Positions 1 to 45,017 of a stretch of DNA of 45,017 nucleotides are shown in pieces. The first letter of the stretch is position 1. Each line of letters opens with the position of its first letter. The DNA comes from an uncultured Opitutia bacterium. GTDB lineage: Bacteria; Verrucomicrobiota; Verrucomicrobiia; Opitutales; Opitutaceae. Location: assembly GCA_903830425.1 (NCBI GenBank), contig CAIKTR010000047.1, positions 1-45,017 of the forward strand, read 5' to 3'. The notes under the pieces were generated by a model. That model was not told the origin of the DNA and made no database searches. It worked only from the letters and a program-made list of their open reading frames with translations. The translations under genes and the position numbers were made by a program.

Positions 1-300
1 GAGATCCTCGCGATCACCCAGGCCGCCGCCAAGCTCGGCAACTGGCGGCTGGAGGGGGCCACGCTCTACGTCACCAAGGAGCCCTGCCCGATGTGCGCCG
101 GCGCCACCCTCATGTCCCGGCTCAAGCGCGTCTGTTATGCCGTGCCCGACCCGAAGATGGGCTGCCTCGGCGGCGCCACCGACCTCAACGCCCTCCCGCG
201 CGTGAACCACCATGTCGCCCTGACCGCCGGCGGCGTGCTCGAGCCCGAGTGCCGCGAGCTGCTCCAGGCCTTCTTCCGGCTCAAGCGCGCGGAGGAATGA
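1..300 (+). CDS. tadA: tRNA-specific adenosine deaminase, C-terminal part
   Basis: The 5' end lies outside the window. TadA deaminates A34 to inosine in the anticodon of tRNA-Arg(ACG) in the cytoplasm, using a catalytic zinc. The visible 99 residues begin at the Glu expected in the HAE motif (first codon GAG, followed by ILAI). They continue with the zinc-ligand motif PCPMCAGA (codons 28-35) and the typical DPKMGCLGG and NHH segments. The reading frame is open from base 1 to TGA at 298-300. The cytidine/deoxycytidylate deaminase fold is clear. The PCxMCAGA plus N-H-H-V pattern favours TadA over guanine or cytosine deaminases. The next gene follows after 120 bases containing an 11-base G run. 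Confidence 0.88.
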   Translation, partial: EILAITQAAAKLGNWRLEGATLYVTKEPCPMCAGATLMSRLKRVCYAVPDPKMGCLGGATDLNALPRVNHHVALTAGGVLEPECRELLQAFFRLKRAEE

Positions 301-420
301 GCGGGGCCGCGACCCGCCCCACCCGGGGGGGGGGGCCGCAATCTGCCCTCGGCAGTTGACGCTCCGACGCTCCAATGCATCAGTTGCAGCCCTTCCCACT
401 CACCCTCAACTCCTCCGACC

Positions 421-1053
<633 letters not shown>

Positions 1054-1078
1054 GCCGCCGCGCCCGCCCCGGCATCCG

Positions 1079-1104
1079 ACGCCGCGCCGCTTCCGGCGCG
1101 GCGT
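1079..1104. terminator. Hairpin between convergent sodA and tolB-like genes
   Basis: A perfect 11-bp stem (1079-1089 with 1094-1104) closes a CTTC tetraloop in the 75-base gap between two converging genes. There is no run of T on either side, so it is a candidate bidirectional or Rho-assisted terminator and not a classical intrinsic one. Confidence 0.6.
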
Positions 1105-1128
1105 TGCTGTGTCCCGGCCCGGCCGCCC

Positions 1129-2319
1129 TCAGGGCGCCGACCAGACGCTCGCCTTCATCGCCGACCCGAAACTGCGCGGGCTGATCGGCGTGCTCTTCCC
1201 CGTCTCGGTGTCCAGAATGCAGAGCACGTTGGTGCTGCGGTCGCGCGCCGTGTAGACGAGGTGGCGGCCGTCGGCGAGCCAGCTGGGCTCGATGCCGTCA
1301 AACGACGCCTTCGACACCTGCTCGCTGGTGCGCTTCGCGAGATCGAGCACCGCGATCTGAAAGCGACTGCCCGTCCTTATGGTGAAGGCGATCTTGTTCG
1401 GGTCGCCCCGGCTCCAATCCGGCTCGGCGCAGTAGCCGCTGACGCCCGCGCTCACGCGCGTCGCCGCCCCGCCCGCCGTCGACATCACGTACAGCTGCGG
1501 CCCGGGCTCCATCGCGAACACCAGCCGCGTGCCGTCCGGCGAAAAGCAGGGCGAGGACTTGACCGCGTCCGAGCGCGTCTTGCGCGAGACCTGCCGGCCC
1601 TGCGCGTTGCTGAGATAGATCTCCGGGGTGCCCTCGCCGCTGAGCACCATCGCAACCTGCCCGCCGGTGGGGCTGTAGCGCGCCCCGCTGTTGGTGCCCT
1701 TGAAGCTCACGAAGCTCGTGCGCTGGTAGGTGTTGAGGTCGATCTGGAAGATGTCGGGGAAGCCGGACTTGTAGAAGCTGGTGTAGAGCAGCCGGGAGCC
1801 GTCGGGCGACCAGCGCGGCGTGAGGGCGAACGCCCGGTCATGCGTGACCTGCGTCACCTTGCGGAAAAACAGGTCGCTCGTGTAGATCTCGTTCTTGCCC
1901 GAGCCCTCGCCGACAAACGCCAGCTTCGCGGTGAAAAACCCCTTCAGGCCCAGGCCGTTCGTCTTGACCACCGCCAGGTCCGCCGCGCGCAGCAGGGCGT
2001 CGGCCTCGTTGCGGCCGGTGGCGACCTCCGAGGCAAACGGCGTGCCCGCGACGCCCTTCGCAATGTCCACGCGCACCTGGGTGGGCGTGACCAGCGAGAA
2101 CCGGATGTCGTAGGCGTAGCCGCTGGCGGTGAGCCGGTAGCGGCCGTGGACGTGGAAGGCGCGCAGCGCGAGGTCGTTGAGCTCGGGCGTGTTGGCCGAG
2201 ACGCGGACCGGCACCGTTTTGTTTTCAGCGGTGACGGTGACTTCACCGATATTGCGCTGCGCCCGGGCGGGCGCGGCTGCGGCGGCGAGCACCAGAAGGA
2301 AAACCAGGATTTTTTGCAT
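1129..2319 (-). CDS. tolB: TolB-like beta-propeller periplasmic protein
   Basis: A 396-residue exported protein with a signal peptide (residues 1-20, cleavage after ARA). An N-terminal alpha/beta domain spans about 25-140. Five PD40/WD40-like repeats follow, seen as WSPDGSRLLYTS, YSPTGGQVAMVLS, FSPDGTRLVFAM, WSRGDPNKIAFT and WLADGRHLVYTA. TolB belongs to the Tol-Pal envelope complex, and the domain order matches TolB. It is slightly shorter than the roughly 430-residue proteobacterial form. No tolA, tolQ, tolR or pal gene is adjacent, so the Tol role is inferred from the fold; other exported propeller proteins look similar. It is transcribed divergently from mrp across a 105-base gap that holds a likely promoter. 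Confidence 0.8.
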   Translation of the reverse strand: MQKILVFLLVLAAAAAPARAQRNIGEVTVTAENKTVPVRVSANTPELNDLALRAFHVHGRYRLTASGYAYDIRFSLVTPTQVRVDIAKGVAGTPFASEVATGRNEADALLRAADLAVVKTNGLGLKGFFTAKLAFVGEGSGKNEIYTSDLFFRKVTQVTHDRAFALTPRWSPDGSRLLYTSFYKSGFPDIFQIDLNTYQRTSFVSFKGTNSGARYSPTGGQVAMVLSGEGTPEIYLSNAQGRQVSRKTRSDAVKSSPCFSPDGTRLVFAMEPGPQLYVMSTAGGAATRVSAGVSGYCAEPDWSRGDPNKIAFTIRTGSRFQIAVLDLAKRTSEQVSKASFDGIEPSWLADGRHLVYTARDRSTNVLCILDTETGKSTPISPRSFGSAMKASVWSAP

Positions 2320-2360
2320 GGGAGAAAGGGGGGATTAAAGCGGGGAGGGACCGGCATTTC

Positions 2361-2387
2361 TATTTACACGCCGACCGCGCATAACAA
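2361..2387 (-). promoter_or_regulatory. Putative promoter for the tolB-like gene
   Basis: Read on the minus strand, TTGTTA (2387-2382) is followed after 15 bases by TAAATA (2366-2361). This is an AT-rich island in very GC-rich DNA, about 40 bases before the start codon. The spacer is shorter than the ideal 17 bases. The same arrangement occurs at 44304-44330. Confidence 0.4.
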
Positions 2388-2424
2388 CTTTATTTCCCGG
2401 CCGCCGGCCAAAATCTCCCTCCCC

Positions 2425-3489
2425 GTGACTCCCGACGAACTCAAAGAACACCTCAAGCAAGTTAAATATCCCGGCTTCAGCCGCGACATCGTGTCGTTCG
2501 GGCTGGTCCGCAGCGCGGCGCTCGTCGACGGCACGGCCCGGGTCTCCCTGGCCATCACCACCAGCGACCCGAAGGTCCCGTTGCACCTCAAGCGCGAGGT
2601 CGACCAGTGCCTGCGCGCGCTCCCCGGGGTGCAGGCGACCGCCATCGACATCGCCGTCACCGCCCCCAAGAGCCCCACCCCCGCCCCCGCCGCGGGCGGC
2701 GCCGGCGCCCCCCCGGGCATCAAGCACTCCATCGCCATCGCCTCCGGCAAGGGCGGCGTCGGCAAGAGCACCTTCGCCGTCAACCTCGCCTGCGCCCTGG
2801 CCCAGCTGGCCAGCGCCGCCGGCCGCCCCGGCCGGATCGGGCTGATGGACTGCGACATCTACGGCCCCAGCGTGCCGCTGATGATGGGGCTGCAGGGCCG
2901 GCCCGAGGTCGACGGCGACTCCCTCGTCCCGATGGAGCGCCACGGCGTGAAGGTGATGAGCATGGGATTTCTGGTGGACGAGAACACCCCGGTCGTCTGG
3001 CGCGGCCCGATGATCATGAAGACGATCCAGCAGTTCGTCCAAAACGTGCGGTGGGGCGAGCTCGACGTGCTGCTCGTGGACCTGCCGCCGGGCACCGGCG
3101 ACGCGCAGCTTTCCCTGGTGCAGACCCTCCCGCTCGACGGGGCGGTGCTGGTCACGACCCCCCAGCCCGCCGCCACCAATGTCGCGCGCAAGGGCGGCCT
3201 GATGTTCCAGAAGGTCAACGTCCCGCTGCTCGGCGTGGCGGAGAACATGAGCTGGTTCGTGGACCCCGCCGGCCAGCGGCACGCGCTGTTCGGCTCCGGC
3301 GGCGGCCTCCTCACGGCGGAGAAGCTCGGCACCATCCTCCTCGGGCAGGTCCCGCTGATCGGCGCGATCCGCGAGGGCGGCGACGCCGGCCTCCCCATCG
3401 TCGTGAGCACCCCGCAGAGTCCGGCGGCCGACACGTTCCGGACCATCGCGCAGGCCCTGCTCGACCGCCTAGCCCAGCCGCGCGCGTGA
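2425..3489 (+). CDS. mrp: Mrp/NBP35-type P-loop ATPase (Fe-S carrier family) lacking CxxC
   Basis: A 354-residue cytoplasmic protein with two parts. Residues 1-80 form a MIP18-like (DUF59) domain. From about residue 100 comes a ParA/MinD-type ATPase with the deviant Walker A GKGGVGKST (108-116), DCDIYGPSVP (142-151) and DLPPGTGD (219-226). Family members such as ApbC carry [4Fe-4S] clusters to target proteins. At the usual cluster site (MSxFxCPxCG) this protein reads MSWFVDPAGQRHALFG, so both cysteines are gone. The start is a GTG, because the open frame upstream has no ATG and runs through the tolB promoter. No Shine-Dalgarno sequence is present. Family assignment is firm; retention of Fe-S transfer is doubtful. 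Confidence 0.9.
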   Translation: MTPDELKEHLKQVKYPGFSRDIVSFGLVRSAALVDGTARVSLAITTSDPKVPLHLKREVDQCLRALPGVQATAIDIAVTAPKSPTPAPAAGGAGAPPGIKHSIAIASGKGGVGKSTFAVNLACALAQLASAAGRPGRIGLMDCDIYGPSVPLMMGLQGRPEVDGDSLVPMERHGVKVMSMGFLVDENTPVVWRGPMIMKTIQQFVQNVRWGELDVLLVDLPPGTGDAQLSLVQTLPLDGAVLVTTPQPAATNVARKGGLMFQKVNVPLLGVAENMSWFVDPAGQRHALFGSGGGLLTAEKLGTILLGQVPLIGAIREGGDAGLPIVVSTPQSPAADTFRTIAQALLDRLAQPRA

Positions 3490-3561
3490 CCCGGGAGGAA
3501 ATTGCAGGCATTGACACCCATCGCCGCCTCGCTCTCATCTTTTCCCGCGTCGATCAGCTGC

Positions 3562-3810
3562 ATGACTTCCACGGCCCAAGAACCCGCGACCAACCGCGAA
3601 TTCGTCAAACAATCCAGCCTCTACCAGGAATTCCTGGCCGAGCGGGAGGAGATCTTGAAGCACAAGTGGCTGGAATCCGAGCGGCTCGGCTACGACATCG
3701 GGTTCGAGCGGGCCCTGCTGGATTGGATCCGCAAGCATCGCGAGAGCTGGCGCGCCGCGCGCCGCCAGCAGGTGGCCGCCCACGCCGGGGCCGCCGAGAA
3801 GCGGGCCTGA
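3562..3810 (+). CDS. Small conserved cytoplasmic protein of unknown function
   Basis: An 82-residue, highly charged and apparently soluble protein. Its core (EFLAEREEILKHKWLESE, then LGYDIGFERALLDW and a basic tail) looks like a conserved bacterial small-protein family that I cannot name with certainty. It is predicted mostly helical, with no signal or membrane segment. The ATG at 3562 was chosen because the preceding 20 codons look non-coding. TTG codons at 3502 and 3511 in the same frame sit behind a GGAGG at 3494-3498, with poor spacing (3 and 12 bases), and cannot be excluded. It follows mrp by 72 bases and may be cotranscribed with it. Confidence 0.7.
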   Translation: MTSTAQEPATNREFVKQSSLYQEFLAEREEILKHKWLESERLGYDIGFERALLDWIRKHRESWRAARRQQVAAHAGAAEKRA

Positions 3811-3842
3811 GCCGGCCGGTCGACCCGCCCCCAGCGGGCAAC

Positions 3843-3868
3843 AAAAAAGCCGGACCCGCAGGTCCGGC
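3843..3868 (-). terminator. Intrinsic terminator of rpmG
   Basis: A perfect 8-bp stem (3849-3856 with 3861-3868), tetraloop CGCA, followed on the minus strand by six T (3848-3843). It lies 32 bases beyond the rpmG stop codon and is correctly oriented for that transcript. Confidence 0.9.
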
Positions 3869-3899
3869 TCGGAAAAGGAGGCGGTGCCGCGTCCGACCC

Positions 3900-4064
3900 T
3901 TACTTGATCTCCTTGTGCAGGGTGTGGCGCTTGAGGAAGGGATTGTACTTCTTCTTCTCGATGCGCTCGGTGACGGTTTTCTTGTTCCGCTTGGTCAGAT
4001 AGCGGGAGACGGGCTTGCCCTCTTTCTTGGCTTCAGTGCATTCCAGGGTGACGGTTTCGTTCAT
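3900..4064 (-). CDS. rpmG: 50S ribosomal protein L33
   Basis: A 54-residue basic protein, a structural component of the large ribosomal subunit near the E site. It contains [20 protein letters not shown] and ends with the conserved [15 protein letters not shown]. Only one cysteine is present, so this is the zinc-independent (C-minus) form of L33; the CxxC pairs of the zinc form are replaced. The ATG has an A/T-rich leader (TTTAAAA) and no Shine-Dalgarno sequence. It lies 67 bases downstream of the diadenylate cyclase gene on the same strand and is followed by a strong intrinsic terminator. It may be cotranscribed with that gene or have its own promoter in the AT-rich stretch at about 4065-4090. 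Confidence 0.95.
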
Positions 4065-4131
4065 GAGTTTTAAATGGTTGAGGGGTCAGAACAAAGGCCC
4101 GGCCCGGGCGGCGCAACCCCAAAGTGGCCGG

Positions 4132-5475
4132 CTAGCGCCGCTTCTCCGTCAGGGGCAGCATCACCCCGCGCCGGAAGAGCGTCACCTGGCCGGTGCTCGA
4201 TGACACCACGATGGCGATGCAGTTGGCGGCCAGGCTGATGGCCGCCGCCGCCGCATGCCGGCTGCCCAGCCCGCTCGGGAGCGAATGATCGCTGTCCGTC
4301 GCCTGGATCAGGCTGCCCGCGGACTCCACCACCCCATCGCCCCGGATCACAAAGGCCCCGTCAATCGAGGAAAACTCCTTCACGGTCTCGTCCATGAACG
4401 GATTGAGGATGTTGCGGTCCTCCTCCTTGTAGCCGTAAAAGGGGTTCAGCACGAGCGGCTTGGTGTACGCATCGACCTTCTCGATGTCGCCCACGACAAA
4501 CAGGCACCCCACCGGCCGGCCCTCGCGGCCCTCGACCGCCAGCTCGGTGGCGACCGCGATGACCCGCTCCAGGACCTCGGGCTTCACGTCGGCGGGCAGG
4601 AGGTCGGCCGTCTGGCCCGTGAGCAGCGTCTGGAACTCGCGCTCCACGTCCACCACCACCAGCGTGTCGAACTGGTTGCTCCCCGTCATGCCGCCGACGC
4701 AGCAGATGCGGTCGGTGAAGGCGATGACCCCGCGGGTGAGCGCCACCAGCATGGCGCTGCGGAGCTGGGCCAGCCGCTGGCTGGAAAACGAGCGCACCTG
4801 GATGGTCTCGGCAAACGTGTCCTGGTCCTCGCTGGGCTCGATCGGATTGCGCGTGACGAGGATGGTCTTGAGCCTGGAGCGCACGGTGCCGGACTCGATG
4901 CCGCCGATGAAGGTGTCGCCAAACACCATGATCGCCCCGCAGTCCGCGCCGCGGGCCACCCGCTCCGCCTCGCGGAACATGAGCCGGTTGACGCGGTTCT
5001 GCTGGGTCTGCACCGGGCGGATCCCGCCGAAGCCGCCGATCAGCCGCTCGTGGAGGGCGTCCAGGTCGGGGGCCGAGACCAGCTTGTCGACCAGCTCGGG
5101 CTCCTTGACCTGCCGGGCGATGGACGCGAGCACCTGCAGGTAGTCGCGCGCCCGGTCGCCCGCGATGAGCATGACGATGAGGTGCACCCGCTCGTCGCCC
5201 ACGGCGCCGTCATGGCGGACGCCCACGCGGCTCCGGCCAATCGCGAGCACGTAGCGCCGGCGCATCTTCACCCGGACGTGCGGCAGGGCGACCCCCAGGC
5301 CGAGGTAGGTCGTCATCGTGCTCTCGCGGGCCAGCAGGCCCCGGAGCAGCGCCTCGGGCTTCAGGTCGGGGAAGCGCTCGACGGAGACCGCCAGCAGCTC
5401 CTGCAGCGCCCCCTCGAGGTCCAGGCTCCGCAGGTCGATGATCCGGCTGCGGGAAATGATCTTGTCGAGTCGCAT
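4132..5475 (-). CDS. PTS EIIA-like / diadenylate cyclase (DAC, DisA_N) fusion protein
   Basis: A 447-residue soluble protein with three parts. Residues 1-150 resemble a type-2 PTS EIIA (PtsN/fructose type) domain with a candidate phospho-accepting His66 in GVALPHVRV. Residues 160-290 resemble the pyruvate-kinase-C-like alpha/beta domain described in front of archaeal DacZ cyclases (GADCGAIMVFGDTF, GVIAFTDRICCVGG). Residues 300-440 are a DAC domain with the DGA motif (372-374), the RH(A) counterpart of RHR at SRHAAA (405-410), and the IAIVVSSSTG strand. DAC domains make cyclic di-AMP from two ATP. The layout suggests that second-messenger synthesis is tuned by a phosphotransfer or nutrient signal. 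No membrane segment is seen, unlike CdaA. Domain calls are by motif; His66 phosphorylation is inferred. Confidence 0.85.
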   Translation of the reverse strand: MRLDKIISRSRIIDLRSLDLEGALQELLAVSVERFPDLKPEALLRGLLARESTMTTYLGLGVALPHVRVKMRRRYVLAIGRSRVGVRHDGAVGDERVHLIVMLIAGDRARDYLQVLASIARQVKEPELVDKLVSAPDLDALHERLIGGFGGIRPVQTQQNRVNRLMFREAERVARGADCGAIMVFGDTFIGGIESGTVRSRLKTILVTRNPIEPSEDQDTFAETIQVRSFSSQRLAQLRSAMLVALTRGVIAFTDRICCVGGMTGSNQFDTLVVVDVEREFQTLLTGQTADLLPADVKPEVLERVIAVATELAVEGREGRPVGCLFVVGDIEKVDAYTKPLVLNPFYGYKEEDRNILNPFMDETVKEFSSIDGAFVIRGDGVVESAGSLIQATDSDHSLPSGLGSRHAAAAAISLAANCIAIVVSSSTGQVTLFRRGVMLPLTEKRR

Positions 5476-5488
5476 GGTCTAGTGGGCC

Positions 5489-5507
5489 CCGCCGCGGGGG
5501 GCGGCGG
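5489..5507 (-). promoter_or_regulatory. Leader hairpin of the diadenylate cyclase gene
   Basis: A perfect 7-bp GC stem (5489-5495 with 5501-5507) around a five-base loop, ending 13 bases before the start codon. It could mask the start or end the nuoA transcript, but it has no T run. In such GC-rich DNA chance hairpins are common. Confidence 0.3.
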
Positions 5508-5597
5508 CGCGCGGGCAACGGACGGGGCGGGCCGGGAGACGAGGCATCGGGAGGGTCAGGTTGGGCGGTGGCTCCCGCGGCTCAGCTCGCGCCGGCC

Positions 5598-5972
5598 TCA
5601 CGGCTCCCATTCCAGCGCGCCCTTCTTGATTTCGTAGACCAGGCCGAGCACGAGGACCCCGAGGAAGAACAGGATCGGGCCGAGGATGGGGATGTGCTGC
5701 GCGAGAAACTCGCGGTAGATGAAGGTCCACGGCACGAGGATGACGACCTCCAGGTCGAACAGCATGAAGAGCAGCGCGGTCAGGAAGAACTTCACCGAGA
5801 ACCGGGTGTGGAGCAGGCCCTCGGCGCGCACGCCGCACTCGTAGGCCGAGTCCTTGATCGGGCCGCCCCGGCTGCGCTGGCCGAGGGCATGGCTCGCGCC
5901 GATGATCAGCGCGGTAATGCCCGCCGCGAGCGCGGCCTGGATCAGAAAGGGGAGATAGGCGGCGGAGGTCAT
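5598..5972 (-). CDS. nuoA: NADH-quinone oxidoreductase subunit A
   Basis: A 124-residue inner-membrane subunit of respiratory complex I, with three transmembrane helices (about 8-28, 62-84 and 92-113). The family signature is clear: KDSAYECGVRAEG in the quinone-site loop, then TRFSVKFFLTALLFMLFDLE and PWTF. The conserved Cys (YECG) and the acidic FDLE residues are present. The length is normal. The gene stands alone: no nuoB, nuoC or nuoD follows on this strand, whereas nuoA normally opens the nuo operon. The remaining subunits must be encoded elsewhere. The leader contains no Shine-Dalgarno sequence. Confidence 0.95.
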   Translation of the reverse strand: MTSAAYLPFLIQAALAAGITALIIGASHALGQRSRGGPIKDSAYECGVRAEGLLHTRFSVKFFLTALLFMLFDLEVVILVPWTFIYREFLAQHIPILGPILFFLGVLVLGLVYEIKKGALEWEP

Positions 5973-5991
5973 GACGGACTAGAATGGGGCG

Positions 5992-6007
5992 CAGCGGCGC
6001 GCCGCTG
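5992..6007. repeat. Perfect 16-base palindrome upstream of nuoA
   Basis: CAGCGGCG/CGCCGCTG occupies 5992-6007, in the 45-base gap between the DUF362-like gene and nuoA. It lies 20 bases before the nuoA start. It may be an operator or a hairpin; no T run follows. Confidence 0.4.
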
Positions 6008-6017
6008 ACAAGCGGTT

Positions 6018-7067
6018 TTATTTCACCACCGGGATGAATTTCGCGGACGCGATGTGGGTCGAGCCCACGCCCAGCGTCTCGGCGAACTCGAGGGTGCGGA
6101 TCTCCTCGGAGATCGGCTCGAAGCCGGACTGCTTCCGCAGGCCGTTGATCCGGCTGCGCATCAGGGAGTCAAGCAGCACCGGGTCGGTGCTCAGCCAGAG
6201 CAGCGGCTCCGACGCCGAGTAGAGCGAGTTGAAGTAGGGCCCGCCGATGAACTGGTAGTGTTCCAGGCTCACCAGCGAGAACATCCAGGTCTGCCGCAGC
6301 TCGGGGATGGCGCTCATCTCGGCGACGGCCGCGGGGGCGTTGGCGGGCGAGCGGAAGAAGCGGCCGGTGTTGGAGGCGTTCCACAGCGTGGCGTTCACCA
6401 GGGCCCCGTTCACCCCCAGCATCGGGTGGTCGGTGTAGACCGGCAGGTTGATCCAGAAGTCGGCGTCGAGAAACAGCGGCGTGGCGAGGAAGCTCTTGCG
6501 ATCCTCGTCCTTGGTCGAGTGGTTCGGAAAATCCTTCGTCTGCTGCTCCGCCAGGATCGGGTCGAACCGCTGCGGCAGCGGGCTGTCGTAGAACCAGACC
6601 GGATCGTAGAACTTGCCCGTCTCGAGCACGAAGACCTTGTGCCCCTGGAAGGGCGTCTCCCCCGTCACCAGCGACGGCAGGTAGCCGGTCATGCGCAGCC
6701 GCAGCTGGTTGAGGCCGACCAAAAAGATGTTCCCCGGCTCGAATCCCCGGCGCACCAGCGCGGCGATGACCGCCTTCACCAGCGGCACGGGCGTGGCCAT
6801 GCCGGGGCCGGAATCGGTGTAGATTTTCAGGCCGGCCTTTTTCTTCAGGCCCGGCACCAGCTTCTTCCCCGACGTCGCCTCGAAGCGCGCGATCAGCGCC
6901 TCGACATCCTGGGCGTAGGTCGCGTCGTCAAACGCCGTGAGCTGGGCCTGCCAGACCGGCTCGTTCGAGGGCGTCCGCGGCACGGCCACCTCGGCGCCGC
7001 CCACCGGGAGCAGCGGAAGGACGACGGCGGCCGCGGCCAGGATAAACGAGGGGGAGAGGAGGCGCAT
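6018..7067 (-). CDS. Exported DUF362-like protein
   Basis: A 349-residue protein with an N-terminal signal peptide (hydrophobic residues 6-20, likely cleavage near GGA). The body has features recalled from DUF362 proteins: PLVKAVIAALVRRGFEPGNI, a WINLPVYTDHPMLGVNGALVN segment resembling the conserved peptide around the family's HxxxG site, and a C-terminal sLLDSLMRSRINGLR stretch. DUF362 proteins have no firm biochemical role; some are linked to ferredoxins, but no cysteine cluster is visible here. The start at 7067 was chosen because the 74 codons upstream are basic, lack a signal and cross the dnaG promoter region. It is divergent from dnaG. Confidence 0.7.
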   Translation of the reverse strand: MRLLSPSFILAAAAVVLPLLPVGGAEVAVPRTPSNEPVWQAQLTAFDDATYAQDVEALIARFEATSGKKLVPGLKKKAGLKIYTDSGPGMATPVPLVKAVIAALVRRGFEPGNIFLVGLNQLRLRMTGYLPSLVTGETPFQGHKVFVLETGKFYDPVWFYDSPLPQRFDPILAEQQTKDFPNHSTKDEDRKSFLATPLFLDADFWINLPVYTDHPMLGVNGALVNATLWNASNTGRFFRSPANAPAAVAEMSAIPELRQTWMFSLVSLEHYQFIGGPYFNSLYSASEPLLWLSTDPVLLDSLMRSRINGLRKQSGFEPISEEIRTLEFAETLGVGSTHIASAKFIPVVK

Positions 7068-7122
7068 AGGATGAGATGAGTCGCCCAAAAACCGGCAATG
7101 TTTCCTCGGCGAGCCGCGAAAC

Positions 7123-7128
7123 TTGACA
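7123..7128 (+). promoter_or_regulatory. Putative -35 element for dnaG-rpoD
   Basis: A perfect TTGACA stands 52 bases before the dnaG start, in the divergent gap 7068-7179. No good TATAAT-like box follows at 17 bases (AAAGTG), so the promoter call is tentative. Confidence 0.35.
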
Positions 7129-7179
7129 GTCTCCCCGCTGGGTTGAAAGTGCATTCTTCGCGCGCCCCCCGCCCCGCCC

Positions 7180-9039
7180 ATGCCCGTCATCAAGCCCACC
7201 TGTGTCCGCGACCTCAAGTTGCGCGTGAATCTGGCCGACGTGGTGTCGCGGGTGGTCACCCTGAAGAAGGCCGGCGCCGGACGGCTCAAGGGCCTGTGCC
7301 CGTTTCACAACGAAAAGACGCCGTCCTTCAACGTCGACGCCGACAAGGGGTTCTACAAGTGCTTCGGCTGCGGCAAGGCGGGCGACCTGATCTCGTTCGT
7401 GCGCGAGACCGAGCAGCTCGGCTTCACCGAGGCCGTCGAGGCGCTCGGGCAGCGCTTCAACGTCGTGATCGAATACGAGGCGGGCTCCGGCGGGCCCAGC
7501 CGCGAGGAGCGCTCGCTCCGGCAGGAGATCTTCGACCTCCACGAGCTCGCGGCCGAGCACTACCACCAGGCCTTCAAGGCGGCCACCCCCACCGGCGAGT
7601 TCATGCGCAGCTACTGGGTGGAACAGCGCCGCTTTGACCCCGCCCTGGCCGACGAATTCAAGATCGGCGCCGCGGCCGCGGTCGACGAGGGGCTCGGCGC
7701 CCTGCTGCTCCGGCGGAAGTTCTCCGAGGAGGCGATCCGCCAGTGCGGCCTGTTCTTCGTCCGCGACGGCGCCCTGCTCACGCTCGGCTCCCTCAAGCCG
7801 CGCTTCCGCGGCCGCCTGATGATCCCCATCCGCGACCACCAGGGGCGCGTCGTGGCGTTCACCGCGCGCCAGACCGGCCTCACCCCCGCCGACGACCCGG
7901 CCCGCGAGGCCAAGTACGTCAACTCGCCCGAAACCCCGGTGTTCACCAAGGGCCACCTGCTCTTCAACCTGGACCGCGCCCGCACCGCCGTCGGCGAGGG
8001 CCGCCCCTTCCTCCTGGTCGAGGGCCAGCTCGACGCCCTCCGCTGCTGGAGCGTCGGGCTCAAGGCCGCCCTCGCTCCGCAGGGCACCTCCATCACCGAG
8101 CCGCAGCTCGTGCTGCTGCGCCGCTACCACACCCAGGTCGAGTGCCTGCTCGACGGCGACAGCGCCGGCCAGAAGGCCGCGCTGCGCTTCCTCCCCATGG
8201 CCCTGAAGGCCGGGCTCGAGGTCCGGTTCCTCCTGCTCGCGCCCGGGGACGACCCCGACTCGCTCTTCCGCGAGCGCGGCCTGGCCGCCTACGAAGAGCT
8301 GCGGCGCGGCGCCCTCTCCGCCATGGCGTTCGCCTGCCGCGCCGCCCTGCCCGATCCCGGCGCCGCCTCGGCCGAGCTCAAGACGCGCGCCGCCCAGACC
8401 CTGCTGGAGCTCGTCGCCGCCGCCGAGGGCGAGGTGGCGCGGTCGGAGTTTCTCGCCGAGGCCGCCGCGCATCTCCGGCTGGCTCCCGCCGCCCTGCAGC
8501 GGGATTTCCAGTCCCTGCTCGCCCGCCAGAGCCGGCAGGCGGCCGGCCGGCCGGCCGCCGCCCACCCGGCCCCCGCCCCGGCCGCGGCCAACACCGGCCA
8601 GAGCCCGGAACACCACCTCCTCATCCTCTGCCTCCACTTCGAGGCCCTCGGCAAAGCCCTGGCCGCCGCGCTGCCCCACGAGTGGATCGACCCCTCCCAC
8701 CCCGCCGGCGTCCTCCTCAGCCGGTTCCTCGGCGAGTTCGAGCACGACACCTGGCCCGGCCGCGACCATCTCGACCCCCTGCTGGAAACCGCGGACGAAA
8801 AGACCCTGGCCGCCTCCCTGCTGTTTGACCGGCCGGCGATCGACGACCCGGTCAAGGTGGCCACCGAGGGGCTGCGCCAGCTGCGCACCCGCGCCCTCGA
8901 ACCCCGCCTCCGGCAAATAGAACTTGCTTTAGCCAACCACGGTGCGGACAGTAAATCTGACCCAATTTCACTCTTAAAAGAACGTTCTGATCTTCAACGC
9001 CAGCTCCGCCAGCCGCTGCTCCTGCCGTCGGCGGTTTAG
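7180..9039 (+). CDS. dnaG: DNA primase
   Basis: A 619-residue primase that lays down RNA primers at the replication fork. The N-terminal CHC2 zinc-binding domain has Cys40, His43, Cys61 and Cys64 ([11 protein letters not shown], then [10 protein letters not shown]). The catalytic core follows, with [20 protein letters not shown] (211-230). The TOPRIM domain carries Glu281 (VEGQLDAL) and Asp325-Gly-Asp327 ([12 protein letters not shown]). The region from about 430 on is the helicase-interacting part, interrupted by an Ala/Pro-rich linker at 530-555. rpoD follows after 26 bases, the dnaG-rpoD part of the macromolecular synthesis operon; rpsU is not present here. The ATG has a C-rich leader and no Shine-Dalgarno sequence. 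Confidence 0.97.
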
Positions 9040-9065
9040 CCCTTTCTGTCGAGCCCACTCCTTCT

Positions 9066-10913
<1,848 letters not shown>

Positions 10914-10972
10914 GCCCCCGCCGCCGCGCTTTCCCGCTTTACAGGCGGGGCGGCCGGCATAGGGTCCGGCCT

Positions 10973-11206
10973 ATGGCTACTTTCCCCGCTTTCTACGCCG
11001 CGTTTGGCATCGGTGGCACGGAGCTGCTGGTCATCCTCGCGCTCGCCCTGCTGCTCTTCGGCGGCACCAAGCTGCCCTCGCTCGCCCGCGGCCTCGGCCA
11101 GTCGATCAAGGAATTCAAGAAGGCCAGCAAGGAAGACCCGGAGGAGGACAAGGCCGCCGAGGCCAAGAAGATCCCCGACACCTCCAAGACGCACGGCTCG
11201 AACTGA
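10973..11206 (+). CDS. tatA: Twin-arginine translocase subunit TatA
   Basis: A 77-residue protein of the TatA/TatE family, the pore-forming part of the Tat system that exports folded proteins. It has a single N-terminal transmembrane helix (about 15-30), the hinge motif [14 protein letters not shown], an amphipathic helix (IKEFKKA) and a short acidic/basic tail. The size is typical. No tatB or tatC is adjacent. It follows rpoD closely and ends at a strong terminator, so it probably belongs to the dnaG-rpoD transcript. Overlapping inverted repeats reach the start codon: 10952-10957 pairs with 10966-10971, or alternatively 10958-10963 pairs with 10970-10975. They could affect translation. Confidence 0.92.
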
Positions 11207-11229
11207 GCCGCCGTTGGGAGGATCCCGCC

Positions 11230-11257
11230 GCGCGCCCGACCGGGCGCGCTTTTTTTT
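11230..11257 (+). terminator. Intrinsic terminator after tatA
   Basis: A perfect 8-bp stem GCGCGCCC/GGGCGCGC (11230-11237 with 11242-11249), a GACC loop and an eight-T tract (11250-11257). This is the strongest terminator in the window. It closes the dnaG-rpoD-tatA unit and separates it from the convergent antiporter gene. Confidence 0.95.
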
Positions 11258-11267
11258 GGGCGCGCGG

Positions 11268-13586
11268 CTAGCCCGCCCCGTCCGCCACGGCTTCCCCCGG
11301 GGTCGCCCGCAGCCACTCCTGGAACGCGTGGATCTGGGTCGGTGCCCCCAGAATCAGCACCTCGTCGCCGGCCTGCAGCCGCTCCTCCGCGGAGGGGTTC
11401 AGGCTGCGGCAGCCGCGGCGGTTGATCCCCGCGATCTGCACGCCGTGCGCCCGGGCCGGGGCCAGGTCGGCCAGCGTGCGCCCCGCCGCGCGACTGCCCG
11501 CCGGCAGCAGCAGCGTCTCCATCCGGACCTCCTCGGGCAGGGCATCCGCCACGCCTGAGACGCCGCCAAGGCAGGTCTTGCCCGCCCGCACCTGCTCCAC
11601 CGTGCCCATCAGCAGCACGCGGTCGCGGGGGTAAAGCACGGCGTCCGGCGGCGGCAGCGGGATCATGAAGCCCTGCCGCTCAATGCCGACCACCGAGCAG
11701 CCGAAGCGGGCGCGCAGATCCAGCTCCGCGATCTTCCGGCCCTGCGCATCGGCCAGGTCCGGCAGCACGCAGTCGACCAGGTGCAGGTGCCAGTCCCCGT
11801 GCGGCTGCAGCCAGGGAGCCGAAGTCGCGCTCATCTGGCCCTCGGCCGAGGTCATCACCTCCTGCAACTCCACCTCCAGCTGGCTGTGCCAGAAGACCAG
11901 CTTCCGCCAGAGCACCGTCAGCGCGACCAGCGCCACCAGCACGCTCGCCAGCAGCAGCCAGCGGGCGTTGTCGCCGCTCGGCAGCAGCACAAACAGCCAG
12001 ACAAAGATCGCCGTGCCCGCCAGGGACTTGAGCACGGTCTCGACCATGGGCGCGAGCCGGGCGGCGCGCGGGTGGCCCGCCGTCGACACCTGCGCATAGA
12101 GCAGCGCCAGGGCGGAGCCGTTGCGCCAGATCGCCACCAGCGGGGCCAGCAGCCCGAGGCAGAGGGTGATCCAGAAGACCACCTGGAGCCCGTGGGGAAA
12201 CAGCCAGTCCCGCCCCAGCCACCTCTCCGCGGCCGCCCGCAGCTGGCCGGAAAACACCAGCAGACCGCTGACCAGCAGCACCTCCACCCCGATCTGCACC
12301 AGCCGCTTCCGGCTCAGCTGCCAGAGCCGGTTGCGCTGCGCCTGGGCCTGCCATTGGTCGAGCCACTCGCGGTAATAGCGGAGCGCATCCGCCAGCCACC
12401 GCGGCTGCCGCGCCAGCAGCGCGTCCGCGATCGGCGCGGACCGCCGCACCAGCACCGGCGCCACCAGCGTGGTCAGCAGCGACGCGCCGACCGCCAGCGG
12501 GTAGAAGTTCGCCGGGACGACCGCCGCCGTCACCCCGAGTTGCGCGATGATGAAGGAGAACTCGCCGATCGGCGTGAGCGCCAGGCCGGCGCGCAGCGCC
12601 TCCCGCGGCGCGGTGCCGACGAGGGTCAGCGCCGTGGTGCACGCCAGGCAGCGCGCGACCAGCGTGAAGACCGCCACCCCCGCAATCAGGCCGGCGGACG
12701 CCACCAGCTCGTGGAGGTTGATCTGCAGCCCGATCGCGACGAAAAACACCGCGCTGAACACGTCGCGCATCCCCTCGAAGGTGCGCTCCACCTGGTGCCG
12801 GTGCGGCGTCTCGGCCACGATCGTGCCGAGCAGGAACGCGCCGAGCGCGAGCGAGTAGCCCGCCTGCTGCGCCACCACCGCCAGGCCGAAGAGCAGGCCC
12901 GCGATCCCCAGCGTCTGCAGCTCCTCGTCCGCCGAGCGGCTCATCCGCCGCAGCAGCCAGGGGACCAGCAGCAGGCCGCCCACGCCGGCCAGCGCGACAA
13001 ACGCCCCGAGCCGGCCCAGCGTCTCGCCCAGCGGGGCCGCCGCCCCGTGGCCGGCGCCGCCCAGCTGCACCAGCGAGTTGAGGAGCGTCAGCATCACGAC
13101 CGCCACCACGTCCTCGAGCACCGCCACCCCCATCGCGAGCTGGCCCGCCCGCTCGTGGTTCTCCCCGGTTTCCTGCAGGATCTTGCTGACGATGGCCGAG
13201 GACGAGACCATCAGCATGCCGGCGAGGAAGAGGGTCTCCGTGCCGCCCCAGCCGAGGGCCGCGCCGAGCAGCCGGGTGAGGTAAAACACCACCAGCGCCC
13301 CGCCGACGGTCGCGAGCAGCAGCGAGAGCCCGAGCCGGCGCAGCTTCCGCACGCTCAGCCGCAGCCCGATGGAGAACATCAGGAAGACCAGGCCGACCTG
13401 CGCCAGCGTCTCGATCCGGCCCGGGTCCGACACGAGCGAAAAGGGCGGCGTGTAGGGCCCGACCACCATGCCCGCGGCCAGGAACCCCACCACCACCGAC
13501 AGGCCGAGGCGCTGGCAGACCCAGCCCACCGCCCCCGCCACCACCAGAATCACCGCGAGATCTTGGATGAAATCGATGCCGTGCAT
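11268..13586 (-). CDS. CPA2-family cation/proton antiporter with TrkA-C-like domains
   Basis: A 772-residue inner-membrane protein. Residues 1-385 form a KefB/NhaS3-like Na+/H+ exchanger domain with about 12 membrane helices. Typical segments are GFLAAGMVVGPYTPP, MFSIGLRLSVRKL, SSSAIVSKIL, GVAVLEDVVAVVML (the paired acidic residues), FVAIGLQINLHEL and LTPIGEFSFIIAQLG. A helical hairpin with further membrane segments (about 440-575) links to two cytoplasmic RCK/TrkA-C-like regions, about 610-680 (LPDLADAQGRKIAELDL) and 690-765 (LPAGSRAAGRTLADL). RCK_C domains usually gate transport in response to ligands. Transported ion (K+ or Na+) cannot be told. The weak GAGGGA before the ATG is one of the few Shine-Dalgarno-like sequences here. 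Confidence 0.9.
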   Translation of the reverse strand: MHGIDFIQDLAVILVVAGAVGWVCQRLGLSVVVGFLAAGMVVGPYTPPFSLVSDPGRIETLAQVGLVFLMFSIGLRLSVRKLRRLGLSLLLATVGGALVVFYLTRLLGAALGWGGTETLFLAGMLMVSSSAIVSKILQETGENHERAGQLAMGVAVLEDVVAVVMLTLLNSLVQLGGAGHGAAAPLGETLGRLGAFVALAGVGGLLLVPWLLRRMSRSADEELQTLGIAGLLFGLAVVAQQAGYSLALGAFLLGTIVAETPHRHQVERTFEGMRDVFSAVFFVAIGLQINLHELVASAGLIAGVAVFTLVARCLACTTALTLVGTAPREALRAGLALTPIGEFSFIIAQLGVTAAVVPANFYPLAVGASLLTTLVAPVLVRRSAPIADALLARQPRWLADALRYYREWLDQWQAQAQRNRLWQLSRKRLVQIGVEVLLVSGLLVFSGQLRAAAERWLGRDWLFPHGLQVVFWITLCLGLLAPLVAIWRNGSALALLYAQVSTAGHPRAARLAPMVETVLKSLAGTAIFVWLFVLLPSGDNARWLLLASVLVALVALTVLWRKLVFWHSQLEVELQEVMTSAEGQMSATSAPWLQPHGDWHLHLVDCVLPDLADAQGRKIAELDLRARFGCSVVGIERQGFMIPLPPPDAVLYPRDRVLLMGTVEQVRAGKTCLGGVSGVADALPEEVRMETLLLPAGSRAAGRTLADLAPARAHGVQIAGINRRGCRSLNPSAEERLQAGDEVLILGAPTQIHAFQEWLRATPGEAVADGAG

Positions 13587-13665
13587 GGGGGTCCCTCAGG
13601 ACGCGACGAACCCCCCGGGGCGTCAAGCCCCGCCGCCGCCGGCCCCCCCGCGCCGCTTTACCGCG

Positions 13666-13709
13666 TTGACACCCCGCGCGCCCGCCGATTCGTTTCCGTC
13701 GGCGGAAAC
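13666..13709 (+). promoter_or_regulatory. mreB leader: -35-like TTGACA and a 7-bp hairpin
   Basis: A perfect TTGACA lies at 13666-13671, without a good -10. It is followed by an inverted repeat GTTTCCG/CGGAAAC (13692-13698 with 13703-13709, loop TCGG) that ends 17 bases before the mreB start codon. The hairpin would fall in the leader of the mre transcript and is a candidate control element. Confidence 0.45.
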
Positions 13710-13726
13710 AGACCCCACACGCAATC

Positions 13727-14740
13727 ATGGCCAACTTCCTCGGTTACTTCTCCAACGACATCGGCATCGACTTGGGCACCGCCAACACGCTGGTTTACGT
13801 GAAGGACAAGGGCATCGTGCTGCGGGAGCCCTCCGTGGTCGCGCTCGACACCGTCAGCCGCAAGGTCCGCGCCGTCGGCGACGAGGCCAAGCGCATGCTC
13901 GGCCGCACCCCCGGCAACATCACCGCCATCCGCCCGATGAAGGACGGCGTCATCGCCGACTTCGACGTCACCGAGGCGATGCTCCGCTACTTCATCCGCA
14001 AGGTCAGCAGCGGCTCCTTCCGCGCCCCGCCCCGCGTCGTCATCGCCATCCCCTCCGGCATCACCGAGGTGGAGAAACGCGCGGTCAAGGACTCCGCCCT
14101 CCACGCCGGCGCCCGCGACGTCATCACCATTCCCGAGCCGATGGCCGCGGCCATCGGGGTCGGCCTGCCGATCGACGAGCCCGCCGCCAACATGATCGTC
14201 GACATCGGCGGCGGCACCACCGAGATCGCGATCATCTCCCTCAACGGCATCGTCTTCTCCAAGTCGATCCGCGTGGCCGGCGACGAGCTCGACGCCGCCA
14301 TCATCAATTACATGAAGCGCGCCTACAACCTGCTCATCGGTGAACGCACCGCGGAGGAGATCAAGATGCGCGTCGGTTCCGCCTATCCGCTCGACGAGGA
14401 GCTCACCATGGAGGTCAAGGGCCGCGATTCCGTGGCGGGCCTCCCGAAGACCATCCATGTGACCTCGCAGGAGATCCGCGAGGCCCTCAGCGACACCATT
14501 GCCTCGATCGTCGACGCCGTGCGCGTGACGCTCGAGCGCTGCCCGCCCGAACTGTCCGCCGACCTCGTGGACCGCGGCTTCGTGATGGCCGGCGGCGGGG
14601 CCCTGATCCGCGGCATCGACCGCCTGCTCAGCGAGAAAACCGGCCTGCCGGTCACCGTCGCCGAGGACCCCCTCTCCGCCGTCGCCAACGGCACCGGCGC
14701 CGTCCTCAACGACCTCGCCTGGCTGATGCAGCACGTGTAA
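13727..14740 (+). CDS. mreB: Rod shape-determining protein MreB
   Basis: A 337-residue bacterial actin that forms membrane-associated filaments guiding lateral cell-wall synthesis. Motifs: the phosphate-1 loop [19 protein letters not shown] (about 11-29), the REPSVVALD strand, [13 protein letters not shown], the phosphate-2 loop [14 protein letters not shown] (about 159-172) and [14 protein letters not shown]. The length is typical, and the N-terminal [13 protein letters not shown] is a normal MreB start with a short amphipathic stretch. It is the first gene of mreB-mreC-mreD-mrdA (gap to mreC 70 bases). Its leader holds a hairpin. Confidence 0.98.
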
Positions 14741-14810
14741 GCGGACCCCGCCGGGGCCGGGCGCGTTGGCTTGTCATGTCCCGCCCCACCCGTCACACGT
14801 CAGGTCATCC

Positions 14811-15641
14811 GTGCCGCCCCAACGCCTCGATCAAGCCCGACCCTTCCTGACGCTCGCCGTCGTCGTCCTCGCGTGGCTGCTGGTGCCGGTCGTCGTGCAG
14901 ACGTTCACCCGGGCGAGCTTCTTTGAGCTGCAGGCCCCCCTCGCCGTCGCCGCCTCCTACGCCCGCGACCTCAAGGACTACTGGTCGCTCCGGCTCCACA
15001 CCAACAGCGAGTTGATCGAGGCCGGCCGCGACCTCGCGCGCCTCAACGCCTCCTATGAGGACTCGGTCGCGCAAAACCTGAGCCTGCAGGCCGAGATCGG
15101 CCGGCTCGAGGAGTTGCTCCGGCTCCCCACCTACGCCGACTACCGCGCGGAGCACGCCCGCGTCGTCCGCCGGGACTTCTCCGGCTGGTGGCAGCGGCTC
15201 GTCATCCGCAAGGGCGCCAACTACGGCCTCCCCCTCGGCGCCCCGGTCATCTTCAGCGGCGGGGTGGTCGGCCGCGTGACCGAGGTCCACGCCTACACCG
15301 CCGTGGTCGAGCTCATCAGCAACCCCGGCGTCCGGCTCGCCGCCGTCATCGAGGGCGAGACCCAGCCGATCAGCTTTCAGGGCGGCATCAACGCCACCTT
15401 CGACCCTCCGAAGGGGGTGCTCGAGTTCGTGCCGCTCAACGTCTTCGCCAGCGCCGCGCAGCCCCGGCGGCTCGTCACCTCCGGCCTCGGCGGCATCTTC
15501 CCCCCGGGCCTCAACCTCGGCACCGTCACCCGGGTCGAGCCCAGCCTCGACGGCCTCTACAAGAACGGCGAGGTCCTGCTCGACCCGCGCCTCAGCTCGC
15601 TCACCGAGGTCACCGTCCTCGTGCCGCTGCACCCGGAGTAG
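14811..15641 (+). CDS. mreC: Rod shape-determining protein MreC
   Basis: A 276-residue inner-membrane protein with one N-terminal transmembrane helix (about 13-33), a coiled coil (about 65-105: ELIEAGRDLARLNASY, then LQAEIGRLEELLRLP) and a periplasmic beta-rich MreC domain. The domain carries the usual VIRKGANYGL, GVVGRVTEV, SNPGVRLAAVI and TSGLGGIFPPGLNLGTV signatures. MreC links MreB to MreD and PBP2. The GTG at 14811 was selected because the upstream frame (a TTG at 14766) adds a short basic stretch with no coding signal; the nearby ATG at 14776 is in another frame. Order and spacing fit the mre operon. Confidence 0.93.
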   Translation: MPPQRLDQARPFLTLAVVVLAWLLVPVVVQTFTRASFFELQAPLAVAASYARDLKDYWSLRLHTNSELIEAGRDLARLNASYEDSVAQNLSLQAEIGRLEELLRLPTYADYRAEHARVVRRDFSGWWQRLVIRKGANYGLPLGAPVIFSGGVVGRVTEVHAYTAVVELISNPGVRLAAVIEGETQPISFQGGINATFDPPKGVLEFVPLNVFASAAQPRRLVTSGLGGIFPPGLNLGTVTRVEPSLDGLYKNGEVLLDPRLSSLTEVTVLVPLHPE

Positions 15642-15692
15642 GCGCCGGGCCGCTGGTCCCCGCCCTCCGCCCCCACCCCGCCCCCGCGCCCC

Positions 15693-16202
15693 ATGCGCCG
15701 CACGCTCGCCACCTTCCTCCCCCTGCTGCTCCTCTGGGCCCTGCTCGCGCAGGTGAACCACCTGCTCGCGCCGCTCCACCTCTACCTGTTCGCCGGCGGC
15801 CTCTTCGTCGCCTACGCCGCGCTGGTGCTGCCGTGGCGCGACGGCCTCGCCGCCGTGCTGCTCGCCGGGCTGCTCTGCGACGCCGACGCCCCCGTCCGGC
15901 TCGGCACGCACCTGCTGCTCTTCGCCGCCGCCCACGCCGTGGTCGGCAACATCCGGGACCGCGTGCCCCGGGATGAGACCGTCGCCCGCGTCATCGTCGC
16001 GCTCCTCGTCAACCTCGCCCTGTTCCTGGCGCTGTCCTTCGTCCTGATCGGCCGCGGGCCCGCCCCGGCCGCCGTCTGGCCGCGGGTGTTCCTCGATCTG
16101 GCCGCCTCGCAGGTGTTCATCGCGCTCGTCGCGCCGTGGTTTTTCGCGCTCCAGGCGCGCACCCTCGTGCTCGCCCGGGTCGAGCGCGACCGCCTCGCCT
16201 GA
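15693..16202 (+). CDS. mreD: Rod shape-determining protein MreD
   Basis: A 169-residue inner-membrane protein with about five hydrophobic helices (7-25, 28-48, 53-68, 70-84 and 103-122, plus a C-terminal one). Sequence conservation of MreD is low. The call rests on size, topology, the GLLCDADAPVRLGTHLLLF segment (the position of the conserved GLxxD motif) and placement between mreC and mrdA. MreD is part of the elongasome and is needed for MreC/PBP2 activity. The stop is 9 bases before mrdA, indicating cotranscription. The leader is C-rich, without a Shine-Dalgarno sequence. Confidence 0.85.
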   Translation: MRRTLATFLPLLLLWALLAQVNHLLAPLHLYLFAGGLFVAYAALVLPWRDGLAAVLLAGLLCDADAPVRLGTHLLLFAAAHAVVGNIRDRVPRDETVARVIVALLVNLALFLALSFVLIGRGPAPAAVWPRVFLDLAASQVFIALVAPWFFALQARTLVLARVERDRLA

Positions 16203-16211
16203 GCCCCGCCC

Positions 16212-18188
16212 ATGGCCACCACGGACACCAACCTCGCCGGCCGCTCCGGCCACCTCGTCGAGTCGCACAAGAGCTACCAGCCGCGGGTCATCTTCTTTTA
16301 TTTTGTCATGCTGGTCCTGCTGCTGACCCTGGCCGGCGGGCTCGCCTACCAGCAGCTGTTCAAGACCGAGCACCACCGCGACTCCGAGCGCATGCAGAAC
16401 CAGCGGCGCATCCTGGTGCCCGGGCCGCGCGGCAACCTCTACGACCGCGACGGGCGCCTCCTCGTCGGCAACCGCCCGCGCTTCGCCGTCGTGCTCTACC
16501 TCGACGAGCTGAAGTCCGAGTTCATCAGCGAGGCGCGGATCATCCGCCGCAACTTCGCCGAGGCCGGCGACAAGGACCTGCCCACCCGCGACCAGTTCAA
16601 CCAGCTCGCGCGGGTCAGCGTCGTCCAGCGCTACCTCGACCAGGTGAACCGGATCCTCCGCCGCGACGGCACGGTGGACCGGGTGGACCTCGGCCGGCAC
16701 TTCGCCCGCGAGCTGCTCCTGCCCTACACCCTGATCGACGACCTCGAGCCCGCCGCCTACGCCCGGCTGGTCGAGCGCCTCCCGGTGCGCTCCCCCCTGC
16801 AGGTCTACGCCTCCAGCACCCGGTATTATCCGTACGGCGCGACGCTGGCCCACACCCTCGGCTACGTCGGCGTCGAGAACGACATCGGGGCCGAGGACTT
16901 TCCCGGCGAGGACCTCAAGACCTTCCGGATGAAGGGCACGGTCGGGCGCGACGGCCTCGAGAAGATCTTCGACGCGCACCTGCAGGGGGAGGCCGGCGGC
17001 TCGATTTTCCGGGTCAGCCCCGCCGGGTACAAGATCAACCCGCCGCTCGAGAAGCGCCTGCCGGTGCAGGGCAAGAACCTGGTCACCACCATCGACCTCG
17101 ACCTCCAGCGGGCCACGGAGGCGGCCATCGCCCAGATCGCCGGCGACGGCCTGGTCGGCTCCGCCGTGGCGCTGGACGTCCGGACCGGCGAGGTTCTGGT
17201 CATGGCCAGCAAGCCCGACTACGACCTGGCCCGCTTCACCCCCCGCCCCGACCACGACACGATCGCCGACATCGAGGCCCGCCAGGCCTGGGCCAACCGG
17301 GCGATCAGCAGCGCCTATCCGCCCGGCTCCACCTTCAAGATCCTCACCGCCATCGCGGCGATGCGCCACGGGGCGATCGACCCGGACGAGCCCATCGTCG
17401 ACTGCCAGGGCACCCTGCGAAAGTTCAACCGCGGCTTCGTCTGCTACAACGGCAAGGGCCACCACGGGGAGGTGCTCCTCCCCGACGCGATCGCCGACAG
17501 CTGCGACATCTATTTTTACGAGGCCGGCTGGCGCGCGACCCCCGAGGTCCTGGCGGCCGAGGCCCGGCGCTTCCACCTCGACCAGCGCACGGGCATCGAA
17601 CTGCCCAACGAGACCGGGCGCATGCTGATCCCCGACGCCGCCTACAAGGATCGGGTCCGGGGGGAGAAATGGTTCCCCGGCGACACCGCCAACATGGCCA
17701 TCGGCCAGGGCGACGTGCTCGTGACGCCGCTCGGCATGGCCTGCTTCGCCGCCTCGGTCGCCCGCGGCGAGCTCACCACCCGGCCCACCCTGGTGCACCG
17801 GCCCGGCGCCCCGCGGCAGCAGACCGAGTCCATCGGGCTCAACCCGCGGCAGCGGGCCGCCCTGCTCGCCGGGCTGGAGGGCTGCGTCACCCACGGCACC
17901 GCGGCCAAGACCCTGGCCTTGCCCGATTTTCAGGTCCCCGGCGTGCGCTTCGGCGGCAAGACCGGCACCGCCCAGGTCCCGGGCAAGAAAAACGTCGCCT
18001 GGTTCATCTGCTTCGCCCCGCTCGAGCAGCCCGAGATCGCGGTGGCGGTGGCGATCGAGGGCGACACCCCGAACGAGGAATACGGCGGCGGGCGCTACGC
18101 GGCCCCGATCGCCAGCACGATCCTCCGGCAATACTTCCACAAGCAGGCCCACCCGGCCGCCTTCGTGACGCCCATCAAGCCCGAGTAG
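16212..18188 (+). CDS. mrdA: Penicillin-binding protein 2 (peptidoglycan D,D-transpeptidase)
   Basis: A 658-residue class B PBP that cross-links lateral-wall peptidoglycan in the periplasm. It has one N-terminal membrane anchor (about 29-52), a PBP dimerisation domain (about 70-270: GPRGNLYDRDGRLLVGNRP, GYVGVENDI, GRDGLEKIFDAHLQG) and a transpeptidase domain. The active-site motifs are Ser373-T-F-Lys376 (PPGSTFK), S430-C-D432 and K583-T-G-T586 (GGKTGTAQVPG). SCD in place of SxN is usual for PBP2. It closes the mre cluster; no rodA follows. Its last 14 bases overlap the end of the convergent transglutaminase-like gene. Confidence 0.96.
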   Translation: MATTDTNLAGRSGHLVESHKSYQPRVIFFYFVMLVLLLTLAGGLAYQQLFKTEHHRDSERMQNQRRILVPGPRGNLYDRDGRLLVGNRPRFAVVLYLDELKSEFISEARIIRRNFAEAGDKDLPTRDQFNQLARVSVVQRYLDQVNRILRRDGTVDRVDLGRHFARELLLPYTLIDDLEPAAYARLVERLPVRSPLQVYASSTRYYPYGATLAHTLGYVGVENDIGAEDFPGEDLKTFRMKGTVGRDGLEKIFDAHLQGEAGGSIFRVSPAGYKINPPLEKRLPVQGKNLVTTIDLDLQRATEAAIAQIAGDGLVGSAVALDVRTGEVLVMASKPDYDLARFTPRPDHDTIADIEARQAWANRAISSAYPPGSTFKILTAIAAMRHGAIDPDEPIVDCQGTLRKFNRGFVCYNGKGHHGEVLLPDAIADSCDIYFYEAGWRATPEVLAAEARRFHLDQRTGIELPNETGRMLIPDAAYKDRVRGEKWFPGDTANMAIGQGDVLVTPLGMACFAASVARGELTTRPTLVHRPGAPRQQTESIGLNPRQRAALLAGLEGCVTHGTAAKTLALPDFQVPGVRFGGKTGTAQVPGKKNVAWFICFAPLEQPEIAVAVAIEGDTPNEEYGGGRYAAPIASTILRQYFHKQAHPAAFVTPIKPE

Positions 18189-20397
18189 CGCGCCGGCGCC
18201 GCAGCGTCCGCACCGCCTGCCGGGCCCGCCGAAAGACCGCCGACGGCTCCGGCCAGGTCGCCCGGGCCCCGAACCGCAGCCGCTGGAGGTCCGCCCACAC
18301 GCCGGCCTCGTCCGCCCCCCGCGCCCCGCTCTCCGCGATCCGGCGCAGCCAGCCCGCCGCCGCCGCCCGCACCGGGTCCAGCCGCCTCCCCGGCGACCCG
18401 CGGCCCAGGTCCCGCCACCACCCGCGGCCGTACTCCCGCCAGGCCCACCCCGCGGCCGCGATCCCCGCCGCGACCGCCAGCAGCTTCGCCACCCGCCGCC
18501 CGTCCCAGGGTTCCGCCAGCCAGGCCCGGGCCTGCTCCACCGTCTCGGCCAGCAGCGCCCGCAGCTGGCGGCCGGTGTTCTCCGTCGCCTGCTTGACCGC
18601 CCGCAGCGTCTCCACCTGGGTCCGCTGGTCGAAGTTGACGATCCGGCGGTACCAAAACACGCGCAGGCTGTCGAACCGCGCCGACCAGCTGCGGTCCGTC
18701 CGCCGCGCCAGCGCCGCCTCCCCGCGGACGGTTTCGGCCGGGGCGTTCCCGGCGCCCACGGTCGGATCCGCCCGGCGCCACACCCCCGCCGCGCGGTCGA
18801 AGATCTCGCACCAGGCGTGGGCGTCGGAATTGCGCAGCGTGTAATTGTTCGAGTACGCGTTCCACGTGCCGCCCTTGAAGCCCGTGACCACCCGCGCCGG
18901 GAATCCCGCCGTCCGCGCCAGCAGCACGAACGAGCCCGCGAACAGCTCGCAGTGCCCGCCTTCGCTCGAGTCCAGCCAGCGCACCAGCAGGTCGCCCGGC
19001 CCGGGTGCAATCTGGGGCCGGAGGGAATAGGCGTGCCGCTGGCCCAGCCAGCGGTTCGCCCGCCGGGTGAACTCGGCCGCCGGCAGGTCCGCGCCCCCCG
19101 TGATCGCCTGCACCAGGCGCTGCAGGTGCACCCGGTCCGCCTCCCCCACGCCCAACCGCAGCAGCCGGGCCGGGACCGGCACCAGGCCGGGCCTCGCTCC
19201 CGGGCGCAACGCCGCGACCAGCTTGGCATCCGGCATCGTGTCCCCCGCGTCCATGCCCTCCACGCGATAGGCCGTCATCGCCATCGGCTCGTCCCGCAGC
19301 GCCACCAGGCCCAGCTCCGCCCCCAGCCGGTAATTCTGGATCTCCGTGAACCGCAGCTGCGCAAACGTTCCCAGCAGCGGCAGGTAGCGGCTGATCCCCG
19401 ACTCCAGGTAAAAGGTCCAGAACACCGGCGCGCCCGGGGCCGCCGGCGGCGTCCCCACCACGGCGTGCACCGCCGTGCCGGTCCGCTCGCGGGTGAAGCT
19501 GGCCAGGCGCAGCGCCGGCGAGAGCCGGAACGATCCGTCGCGATACTCGTCCAGCACCAGCATCCGCCAGTACGGCGTCGCCGGCAGCTGCGAGCGATCG
19601 GTCACGTCCACGCTCACCGCCACGCTGGTGTCCTGCTGGATCTCCGTCACCTCGCCAAACTGGATCGACTCGGTGAAGCCCGACCGCGCCTTCTTCGCGG
19701 CGAAGCGCTCGAAGAACAGGCTGTTCTCCAGCTGGAACCGCGGGATCGCCAGAAACAGCAGCGCCGAGATCCCGACCACCCCGAGGAACAGCGCCACCCC
19801 GAGCACAACGATCCGCCCGTCGGTCACCGCCCGCACCCGGGCCAGCAGCTGGCCCCAGCGCACGTCCACCCAGCGCGGCCGGGCCTCCGCCCCGGCCGGC
19901 GGCCCGCCCGCCTCCGCCGTCTCCACCAGGGTGATGACCAGCAGGAACGCCAGCGCGCAGGCGGTGAACACCAGGATTTGCGCCGCAAAGACGAGCGACA
20001 CCGTCAGGACGCCCGCCACCACGATGAGGAACAGGCCGAGCACGATCACCTGCAGGTCGTCGCGCTTCTTCCGGTAGCTCGTGCCGCGGTAGAGGAGCAG
20101 CAGGATGTCCAGCCGCACGATCGCCGGCAGCACCTCGCCGGTCACCCACAGGTCGCCGAGGAAAAACAGCACGACCGCGGGAAACACCAGCCGGTGCATC
20201 CCCGCCGGCACCCGCGCCGGCCACTCCGGCCGCGCCAGCGCCGCCAGCACGCCCGCCGTCGCGAGCCCCATCAGCACCCACGCGTCGAACTCCAGGTAAA
20301 ACACGGTCCACACCGACAGCAGCACGAGCACGCCGCCGAGCAGCCACTTGAGCTGGTGCAGCTCGTCGAGGCTAAGCTGTGGCCGTTTTTTCGCCAT
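18175..20397 (-). CDS. TgpA-like membrane protein with DUF3488 and transglutaminase domain
   Basis: A 740-residue protein. About six to seven N-terminal membrane helices (DUF3488, about 15-220) are followed by a large extracytoplasmic region with a transglutaminase-like core. The triad is visible as Cys483 (GHCELFAGSFVLLAR), His527 (DAHAWCEIFD) and Asp544 (RRADPTVG). Another membrane helix is near 600-615, followed by an Arg-rich DUF4129-like tail. Homologues act in the periplasm on unknown substrates. The ATG at 20397 overlaps the DUF58 gene by 26 bases, indicating translational coupling. The set moxR-DUF58-transglutaminase is a widely conserved operon, placed here back-to-back with the cell-elongation genes. 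Confidence 0.92.
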   Translation of the reverse strand: MAKKRPQLSLDELHQLKWLLGGVLVLLSVWTVFYLEFDAWVLMGLATAGVLAALARPEWPARVPAGMHRLVFPAVVLFFLGDLWVTGEVLPAIVRLDILLLLYRGTSYRKKRDDLQVIVLGLFLIVVAGVLTVSLVFAAQILVFTACALAFLLVITLVETAEAGGPPAGAEARPRWVDVRWGQLLARVRAVTDGRIVVLGVALFLGVVGISALLFLAIPRFQLENSLFFERFAAKKARSGFTESIQFGEVTEIQQDTSVAVSVDVTDRSQLPATPYWRMLVLDEYRDGSFRLSPALRLASFTRERTGTAVHAVVGTPPAAPGAPVFWTFYLESGISRYLPLLGTFAQLRFTEIQNYRLGAELGLVALRDEPMAMTAYRVEGMDAGDTMPDAKLVAALRPGARPGLVPVPARLLRLGVGEADRVHLQRLVQAITGGADLPAAEFTRRANRWLGQRHAYSLRPQIAPGPGDLLVRWLDSSEGGHCELFAGSFVLLARTAGFPARVVTGFKGGTWNAYSNNYTLRNSDAHAWCEIFDRAAGVWRRADPTVGAGNAPAETVRGEAALARRTDRSWSARFDSLRVFWYRRIVNFDQRTQVETLRAVKQATENTGRQLRALLAETVEQARAWLAEPWDGRRVAKLLAVAAGIAAAGWAWREYGRGWWRDLGRGSPGRRLDPVRAAAAGWLRRIAESGARGADEAGVWADLQRLRFGARATWPEPSAVFRRARQAVRTLRRRRATRA

Positions 20398-21622
20398 TGA
20401 GGTAGGCCGCCACGCCCCGCGCGCCATCCGGCGCGAAGGTCAGCAGGTTGCGGTGGCTGGCGGGGCGGGCCGTGGCGCCCAGCGGGTGGGACGGCTCCCC
20501 GCCCCCGGCGGCGCCCGCCCTGGGCTGCACGACCGCCAGCCGGTCGAGGAACTGCTCCAGGTCCCGCACGTGCCGGATCGGCACCGGGGTTTCCTCGTCC
20601 AGCCCGGCGGAACCCAGTTGCCCGGCGCGAAACAAGTCCTCGGCCAGGGTCGCCCCCAAGCTCACCAGCAGCTCGAACTGCTCCGGCCGCGGCCAGAGCG
20701 CCGCATCCGTGCACAGCCACAGCGAAAAACTCTCCGCGCTTTCGGCGGCAAACTGCCGGACGAGGAGCGTCCGCGACCGCGCGCTGGCCTTCCAGTGGAT
20801 CAGCCGGTGGGAGTCCCCGCTGGCATAGCGCCGGAGCGCCTGCAGGTCCCCGCCGCTGCCGGCGACGGAGGTCTGCTCCCCGCCGGCCCGGCGCCGCTCG
20901 GCCGCGACCGGATGCCGGTGGTACGCCACCGCGGCCGGCCAGACCACGAGTTCCTCCTGCACGTCGATGCTCAGGGTCTTCCGCAGGAACCCGAAGGGGA
21001 AGAGCGAGCCGATGCCCGTCAGCGCCACGGTCAGCCGGCCGCGGTGGGCCGGCCGGAAGGTCCAGTCCAGCCGCGCGGTGCCGAGCGGATCGAGCCGCTC
21101 GCGCAGGAACAGCTGGCCGCGCACCTCGGCCGCCGCCGCCTGGGCCAGCACCGCCCGGACATCCAGGCCCCGACCGGTGAGCGTCGACTCCGCCACCGCC
21201 GGCGGTGTCTGGCCGGTGAAGCGCGCCCCCAGGTCGAACCACAGGCCGTAGGTCGGCAGGAAGGTCTTGCGGTTGTGGAGCGCCAGCCCGATCGCGGCCG
21301 CCTGTCCGGCGCGCAGCGGCGGCGCCAGTTCCAGGCGCCAGGTGACCCCGTGGAAATTGAGCCACGACAGCGTGCCGCTCAGGATCAGGCAGGCCAGCAG
21401 GAGGGAGAGCGTGATGAAGAGGATGTTGTTGGCGGAATTGTACGCCGCCGTGCCGATGCCGAGGGCGAGCACCATCAGCAGCACGCCGGACACGGTGGGC
21501 ACGATCCGTTGCCCGCGCCGCGGGAACACCAGCGCCCAGAGCAGCGCGTTCCAGGTGAACTGGCGGCGCGCGCGGGGCGCCGCGGCTCCCGTCCAGGGCA
21601 GGCTGGTTCCGATCGCGCTCAT
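20372..21622 (-). CDS. DUF58 domain protein with two membrane helices
   Basis: A 416-residue protein with two N-terminal membrane helices (about 42-60 and 66-85), an extended beta-rich middle section and the DUF58 domain. Its hallmark is ASGDSHRLIHWKASARSRTLLVRQF (about 266-290, listed here in two parts: the SGDSHRLIHWKASAR motif and the LLVRQF strand). DUF58 proteins have a vWA-like fold and are thought to work with MoxR AAA ATPases; the precise task is unknown. It is the middle gene of the operon, 40 bases after moxR, and its end overlaps the transglutaminase-like gene. The leader lacks a Shine-Dalgarno sequence. Confidence 0.92.
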   Translation of the reverse strand: MSAIGTSLPWTGAAAPRARRQFTWNALLWALVFPRRGQRIVPTVSGVLLMVLALGIGTAAYNSANNILFITLSLLLACLILSGTLSWLNFHGVTWRLELAPPLRAGQAAAIGLALHNRKTFLPTYGLWFDLGARFTGQTPPAVAESTLTGRGLDVRAVLAQAAAAEVRGQLFLRERLDPLGTARLDWTFRPAHRGRLTVALTGIGSLFPFGFLRKTLSIDVQEELVVWPAAVAYHRHPVAAERRRAGGEQTSVAGSGGDLQALRRYASGDSHRLIHWKASARSRTLLVRQFAAESAESFSLWLCTDAALWPRPEQFELLVSLGATLAEDLFRAGQLGSAGLDEETPVPIRHVRDLEQFLDRLAVVQPRAGAAGGGEPSHPLGATARPASHRNLLTFAPDGARGVAAYLNGEKTATA

Positions 21623-21662
21623 GCTGGCACCGGGGCCCGCCGGAGGGGCTCCGGCCGGGCCC

Positions 21663-22634
21663 TCACCGGGGCAGCGGCAGCGCCGCCAGGATCCGCTTGA
21701 GCACCCCGGCCACCACGCGGCGCTCCTCGAGCGCGTCGCTGGTCTGGCGGGCCAGCACCAGCCGGTGCGCCAGGATCGGCGTCACCAGCTCCACCACGTC
21801 GTCCGGCAGCACAAAATCCCGACCCTGCAGGAGCGCCCGCGCCTGCGCCGCCGTGCGCAGCGCCAGGCCGCCGCGCACGCTCGCGCCCGCCTTGAACTCC
21901 GCCTCCGTCCGGGTCGCCGTCACCAGCCGCAGGATGTAGTCGAGCACGCTGTCCTCGACGTAGACCTGCGCCGTCAGCCCCTGAAACTGCAGCACCTGGG
22001 CCCGCGTGACCACCGGCGTGAGCGCGATGGCATCGTAGCTCGTGCGCGCGATCCGCAGGATGTCGAGCTCGTCCGCCGGCTGCGGATAGCCCATCTGCAG
22101 CCGCATGAGGAAGCGGTCCATCTGGCTCTCCGGCAGCGGGAACGTCCCCTCGTAGTCCACCGGGTTCTGGGTCGCGAACACCATGAACGGCGCGCCCACC
22201 GCATGCGCCACGCCGTCCACCGTCACCCGCGCCCGGTCCATGACCTCGAGCAGCGCGGACTGCGTCTTCGGCGTGGCGCGGTTGATCTCGTCCGCCAGCA
22301 CGACGCTCGCGAACACCGGGCCCGGCTTGAACACAAACTCCCGCGCGGTCTCGTCGTAGATCGCCACGCCCGTGACGTCGCCCGGCAGGAGGTCGCTGGT
22401 GAATTGGATGCGCGAAAACGCGCAGTCCATCGAGCGGGCGAGCGCGTAGGCCAGCGTCGTCTTGCCCACGCCCGGCAGGTCCTCGATCAGCAGGTGGCCC
22501 CCGGCAATCAGGCAGACCAGCACGTGCTCGATGACGTCGTCCTTGCCCTTGATCGAGGTCTTCATGCTGGCCCGGAGTCGGTCCAGCGCGCCCTTGGCCT
22601 CGGACACCTGGTTCATTAGCAGGAAATTGCTCAT
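21663..22634 (-). CDS. moxR: MoxR-family AAA+ ATPase
   Basis: A 323-residue cytoplasmic AAA+ ATPase. The Walker A is LPGVGKTT (53-60), the Walker [11 protein letters not shown] (111-120), sensor 1 FATQNP (153-158), and the family motif [14 protein letters not shown] follows, with a C-terminal lid domain. MoxR proteins are believed to act as chaperones that assemble or remodel a partner complex, typically the DUF58/vWA proteins encoded beside them. It is the first gene of the three-gene operon. A TTGACG (minus strand, 22670-22665) lies 31 bases upstream of the start as a possible -35 element with a short leader. Confidence 0.95.
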
Positions 22635-22744
22635 GAACCGCGAAGATGCTCAGACCGCCCGCGGCGTCAATCTAGGCCGTGCGGACCACTGCCGGCGGGG
22701 CGGACGTCCGGAACGCCCCCTCCGGAAGCCGCCGCGACCGGGTC

Positions 22745-23575
22745 CTACGGCTGCTCCCGCACCTTGATGAGCGCCGAGAAGTCCTCGTCGCCCAGGCCCC
22801 GGGCCTCGGCGACCCGGAGCGCCTCGCGCACCGCGCCCAGCACGGGGAAGACGCCCCCCGCCGCGGTGTGCTCCGCCAGGCGCAGGTCCTTGTGCATGTG
22901 CTTGACCGAAAACTGCGGCGCAAAGTCCCCGGCCTTGAGCTTGGGCTCCTTCAGCTTGGTGAGCCCGGAGTAGCCCGCGTTCTTGCCCAGCGCCGCAAAG
23001 AACACCTCGTCCGTCACGCCCGCGCGGCGGCACAGCACCAGCGCCTCGCTCAGCGCCTCCATCTGCGCGGCCAGGTTGAGGTTCATCGCCAGCTTCAGGG
23101 TGCAGGCCTGCTCGTTCGTGCCGATCTGGAAGCGGTGGGCCGAGACCAGCGCCAGCAGCGGCTCCAGCTCCGCCACGAGCCCGGCGTCGCCGCCGAGATA
23201 GAAGATCGTCTGCCGCTGCTCGGCCGCCGGCCGGCTGCCGGTGAACGGCGCCGCCAGGTAGCGCACCCCGCGCGCGGCCACCTGGGCGGCAAATCGCGCG
23301 CTGCTCTCGGCGTCGATCGTGCTCGACTGCACCACGACCTGGCCCGGGCGCAGCCGGGGCAGGAGGCGCGCCAGCACGTCGGCCACCGCGGCCGGGTCGG
23401 CGACGACCAGCTGGAGGACGTCCGCGGCGTCCGCGACCGCCTCGGGGGTCGGCCGCCACTGCGGGAAGTCCGGCTGCGCCGTGCGATTCCACGCGCCGGC
23501 CAGCACCCCCGCCGCGTGGTAATGCCGCGCCCACACCGAGCCGATGATCCCCAGTCCTAGCACGCCGATTTTCAT
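22745..23575 (-). CDS. NAD(P)-dependent oxidoreductase, 3-hydroxyisobutyrate dehydrogenase family
   Basis: A 276-residue soluble enzyme of the beta-hydroxyacid dehydrogenase superfamily. The N-terminal Rossmann domain has GLGIIG (7-12). The substrate-site strand is SSTID (84-88). The third region reads APFTGSRPA where DAPVSGG is usual. The catalytic Lys is Lys161 in TLKLAMNL, and the helical C-terminal domain ends normally. The oxidised substrate cannot be told; the changed substrate loop argues against a classical 3-hydroxyisobutyrate or tartronate enzyme, and glyoxylate/succinic-semialdehyde reductases are alternatives. The start at 23575 is chosen because the Rossmann strand MKIGVLGLG begins there. 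It lies 77 bases downstream of the phosphorylase gene on the same strand. Confidence 0.88.
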   Translation of the reverse strand: MKIGVLGLGIIGSVWARHYHAAGVLAGAWNRTAQPDFPQWRPTPEAVADAADVLQLVVADPAAVADVLARLLPRLRPGQVVVQSSTIDAESSARFAAQVAARGVRYLAAPFTGSRPAAEQRQTIFYLGGDAGLVAELEPLLALVSAHRFQIGTNEQACTLKLAMNLNLAAQMEALSEALVLCRRAGVTDEVFFAALGKNAGYSGLTKLKEPKLKAGDFAPQFSVKHMHKDLRLAEHTAAGGVFPVLGAVREALRVAEARGLGDEDFSALIKVREQP

Positions 23576-23652
23576 GGTGCCCCAGTCACCACGAAGCGCC
23601 CGCCGGACGCGAAGGAAATTTTCCCGCGCGGGTCCGGGCGTCCGCATCCGGC

Positions 23653-24351
23653 TCAGGCGAGGATTGCCAGCAGCCGGGTGAACAGCCGGTTGACCTTGGC
23701 CTGGTTGTCCCGCACGAGCGCCTGGAACTTCGCGAAGTCGATCTCGGTGCCTTCGAGCCCGTTGGCGTAGTTGTCGATCAGCGCGAGGCTGTTGTAGCGC
23801 AGGCCGGCCTCGGTGCAGAGGTCGGCCTCATGCGCCGCCGTCATGCCGATCACGTCGCCCCAGTGCCGCACGATCCGGATCTCGGCCTTCGTCTCAAACC
23901 GCGGCCCCCGCATCTGCACGTAGGTCTTGCCCGGGTGGAGGACGAACTCCGGCGCCAGCTGCGCGACCAGGCGCGGGATGAGGTTGTTGGCGATGCCGGG
24001 CGCCCCGCCCTTCAGCTCCGTGTCGTAAAAGGTTGCCGGCCCCTGCTGCAGGCCCACGTAGTCGCTGCACGAGACCAGCGTCCCGGGCGGCAGGTCCGGC
24101 TGGAGCGAGCCCACCGAGTTGAGCGAGAGCACGTCCTGGAACCCCAGGTCGGCGAGGGCGCGGATGTTGGCGCGGTAGTTGATCGCGTGCGGCGGCAGGG
24201 GGAAGGCATAACCGTGCCGGTTGATCAGCGCGAAGTCGCCCTGGGCCTTGTACGTCACCGGCCCGTACGCGGTCTCGATCGTCCGGACCGCCCAGGACGC
24301 GAACAGCGTGGAATTGACGATGCTGGTGCCGCTGAGGAAGGCGATTTTCAC
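23653..24351 (-). CDS. MTAP/PNP-family nucleoside phosphorylase
   Basis: A 232-residue enzyme of the type-I purine nucleoside phosphorylase fold, closest to the methylthioadenosine phosphorylase subgroup. Motifs: PPHAINYRANI (54-64), the LSLNSVGSL phosphate/ribose strand, MRGPRFET (147-154), and DVIGMTAAHEADLC (166-179) with Met170 contacting the nucleoside. At the base-specificity loop it reads IDNYANG (192-198) where MTAP has TDYDCW. Asn in place of the key Asp suggests a 6-oxopurine substrate (inosine, guanosine or methylthioinosine) over adenine nucleosides; this is an inference. The start is a GTG (24351), as the upstream codons look like non-coding leader. Divergent from the esterase gene across 208 bases. 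Confidence 0.88.
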   Translation of the reverse strand: MKIAFLSGTSIVNSTLFASWAVRTIETAYGPVTYKAQGDFALINRHGYAFPLPPHAINYRANIRALADLGFQDVLSLNSVGSLQPDLPPGTLVSCSDYVGLQQGPATFYDTELKGGAPGIANNLIPRLVAQLAPEFVLHPGKTYVQMRGPRFETKAEIRIVRHWGDVIGMTAAHEADLCTEAGLRYNSLALIDNYANGLEGTEIDFAKFQALVRDNQAKVNRLFTRLLAILA

Positions 24352-24559
24352 GGGGGGAGGGAGGGTTGGGGAAGGGCCGCCCGCCGGCTTTCGCCCGGGC
24401 GGGGTGGAACTCGGAGCATTGCGAGTGGTCCGCCCGATTCCGCAATCTGAAATTCTCGCGCCCCGGCCCATCCGCAACCTTGCGTCCGGCCGGTTTTCCC
24501 TCCGAATTCCCCGCACGCCCCGCACCCACGACCCTTCGCCCACCCCATCCTTCCCGCCC

Positions 24560-25525
24560 ATGCCCCTCGTCGACAAACCGCTCTCCGAACTCAAGCAATA
24601 CCAGGGCCTGAATCCCCGGCCGGCCGATTTCGACGCCTACTGGGCGGCGGCGCTTCAGGAACTGGACGCGACCGATCCCAAGCCGGAGCTCGTGCCCTCC
24701 CAGGAGATCACTCCGCGGCACAGCGAGGCCTTTGACCTGTGGTTCACCGGCGTGGGCGGCGCCCGCATCTACGCCAAGTATGTCCGCCCGAAGCGGCCCG
24801 CCGGCAAAAGCCCCGCCGTGCTCCAGTTTCACGGCTACACCGGCCACAGCGGTGATTTCTCCGGCCGCCTCGCCTGGTCGGGCGAGGGGTTCTGCGCCGC
24901 CGCGCTCGACTGCCGCGGCCAGGGCGGTCGCTCCGAGGACACCGGCGGCGTCAAGGGCACGACCTACCGCGGCCAGATCATCCGCGGCCTCTCCGACCCC
25001 GATCCGCGCAAGCTGCTGTTCCGCCAGATCTTCCTCGACACCGCGCAGCTCGCGCGCGTCGTGATGAGTTTTCCCGAGGTGGACGCCGCCCGCGTCGGCG
25101 CGATGGGCGGCTCGCAAGGCGGCGCCCTCACCCTCGCCTGCGCCGCACTGGAGCCGCGCATCAAGCGCGCCGCGCCGATCTTCCCCTTCCTCTGCGACTA
25201 CCAGCGGGTCTGGGAAATGGACCTCGCCAAGGACGCCTACGAGGAACTGCGCACCTGGTTCCGCCAGTTCGACCCGCTGCACGCCCGCGAGCGCGAGGTC
25301 TTCACCCGGCTCGGCTACATTGACTGCCAGTACCTCGCCCCGCGCATCAAGGCCGAGGTCCTGATGTACACCGGCCTGATGGACACCATCTGCCCGCCCA
25401 GCTCCCAGTTCGCCGCCTACAACAAGATCACCGCCAAGAAGGACATGGTGCTCTATCCCGACTACGGTCACGAGGGGCTCCCGGGCGAAAGCGACCGGAC
25501 CTTCAACTTCATGCTCGGCCTGTAA
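24560..25525 (+). CDS. CE7-family acetyl esterase (acetylxylan esterase / cephalosporin-C deacetylase)
   Basis: A 321-residue alpha/beta hydrolase. The catalytic triad is Ser185 in GGSQGG, Asp275 in GLMDTICPP and His304 in YGHEGLPG, almost exactly the spacing known for CE7 enzymes. The family motifs RGQGG (DCRGQGGRSED) and the oxyanion tyrosine (HGYTGHSGD) are present. It removes acetyl groups from xylo-oligosaccharides and related small substrates. There is no signal peptide, so it is cytoplasmic and would act on imported oligosaccharides. The ATG at 24560 is preceded by a C-rich leader. The upstream in-frame extension is open but runs through the neighbouring gene's leader and is rejected. 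Confidence 0.94.
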   Translation: MPLVDKPLSELKQYQGLNPRPADFDAYWAAALQELDATDPKPELVPSQEITPRHSEAFDLWFTGVGGARIYAKYVRPKRPAGKSPAVLQFHGYTGHSGDFSGRLAWSGEGFCAAALDCRGQGGRSEDTGGVKGTTYRGQIIRGLSDPDPRKLLFRQIFLDTAQLARVVMSFPEVDAARVGAMGGSQGGALTLACAALEPRIKRAAPIFPFLCDYQRVWEMDLAKDAYEELRTWFRQFDPLHAREREVFTRLGYIDCQYLAPRIKAEVLMYTGLMDTICPPSSQFAAYNKITAKKDMVLYPDYGHEGLPGESDRTFNFMLGL

Positions 25526-25570
25526 CCCTGCGGGGGCGCCGCCCGGCCCACCCCACCCGACGCTGCTATT

Positions 25571-25822
25571 ATGGAATCCACCCCCAATCCCAAGACCATG
25601 GCCGAGTATTACATCCGCGGCCTGACGGAGGGATTTGTCACCGCCGCCGAGGTCATCCGCTGGGCCGACGAGATCATCGTCGCCGCCCCCAAGACCGAGG
25701 ACTGGATGCTCGACATCTCCACGGCGGGGGCGGAGGACCGGATGGCGGTCCTGCACCACCTGCATGCCGTGCAGGGCGAGGTCGACCCCGCCGCCCTCGC
25801 CGCATTGCTGGCGAAGCAGTAG
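25571..25822 (+). CDS. Small hypothetical protein
   Basis: An 83-residue acidic protein that I do not recognise. It is predicted helical, with no signal peptide or membrane segment. A second Met at residue 10 (25598) is an alternative start, right before AEYYIRGLTEGF. The composition (GFVTAAEVIRWADEII, ALAALLAK) and codon use look like a real gene, and it fits neatly between its neighbours, 45 bases after the esterase. A weak hairpin with a short T run follows immediately. It may be cotranscribed with the esterase gene. Confidence 0.6.
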   Translation: MESTPNPKTMAEYYIRGLTEGFVTAAEVIRWADEIIVAAPKTEDWMLDISTAGAEDRMAVLHHLHAVQGEVDPAALAALLAKQ

Positions 25823-25843
25823 CCCGCCCGGCCGGCGGGGTTT
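25823..25843 (+). terminator. Weak hairpin terminator candidate
   Basis: Stem CCCGCC/GGCGGG (25823-25828 with 25834-25839), a five-base loop, then GTTT. It starts directly after the stop of the 83-residue gene. The T run is only three bases. Confidence 0.4.
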
Positions 25844-25898
25844 CCTGAATTCCCGGGATTGCAGGGAACTCCGGCGCGGCCAACATGCACTCATCGTC

Positions 25899-26525
25899 AT
25901 GCCCCGCCCCCTCCGCCTGCCCCTGTTGACGGCCTTGATCCTGCTCGGAGCGGGCTTGGCCAGCCGCGCCAGCGCCGCCGAGCTTGCATCGGTGCGGCCG
26001 CCCGCGGCGGAGCCCGGCGCGCTCCCCGAGCCGGCCCGGCCGGCCAAGCCCCGGCGGGAACGGGTCATGTCGGACGACCTCGCCGCCACCCTTGCTGTCG
26101 GCATGCCCCGCTACAGCCCGCCCAAGCCGGTGGAGAAAAAACTGGCGGAGGAGCCGGCCGACGCCCGCGAGGCGGAAAAGCCGAAGAACGGCATCATCCG
26201 GCTGCCCGACTATGTCGTGCGCGAGCAACTCCCCACGGTGTTCAAGGAAAGGGAGCTCGCGACGCCCAGCGGCAAGGCCGACCTCGGCATGCAGCGCTAC
26301 GCGGGTCTGAAATTCGGCCCCTTCTCAAGCTGGAACCGCCCGATCGCCCTCGCCATGTATCAGGAGCAGGAGCGGCTCGACAGCATGTCCGAGCTCGCCG
26401 ACGACGCCCGGACCGCCCGTCGCGCGGGCGACAAGGCCACCGCCGACTTTATCTCGAAGCAGAGCCAGGAAACCTATCTGCGGCGGGGCGACTTCAACCA
26501 GAGCTACGGCCTGGGCCCGAAATAA
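25899..26525 (+). CDS. Exported protein of unknown function
   Basis: A 208-residue protein with a clear signal peptide (residues 1-27; MPRPLRLPLLTALILLGAGL, cleavage near SAA). A Pro/Ala/Glu-rich segment (30-95) leads to a conserved-looking stretch IIRLPDYVVREQLP. The LPxYVVRE motif is one I associate from memory with Opitutaceae secreted proteins. The C-terminal half is charged and helical (AMYQEQERLDSMSEL, TARRAGDKATADF) and ends SYGLGPK. No enzyme motif is visible. The start is fixed by the signal peptide; the frame is open further upstream but carries only low-complexity Ser/Pro/Arg translation. The function is unknown. Confidence 0.7.
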   Translation: MPRPLRLPLLTALILLGAGLASRASAAELASVRPPAAEPGALPEPARPAKPRRERVMSDDLAATLAVGMPRYSPPKPVEKKLAEEPADAREAEKPKNGIIRLPDYVVREQLPTVFKERELATPSGKADLGMQRYAGLKFGPFSSWNRPIALAMYQEQERLDSMSELADDARTARRAGDKATADFISKQSQETYLRRGDFNQSYGLGPK

Positions 26526-26528
26526 GTC

Positions 26529-26560
26529 CGGCGCCCCGGCCGCGCCCGGGCGGGGCGCCG
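26529..26560. terminator. Strong GC hairpin before birA
   Basis: A 10-bp perfect stem (26529-26538 with 26551-26560) closes a 12-base loop, starting 3 bases after the stop codon of the exported protein gene. There is no T run, so it is a possible Rho-type or 3'-end hairpin. Confidence 0.4.
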
Positions 26561-26595
26561 CCGCTGCCCCGGAGGGCGCGGCGGGCAGAAATTGC

Positions 26596-26610
26596 GCAAA
26601 TGACATTTGC
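26596..26610. promoter_or_regulatory. 15-base palindrome upstream of birA
   Basis: GCAAATG-A-CATTTGC is a perfect inverted repeat in an AT-rich pocket, 49 bases before the birA ATG. Because BirA carries a helix-turn-helix, this is a candidate operator, although it does not match the classical BirA box (TTGTAAAC type). An alternative in-frame ATG of birA lies inside it at 26600. Confidence 0.4.
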
Positions 26611-26659
26611 CCAGCCTGCGGGGACGCTCTCTAGTTTCAGTCGCGGCCGCGCCGCCCCC

Positions 26660-27652
26660 ATGCCCAGCACCGAACTCGTCATCCTCCGCGAACTGCTCGC
26701 CCGCGAACCGGGCTACCTGTCCGGGGCGGCGCTCGGGACCAAGCTCGGGATCAGCCGGGTGGCGGTCTGGCAGCACATGGAGAAGCTCCGGACGCAGGGG
26801 TTTGAGTTCGAGGCCGCCCATGCCCGCGGCTACCGGCTGGCCCGGCGGCCGGCGGCGCTGCACGCCACCTTCATCGCGGCGCACCTCAAGGGCCGGCCGC
26901 GCGACTTCCCCCTCACCCTGCTCGACGAGGTCGACAGCACCAACGACGAGGCCGCCCGCCAGCTGGCCGCCGGCCGGCCGGCGCCGTTTGTCATTCTCGC
27001 CCGCCGGCAGACCCGCGGCCGGGGCCGGCTCGGCCGCGTGTGGCACAGCGAGGCCAACGGCAACCTCTACGCCAGCTTCGCCTTCCGGCCCCAGCTCCCG
27101 CCCACCCGCATGGCGACCTTCACGCTCTGGATGGGCGTCAATGTCTGCGAGCTCATCGCCAATTTCTGCCACGCCACCCCCGGCATCAAGTGGCCGAACG
27201 ACCTCCTGTTCGACGGCCGCAAGGCCGGCGGCATGCTCACCGAGGCCCGCATCGACGCCGACCAGATCCGCGACCTCGTCTTCGGGCTCGGCCTCAACCT
27301 CAACAGCCCCGCCGGCGCCTGGCCGGCCGCCCTCGCCCGCCACGCCGTCTCGCTCGCCGAGCAGACCGCCGGACCGCTCGACGCCAACCGCTTCACCGCC
27401 GCGCTCATCGGCCGCGTCCAGCTCGCCTACACCCAGTTCCTCGAGGGGGAACACCTCGCGACCTTCGCCGACCTGTGGAACCGCCACGATGTCCTGCGCG
27501 GCCAGCCCGTCGCCGTGCTGCAGGGCGGCCGGCGCTTCGCCGGCATCGCCGCCGGCGTGGACGACGCCGGCTGCCTCCTCGTGCGCCCCGCCGGCGGCGG
27601 CCGCCCCCAGCGCTTCCCGGCCGGCGAGGTCACCCTGGAAAAAAGCGCCTGA
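26660..27652 (+). CDS. birA: Biotin--[acetyl-CoA carboxylase] ligase / repressor
   Basis: A 330-residue class II BirA. The N-terminal winged helix (about 1-62) has LAREPGYLSGAALGTKLGIS followed by the recognition helix RVAVWQHMEKLR. The catalytic domain (about 80-270) has the biotin-binding loop GRGRLGRVW (120-128) and KWPNDLLFDGRKAGGML (177-193). The C-terminal SH3-like domain has GVDDAGCLLVR. It attaches biotin to carboxylase BCCP and, with the DNA-binding domain, probably represses biotin genes. The ATG at 26660 gives the standard start. An ATG 60 bases upstream in frame (26600) would add 20 untypical residues. No biotin synthesis gene is nearby. Confidence 0.94.
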   Translation: MPSTELVILRELLAREPGYLSGAALGTKLGISRVAVWQHMEKLRTQGFEFEAAHARGYRLARRPAALHATFIAAHLKGRPRDFPLTLLDEVDSTNDEAARQLAAGRPAPFVILARRQTRGRGRLGRVWHSEANGNLYASFAFRPQLPPTRMATFTLWMGVNVCELIANFCHATPGIKWPNDLLFDGRKAGGMLTEARIDADQIRDLVFGLGLNLNSPAGAWPAALARHAVSLAEQTAGPLDANRFTAALIGRVQLAYTQFLEGEHLATFADLWNRHDVLRGQPVAVLQGGRRFAGIAAGVDDAGCLLVRPAGGGRPQRFPAGEVTLEKSA

Positions 27653-27672
27653 GCCCCGCCCCGGCGCGCAAC

Positions 27673-27690
27673 ATTCGTGTTTATTCGTGT
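27673..27690. repeat. ATTCGTGT direct repeat, part of a dispersed intergenic element
   Basis: ATTCGTGT occurs twice, at 27673-27680 and 27683-27690, followed by CCATCGCTGGTTC. It lies in the 64-base gap between birA and the ABC ATPase gene. Its AT content differs from the surroundings. I recall closely similar intergenic strings in unrelated environmental bacterial genomes, so it may be a dispersed repeat remnant. Confidence 0.5.
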
Positions 27691-27716
27691 CCATCGCTGG
27701 TTCACCCTTGCCCCTG

Positions 27717-28703
27717 ATGCCTGAGACGCCCGCCATCGAAGTCGCCCACCTGGTCAAGTCCTACGCGGGCGTCACGGCGGTCAACGACATCACCTTCCGG
27801 GTGGGCCGGGGCGAGATCCTCGGGTTCCTCGGCCCCAACGGCGCCGGGAAGTCCACCACCATGCGCATCCTCACGGGCTACCTGCCCGCGACCTCCGGCT
27901 GCGTCCACATCTGCGGCGTGCCCGTCGCCTCGCAGCCCAACGAGGCCAAGCGCCACATCGGGTACATGCCCGAGAACAACCCGCTGCCCGAGGACATGCG
28001 CGTCTCGGAGTACCTCTATTTCCGCGGCCGGCTCAAGGAGATCGCCCGCCGCCAGCTCGGCCCGCGGATCGACGAGGTGCTCGAGCTCTGCGACCTCAAG
28101 CGCGTCCGCCACAAGATCATCGGCCAGCTGTCCAAGGGGTTTCGCCAGCGCGTCGGCATCGCCGAGGCCATCCTGGCGGAGCCCCCGGTCATCATCATGG
28201 ACGAGCCGACGATCGGCCTCGACCCCCACCAGATCCTGATCGTCCGCGACCTCATCGCCAGCCTGCGCGGCCGCATGACCGTCATCATCTCCTCGCACAT
28301 CCTGCCCGAGATCGAGATGACGTGCGACCGCGTGCTGATCATCAACCAGGGGCGGGTGGTCGCGCAGGGCACGCCCGCCGACCTGCGGCGCGAGGTGCTC
28401 GGCCACTCCACCTACCAGCTCGAGCTGGCGGGCGACCTGAGCACGCTGCCGCCCGTGCTCGCCGCCCTCGAGCCGACGCTCCAGATCCGCACCCAGGGCG
28501 AGCCCGACGCCGACGGTTTCCGCCGGATCACGCTCACCACCGAGCGCGACGCCGAGCTCGGCGAGCCGCTGCTGCGCGCCCTGGCCCCGCCGGCCTTCCG
28601 GCTCCGCGCCCTCAGCCGCGCCCATCCGACCCTCGAGGACGTCTTCCTCGCCGCCACCCGCCGCAGCTGGGACGTCACCACCGCCGAGCTCCGCAAAAAA
28701 TAA
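27717..28703 (+). CDS. ABC transporter ATP-binding protein (GldA-like)
   Basis: A 328-residue ABC ATPase. Walker A is GPNGAGKST (39-47), the Q-loop lies near MPENNP, the signature is LSKGF (138-142, a variant of LSGGQ with Lys), the Walker B is VIIMDEP with Asp162-Glu163, and the switch His lies in SSHIL. The C-terminal extension (about 225-328) resembles the regulatory tail of GldA/CcmA-type exporters. It pairs with the permease 17 bases downstream. The whole unit matches the GldA-GldF-GldG layout known from gliding Bacteroidota and common elsewhere with unknown cargo. The gene follows the ATTCGTGT repeat. Confidence 0.93.
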   Translation: MPETPAIEVAHLVKSYAGVTAVNDITFRVGRGEILGFLGPNGAGKSTTMRILTGYLPATSGCVHICGVPVASQPNEAKRHIGYMPENNPLPEDMRVSEYLYFRGRLKEIARRQLGPRIDEVLELCDLKRVRHKIIGQLSKGFRQRVGIAEAILAEPPVIIMDEPTIGLDPHQILIVRDLIASLRGRMTVIISSHILPEIEMTCDRVLIINQGRVVAQGTPADLRREVLGHSTYQLELAGDLSTLPPVLAALEPTLQIRTQGEPDADGFRRITLTTERDAELGEPLLRALAPPAFRLRALSRAHPTLEDVFLAATRRSWDVTTAELRKK

Positions 28704-28720
28704 ACGCCCCGCGCCCGCCG

Positions 28721-29482
28721 ATGAAGCATTTCTTCACCCTCCTCAGCCACGAGATCCGGATGCTGCTGGTCAGCGCGGGGACCTACCTCGCGGCGATGTT
28801 CTTCTTCGCGTTCATGGGCTTCATCTTCACCAGCATCCTTGAGAGCTACAGCAAGGCGCCGCAGGAGGTGTCGCCGGCGCAGTTCTTCTTCCAGTTCTTC
28901 TGGTTTCCCGTGCTTTTCATGGTGCCGATGCTCACCATGAAGTGCCTCGCCGAGGAGCGCCGCCTCGGCACGATCGAGACCCTCCTCACCACCCCCGTGA
29001 CCACCACCGAGGTCGTGCTCGGCAAATACACCGCCGCGTACCTGCTCTACCTCACCCTCTGGGGCGCGACCGCCGCCTTCTTCTTCATCCTGAAGCGGTT
29101 CTCCGGCGACGTCCGCTTCCTCGACCCCGGCCCGCTGATCGGCGGCTACCTGTTCATCGCCGTCTCCGGCCTGCTCTTCATCGCGCTGGGCGTCTTCGCC
29201 AGCTCCCTCTCCCGCAACCAGGCCGTCGCCGCCATCCTCTGCGCCTCGATGATCTTCGCGCTCATGTTCGGCCTCAGCTGGCTCGGCGGCTCCAGCGCGC
29301 TCAACCGCGAGGTCCTCCAGCCCGTCCGCGTCGCCGTCGACTACGCCCAGGTGTTCACCCACCGCGACGACTTTGCCCGCGGCATCGTGGACACCCGCCA
29401 GCTGCTCTTCTACCTGAGCGGCACCGTGCTCGCGCTCATCTTCAGCATCCTCGGCGTCGAGGCCAAGCTGCTCCACTCCTGA
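28721..29482 (+). CDS. ABC-2 type permease (GldF-like)
   Basis: A 253-residue inner-membrane protein with about six transmembrane helices. The motifs MLTMKCLAEERRLGTIETLLTTPVTTTEVVLGKY and the C-terminal hydrophobic segment are typical of ABC-2 permeases of the GldF/NosY type (the EERRxGTxExLLxxP signature lies near residues 77-95). It would form the membrane channel for the GldA-like ATPase. It starts 17 bases after the ATPase gene and is followed by the GldG-like gene after 89 bases, so cotranscription is likely. The leader lacks a Shine-Dalgarno sequence. The exported substrate is unknown. Confidence 0.92.
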   Translation: MKHFFTLLSHEIRMLLVSAGTYLAAMFFFAFMGFIFTSILESYSKAPQEVSPAQFFFQFFWFPVLFMVPMLTMKCLAEERRLGTIETLLTTPVTTTEVVLGKYTAAYLLYLTLWGATAAFFFILKRFSGDVRFLDPGPLIGGYLFIAVSGLLFIALGVFASSLSRNQAVAAILCASMIFALMFGLSWLGGSSALNREVLQPVRVAVDYAQVFTHRDDFARGIVDTRQLLFYLSGTVLALIFSILGVEAKLLHS

Positions 29483-29571
29483 CATGCGGCCGCCCCTCCC
29501 CGCTTTCCGCTCCCCCGCCGACCCGGCGTCCCCGACCGCGGGGCCGGCCCCGGCCGGCGGCTGATCCCACC

Positions 29572-31068
29572 ATGGCCACCCTCGACAGCTTTCGCACCGC
29601 CCGCTGGATCCGCACGCTCAACCTCGTGCTGCAGGCCGGACTCTTCCTCACCCTCTTCGGCGGGCTCAACTACCTGGCGCGCAACCATTCCTGGCGGTTC
29701 GACCTCACCCACCAGCACCGCTACTCCCTCTCCGCCGAGACCGGGGCCTACCTGCGCAGCCTCCCGCAGCCCTCGCGCGTGGTCGTCACGATCACCCCGG
29801 ACTCCGAGAACCCCGCCAACGCGCAGGCCTACCGCGACGCCAGCGGGCTGCTGCGCGAGTACACCTACGCCAGCGAGGGCAACCCGGCCGGCCGGATCAC
29901 CGTCGAGTACCTCGACGTCTACAAGAACCGCCGCAAGGCCGAGGAATACGGGATCGATTCGCCCGACATCATCGTGGTCATCTCCGGGGACAAGCGCCGC
30001 GCGCTGGGCGTCGACGACCTCTACCGGGTGAAGGACAAGCAGCGCGAGGCCTTCCTCGGCGAGCAGGCGCTGACCGCCGCCCTGCTGGAGGTCTCCAGCC
30101 AGAGCCGGAAGAAAATCTATTTCCTCACCGGGCACGGCGAACTCAACCCCGAGGACGTCGACCCGGTCCGCGGGCTCTCCGCGCTGAAGGACCAGCTGCG
30201 GGTGCGGAACTTCGACGTCGACCGCCTCGACCTCGCGGCGACCGCCCGGATTCCGGCCGACGCCGCCCTGATCGTCGCCGTCTCCCCCCAGGCCGCCTAC
30301 ACCCCCGCCGAGCAGGAACTGCTCCGCCAGTACCTCGCCGCCGGCGCCGGGCGCCTGATCGGCCTGCTCGCCCCGGGCCAGCCGCACGGCCTCGGCCAGC
30401 TGCTCCTCGACTGGGGCGTGCTGGTGGACGACGACCTCGTCCACGACCCCGGCGCCGGCACCATGACGGAGGAGGGCGACCTGATCCTGAAGCTCTTCCA
30501 GCCGCACCCCATCACCCAGACGCTGATCGACTACCAGATGCCGCTGCGCATCGGCCAGGCCCGCAGCGTGCGGCCCGATCCCGGCCGCAAGCTCCTCGGG
30601 GGCCTCACCCTCACCACCCTGGCCGTCACCTCGCCGACCGCCTGGGGCGAGGTCAGCTACCGGCTGGGGCGCGCGCCCGAGTACAATGCGGGCTACGACA
30701 TCCGGAACGACCGCCCGGGGCTGGAGCCCGCCGACCATCTCGGCATCGTGATCGCCTCGGAGCGCGTCACCGTGCGGGCCGGGCTGGACTTCAGCGTGCG
30801 CGGCGGCCGGCTGGTCGTGTTCGGCACCGGGGACCTCATCGCCAACAACCGCATCGCCCTCCCCGGCAACCTCGATATTTTCCTCAGCGCCGTGAACTGG
30901 TCCGTCGAACGCGACACCCAGTTCAACATCCCGGTGCGCCCGATCGAGCGCTTCCAGCTCTCGCTCAGCGCCGGGGAACTGTCCCGCCTCCGCAGCGCCC
31001 TGCTCCTCGCCCTGCCCGGCGCCGCCCTGCTCCTCGGCCTCGTCGTCTACTGGACCCGCCGCCGCTGA
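29572..31068 (+). CDS. GldG-like ABC transporter auxiliary protein
   Basis: A 498-residue protein anchored at both ends (membrane helices at about 18-40 and 473-493), with the bulk outside the cytoplasm. The body matches the ABC_transp_aux/GldG family: FDLTHQHRYSLSAET at the start of the domain, VEYLDVYKNRRKAEEYGI, KKIYFLTGHGELNP, RNFDVDRLDL, LLRQYLAAGAGRLIGLL and a terminal RLVVFGTGDLIANN. This fold is related to the IFT52/Gld periplasmic domains and forms part of Gld-type ABC exporters. The gene is followed after 72 bases by the DUF4340 gene, the usual partner in this arrangement. Confidence 0.92.
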   Translation: MATLDSFRTARWIRTLNLVLQAGLFLTLFGGLNYLARNHSWRFDLTHQHRYSLSAETGAYLRSLPQPSRVVVTITPDSENPANAQAYRDASGLLREYTYASEGNPAGRITVEYLDVYKNRRKAEEYGIDSPDIIVVISGDKRRALGVDDLYRVKDKQREAFLGEQALTAALLEVSSQSRKKIYFLTGHGELNPEDVDPVRGLSALKDQLRVRNFDVDRLDLAATARIPADAALIVAVSPQAAYTPAEQELLRQYLAAGAGRLIGLLAPGQPHGLGQLLLDWGVLVDDDLVHDPGAGTMTEEGDLILKLFQPHPITQTLIDYQMPLRIGQARSVRPDPGRKLLGGLTLTTLAVTSPTAWGEVSYRLGRAPEYNAGYDIRNDRPGLEPADHLGIVIASERVTVRAGLDFSVRGGRLVVFGTGDLIANNRIALPGNLDIFLSAVNWSVERDTQFNIPVRPIERFQLSLSAGELSRLRSALLLALPGAALLLGLVVYWTRRR

Positions 31069-31140
31069 GCCGCCCACCCCACCCGCCCGACCTTCGCCCC
31101 CGACCCCGCCCTCCCGCCCCGGCGCCCCGCGCCTCCTCCC

Positions 31141-33075
31141 ATGCGCACCAAAGTCACGCTCGTCCTCCTCTTTCTGAACGTCGCCCTGTTCTTCTTCATC
31201 TTCCAGTTCGAGCGCCGCTGGCGCACGGAGGACGCCTGGCGGGTGGCGCGGGCCAACGTCCTCGGCGCCGAGGCCGCCGACATCCGCTCGCTCGAGATCA
31301 CCGGCGGCACCCACGTCCTCGCCCTCGCCAAGCGCGGCGAGGCCTGGTTCGTCACCTCCCCGCTCGAGTGGCCCGCCAATCCCAACGCCGTCAGCCGGAT
31401 CCTCACCGAGCTCCAGTTCCTCAAGCACGAGACCAGCTTCAACGTCAGCGACCTGACGAAAAACGGCCAGACCCTCGCGGACTACGGCCTCGACCAGCCG
31501 CGGCTCACCCTCACCCTCACCTCGGGCGACCCCGCCAACCCCTCGCTGGTGGGCAACCCGACCCGGGTCACCCGGCTCCGCATCGGCGACCTCACCAAGG
31601 ACAACCTCCGGCTCTACCTGCTCTCGCCGGACGGCGAGCGCATCCACGTCGTCAGCCAGAGCCTCGCCCGCAGCCTCGGCCTCACCTTTGACGACCTGCG
31701 GGCCGACGCCCTCTTCACCATCCCGGTGTTCGAGGCGCGCTCGCTCAACCTCCAGACGGCCGCACCCGCCAGCCTCCGCATCCGGCTCCGCCGCGACGGC
31801 AGCCGCTGGTCGTTCGAAACGCCGATCGTCGCCCGCGCCAGCAAGAACGCAGCGGAACTCGCGATCAATGGCCTTAACGCGCTCCGGGTGGAGACCTTCC
31901 TCACGACCAACCCGCCCGCCACCCTGCCCGCCGAGAAACCCTCGCTGCGCATCACGGTCGAGGGCAACAGCCGCCGCGAGACCCTCATCCTCGGCGACCC
32001 GGCCCCCCCCGCCGGCGACGCCCGGAAGGGGGAGGCGCCGGCATATTACGCCCAGCTGGAGGGGCGGCGCGCGCTCTTCACGGTCCGCCTCCCGGCCGCG
32101 CTGATGGACACGCTGCGCACCGCCCAGGTGGCGCTGCGGGAAACCCGCGTCCTCGACTTCGACGGCACGGCGGTCAATGCCGTCACGCTCGCCGCGCCCA
32201 ACCAGCCCGAGCTCGTCCTCCAGCGGCTCGAGACGGGGGCGCAGGCCGCCGAGCGGCCCGCCTGGCAGATCCTGCGGCGGGGCGCGGCCGCGGCGGGGCC
32301 GCAGACCCAGCCCGCCGACCCGGCCAGCGTGCAGCGGCTGCTCGACCAGCTCGCGCGGCTCACCGCGACCGACTTCAAGAGCGACGCGCCCACCGCCGCG
32401 GACCTGGAGGCCTGGGGGTTCAACCGCCCGGAACGCGAGGTCGTGCTCACCCTGGTCGGCAGTCCCGCGCCCGTCGCGCTCCAGTTCGGCACGGACGCCC
32501 AGCGCCACGTCTACGCCCGCCTCGGGCCCTCCGCCAACCCGGGGGCGTCGGTCTACGCCGTCGACGCCGCCATCCTGCGCGAGCTGCCCGTCGGGCCGCG
32601 CGCCTGGCGCGAGCGGCTCCTGCGCGAGCTGCCGGCCGGCGCCCGCCTCACCGCGCTCAAGCTGACCGAGCTCGCCTCCGGGCGAGTGCTGCTCGACCTC
32701 GCCCTGGACGCCGGCACGGCGCCGCCCCCGGCCGTCACGGCCGTCCTCACCCACCTGCACACCCTGCGGGCCAAGGCGTTTCTCCTCGACCAGTTTGAAG
32801 ACCGGGTGAACCTCGCGGGCGAGGAGCGCCCGTGGCGCTACCGGCTGGAGGCCACCGCCACCCTCGTGGGCGGCGCCGGCGAGCAGACCAGCCGGACCAC
32901 GCTCCTGCTCACCAGCCGCGTCGGCGGCGACCTGCAGGTCGCCGGCTCGCCGGCGAGCGAGTTCAACGCCGTCTTCTCCCTCGAGCAGCCGCTGCTCGAC
33001 GCCCTCTGGACCCTCACCGAGGGCCCGCGGGACCCCGGCCCGCCCCCCGCCCCCGCGCCCGCACCCGGCCGGTAA
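31141..33075 (+). CDS. DUF4340 domain protein
   Basis: A 644-residue protein with one N-terminal membrane helix (about 5-22) and a long extracytoplasmic region made of repeated DUF4340-type beta units, for example WFVTSPLEWPANPNAVSRIL, then TLADYGLDQPRLTLTL, and again DLEAWGFNRPEREVVLTLVG with a matching downstream LQFGTDAQRHVYARLG. The same pattern of W/P, YGLxxPxxxxxL and IGxxxxxxxxxYxR repeats at least twice. DUF4340 proteins accompany GldG-type transporters; their task is unknown. The C-terminus is Pro/Ala-rich. It ends 18 bases before the AsmA-like gene, so the two are probably cotranscribed. Confidence 0.88.
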   Translation: MRTKVTLVLLFLNVALFFFIFQFERRWRTEDAWRVARANVLGAEAADIRSLEITGGTHVLALAKRGEAWFVTSPLEWPANPNAVSRILTELQFLKHETSFNVSDLTKNGQTLADYGLDQPRLTLTLTSGDPANPSLVGNPTRVTRLRIGDLTKDNLRLYLLSPDGERIHVVSQSLARSLGLTFDDLRADALFTIPVFEARSLNLQTAAPASLRIRLRRDGSRWSFETPIVARASKNAAELAINGLNALRVETFLTTNPPATLPAEKPSLRITVEGNSRRETLILGDPAPPAGDARKGEAPAYYAQLEGRRALFTVRLPAALMDTLRTAQVALRETRVLDFDGTAVNAVTLAAPNQPELVLQRLETGAQAAERPAWQILRRGAAAAGPQTQPADPASVQRLLDQLARLTATDFKSDAPTAADLEAWGFNRPEREVVLTLVGSPAPVALQFGTDAQRHVYARLGPSANPGASVYAVDAAILRELPVGPRAWRERLLRELPAGARLTALKLTELASGRVLLDLALDAGTAPPPAVTAVLTHLHTLRAKAFLLDQFEDRVNLAGEERPWRYRLEATATLVGGAGEQTSRTTLLLTSRVGGDLQVAGSPASEFNAVFSLEQPLLDALWTLTEGPRDPGPPPAPAPAPGR

Positions 33076-33093
33076 CCAGCCGTCCCCGCCCCG

Positions 33094-35871
33094 ATGCAAG
33101 CCTGGCTGAAGCACTGCTGGCAGGGCACGCGCTGGTGCAGCGCGGGCGTGCTGGGCCTGGTCCGCTGGACCCTGTGGCTCGCCCTCTGCCTGCTGCTCGG
33201 GGTGCAGGCCTGGATCGCCGGCTCGCACGAGCTCGCCGTGCCGGGCTTTGTCCTGCGACTGTTCGAGCAGCGGCTCGCCGCCTCGCACGTGGAGGTCAAA
33301 TTCGGCCACGCGCGCTTCGATCCCTCGGGCCGCATCCTGCTGGAGGACCTCCGGCTTTTTCTGCCCGCCTACGGCGAGCCCATCGCCGCCACGCCGGCCG
33401 CCTACCTCGAGCTGGACCCGTGGGCGCTGCTCAGCGGCAAGTTCGAGCCGCACCGCCTGCACCTGTCCGGCACGCGTTTCGCCGTCCCCGCCATGCTCTC
33501 GCGCTCGGGCCGGGCGGAGGATTTCGTCCGCGAGCTCGACGCCACCCTGCGGCTCCAGGACCACGAGCTCGTCATCGAACACCTGACCGCCCGCGTCGCC
33601 GGCATCGCCGTCGTCGCCCGGGGCTCCCTCCACCTCCTGTCCCGGCCCGAGGCCCGCCTCGACCCGCTGCCCCTGCCGGGGTATCTGGCCGCACACTATC
33701 CCGACATCTGCCGCCAGCTCATCCGCCTGGCCGACCGCCTCACCGGGCTGGACCAGCCGGAGCTGCGGGTGGACCTGACGCCCTCGCCCACGCGCGGGGC
33801 GATCGCCACCGTGACCGTCGTGGCGCGCGGCCTGCAGCTGGCGACGCCCGTCGCGCTCACCGCGCGCGGCCTCCACCTGACCACCCGGTTCCCCCTGCAG
33901 GGCGACACGCCCGTGATGGCGCCGCTGACGCTGGCGGTGGAGGACCTGGCGCTGCCCGGCGACCTGGCGCTGCACGACGTGCACGCCTGGCTGCGCGGCT
34001 CCCTCCAGCCGGCCCAGTACACGTTCGACCCGCGCGAGATGCTCCTGAGCTCCGCCCGGGTGTCCGCCCGCGGGTTCACCCTCACTGGGCTGGCCGCGCG
34101 GCTTGAGGCCGGCCCGCTGCCCCGGCTGCAGGGCGAGCTGGTCGCCGCCTGCGACGGCCAGCGCCTTGCGCTGCGCGGCGAGGCCGACCTCGGCCGGCAA
34201 ACCGCCGGGCTGCAGTTCCAGGGCGCCCTCTCGCCCGCCCTGCTCGAGCCCATCGGCCGGGCCCTGCGGCACGACCTCCGCCCCTATGTCGGTTTCGCCT
34301 CCCCCGTGGCGCTGGACGCCCGCGCCACCTTCGCCCCGGGCTGGAAGTTCACGGGCCTGACGGGGCACGTGCTCGCGCGCCAGGTCGACGCCTTCCACGT
34401 GCCGATCGACGAGGTGGGCGGCGCCTTCGAATTTGACGGCACCCGCTTCCTCGCCCGCGAGGCGCATGCCCGGCTCGGCGACAACCGGGCGGAGGGCAGC
34501 TTCGAGCAGGACTTCAGCAACCGGAGCTTCCGCTTCCTCCTCGCGGGCCGCCTGCGGCCGCTCGCGATCTCGGGCTGGTTCGGCAAGTGGTGGCCGGGCT
34601 TCTTCCGCGACTTCGAGTTTCCCCTCGCCCCGCCCGAGGCCAGCGTCGATGTGGCCGGGGTGTGGGGGCAGGGCCGGCTCACGACCGTCTTTGCCTTCGC
34701 GGACAGCACCGCGCCGGTCATCCACGGGGTGTCGTTCGACCACGCGCGGACCCTGCTGTTCATCCGGCCGAACTTTTTCGACGGCCTGGAGCTCTTCGCC
34801 ACCCTGGGGTCCGCCGCCGCGCGCGGCACGTTCACCCGGCAGATCGACCCCGGCAGCTATGCGCTCATCGGCATGGACCTGGACTTCACCTCCACGCTGC
34901 CGCTGGAGGTCCCCGCCCGGGTGTTCGGGCCGGCCGTGGCCGAACAGCTCGCGCCCTTCCGCTTCTCCACCCCGCCGGCGGTCAAGCTGCAGGCCCGCTT
35001 CGACGGGCCGGCCTCGCCCACCGGGGTCCACCAAACGATGCAGATCCAGGCCCAGTCGAGCGGCGAGTTCTCGTTTCACGGCTTCCCCCTCAGCAATCTG
35101 GCCGTGCAGGCCACGCTCCACGACGACGAGGTCGTGCTCCGCGATGTCGCGGTCAATTTCGCCAGCGGGGTCGCCCGCGGCCAGGCGCGGGTGTGGGGCC
35201 GGGAGCCCGACCGCCGGCTGGGCTTCGACCTCGCGCTGCGCGACGGCAGCCTCGGCCAGGCGGTGCGGGTGATGGAGGAGTTCTCGGCCCAGCGCCACGG
35301 GGTGCCGCCGCCGCCGCCGGGGAAGTTCGTGCACGACAAGGCCGGGGTGAAGCTGGGGCTCGCGGCCTCCGCCGAGGGCCGGTACTCCGACCCCTACAGC
35401 TACCGCGGCCACGGCAACGCCACCGTGGAGGGCGCCACCCTCGGCGAGGTGCCGATGCTCGGCCTGCTGTCGGAGCTGCTGCCCTTCACCTCGCTGCGCT
35501 TCACGACCGCGCGCGCGAACTTCACGGTGGACGGGCCCAGCCTGATCTTCGCCCAGTTCAACGCGACCGGCGCCAACTCCGCGATCGACGCCCACGGCCG
35601 CTACGACCTCCCGCAGCACACGCTCGACTTCAAGGCCCGCGTGAACCCGTTTCAGGAAAGCAAATTCCTGCCCTCCGTCGTGATCGGCGCCATGCTCATG
35701 CCCTTCGCCACGGTGCTCGAGGTGAAGCTGACCGGCACCCTGGACAAGCCCGCCTGGGATTTCGTCAACGGCCCGACCAATTTCCTGCGCAACCTGGCCA
35801 AGCCCTCGGCCCCGCCCTCCCCCGCGAAGCCCGCCGCCAAGGGCCCGCCCGCGGATTATCTCCGCCGCTAA
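33094..35871 (+). CDS. Large AsmA/YhdP-like envelope protein
   Basis: A 925-residue protein with an N-terminal membrane helix (about 21-44), followed by a very long beta-rich domain of the AsmA/YhdP/TamB superfamily. Visible features are the N-terminal FGHARFDPSGRILLEDLRLF (chorein-like start), many HL-type beta strands, and a C-terminal AsmA-like module (RFTTARANFTVDGPSLIF, ANSAIDAHGRYDLPQHTLDFKA, then KLTGTLDKPAWDF). Proteins of this superfamily bridge inner and outer membranes and are thought to pass phospholipids between them. The tail is Pro/Ala/Lys-rich. Cotranscription with DUF4340 and the ABC genes is suggested by 18-base spacing. Confidence 0.82.
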   Translation: MQAWLKHCWQGTRWCSAGVLGLVRWTLWLALCLLLGVQAWIAGSHELAVPGFVLRLFEQRLAASHVEVKFGHARFDPSGRILLEDLRLFLPAYGEPIAATPAAYLELDPWALLSGKFEPHRLHLSGTRFAVPAMLSRSGRAEDFVRELDATLRLQDHELVIEHLTARVAGIAVVARGSLHLLSRPEARLDPLPLPGYLAAHYPDICRQLIRLADRLTGLDQPELRVDLTPSPTRGAIATVTVVARGLQLATPVALTARGLHLTTRFPLQGDTPVMAPLTLAVEDLALPGDLALHDVHAWLRGSLQPAQYTFDPREMLLSSARVSARGFTLTGLAARLEAGPLPRLQGELVAACDGQRLALRGEADLGRQTAGLQFQGALSPALLEPIGRALRHDLRPYVGFASPVALDARATFAPGWKFTGLTGHVLARQVDAFHVPIDEVGGAFEFDGTRFLAREAHARLGDNRAEGSFEQDFSNRSFRFLLAGRLRPLAISGWFGKWWPGFFRDFEFPLAPPEASVDVAGVWGQGRLTTVFAFADSTAPVIHGVSFDHARTLLFIRPNFFDGLELFATLGSAAARGTFTRQIDPGSYALIGMDLDFTSTLPLEVPARVFGPAVAEQLAPFRFSTPPAVKLQARFDGPASPTGVHQTMQIQAQSSGEFSFHGFPLSNLAVQATLHDDEVVLRDVAVNFASGVARGQARVWGREPDRRLGFDLALRDGSLGQAVRVMEEFSAQRHGVPPPPPGKFVHDKAGVKLGLAASAEGRYSDPYSYRGHGNATVEGATLGEVPMLGLLSELLPFTSLRFTTARANFTVDGPSLIFAQFNATGANSAIDAHGRYDLPQHTLDFKARVNPFQESKFLPSVVIGAMLMPFATVLEVKLTGTLDKPAWDFVNGPTNFLRNLAKPSAPPSPAKPAAKGPPADYLRR

Positions 35872-35924
35872 ACCCCGCTCCGGGCGCAGGCCCCGCGGCG
35901 TGGACCCTCCCTGCAGAAAACTCG

Positions 35925-35969
35925 TTGCGCGCCTTGGCCCTGAAATCTAGATAGGGTCTATCCCCTATC
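35925..35969 (+). promoter_or_regulatory. Promoter of the hybrid kinase gene with overlapping inverted repeat
   Basis: TTGCGC (35925-35930), a 17-base spacer and TAGATA (35948-35953) form a plausible promoter. A perfect 7-bp inverted repeat GATAGGG/CCCTATC (35950-35956 and 35963-35969) covers the -10 element and the expected start point, ending 7 bases before the ATG. This is the layout of an operator, or of a leader hairpin blocking the start. Confidence 0.5.
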
Positions 35970-35976
35970 GGCGATC

Positions 35977-38900
35977 ATGCCCATTTTGTCGCGACGTCCT
36001 TGGATAGAGCGCTCCTCGCTGGTGCTGGCGGGTGCGTTGGTCGTGCTTGGCGCCGGCTGTCTGGCGGGCGGCTGGCTGCACCTTGAGGTCCTGGTGCAGC
36101 CCTGGGACTCGTTCGCGCCGATCACGGTCAACGAGGCGCTGTGCTTTTTCCTGCTGGGCATGGCGCTGCTGGGGCTGGAGCTGAAGTGGTTTCCGCCAGT
36201 CTGGTGTGCCCTGCCGGCCGCGGCGCTGACGGGCCTCACCCTGGGGGAGTATGCGCTGGGCGTGGATTTCCGGATCGATGGGCTGCTGGCCGTCAACTAC
36301 CTGGCGGCGGATGCCCTCCCCGCCGCGCGGATGCCCCAGGTCTCCGCCTACGGCCTGCTGATCACTGCGGTGGCCCTGGTCTGGCGCAGCCTGAGCCGGG
36401 GGGTCCGCACCCAGGCGTTCGCGGGCGGCGTGATCGGCTCCATCGTCGCCGCCCTGGGCAGCGCGACTCTCTTGGGTTATGTCGCCAACGTGCCGGCGGC
36501 CTTCAGTTGGGGCACCGACACCGCCGTCTCGCCGGTCAGCGGCCTGGCCTTGCTCCTGCTCGGGCTCGCCCTGCTCGGACTCGCCTGGCGCGAGGCCCTG
36601 CTGGCCGATGGGGACACCCCGGCTTGGTCGCCCATCCCGGTGGTCACCGCCTGCCTCACCCTCACCTTCATCCTCTGGATGGGATTGCGCGCCCGCGAGC
36701 ACGGCTACATCGGCGCCAAGACCCAGGCGTCGATGGAGGGGTTCGCCACGGCGATCAACTACGAGCTCGACCGGCAGAAATCGCTCACGGAGCGCCTCGC
36801 CACCAACTGGGGTGCGGGCGAGGAAAATGCCACGACCGTCTGGGAGACCGATGCGCATCTGCAGATGGACGAGCTCGGCCAGCACGGCTGTGTGGCGCTG
36901 GACTGGGTCAGCCCCGGCCTGCGCACCACGTGGGTGTACCCGCAGAAGGACAACGAGGGCGCGTCCAATTTCAACCATCGCCAGGACGAGATGCGCCGGA
37001 GCGCCCTGGAGCAGGCCCGGACCGGGAAAACCACGGTCGTCTCCGCCACCACGGACATCGGCGGCCGGGGCAAGGGCTTTGTCATCTACTCGCCGGTGAG
37101 CCGCGCCACCCACCTGGCCGGCTACGTCGCCTCCGAGTATCTCTACCGGCTGTTTTTCGCCGGCATCATCCACGAGCGCAAACTGGCCGAGGAGTACCAC
37201 ATCGTCGTCGCCATCGGCAGCGAGCGGCTCTTTGACTCCGCCGCCGGCGCCCCGAGCCACAACGCCGACCTCACGCTCGACAAGGCCTACCCCATCTTCG
37301 ACCGCCGCATCCGGCTGACCTTCACCCCCGCGGACACCGCGCTCGCCAGCGACCGGCGCCTGCTGCCCGGCCTCGCGCTCCTGTCCGGCCTGGGGATCAC
37401 GCTGCTGCTCGGGCTCAGCGTGCAGCTCTCGCGCCGGGCCCAGATCGGGCAGCGCGCCGCCGAGCTCTCCAACCGCCAGCTCGTGGGCGAGAACGAGGAG
37501 CGCCGCCGCATCGAGGCCCGCCTGAAGGTCTCCGACGAGCGCCTGCGCCTGGCCCTCGACTCGACCCAGATCGGCATCTTCGAGTGGAACGTCGCCGCCG
37601 GCCACGTTTACTACAGCCCCGGCCTCTGGGCCCTGCTCGGCTACGAGCACGCGCGCCTGCCCGCCACCGTCGAGGCCTGGCAGTCGCTCATCCACCCCGA
37701 CGACCTCCCGCTCTACCGCGAGCGCGTCGCCGACCAGCTCGCGGGCCGCGTCACCTTCATCGAGCCCGACTACCGGGTGCGGACCGCCCAGGGCGAATGG
37801 CGCTGGGTGTACACGCGCGCCAAGTCCGTCGTCAGCTCGGCCACCGGCCAGCCCACCCGGATCATCGGCACCGTCCAGGACATCACCGCCCGGCGGGCGG
37901 CGGAACGCGCCCTGCGCGAGAGCCAGGCCGAGACCCGCAAGCTCTCCCTCGTCGCCTCCAAGACCGACAACCCCGTGCTCATCGGCTCCCCCAGCGGCAC
38001 CATCGAGTGGGTCAACGAGAGCTTCTGCCGCGTGATGGGCTACACGCTCGCCGAGGTCATCGGCCGGAATCCGGCGGATTTCATGATCGGCCCGGAGACC
38101 ACGCCGCACAGCGTGCTGCGGATCCGCGCCGCCATGGCCCGCGGCCGGGCCCTGAGCACCGACGTCGTCAACTACTCCAAGTCCGGCCGCAAGTACCACC
38201 TGCACCTGGAGATCCAGCCCGTGCGCAACGAGGCCGGGCAGCTGGTGAACTTCATCGCCATCGAGACCGACATCACCGCCCGGGTCGAGACCGAGACCCA
38301 GCTCCGCCGCACCAAGGCCGAGGCTGACGCCGCCTCCCGCGCCAAGAGCGAGTTCCTCGCCTCGATGTCCCACGAGATCCGCACCCCGATGAACGGCGTC
38401 ATCGGCATGACCAGCCTGCTGGTGGAGTCCCCGCTCAACGCCGAGCAGCGCGACTTCGTCAACACCATCCGCGTCTCCAGCGAGGCCCTCCTCACCATCA
38501 TCAACGACATCCTCGACTTCTCGAAGATCGAGTCCGGCAAGATGGAGCTCGAGCAGCTGCCGCTCGACCTCATCAGCTGCCTGGAGGAGGCCCTCGACCT
38601 GTTCGCCTACCCGGCCGCGGCGAAGCAGCTCGAGCTGGTCTATCACTGCGAGCCCGGGGTGCCGGCGTGGATCCTCGGCGACGCCGCGCGGCTGCGCCAG
38701 ATTTTCGTCAACCTGGTCAACAATGCCGTGAAGTTCACGCCGAGCGGCAGCGTCTCGGTCGAGGCCCGGGCCGTGCCGCCGCCCGCGGGAGTGAAGCGGC
38801 TGGTCCTGGAGTTCACCATCCGGGACACCGGCATCGGCATTCCGGCCGACCGGCAGGACCGGCTCTTCAAGGCCTTCAGCCAGATCGACTCCTCCACCAC

Positions 38901-39903
38901 CCGGAAATTCGGCGGCACCGGCCTCGGCCTCGTCATCTCGCGGAGCCTGGCCGCCCTCATGGGCGGCACCATCCGGGTGGAGAGCGCCGTCGGCCGAGGC
39001 AGCGCGTTCATCTTCACCATCCAGACCGACGCCGTCGCGCTGCCCGCGGAGGGGGCGGCGCTGGTCCTGCCCGACCGCCTGCGCGGCGGGCCGGTGCTCT
39101 GCATCGAGGACCACCCCGTGACCCAGCGGCGCCTGCGCACCCTGCTCGAGTCGCTCGGCGCGACGTGTGTGTTTGCCCCCGACCTGCCGGCGGCGGCGAC
39201 GCTGGTCGCCGCGCTCCCGCGACCGCCGGTGCTGGTCGTGCTGGACGGCGGCGAGGCGACGGGCGTCTCGCCGCTGGGCCCGCTGGAGCCCCTCCCGGTT
39301 CCCCTGCTCCTGATGCTGCCGTTCGGTCAGACTCCGCCCGCCGGGCGACCCGGGACCCTGCCTTCCATCGTGGTCTACAAGCCGCTCAAGACCAGCACGC
39401 TCCGGCAGGCGCTCGTCGCGTTGGGCAGCCCCGCCGGGCAGCCCGCCACCGCGCCCGGCTTCGCCCCTTCACCCGAGCTGCTGCTCGCGCAGGAATATCC
39501 GCTCAATGTGCTGCTGGCGGAGGACAACACCGTGAACCAGAAGGTGGCCCTGCGGTTCCTGACCCGCCTCGGCTACCAGGCCGTGGCCGTCGGCAACGGC
39601 CTGGAGGTCCTCGCGGCGTTCCAGACCCGGCGCTACGATGTCGTGCTGATGGACCTGCAGATGCCCGAGATGGACGGCCTTGAGGCCACCCGCCAGCTCC
39701 GCCGCCGGCTGCCGCCGGACCAGCAGCCCAAGATCATCGCCCTCACTGCGAACGCCATGGAAGGCGACCGCGAGCTCTGTCTGGCCGCCGGCATGGACGA
39801 CTATATCAGCAAGCCGGTGAAGCTGGGTGAAATTTCCCGCGCGATCCGCCGCCTCTTCGCCAAGCCGATCGTCAACTCCGCCGGCGAGCGCCCGACCGGC
39901 TAG
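35977..39903 (+). CDS. Hybrid sensor histidine kinase / response regulator with CHASE and PAS domains
   Basis: A 1308-residue membrane sensor. It has about seven N-terminal transmembrane helices (12-235), an extracytoplasmic CHASE-like domain (about 245-450: GFATAINYELDRQKSLTERL, LDWVSPGLRTTWVYP) and a further helix near 465-485. PAS domains lie at about 520-640 and 655-770. HisKA has the phospho-His799 (SMSHEIRTPMNGVIG), and HATPase_c spans about 895-1020. A first receiver-like domain at 1038-1150 keeps Asp1090 but is otherwise degenerate. A canonical receiver at 1175-1295 carries Asp1226 (VLMDLQMPEMDGLEA) and Lys in SKPVK. No output DNA-binding domain is present, so the phosphate likely passes to a separate partner. 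The signal is unknown. The promoter holds an inverted repeat. Confidence 0.95.
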   Translation: MPILSRRPWIERSSLVLAGALVVLGAGCLAGGWLHLEVLVQPWDSFAPITVNEALCFFLLGMALLGLELKWFPPVWCALPAAALTGLTLGEYALGVDFRIDGLLAVNYLAADALPAARMPQVSAYGLLITAVALVWRSLSRGVRTQAFAGGVIGSIVAALGSATLLGYVANVPAAFSWGTDTAVSPVSGLALLLLGLALLGLAWREALLADGDTPAWSPIPVVTACLTLTFILWMGLRAREHGYIGAKTQASMEGFATAINYELDRQKSLTERLATNWGAGEENATTVWETDAHLQMDELGQHGCVALDWVSPGLRTTWVYPQKDNEGASNFNHRQDEMRRSALEQARTGKTTVVSATTDIGGRGKGFVIYSPVSRATHLAGYVASEYLYRLFFAGIIHERKLAEEYHIVVAIGSERLFDSAAGAPSHNADLTLDKAYPIFDRRIRLTFTPADTALASDRRLLPGLALLSGLGITLLLGLSVQLSRRAQIGQRAAELSNRQLVGENEERRRIEARLKVSDERLRLALDSTQIGIFEWNVAAGHVYYSPGLWALLGYEHARLPATVEAWQSLIHPDDLPLYRERVADQLAGRVTFIEPDYRVRTAQGEWRWVYTRAKSVVSSATGQPTRIIGTVQDITARRAAERALRESQAETRKLSLVASKTDNPVLIGSPSGTIEWVNESFCRVMGYTLAEVIGRNPADFMIGPETTPHSVLRIRAAMARGRALSTDVVNYSKSGRKYHLHLEIQPVRNEAGQLVNFIAIETDITARVETETQLRRTKAEADAASRAKSEFLASMSHEIRTPMNGVIGMTSLLVESPLNAEQRDFVNTIRVSSEALLTIINDILDFSKIESGKMELEQLPLDLISCLEEALDLFAYPAAAKQLELVYHCEPGVPAWILGDAARLRQIFVNLVNNAVKFTPSGSVSVEARAVPPPAGVKRLVLEFTIRDTGIGIPADRQDRLFKAFSQIDSSTTRKFGGTGLGLVISRSLAALMGGTIRVESAVGRGSAFIFTIQTDAVALPAEGAALVLPDRLRGGPVLCIEDHPVTQRRLRTLLESLGATCVFAPDLPAAATLVAALPRPPVLVVLDGGEATGVSPLGPLEPLPVPLLLMLPFGQTPPAGRPGTLPSIVVYKPLKTSTLRQALVALGSPAGQPATAPGFAPSPELLLAQEYPLNVLLAEDNTVNQKVALRFLTRLGYQAVAVGNGLEVLAAFQTRRYDVVLMDLQMPEMDGLEATRQLRRRLPPDQQPKIIALTANAMEGDRELCLAAGMDDYISKPVKLGEISRAIRRLFAKPIVNSAGERPTG

Positions 39904-39913
39904 CGGGGCGGGC

Positions 39914-41158
39914 TCAGGACCCGATCCGGGAGGAGAGTTCCGCCCGTTCCCGCGCCCGGGCCGGGTCTCCGGCGAGGTTTTCCCTTTCCAGCGGATCCCG
40001 CTCCAGGTCGAAAAACAGCCAGGGCGACCCGTCGGCATTGAGCACAAGTTTGCGCGTCGGCGTGCGCAACCCGCGCCAGACCCGGTCGCACTGGTGCGGC
40101 AGCGCCACCACCGACGGCATCGAAATCCGGGCCTCGGTCGGGCGCGCGGTCTCCGCCCGGTCCGTCCCCTCCCCTCCGGCCCACGCCCGCGTCATCCCCG
40201 CCAGCCCCGCCAGCGACACCGCCGCCGCGTCCCGGCGCGCCGCCACGCCCGGCCGGCGCACCAGCAGCGGCACCCGCACGCTGTCCTCATGCGGCCAACC
40301 CTTCCGAAACAGCCCATGCGCCCCATGCATGTCGCCATGCACGCTGGTGAAAACCACGATCGTGTCCGGGGCCGCACCCTCCGGAGACGCCACCGCCGCC
40401 AGCAGCCGCCCGATGGCCCGGTCCGTCGCCTCGAGATGGGCGTAATAGCCCGCGAGCTCCTGGCGGGCCCGCGCCTCCGCCGCGCCGCCGCGCGGCACGT
40501 TGGCCGCGAGCACCAGCGCCCCCGGCTCCCGCCGCGGCACCCCGGCCGCCGGCGCGTCGTAGGGCGGATGCGGCGCCTCCAGGCTCACCACGCCGAACCA
40601 GCTCGACGGCGGGCGCTGGGCGGCGGCCGCCACCCACGCCGCGGCGCGGTCGCACAGCACGTCACTCTGGTAGCCGGGCAGCTGGACCGGGGCCGGTAGC
40701 CGGGTGCCGTGCAGCCAGGGGTCGTTGAGCAGGAAGCCGCTCTCAAATCCTTCCCACAGCCCGAAGCCGCCGCGGCCCGCGGGCGGCACCACCGTGGTCG
40801 CATGCGCCGCCCCCACCAGCGGCGCCGCCGGATCGCGCCGGCCAAGGTGCCACTTGCCGAAATAGGCCGTGGCGTATCCCCGGTCGTTCAAGTCGTGCGC
40901 GAGGGTGCGCGCCGTGTCCGGCAGCGGGTCGAAATAATCCCGCACCCCGTTCTCCGGCGACGGCACCCCGGTCAGCAGCGCCGCGCGGGCAAACGGGCCG
41001 AACGGATGCGGCGTCACCGCCTGCGTGTAGTCCACGCTCTGCGCCGCCAGCGCGTCGAGGCAGGGCGTGCGTGCGTTCGGGTCGCTGGCATAGCCGGTGG
41101 CCGACGCCCGCCACTGCGTCGTCACGATCCAGAGGATGTTCGGCGGGCGGGCGCTCAT
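39914..41158 (-). CDS. Sulfatase-fold protein lacking catalytic residues
   Basis: A 414-residue alkaline-phosphatase/sulfatase superfamily protein. The overall order is retained: RPPNILWIVTTQ (5-15), TARTLAHDLNDRGYATAYFGKWHLG (motif GKWHLG at 101-106), and FTSVHGDMHGAHGLFRKG (270-287). However, the metal Asp pair at TDD is TTQ. The formylglycine site C/S-x-P-x-R reads GPFAR (residues 54-58, no Cys or Ser). The second metal Asp in TSDHG is Val273. No signal peptide is present, unlike most secreted sulfatases. It is most likely inactive as a sulfatase and may bind a ligand or act as a different hydrolase. It converges with the kinase gene, with 10 bases between stop codons. Confidence 0.85.
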   Translation of the reverse strand: MSARPPNILWIVTTQWRASATGYASDPNARTPCLDALAAQSVDYTQAVTPHPFGPFARAALLTGVPSPENGVRDYFDPLPDTARTLAHDLNDRGYATAYFGKWHLGRRDPAAPLVGAAHATTVVPPAGRGGFGLWEGFESGFLLNDPWLHGTRLPAPVQLPGYQSDVLCDRAAAWVAAAAQRPPSSWFGVVSLEAPHPPYDAPAAGVPRREPGALVLAANVPRGGAAEARARQELAGYYAHLEATDRAIGRLLAAVASPEGAAPDTIVVFTSVHGDMHGAHGLFRKGWPHEDSVRVPLLVRRPGVAARRDAAAVSLAGLAGMTRAWAGGEGTDRAETARPTEARISMPSVVALPHQCDRVWRGLRTPTRKLVLNADGSPWLFFDLERDPLERENLAGDPARARERAELSSRIGS

Positions 41159-41243
41159 GGGTCGGAGGGACGTACCCTCCGGGCCCCTGGGCCCCATGAC
41201 AACCCCAGACCGTGCAGGCGGCGGTGGACGCGTCCCGCCGGCC

Positions 41244-42635
41244 TCACTGCAGTTTCAGCGGCAGCGCCAGTTTCCGGGCGGCCAGTGCGTCGAGCAGGGC
41301 GCCGGGGTGCTGGCGTCCGACCTGGTCGCCCAGGCGGATCGCCTGCTGGGGCAGGAAGTTGTTCACGACGGCGCAATAGTCGCTGTTGACCATGATGCCG
41401 AGCAGCTCGCCCGTCTTGCTGAGCACGAGGTCGCCGCGCGAGGGCGCGAAGTCGCCAAAGATCCGCTTGAAGAGCCGGTTGTCCACCTGCACGTAGCCGG
41501 GCTGCGAAGCCTCGAGCTTGAAGCCGACCTCGCCGTAGCCCTGGCCCCCGCCGCTCACCAGCACCGCCTCGGTGAACTTGAACGGCTCAAGGGCGGTGGG
41601 AAACACGCGCACGCCGAGCGCGACCGCCTGGGCGGGGTCCACCGGGAGCACCACCACGCGGGGATCCAGCGACAGGAACTGCAGGAGCCCGGCCGGGGTC
41701 GGCCGGCCGGTTCCGTGGGAAAATTCCACGTCCATCCGGTCCCAATCCGAGCGGTTCTCGCCGAGCGTAAACGGCGTGTCCTCCAGGTGCAGCAGCGCGT
41801 AGATCTTGGCGCCGTCCGTGACCAGCACCGTCGCGGCGCTCCGCTCCCGCGTGACCGGGCCCAGCAGGCCGGGCCGCACCGCGGTGAACTTGGCGGTGAC
41901 CCGGTTGGCGAGGAAATCGTTGAAGATCACGTTGGCGTTGATCGGGCGGTTGTCCCGCAGCTCCTTCGTGAGCTCGCCGGACTTCACCGCCAGCTGGCCG
42001 ACGCCCTGGGCGAGCTGCGTGGCGGTCTCCTGCACCTTGATCCGGTCCTGGCGCTCGGCCTCGACCTGGGTCTTCAGGGTGTCCGCGGTTTCCCGCAGCA
42101 GGCGCTTCTCCTGCTCGGCCACCTTCACGGCGACCGTCAGCCCCTCGATCCGCTGGCGCGCCTCGGCCTGCTGCTGCGTCAGGGCGGCGAGCGCCTGCTG
42201 CTGGCGCTCGCCCTCCGTGCGCTTGTCCTCCAGCTCGCGCCGGAGGCGGGCGAGCTGCTCCTGCGTGAGGGTCGCATCCTGCGCGGCGGCGGCGACCCGC
42301 TGGCCCAGCGCGGCCGCGGTGCGCTGCGTGGCGGTGAGCGTGGCCGCGAGCTTCTCCCCGTCGGCCTGCAGCTGCGCCAGGTGCTGCTCGCGCTGGGCGA
42401 GCGTGGTCGCCGTGGTGGACAGCTGCCGGGACAGCGACTCGCGGGTGGCGCGTTCATCCGCCAGCGAGAGCTGCATCAGGGCGACGAGGTCCTGGTCCTT
42501 GGTGGCGGCCGGGACGGCGAGCCCGGGCACGGGGGCCGGCTTCGCCCGCGCCGGCTCCGCCTTCTCCCACCGCGTCAGCGCGAGCAGGTTGAGGAGGAGA
42601 AAGTCGCAGAGGATGAGCAGCAGGGTCTTGTTCAT
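41244..42635 (-). CDS. Membrane-anchored coiled-coil protein with trypsin-like domain
   Basis: A 463-residue protein. It has an N-terminal hydrophobic anchor (3-20), a long coiled coil (about 50-225, rich in Gln/Glu/Arg/Ala) and a C-terminal beta-rich domain. The C-terminal part recalls chymotrypsin-fold proteases of the HtrA type: ATVLVTDGAKIYALLHL (268-284, with His283 at the NNHV position), DPRVVVLPVD (324-333), and APSRGDLVLSKTGELLGI (397-414) with Ser399 where GNSGGPLV is usual. The glycines around Ser are changed, so protease activity is doubtful. I do not recognise the whole protein. Its ATG overlaps the stop of the upstream membrane protein by 4 bases, which indicates tight translational coupling. 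Confidence 0.75.
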   Translation of the reverse strand: MNKTLLLILCDFLLLNLLALTRWEKAEPARAKPAPVPGLAVPAATKDQDLVALMQLSLADERATRESLSRQLSTTATTLAQREQHLAQLQADGEKLAATLTATQRTAAALGQRVAAAAQDATLTQEQLARLRRELEDKRTEGERQQQALAALTQQQAEARQRIEGLTVAVKVAEQEKRLLRETADTLKTQVEAERQDRIKVQETATQLAQGVGQLAVKSGELTKELRDNRPINANVIFNDFLANRVTAKFTAVRPGLLGPVTRERSAATVLVTDGAKIYALLHLEDTPFTLGENRSDWDRMDVEFSHGTGRPTPAGLLQFLSLDPRVVVLPVDPAQAVALGVRVFPTALEPFKFTEAVLVSGGGQGYGEVGFKLEASQPGYVQVDNRLFKRIFGDFAPSRGDLVLSKTGELLGIMVNSDYCAVVNNFLPQQAIRLGDQVGRQHPGALLDALAARKLALPLKLQ

Positions 42636-44293
42636 GGGGTGGCCGGTCCGCCGGTCTGGGCCTGGCCCTCGAGGATGAGCTGGCGCTTGTAGGGCCGCAC
42701 GTGGCGGATCTTCACGAGCGCGACGCAGGTGATGCCAAAGAGGTTGGAGGAGTACGCGGCCAGCAGGTTGGGCTCGATGACCCCGAGCACCTGCAGCACC
42801 AGGGCGGTGGCCGTGCCGCCGATGCCGACGTAGAGGCCGCCGTCGAACAGGTTCTCCTCATTTTCCATGAGGCGGAGCTTCACGAGCGGCGGGAGCGAGG
42901 TGCGCGCCACCTCGCGGATTTTCAGGAGGCAGGTGAAGTACATGGCAATTTGCAGTGCGGCAAAAAAGCCAATGGAGATGAGGGTGGAGGCATCCATGGT
43001 GGGCGTGGGTTGGGCGGGGGCGGAGGTGGGCGAGGCAGTGGAAAGGAGGGCGGGCAGGACCAGCCGGAGGCGGAACTCCGAGAGCGGCGCGGCCTTCAGC
43101 AGGAAGGGCTCGGTGGCGACGATGAAGAGGGAGGCCAGGAGCAGGGCCAGCAGGCCGCTTTTCACCGGGAGGAGCCCCGGGGTCGAGGACGCGACCGGCG
43201 AGACGATCCAGCGGTCCAGGCCGCGAAAGACGAGGAAGGCGGCGAGGAGGTAGCCGAGGTACTTGAGCACGATCATCACCCGGGGATGCAGGATCACCAG
43301 CGAGGCCGCCACGCCGAGACCCGCGCCCGCCCCGTGGTTCACCGGCACCTGCCAGAGCAGCAGCTGACTCACCGCCCCCTGCCCGTTCGCCAGGGCGAGG
43401 CGCAGGTCCGCGAGCCCGGGCTTGCCGTACTTGATCAGGTAGGTCGCCACCCGGTCGGCCGAGCCCGAGAAAAGCGCCGCCGCGTAGATCACGGGCAACT
43501 CGCCGGGCGCGACGCGGGCGAGGTGGGCGTATTCGCCGACCGTCTTCGGGCTCTCGGTGCGCCGGAGCAGTTCGCCGAGCTGCGCCCAGTCCAGCCGCTT
43601 CCCGAGCGAGAGCAGATCGCTGTAGACCGGCTCCAGCTCCCCCAGCTCCTTTTGCGCCAGGGCCGTCTCGGCGAGCGTGCGCAGTTCCCGCTGGAGAGGC
43701 GGGGCCAGATGCTCGCCCTGATAAAGCAGCGCGGTGAGGAGGATGACCGCCTCGAGCGGCTGCCCGCCGGGCCGGGTCGCCGGCACGAAGCGCCCGGTCG
43801 CGGACAGCTCGCGGGTGCGGAGGAGCGCCTGGACCCCCAGCGAGCGGGAGGTGCCGAGGTAGGCCCGGAGGGTTTCCCGGGCGTGTTCGGCGATGAAGAA
43901 CGTCAGCACCGGCGTGCTCGCGGAGCGGCCCCGGTTCTCGCGGAGGCTGAAGAGCGGGTCGAGGAACGGATCCCAGGCGCCCCACGCGACCATTTCCGGC
44001 GTGTGCGCCGACAAGTCGGCGAGCGCCGTGGCCAACGCGGGTGCGCCCGGGTCGGCGACGGCCCGGGTGGCGTCCAGGACCAGGGTCGCGGGGCCGATCT
44101 TTTCCGACTCAACGAGCTGGCGGCCAAAATGAGCGAGCGAGGGCGTGCCCGCGCCGGCCTCGCGCAAGAGGGCCGGGCTGATGGACTTGAGATTGGCCGG
44201 GAGGGACCACGCCGCGAGCGCCACGACCAAGCCGGCCACCACGAGCAGGGTCGTGGTGTACGGAATTTTGGCGGCTGGGGCCGGATCGTTCAT
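42632..44293 (-). CDS. Multi-span membrane protein of unknown function
   Basis: A 553-residue protein. One N-terminal membrane helix (about 12-29) is followed by a long, probably periplasmic helical region (30-310). Membrane helices come later (about 335-356, 374-394, 428-450, 478-498 and 502-522), followed by a basic cytoplasmic tail (KIRHVRPYKRQLILEG). I do not recognise the family. The soluble part is rich in Leu/Ala helices and could form repeats (LGELEPVYSDLLSLG, LADLRLALANGQGA). It is the first gene of a two-gene operon with the coiled-coil protein (stop and start share 4 bases, ATGA). It is divergent from def, with a probable promoter at 44304-44330. Confidence 0.7.
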   Translation of the reverse strand: MNDPAPAAKIPYTTTLLVVAGLVVALAAWSLPANLKSISPALLREAGAGTPSLAHFGRQLVESEKIGPATLVLDATRAVADPGAPALATALADLSAHTPEMVAWGAWDPFLDPLFSLRENRGRSASTPVLTFFIAEHARETLRAYLGTSRSLGVQALLRTRELSATGRFVPATRPGGQPLEAVILLTALLYQGEHLAPPLQRELRTLAETALAQKELGELEPVYSDLLSLGKRLDWAQLGELLRRTESPKTVGEYAHLARVAPGELPVIYAAALFSGSADRVATYLIKYGKPGLADLRLALANGQGAVSQLLLWQVPVNHGAGAGLGVAASLVILHPRVMIVLKYLGYLLAAFLVFRGLDRWIVSPVASSTPGLLPVKSGLLALLLASLFIVATEPFLLKAAPLSEFRLRLVLPALLSTASPTSAPAQPTPTMDASTLISIGFFAALQIAMYFTCLLKIREVARTSLPPLVKLRLMENEENLFDGGLYVGIGGTATALVLQVLGVIEPNLLAAYSSNLFGITCVALVKIRHVRPYKRQLILEGQAQTGGPATP

Positions 44294-44303
44294 GAAGCAG
44301 GAG

Positions 44304-44330
44304 TATTTATTTGCGGGCCGCAGATAGCAA
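44304..44330 (-). promoter_or_regulatory. Putative promoter of the two-gene membrane operon
   Basis: On the minus strand TTGCTA (44330-44325), 15 bases, then TAAATA (44309-44304). The -10-like box ends 10 bases before the start codon, so the transcript would be almost leaderless. The pattern is the same as upstream of the tolB-like gene. Confidence 0.35.
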
Positions 44331-44354
44331 ACCCACCCTCGCGTCCATCGACCG

Positions 44355-44924
44355 ATGTCCCTTAGAATTGTTCACTACAACGACCCCGTTTTGCGGAAGA
44401 AAGGCGAAAAAATCGCGGTCTTTGACGACGCCCTCCGCCAACTCGGCGCCGCCATGGTCCAGACGATGCAAGGCGCCGCCGGCATCGGTCTGGCGGCCCA
44501 GCAGGTGGGACGCGCGCTCCAGCTGTGCGTGGTGGACCTGCGGCAGGTCGAGGCCGACTTTGCGTGGGAATTCGACGGCACCCTGCTGCCGCTCGAGCTG
44601 TTCATGCCCCTGACCGTGGTCAACCCGAAGATCAAGGTGGTGCCCGGGACGGATGAGCTCATTTACGAGGAAGGCTGCCTGTCGTTTCCCGAGATTCGGG
44701 CCGATGTCGTCCGCCCCGACGCCGTCGTGGTCAATTTCCAGGACGAACACGGCTCCCCCCACGTCCTGCGCTGCGACGGCGTGCTCTCCCGCTGCCTGCA
44801 GCACGAGGCCGACCATCTGAACGGGGTGCTGTTCATCGATCGCATGGAAAAGAAGGTCCGCGCCACGATCAACGATGCCGTCAAGGCCCTCGCCCAGCAG
44901 ACCCGCGACGCGGCCAAGTCCTGA
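44355..44924 (+). CDS. def: Peptide deformylase
   Basis: A 189-residue metalloenzyme that removes the formyl group from the N-terminal Met of nascent proteins. All three family motifs are present: GIGLAAQQ (43-50), EGCLS (106-110) with Cys108 as metal ligand, and HEADH (150-154) with ligands His150 and His154 and catalytic Glu151. The length and the C-terminal helix are typical. The GxGxAAxQ motif carries Gln at the variable position, which is usually Pro. It is divergent from the two-gene membrane operon (61-base gap) and the cobalamin adenosyltransferase gene follows immediately. Confidence 0.97.
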   Translation: MSLRIVHYNDPVLRKKGEKIAVFDDALRQLGAAMVQTMQGAAGIGLAAQQVGRALQLCVVDLRQVEADFAWEFDGTLLPLELFMPLTVVNPKIKVVPGTDELIYEEGCLSFPEIRADVVRPDAVVVNFQDEHGSPHVLRCDGVLSRCLQHEADHLNGVLFIDRMEKKVRATINDAVKALAQQTRDAAKS

Positions 44925-45017
44925 GTCCGCCGCGGTCCATCGCCACGCGCGCCGGGGACGACGGCACCACCAGCCTGCTCTACGGCCAGCGGGGGCCAAA
45001 GGTCCACTTCCCGATCC
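44921..45017 (+). CDS. Cob(I)alamin adenosyltransferase (PduO-type), N-terminal fragment
   Basis: Cut by the window end. From 44936 the translation reads SIATRAGDDGTTSLLYGQR, matching the conserved N-terminus of PduO-type ATP:cob(I)alamin adenosyltransferases (SIYTRTGDDGTTGL in typical members), which make adenosylcobalamin. The start is uncertain. The codon in front of Ser, where Met is expected, is CGG. The only near-cognate start in frame is CTG at 44921, which overlaps the def stop by 4 bases. No ATG, GTG or TTG is found in this frame within the preceding 100 bases. The gene may use a rare start codon, or there may be a mutation or sequence error. Confidence 0.65.
   Translation, partial: MSPPRSIATRAGDDGTTSLLYGQRGPKVHFPI

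Follow-up and report, generated by a model that had tools for sequence, protein, structure and literature searches.

A 447-aa protein encoded by an uncultured Opitutia bacterium joins an EIIA domain of the phosphotransferase system (PTS) to a diadenylate cyclase (DAC) domain through a pyruvate-kinase-C-like DacZ_P domain, and it probably makes the bacterial messenger cyclic di-AMP (c-di-AMP). With moderate confidence, we propose that PTS phosphorylation of His66 in the EIIA domain tunes the cell's sole c-di-AMP synthase, and hence potassium and osmolyte transport. The proposal draws on sequence: the three domains, the conservation of His66, the single cyclase, an EI, HPr, and HPr kinase encoded without a PF02378 permease, and the c-di-AMP riboswitches of relatives. 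From these we infer catalysis, phosphorylation of His66, an effect of that phosphorylation on activity, and the direction of the effect. The gene lies in the window (the whole stretch of DNA analysed, 45,017 nucleotides) with the following features:

4132..5475, minus strand: dac gene, ATG start, 447 aa, EIIA type 2, DacZ_P, and DAC domains
5041..5421, minus strand: PTS_EIIA_2 domain, residues 19-145 (Pfam 60.8 bits, cut-off 27)
4627..4998, minus strand: DacZ_P domain, residues 160-283, pyruvate-kinase-C-like fold (Pfam 110.9 bits, cut-off 27.4)
4162..4539, minus strand: DAC (diadenylate cyclase) domain, residues 313-438 (Pfam 75.0 bits, cut-off 27)
5278..5280, minus strand: codon of His66, candidate phospho-histidine, aligned with the PtsN His
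5140..5142, minus strand: codon of Tyr112, which replaces the second His of PtsN in the PtsN alignment

The first-pass annotation had described the protein as an EIIA domain, a pyruvate-kinase-C-like region, and a DAC domain. This description held both in Pfam, where the 447-aa protein exceeds the curated cut-off for all three domains, and in structure prediction. By predicted fold, residues 1-151 resemble EIIA-Ntr (1a6j_A; Z 20.4, rmsd 2.1, 147 residues aligned) and residues 290-442 resemble DisA (9y4s_D; Z 16.4, rmsd 2.4, 130 aligned). A separate model of the DacZ_P domain resembles the C-terminal region of pyruvate kinases (5wrp_C; Z 12.7, rmsd 2.9, 120 aligned). Searches of solved structures by sequence and by fold likewise placed the N-terminal part nearest to PtsN (EIIA-Ntr) and the C-terminal part nearest to DisA and CdaA. 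Pfam names the middle domain "Probable sensor domain DacZ_P". The full-length model has a mean pLDDT of 75.4 and a pTM of 0.41, so the arrangement of the domains in it is unreliable. A chance open reading frame at 4132-5475 was ruled out by family conservation: in an alignment reaching down to 30% identity, DacZ_P and DAC were both matched in 60/60 members. A 460-aa open frame at 4255-5637 on the plus strand, antisense to nearly the whole cyclase gene, is probably a by-product of high GC content.

We examined the catalytic residues in an alignment of 140 rows (147 loci of relatives minus 8 duplicates, i.e., 139, plus the query). The DGA motif at residues 372-374 and SRHAAA at 405-410, both reported at first pass, are present in the translation, and with them the DGA and the Arg-His of GxRHRxA that mark the DAC family. 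Asp372, Gly373, Arg406, His407, and Ser425 are invariant (140/140 rows), and Ala374 is found in 132/140. The third Arg of RHR, a typical DAC residue, is Ala408 in the cyclase; this position is an Ala in 131/140 rows and an Arg in 0/140. Where CdaA has Glu124 (the SEE motif's second Glu), all 140 rows have a Ser. In the available text of PMC7288161, the ten residues listed for the ATP site of CdaA include Glu124 and do not include the third Arg of RHR. Taken by its residues, the DAC domain is likely to be catalytically active.

The phospho-accepting His of EIIA type 2 domains (PF00359) is present as His66, which lines up with the "PHGR" histidine of the Burkholderia PtsN structures 4gqx and 3urr, where the earlier reading had put it. 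Tyr112 falls on the second His of Burkholderia PtsN in the same manner; a second active-site His is typical of PTS EIIA type 2 domains, and we did not take it as defining. Among the 136 rows with an EIIA domain, residue 66 is a His in 132, the exceptions being two Ser, one Tyr, and one Cys; residue 112 is a Tyr in 125, the others being six Thr, two Leu, two Phe, and one His. Rows in which the EIIA is less than 60% identical to that of the window's cyclase retain His66 in 27/31 cases and Arg50 in 30/31. By conservation, His66, Arg50, Glu51, and Arg68 all rank in the top 16 of the 136 EIIA positions, the pattern expected for a phospho-site.

The four rows of 136 that lack His66 retain the protein, and their genomes still encode EI and HPr. 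In a tree of the DacZ_P and DAC parts (56 rows), these rows require two changes, corresponding to a clade of three (family f3) and the single row L147; they formed a single group in 0/200 bootstrap trees, and their exact places are unsure because of long branches. EIIA identity in the His-less f3 group falls to 23-31%, a fall that proves little by itself because L145 and the f30 rows retain His66 at 28-31%. We take these data as evidence that the phospho-site is maintained in most lineages, as judged from alignment and tree, yet is not indispensable. The EIIA domain as a whole was matched in 55/60 aligned family members and is not part of every one, since 4/60 (L124, L138, L150, and L152) lack it or are cut before it and retain DacZ_P and DAC. 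L150 is an EIIA-less DacZ_P-DAC protein of 300 aa that co-occurs with a full-length fusion in a genome of the order (G172). The DacZ_P-DAC frame L152:2-832 lies at a contig start; its opening stretch looks GroEL-like by eye, which suggests a chimera or a fault of assembly.

The related loci from genome contigs were the best 80 of 173, and three alignments drew on the relatives. A1 comprised P0001 and 75 of these 80 loci (L076 was cut; L004, L005, L008, and L012 were omitted), A2 comprised 60 of the 68 DacZ_P places (the 8 omitted were duplicates of genome-contig loci), and A3 comprised the window and 70 of the same best 80 of 173. Across 387 sampled genomes of the phylum, DacZ_P occurs in 67. 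The window's order (Opitutales in the wide sense) accounts for 59 of them, out of 63 genomes sampled. The DacZ_P protein is the sole diadenylate cyclase found in 56 of the 59 carriers of the order; the other three (G223, G310, and G172) have a second DAC. In each of the eight carriers that fall outside the order, a frame of 280-337 aa gives a further and stronger DAC match, which may be CdaA-like. Within the order, family f3 includes three genomes (G102, G298, and G384) that yielded neither a DAC nor a PgpH-type protein, an apparent loss of c-di-AMP signalling.

The first-pass annotation called for a check of EI and HPr, and the genome of the window encodes both: EI, HPr, and HPr kinase occur once each, alongside three EIIA_2 domains. 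No GAF match was found in its EI. The permease search covered the PF02378 family (PTS_EIIC), of which no member was found in the window's genome; members are present in 7/71 related genomes. The PTS of this organism is probably regulatory, as suggested by genes for EI, HPr, and HPr kinase in a genome where PTS_EIIC (PF02378) was not found. EI is encoded in 71/71 related genomes and HPr in 70/71, the one miss being a genome without a DAC (G146); HPr kinase was found in all 33 genomes searched out of the 71. Since EI and HPr are nearly universal, co-occurrence of His66 with them carries no information, and we discarded it as a test. Two further EIIA_2 proteins are encoded besides the cyclase. 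One is a stand-alone, PtsN-like protein of 154 aa (L083) that has the second-site His by eye. The other, the EIIA paralogue at L082:877-1950 on the plus strand, is the one that matches the cyclase by sequence (40.9 bits). By eye, this paralogue carries a Tyr where the second active-site His would be, and a CorA-like gene follows it.

We then compared the protein with named systems. Its EIIA domain resembles PtsN (EIIA-Ntr) in fold, in the position of the phospho-His, and in Arg50; unlike PtsN, it is fused to a cyclase and has a Tyr for the second His, and the lack of a GAF match in the genome's EI is a further point of difference. Against the PtsN equivalog TIGR01419 the protein scores 40.6 bits (cut-off 138.7), so it is not PtsN itself. 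With CdaA (DacA) it shares the DAC domain, DGA, and RH, but it carries EIIA and DacZ_P at its N terminus, reads RHA instead of RHR, and reaches 32.7 bits against the CdaA equivalog (cut-off 188.8). The likeness to DacZ/CdaZ (DacY) lies in the middle domain, which has a PK_C fold, matches Pfam DacZ_P, and precedes the DAC domain; the additional N-terminal EIIA domain sets the window's cyclase apart, and residues 216-439 match the haloarchaeal DacZ equivalog NF041371 at 119.8 bits, far below its cut-off of 430. Archaeal DacZ is a diadenylate cyclase that is essential in Haloferax (PMC6741144). Laboratory E. coli has no DAC proteins (PMC9465037).

A fourth class is closer by taxonomy. "DacD" is a bacterial cyclase class that had been identified before PMC6741144, which in its available text lists as representatives Lacunisphaera limnophila first, then a Puniceicoccaceae bacterium, Coraliomargarita sp., a Verrucomicrobia bacterium, and an Opitutae bacterium. 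Lacunisphaera limnophila, the source of A0A1D8AXP5, belongs to the Opitutaceae and Coraliomargarita to the class Opitutia. The window's cyclase is probably DacD, an assignment made by taxonomy (the listed Opitutia representatives) and by its being the sole DAC found in 56/59 carriers of the order; on that footing, no differences from DacD are shown. The domains, His66, and EI and HPr of the earlier interpretation stand, whereas its claim of a cyclase outside the known classes probably does not, given the Opitutia proteins listed as DacD in PMC6741144 and the existence of DacZ_P in Pfam. Titles and the starts of abstracts from the open-licence literature showed no diadenylate cyclase with a PTS EIIA domain. 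"All DACs in a Row" (J Bacteriol 2023) reportedly uses N-terminal domains to sort DAC families, and one that bears an EIIA is probably among them; the EIIA-DacZ_P-DAC architecture has probably been described already. Our own contribution is to provide evidence that a phospho-site has been maintained on the sole cyclase found in most genomes of the order, beside a permease-poor PTS.

Indirect evidence for use of c-di-AMP came from relatives. The c-di-AMP riboswitch RF00379 occurs in 6/71 related genomes, all in the window's family, and the sole DAC found in these six is the EIIA-DacZ_P-DAC protein. The riboswitch was not found in the genome of the window, as in 65 of the 71 genomes, under strict filters and with 39 of 54 first-look candidates scored; within the window, no Rfam family reached its gathering score. 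We took four of the six riboswitch loci and scanned three of the downstream genes. One encodes a Kup potassium transporter (K_trans, 554 bits), another a permease for amino acids (AA_permease_2), and the last a Band_7 protein; by eye, the fourth locus looks like the second. A 7TM-7TMR_HD protein, a domain that we take to mark the c-di-AMP phosphodiesterase PgpH, is encoded in 58/67 genomes with the cyclase (that of the window included) and in 1/4 without it (Fisher p 0.014, uncorrected for kinship); the association amounts to few events because three of the four cyclase-less genomes are in one family, f3. The PgpH-type protein is missing from 9/67 carriers, two of which have the riboswitch. 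The window itself encodes a candidate effector, which the first-pass annotation had named as a potential target:

11268..13586, minus strand: cation/proton antiporter with two TrkA_C (RCK_C) stretches (Na_H_Exchanger 205.8 bits, TrkA_C 99.7 bits)

The antiporter is real by these scores, and it is a possible c-di-AMP target; the riboswitch before Kup in a relative points to a better-supported output.

The genes next to the cyclase offered little functional guidance:

5598..5972, minus strand: nuoA-like gene (NADH dehydrogenase chain 3), directly upstream of the cyclase (Oxidored_q4 93.8 bits)
3900..4064, minus strand: rpmG (ribosomal protein L33, named by eye), directly downstream of the cyclase

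An initial clustering of neighborhoods was swamped by antisense open reading frames of this GC-rich genome, and a gene-by-gene count was used instead. The nuoA-like gene is upstream on the same strand in 72/80 loci (best 80 of 173) and 53/67 related loci, where the misses include loci cut by contig ends, and rpmG is downstream on the same strand in 64/80 (best 80 of 173) and 35/67. Neither is a PTS or a potassium gene, and we set the neighborhood aside as a hint to function. The frame at 6018-7289 (minus strand) upstream of the nuoA-like gene recurs in 68/80 (best 80 of 173) and 32/67 related loci. It has no Pfam match, so no further nuo gene adjoins the nuoA-like gene in that direction.

How might the domains work together? 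In our proposal, a regulatory PTS would phosphorylate the N-terminal EIIA domain on His66 through its EI and HPr, and the pyruvate-kinase-C-like DacZ_P domain would relay the phosphorylation state of the EIIA so as to change DAC pairing and therefore the rate of the cyclase. The C-terminal DAC domain would convert two ATP to c-di-AMP, which would then tune potassium and osmolyte transport. There is precedent by analogy: head-to-head pairing is required of DAC domains, and CdaA is inhibited by GlmM, which blocks that pairing (PMC8573169). The phosphorylation state of PtsN controls potassium transport in several proteobacteria (PMC9239096, PMC13104625), and E. coli PtsN binds TrkA, KdpD, and YcgO (PMC13104625). 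That phosphorylation of His66 may alter DAC pairing is the simplest joint reading of these observations. Several results speak against the proposal: the two losses of His66, the Tyr at the second site, the members without an EIIA, the Ala and Ser at the third Arg of RHR and the Glu124 position, the riboswitch not found in the window's genome or in 65 of 71, the nine carriers lacking a PgpH-type protein, neighbours that are not PTS genes, and the unreliable domain arrangement in the model.

Other arrangements of the same parts can be drawn. The EIIA might be a non-phosphorylated docking or dimerisation module, with a ligand of DacZ_P regulating the cyclase and His66 kept for structure or by ancestry. 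Such a module would fit the loss of His66 from two lineages in which the protein stays, the Tyr at the second His, and the EIIA-less DacZ_P-DAC proteins, and the PK_C fold takes allosteric ligands in pyruvate kinase (PMC6741144). It does not sit well with the ranking of His66, Arg50, Glu51, and Arg68 among the most conserved EIIA positions, nor with the long branches of the His-less rows and the low EIIA identity in f3; on balance, we think it rather unlikely.

The fusion could also act in the opposite sense, the EIIA binding potassium transporters or their regulators as PtsN does and thereby placing c-di-AMP synthesis beside those targets. The E. coli contacts of PtsN (PMC13104625) and the TrkA_C antiporter in the window speak for this, but two other EIIA_2 proteins in the genome, among them the stand-alone PtsN-like one, could fill that role, and we judge it improbable. 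Lastly, a catalytically dead DAC domain that binds c-di-AMP instead of making it is suggested by RHA in place of RHR and by the Ser at the SEE position that belongs to the ATP site of CdaA. We give this very little credence: the five invariant residues, the finding of no other DAC in the six riboswitch-bearing genomes, and the absence of the third Arg from the ATP-site residues listed for CdaA (PMC7288161, available text) all argue for an active enzyme.

We therefore return to phosphorylation of His66 as the preferred control of the cyclase. To our knowledge, the signals that control c-di-AMP synthesis are open for many cyclases; here, the EIIA domain singles out EI and HPr as the pathway upstream. 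This lead, together with a cyclase that is the only one found and natural His66-less variants as controls, makes the question directly testable with purified proteins. In other bacteria, potassium transport is subject to both PtsN and c-di-AMP, which this cyclase joins. Extended to the whole order, the odds seem to us evenly balanced that a PTS relay directly sets the sole c-di-AMP synthase, bringing nutrient and potassium control together, with the two His-losing lineages uncoupled. If true, a link between nutrients and potassium that elsewhere runs via separate contacts between PtsN and transporters would sit in one polypeptide.
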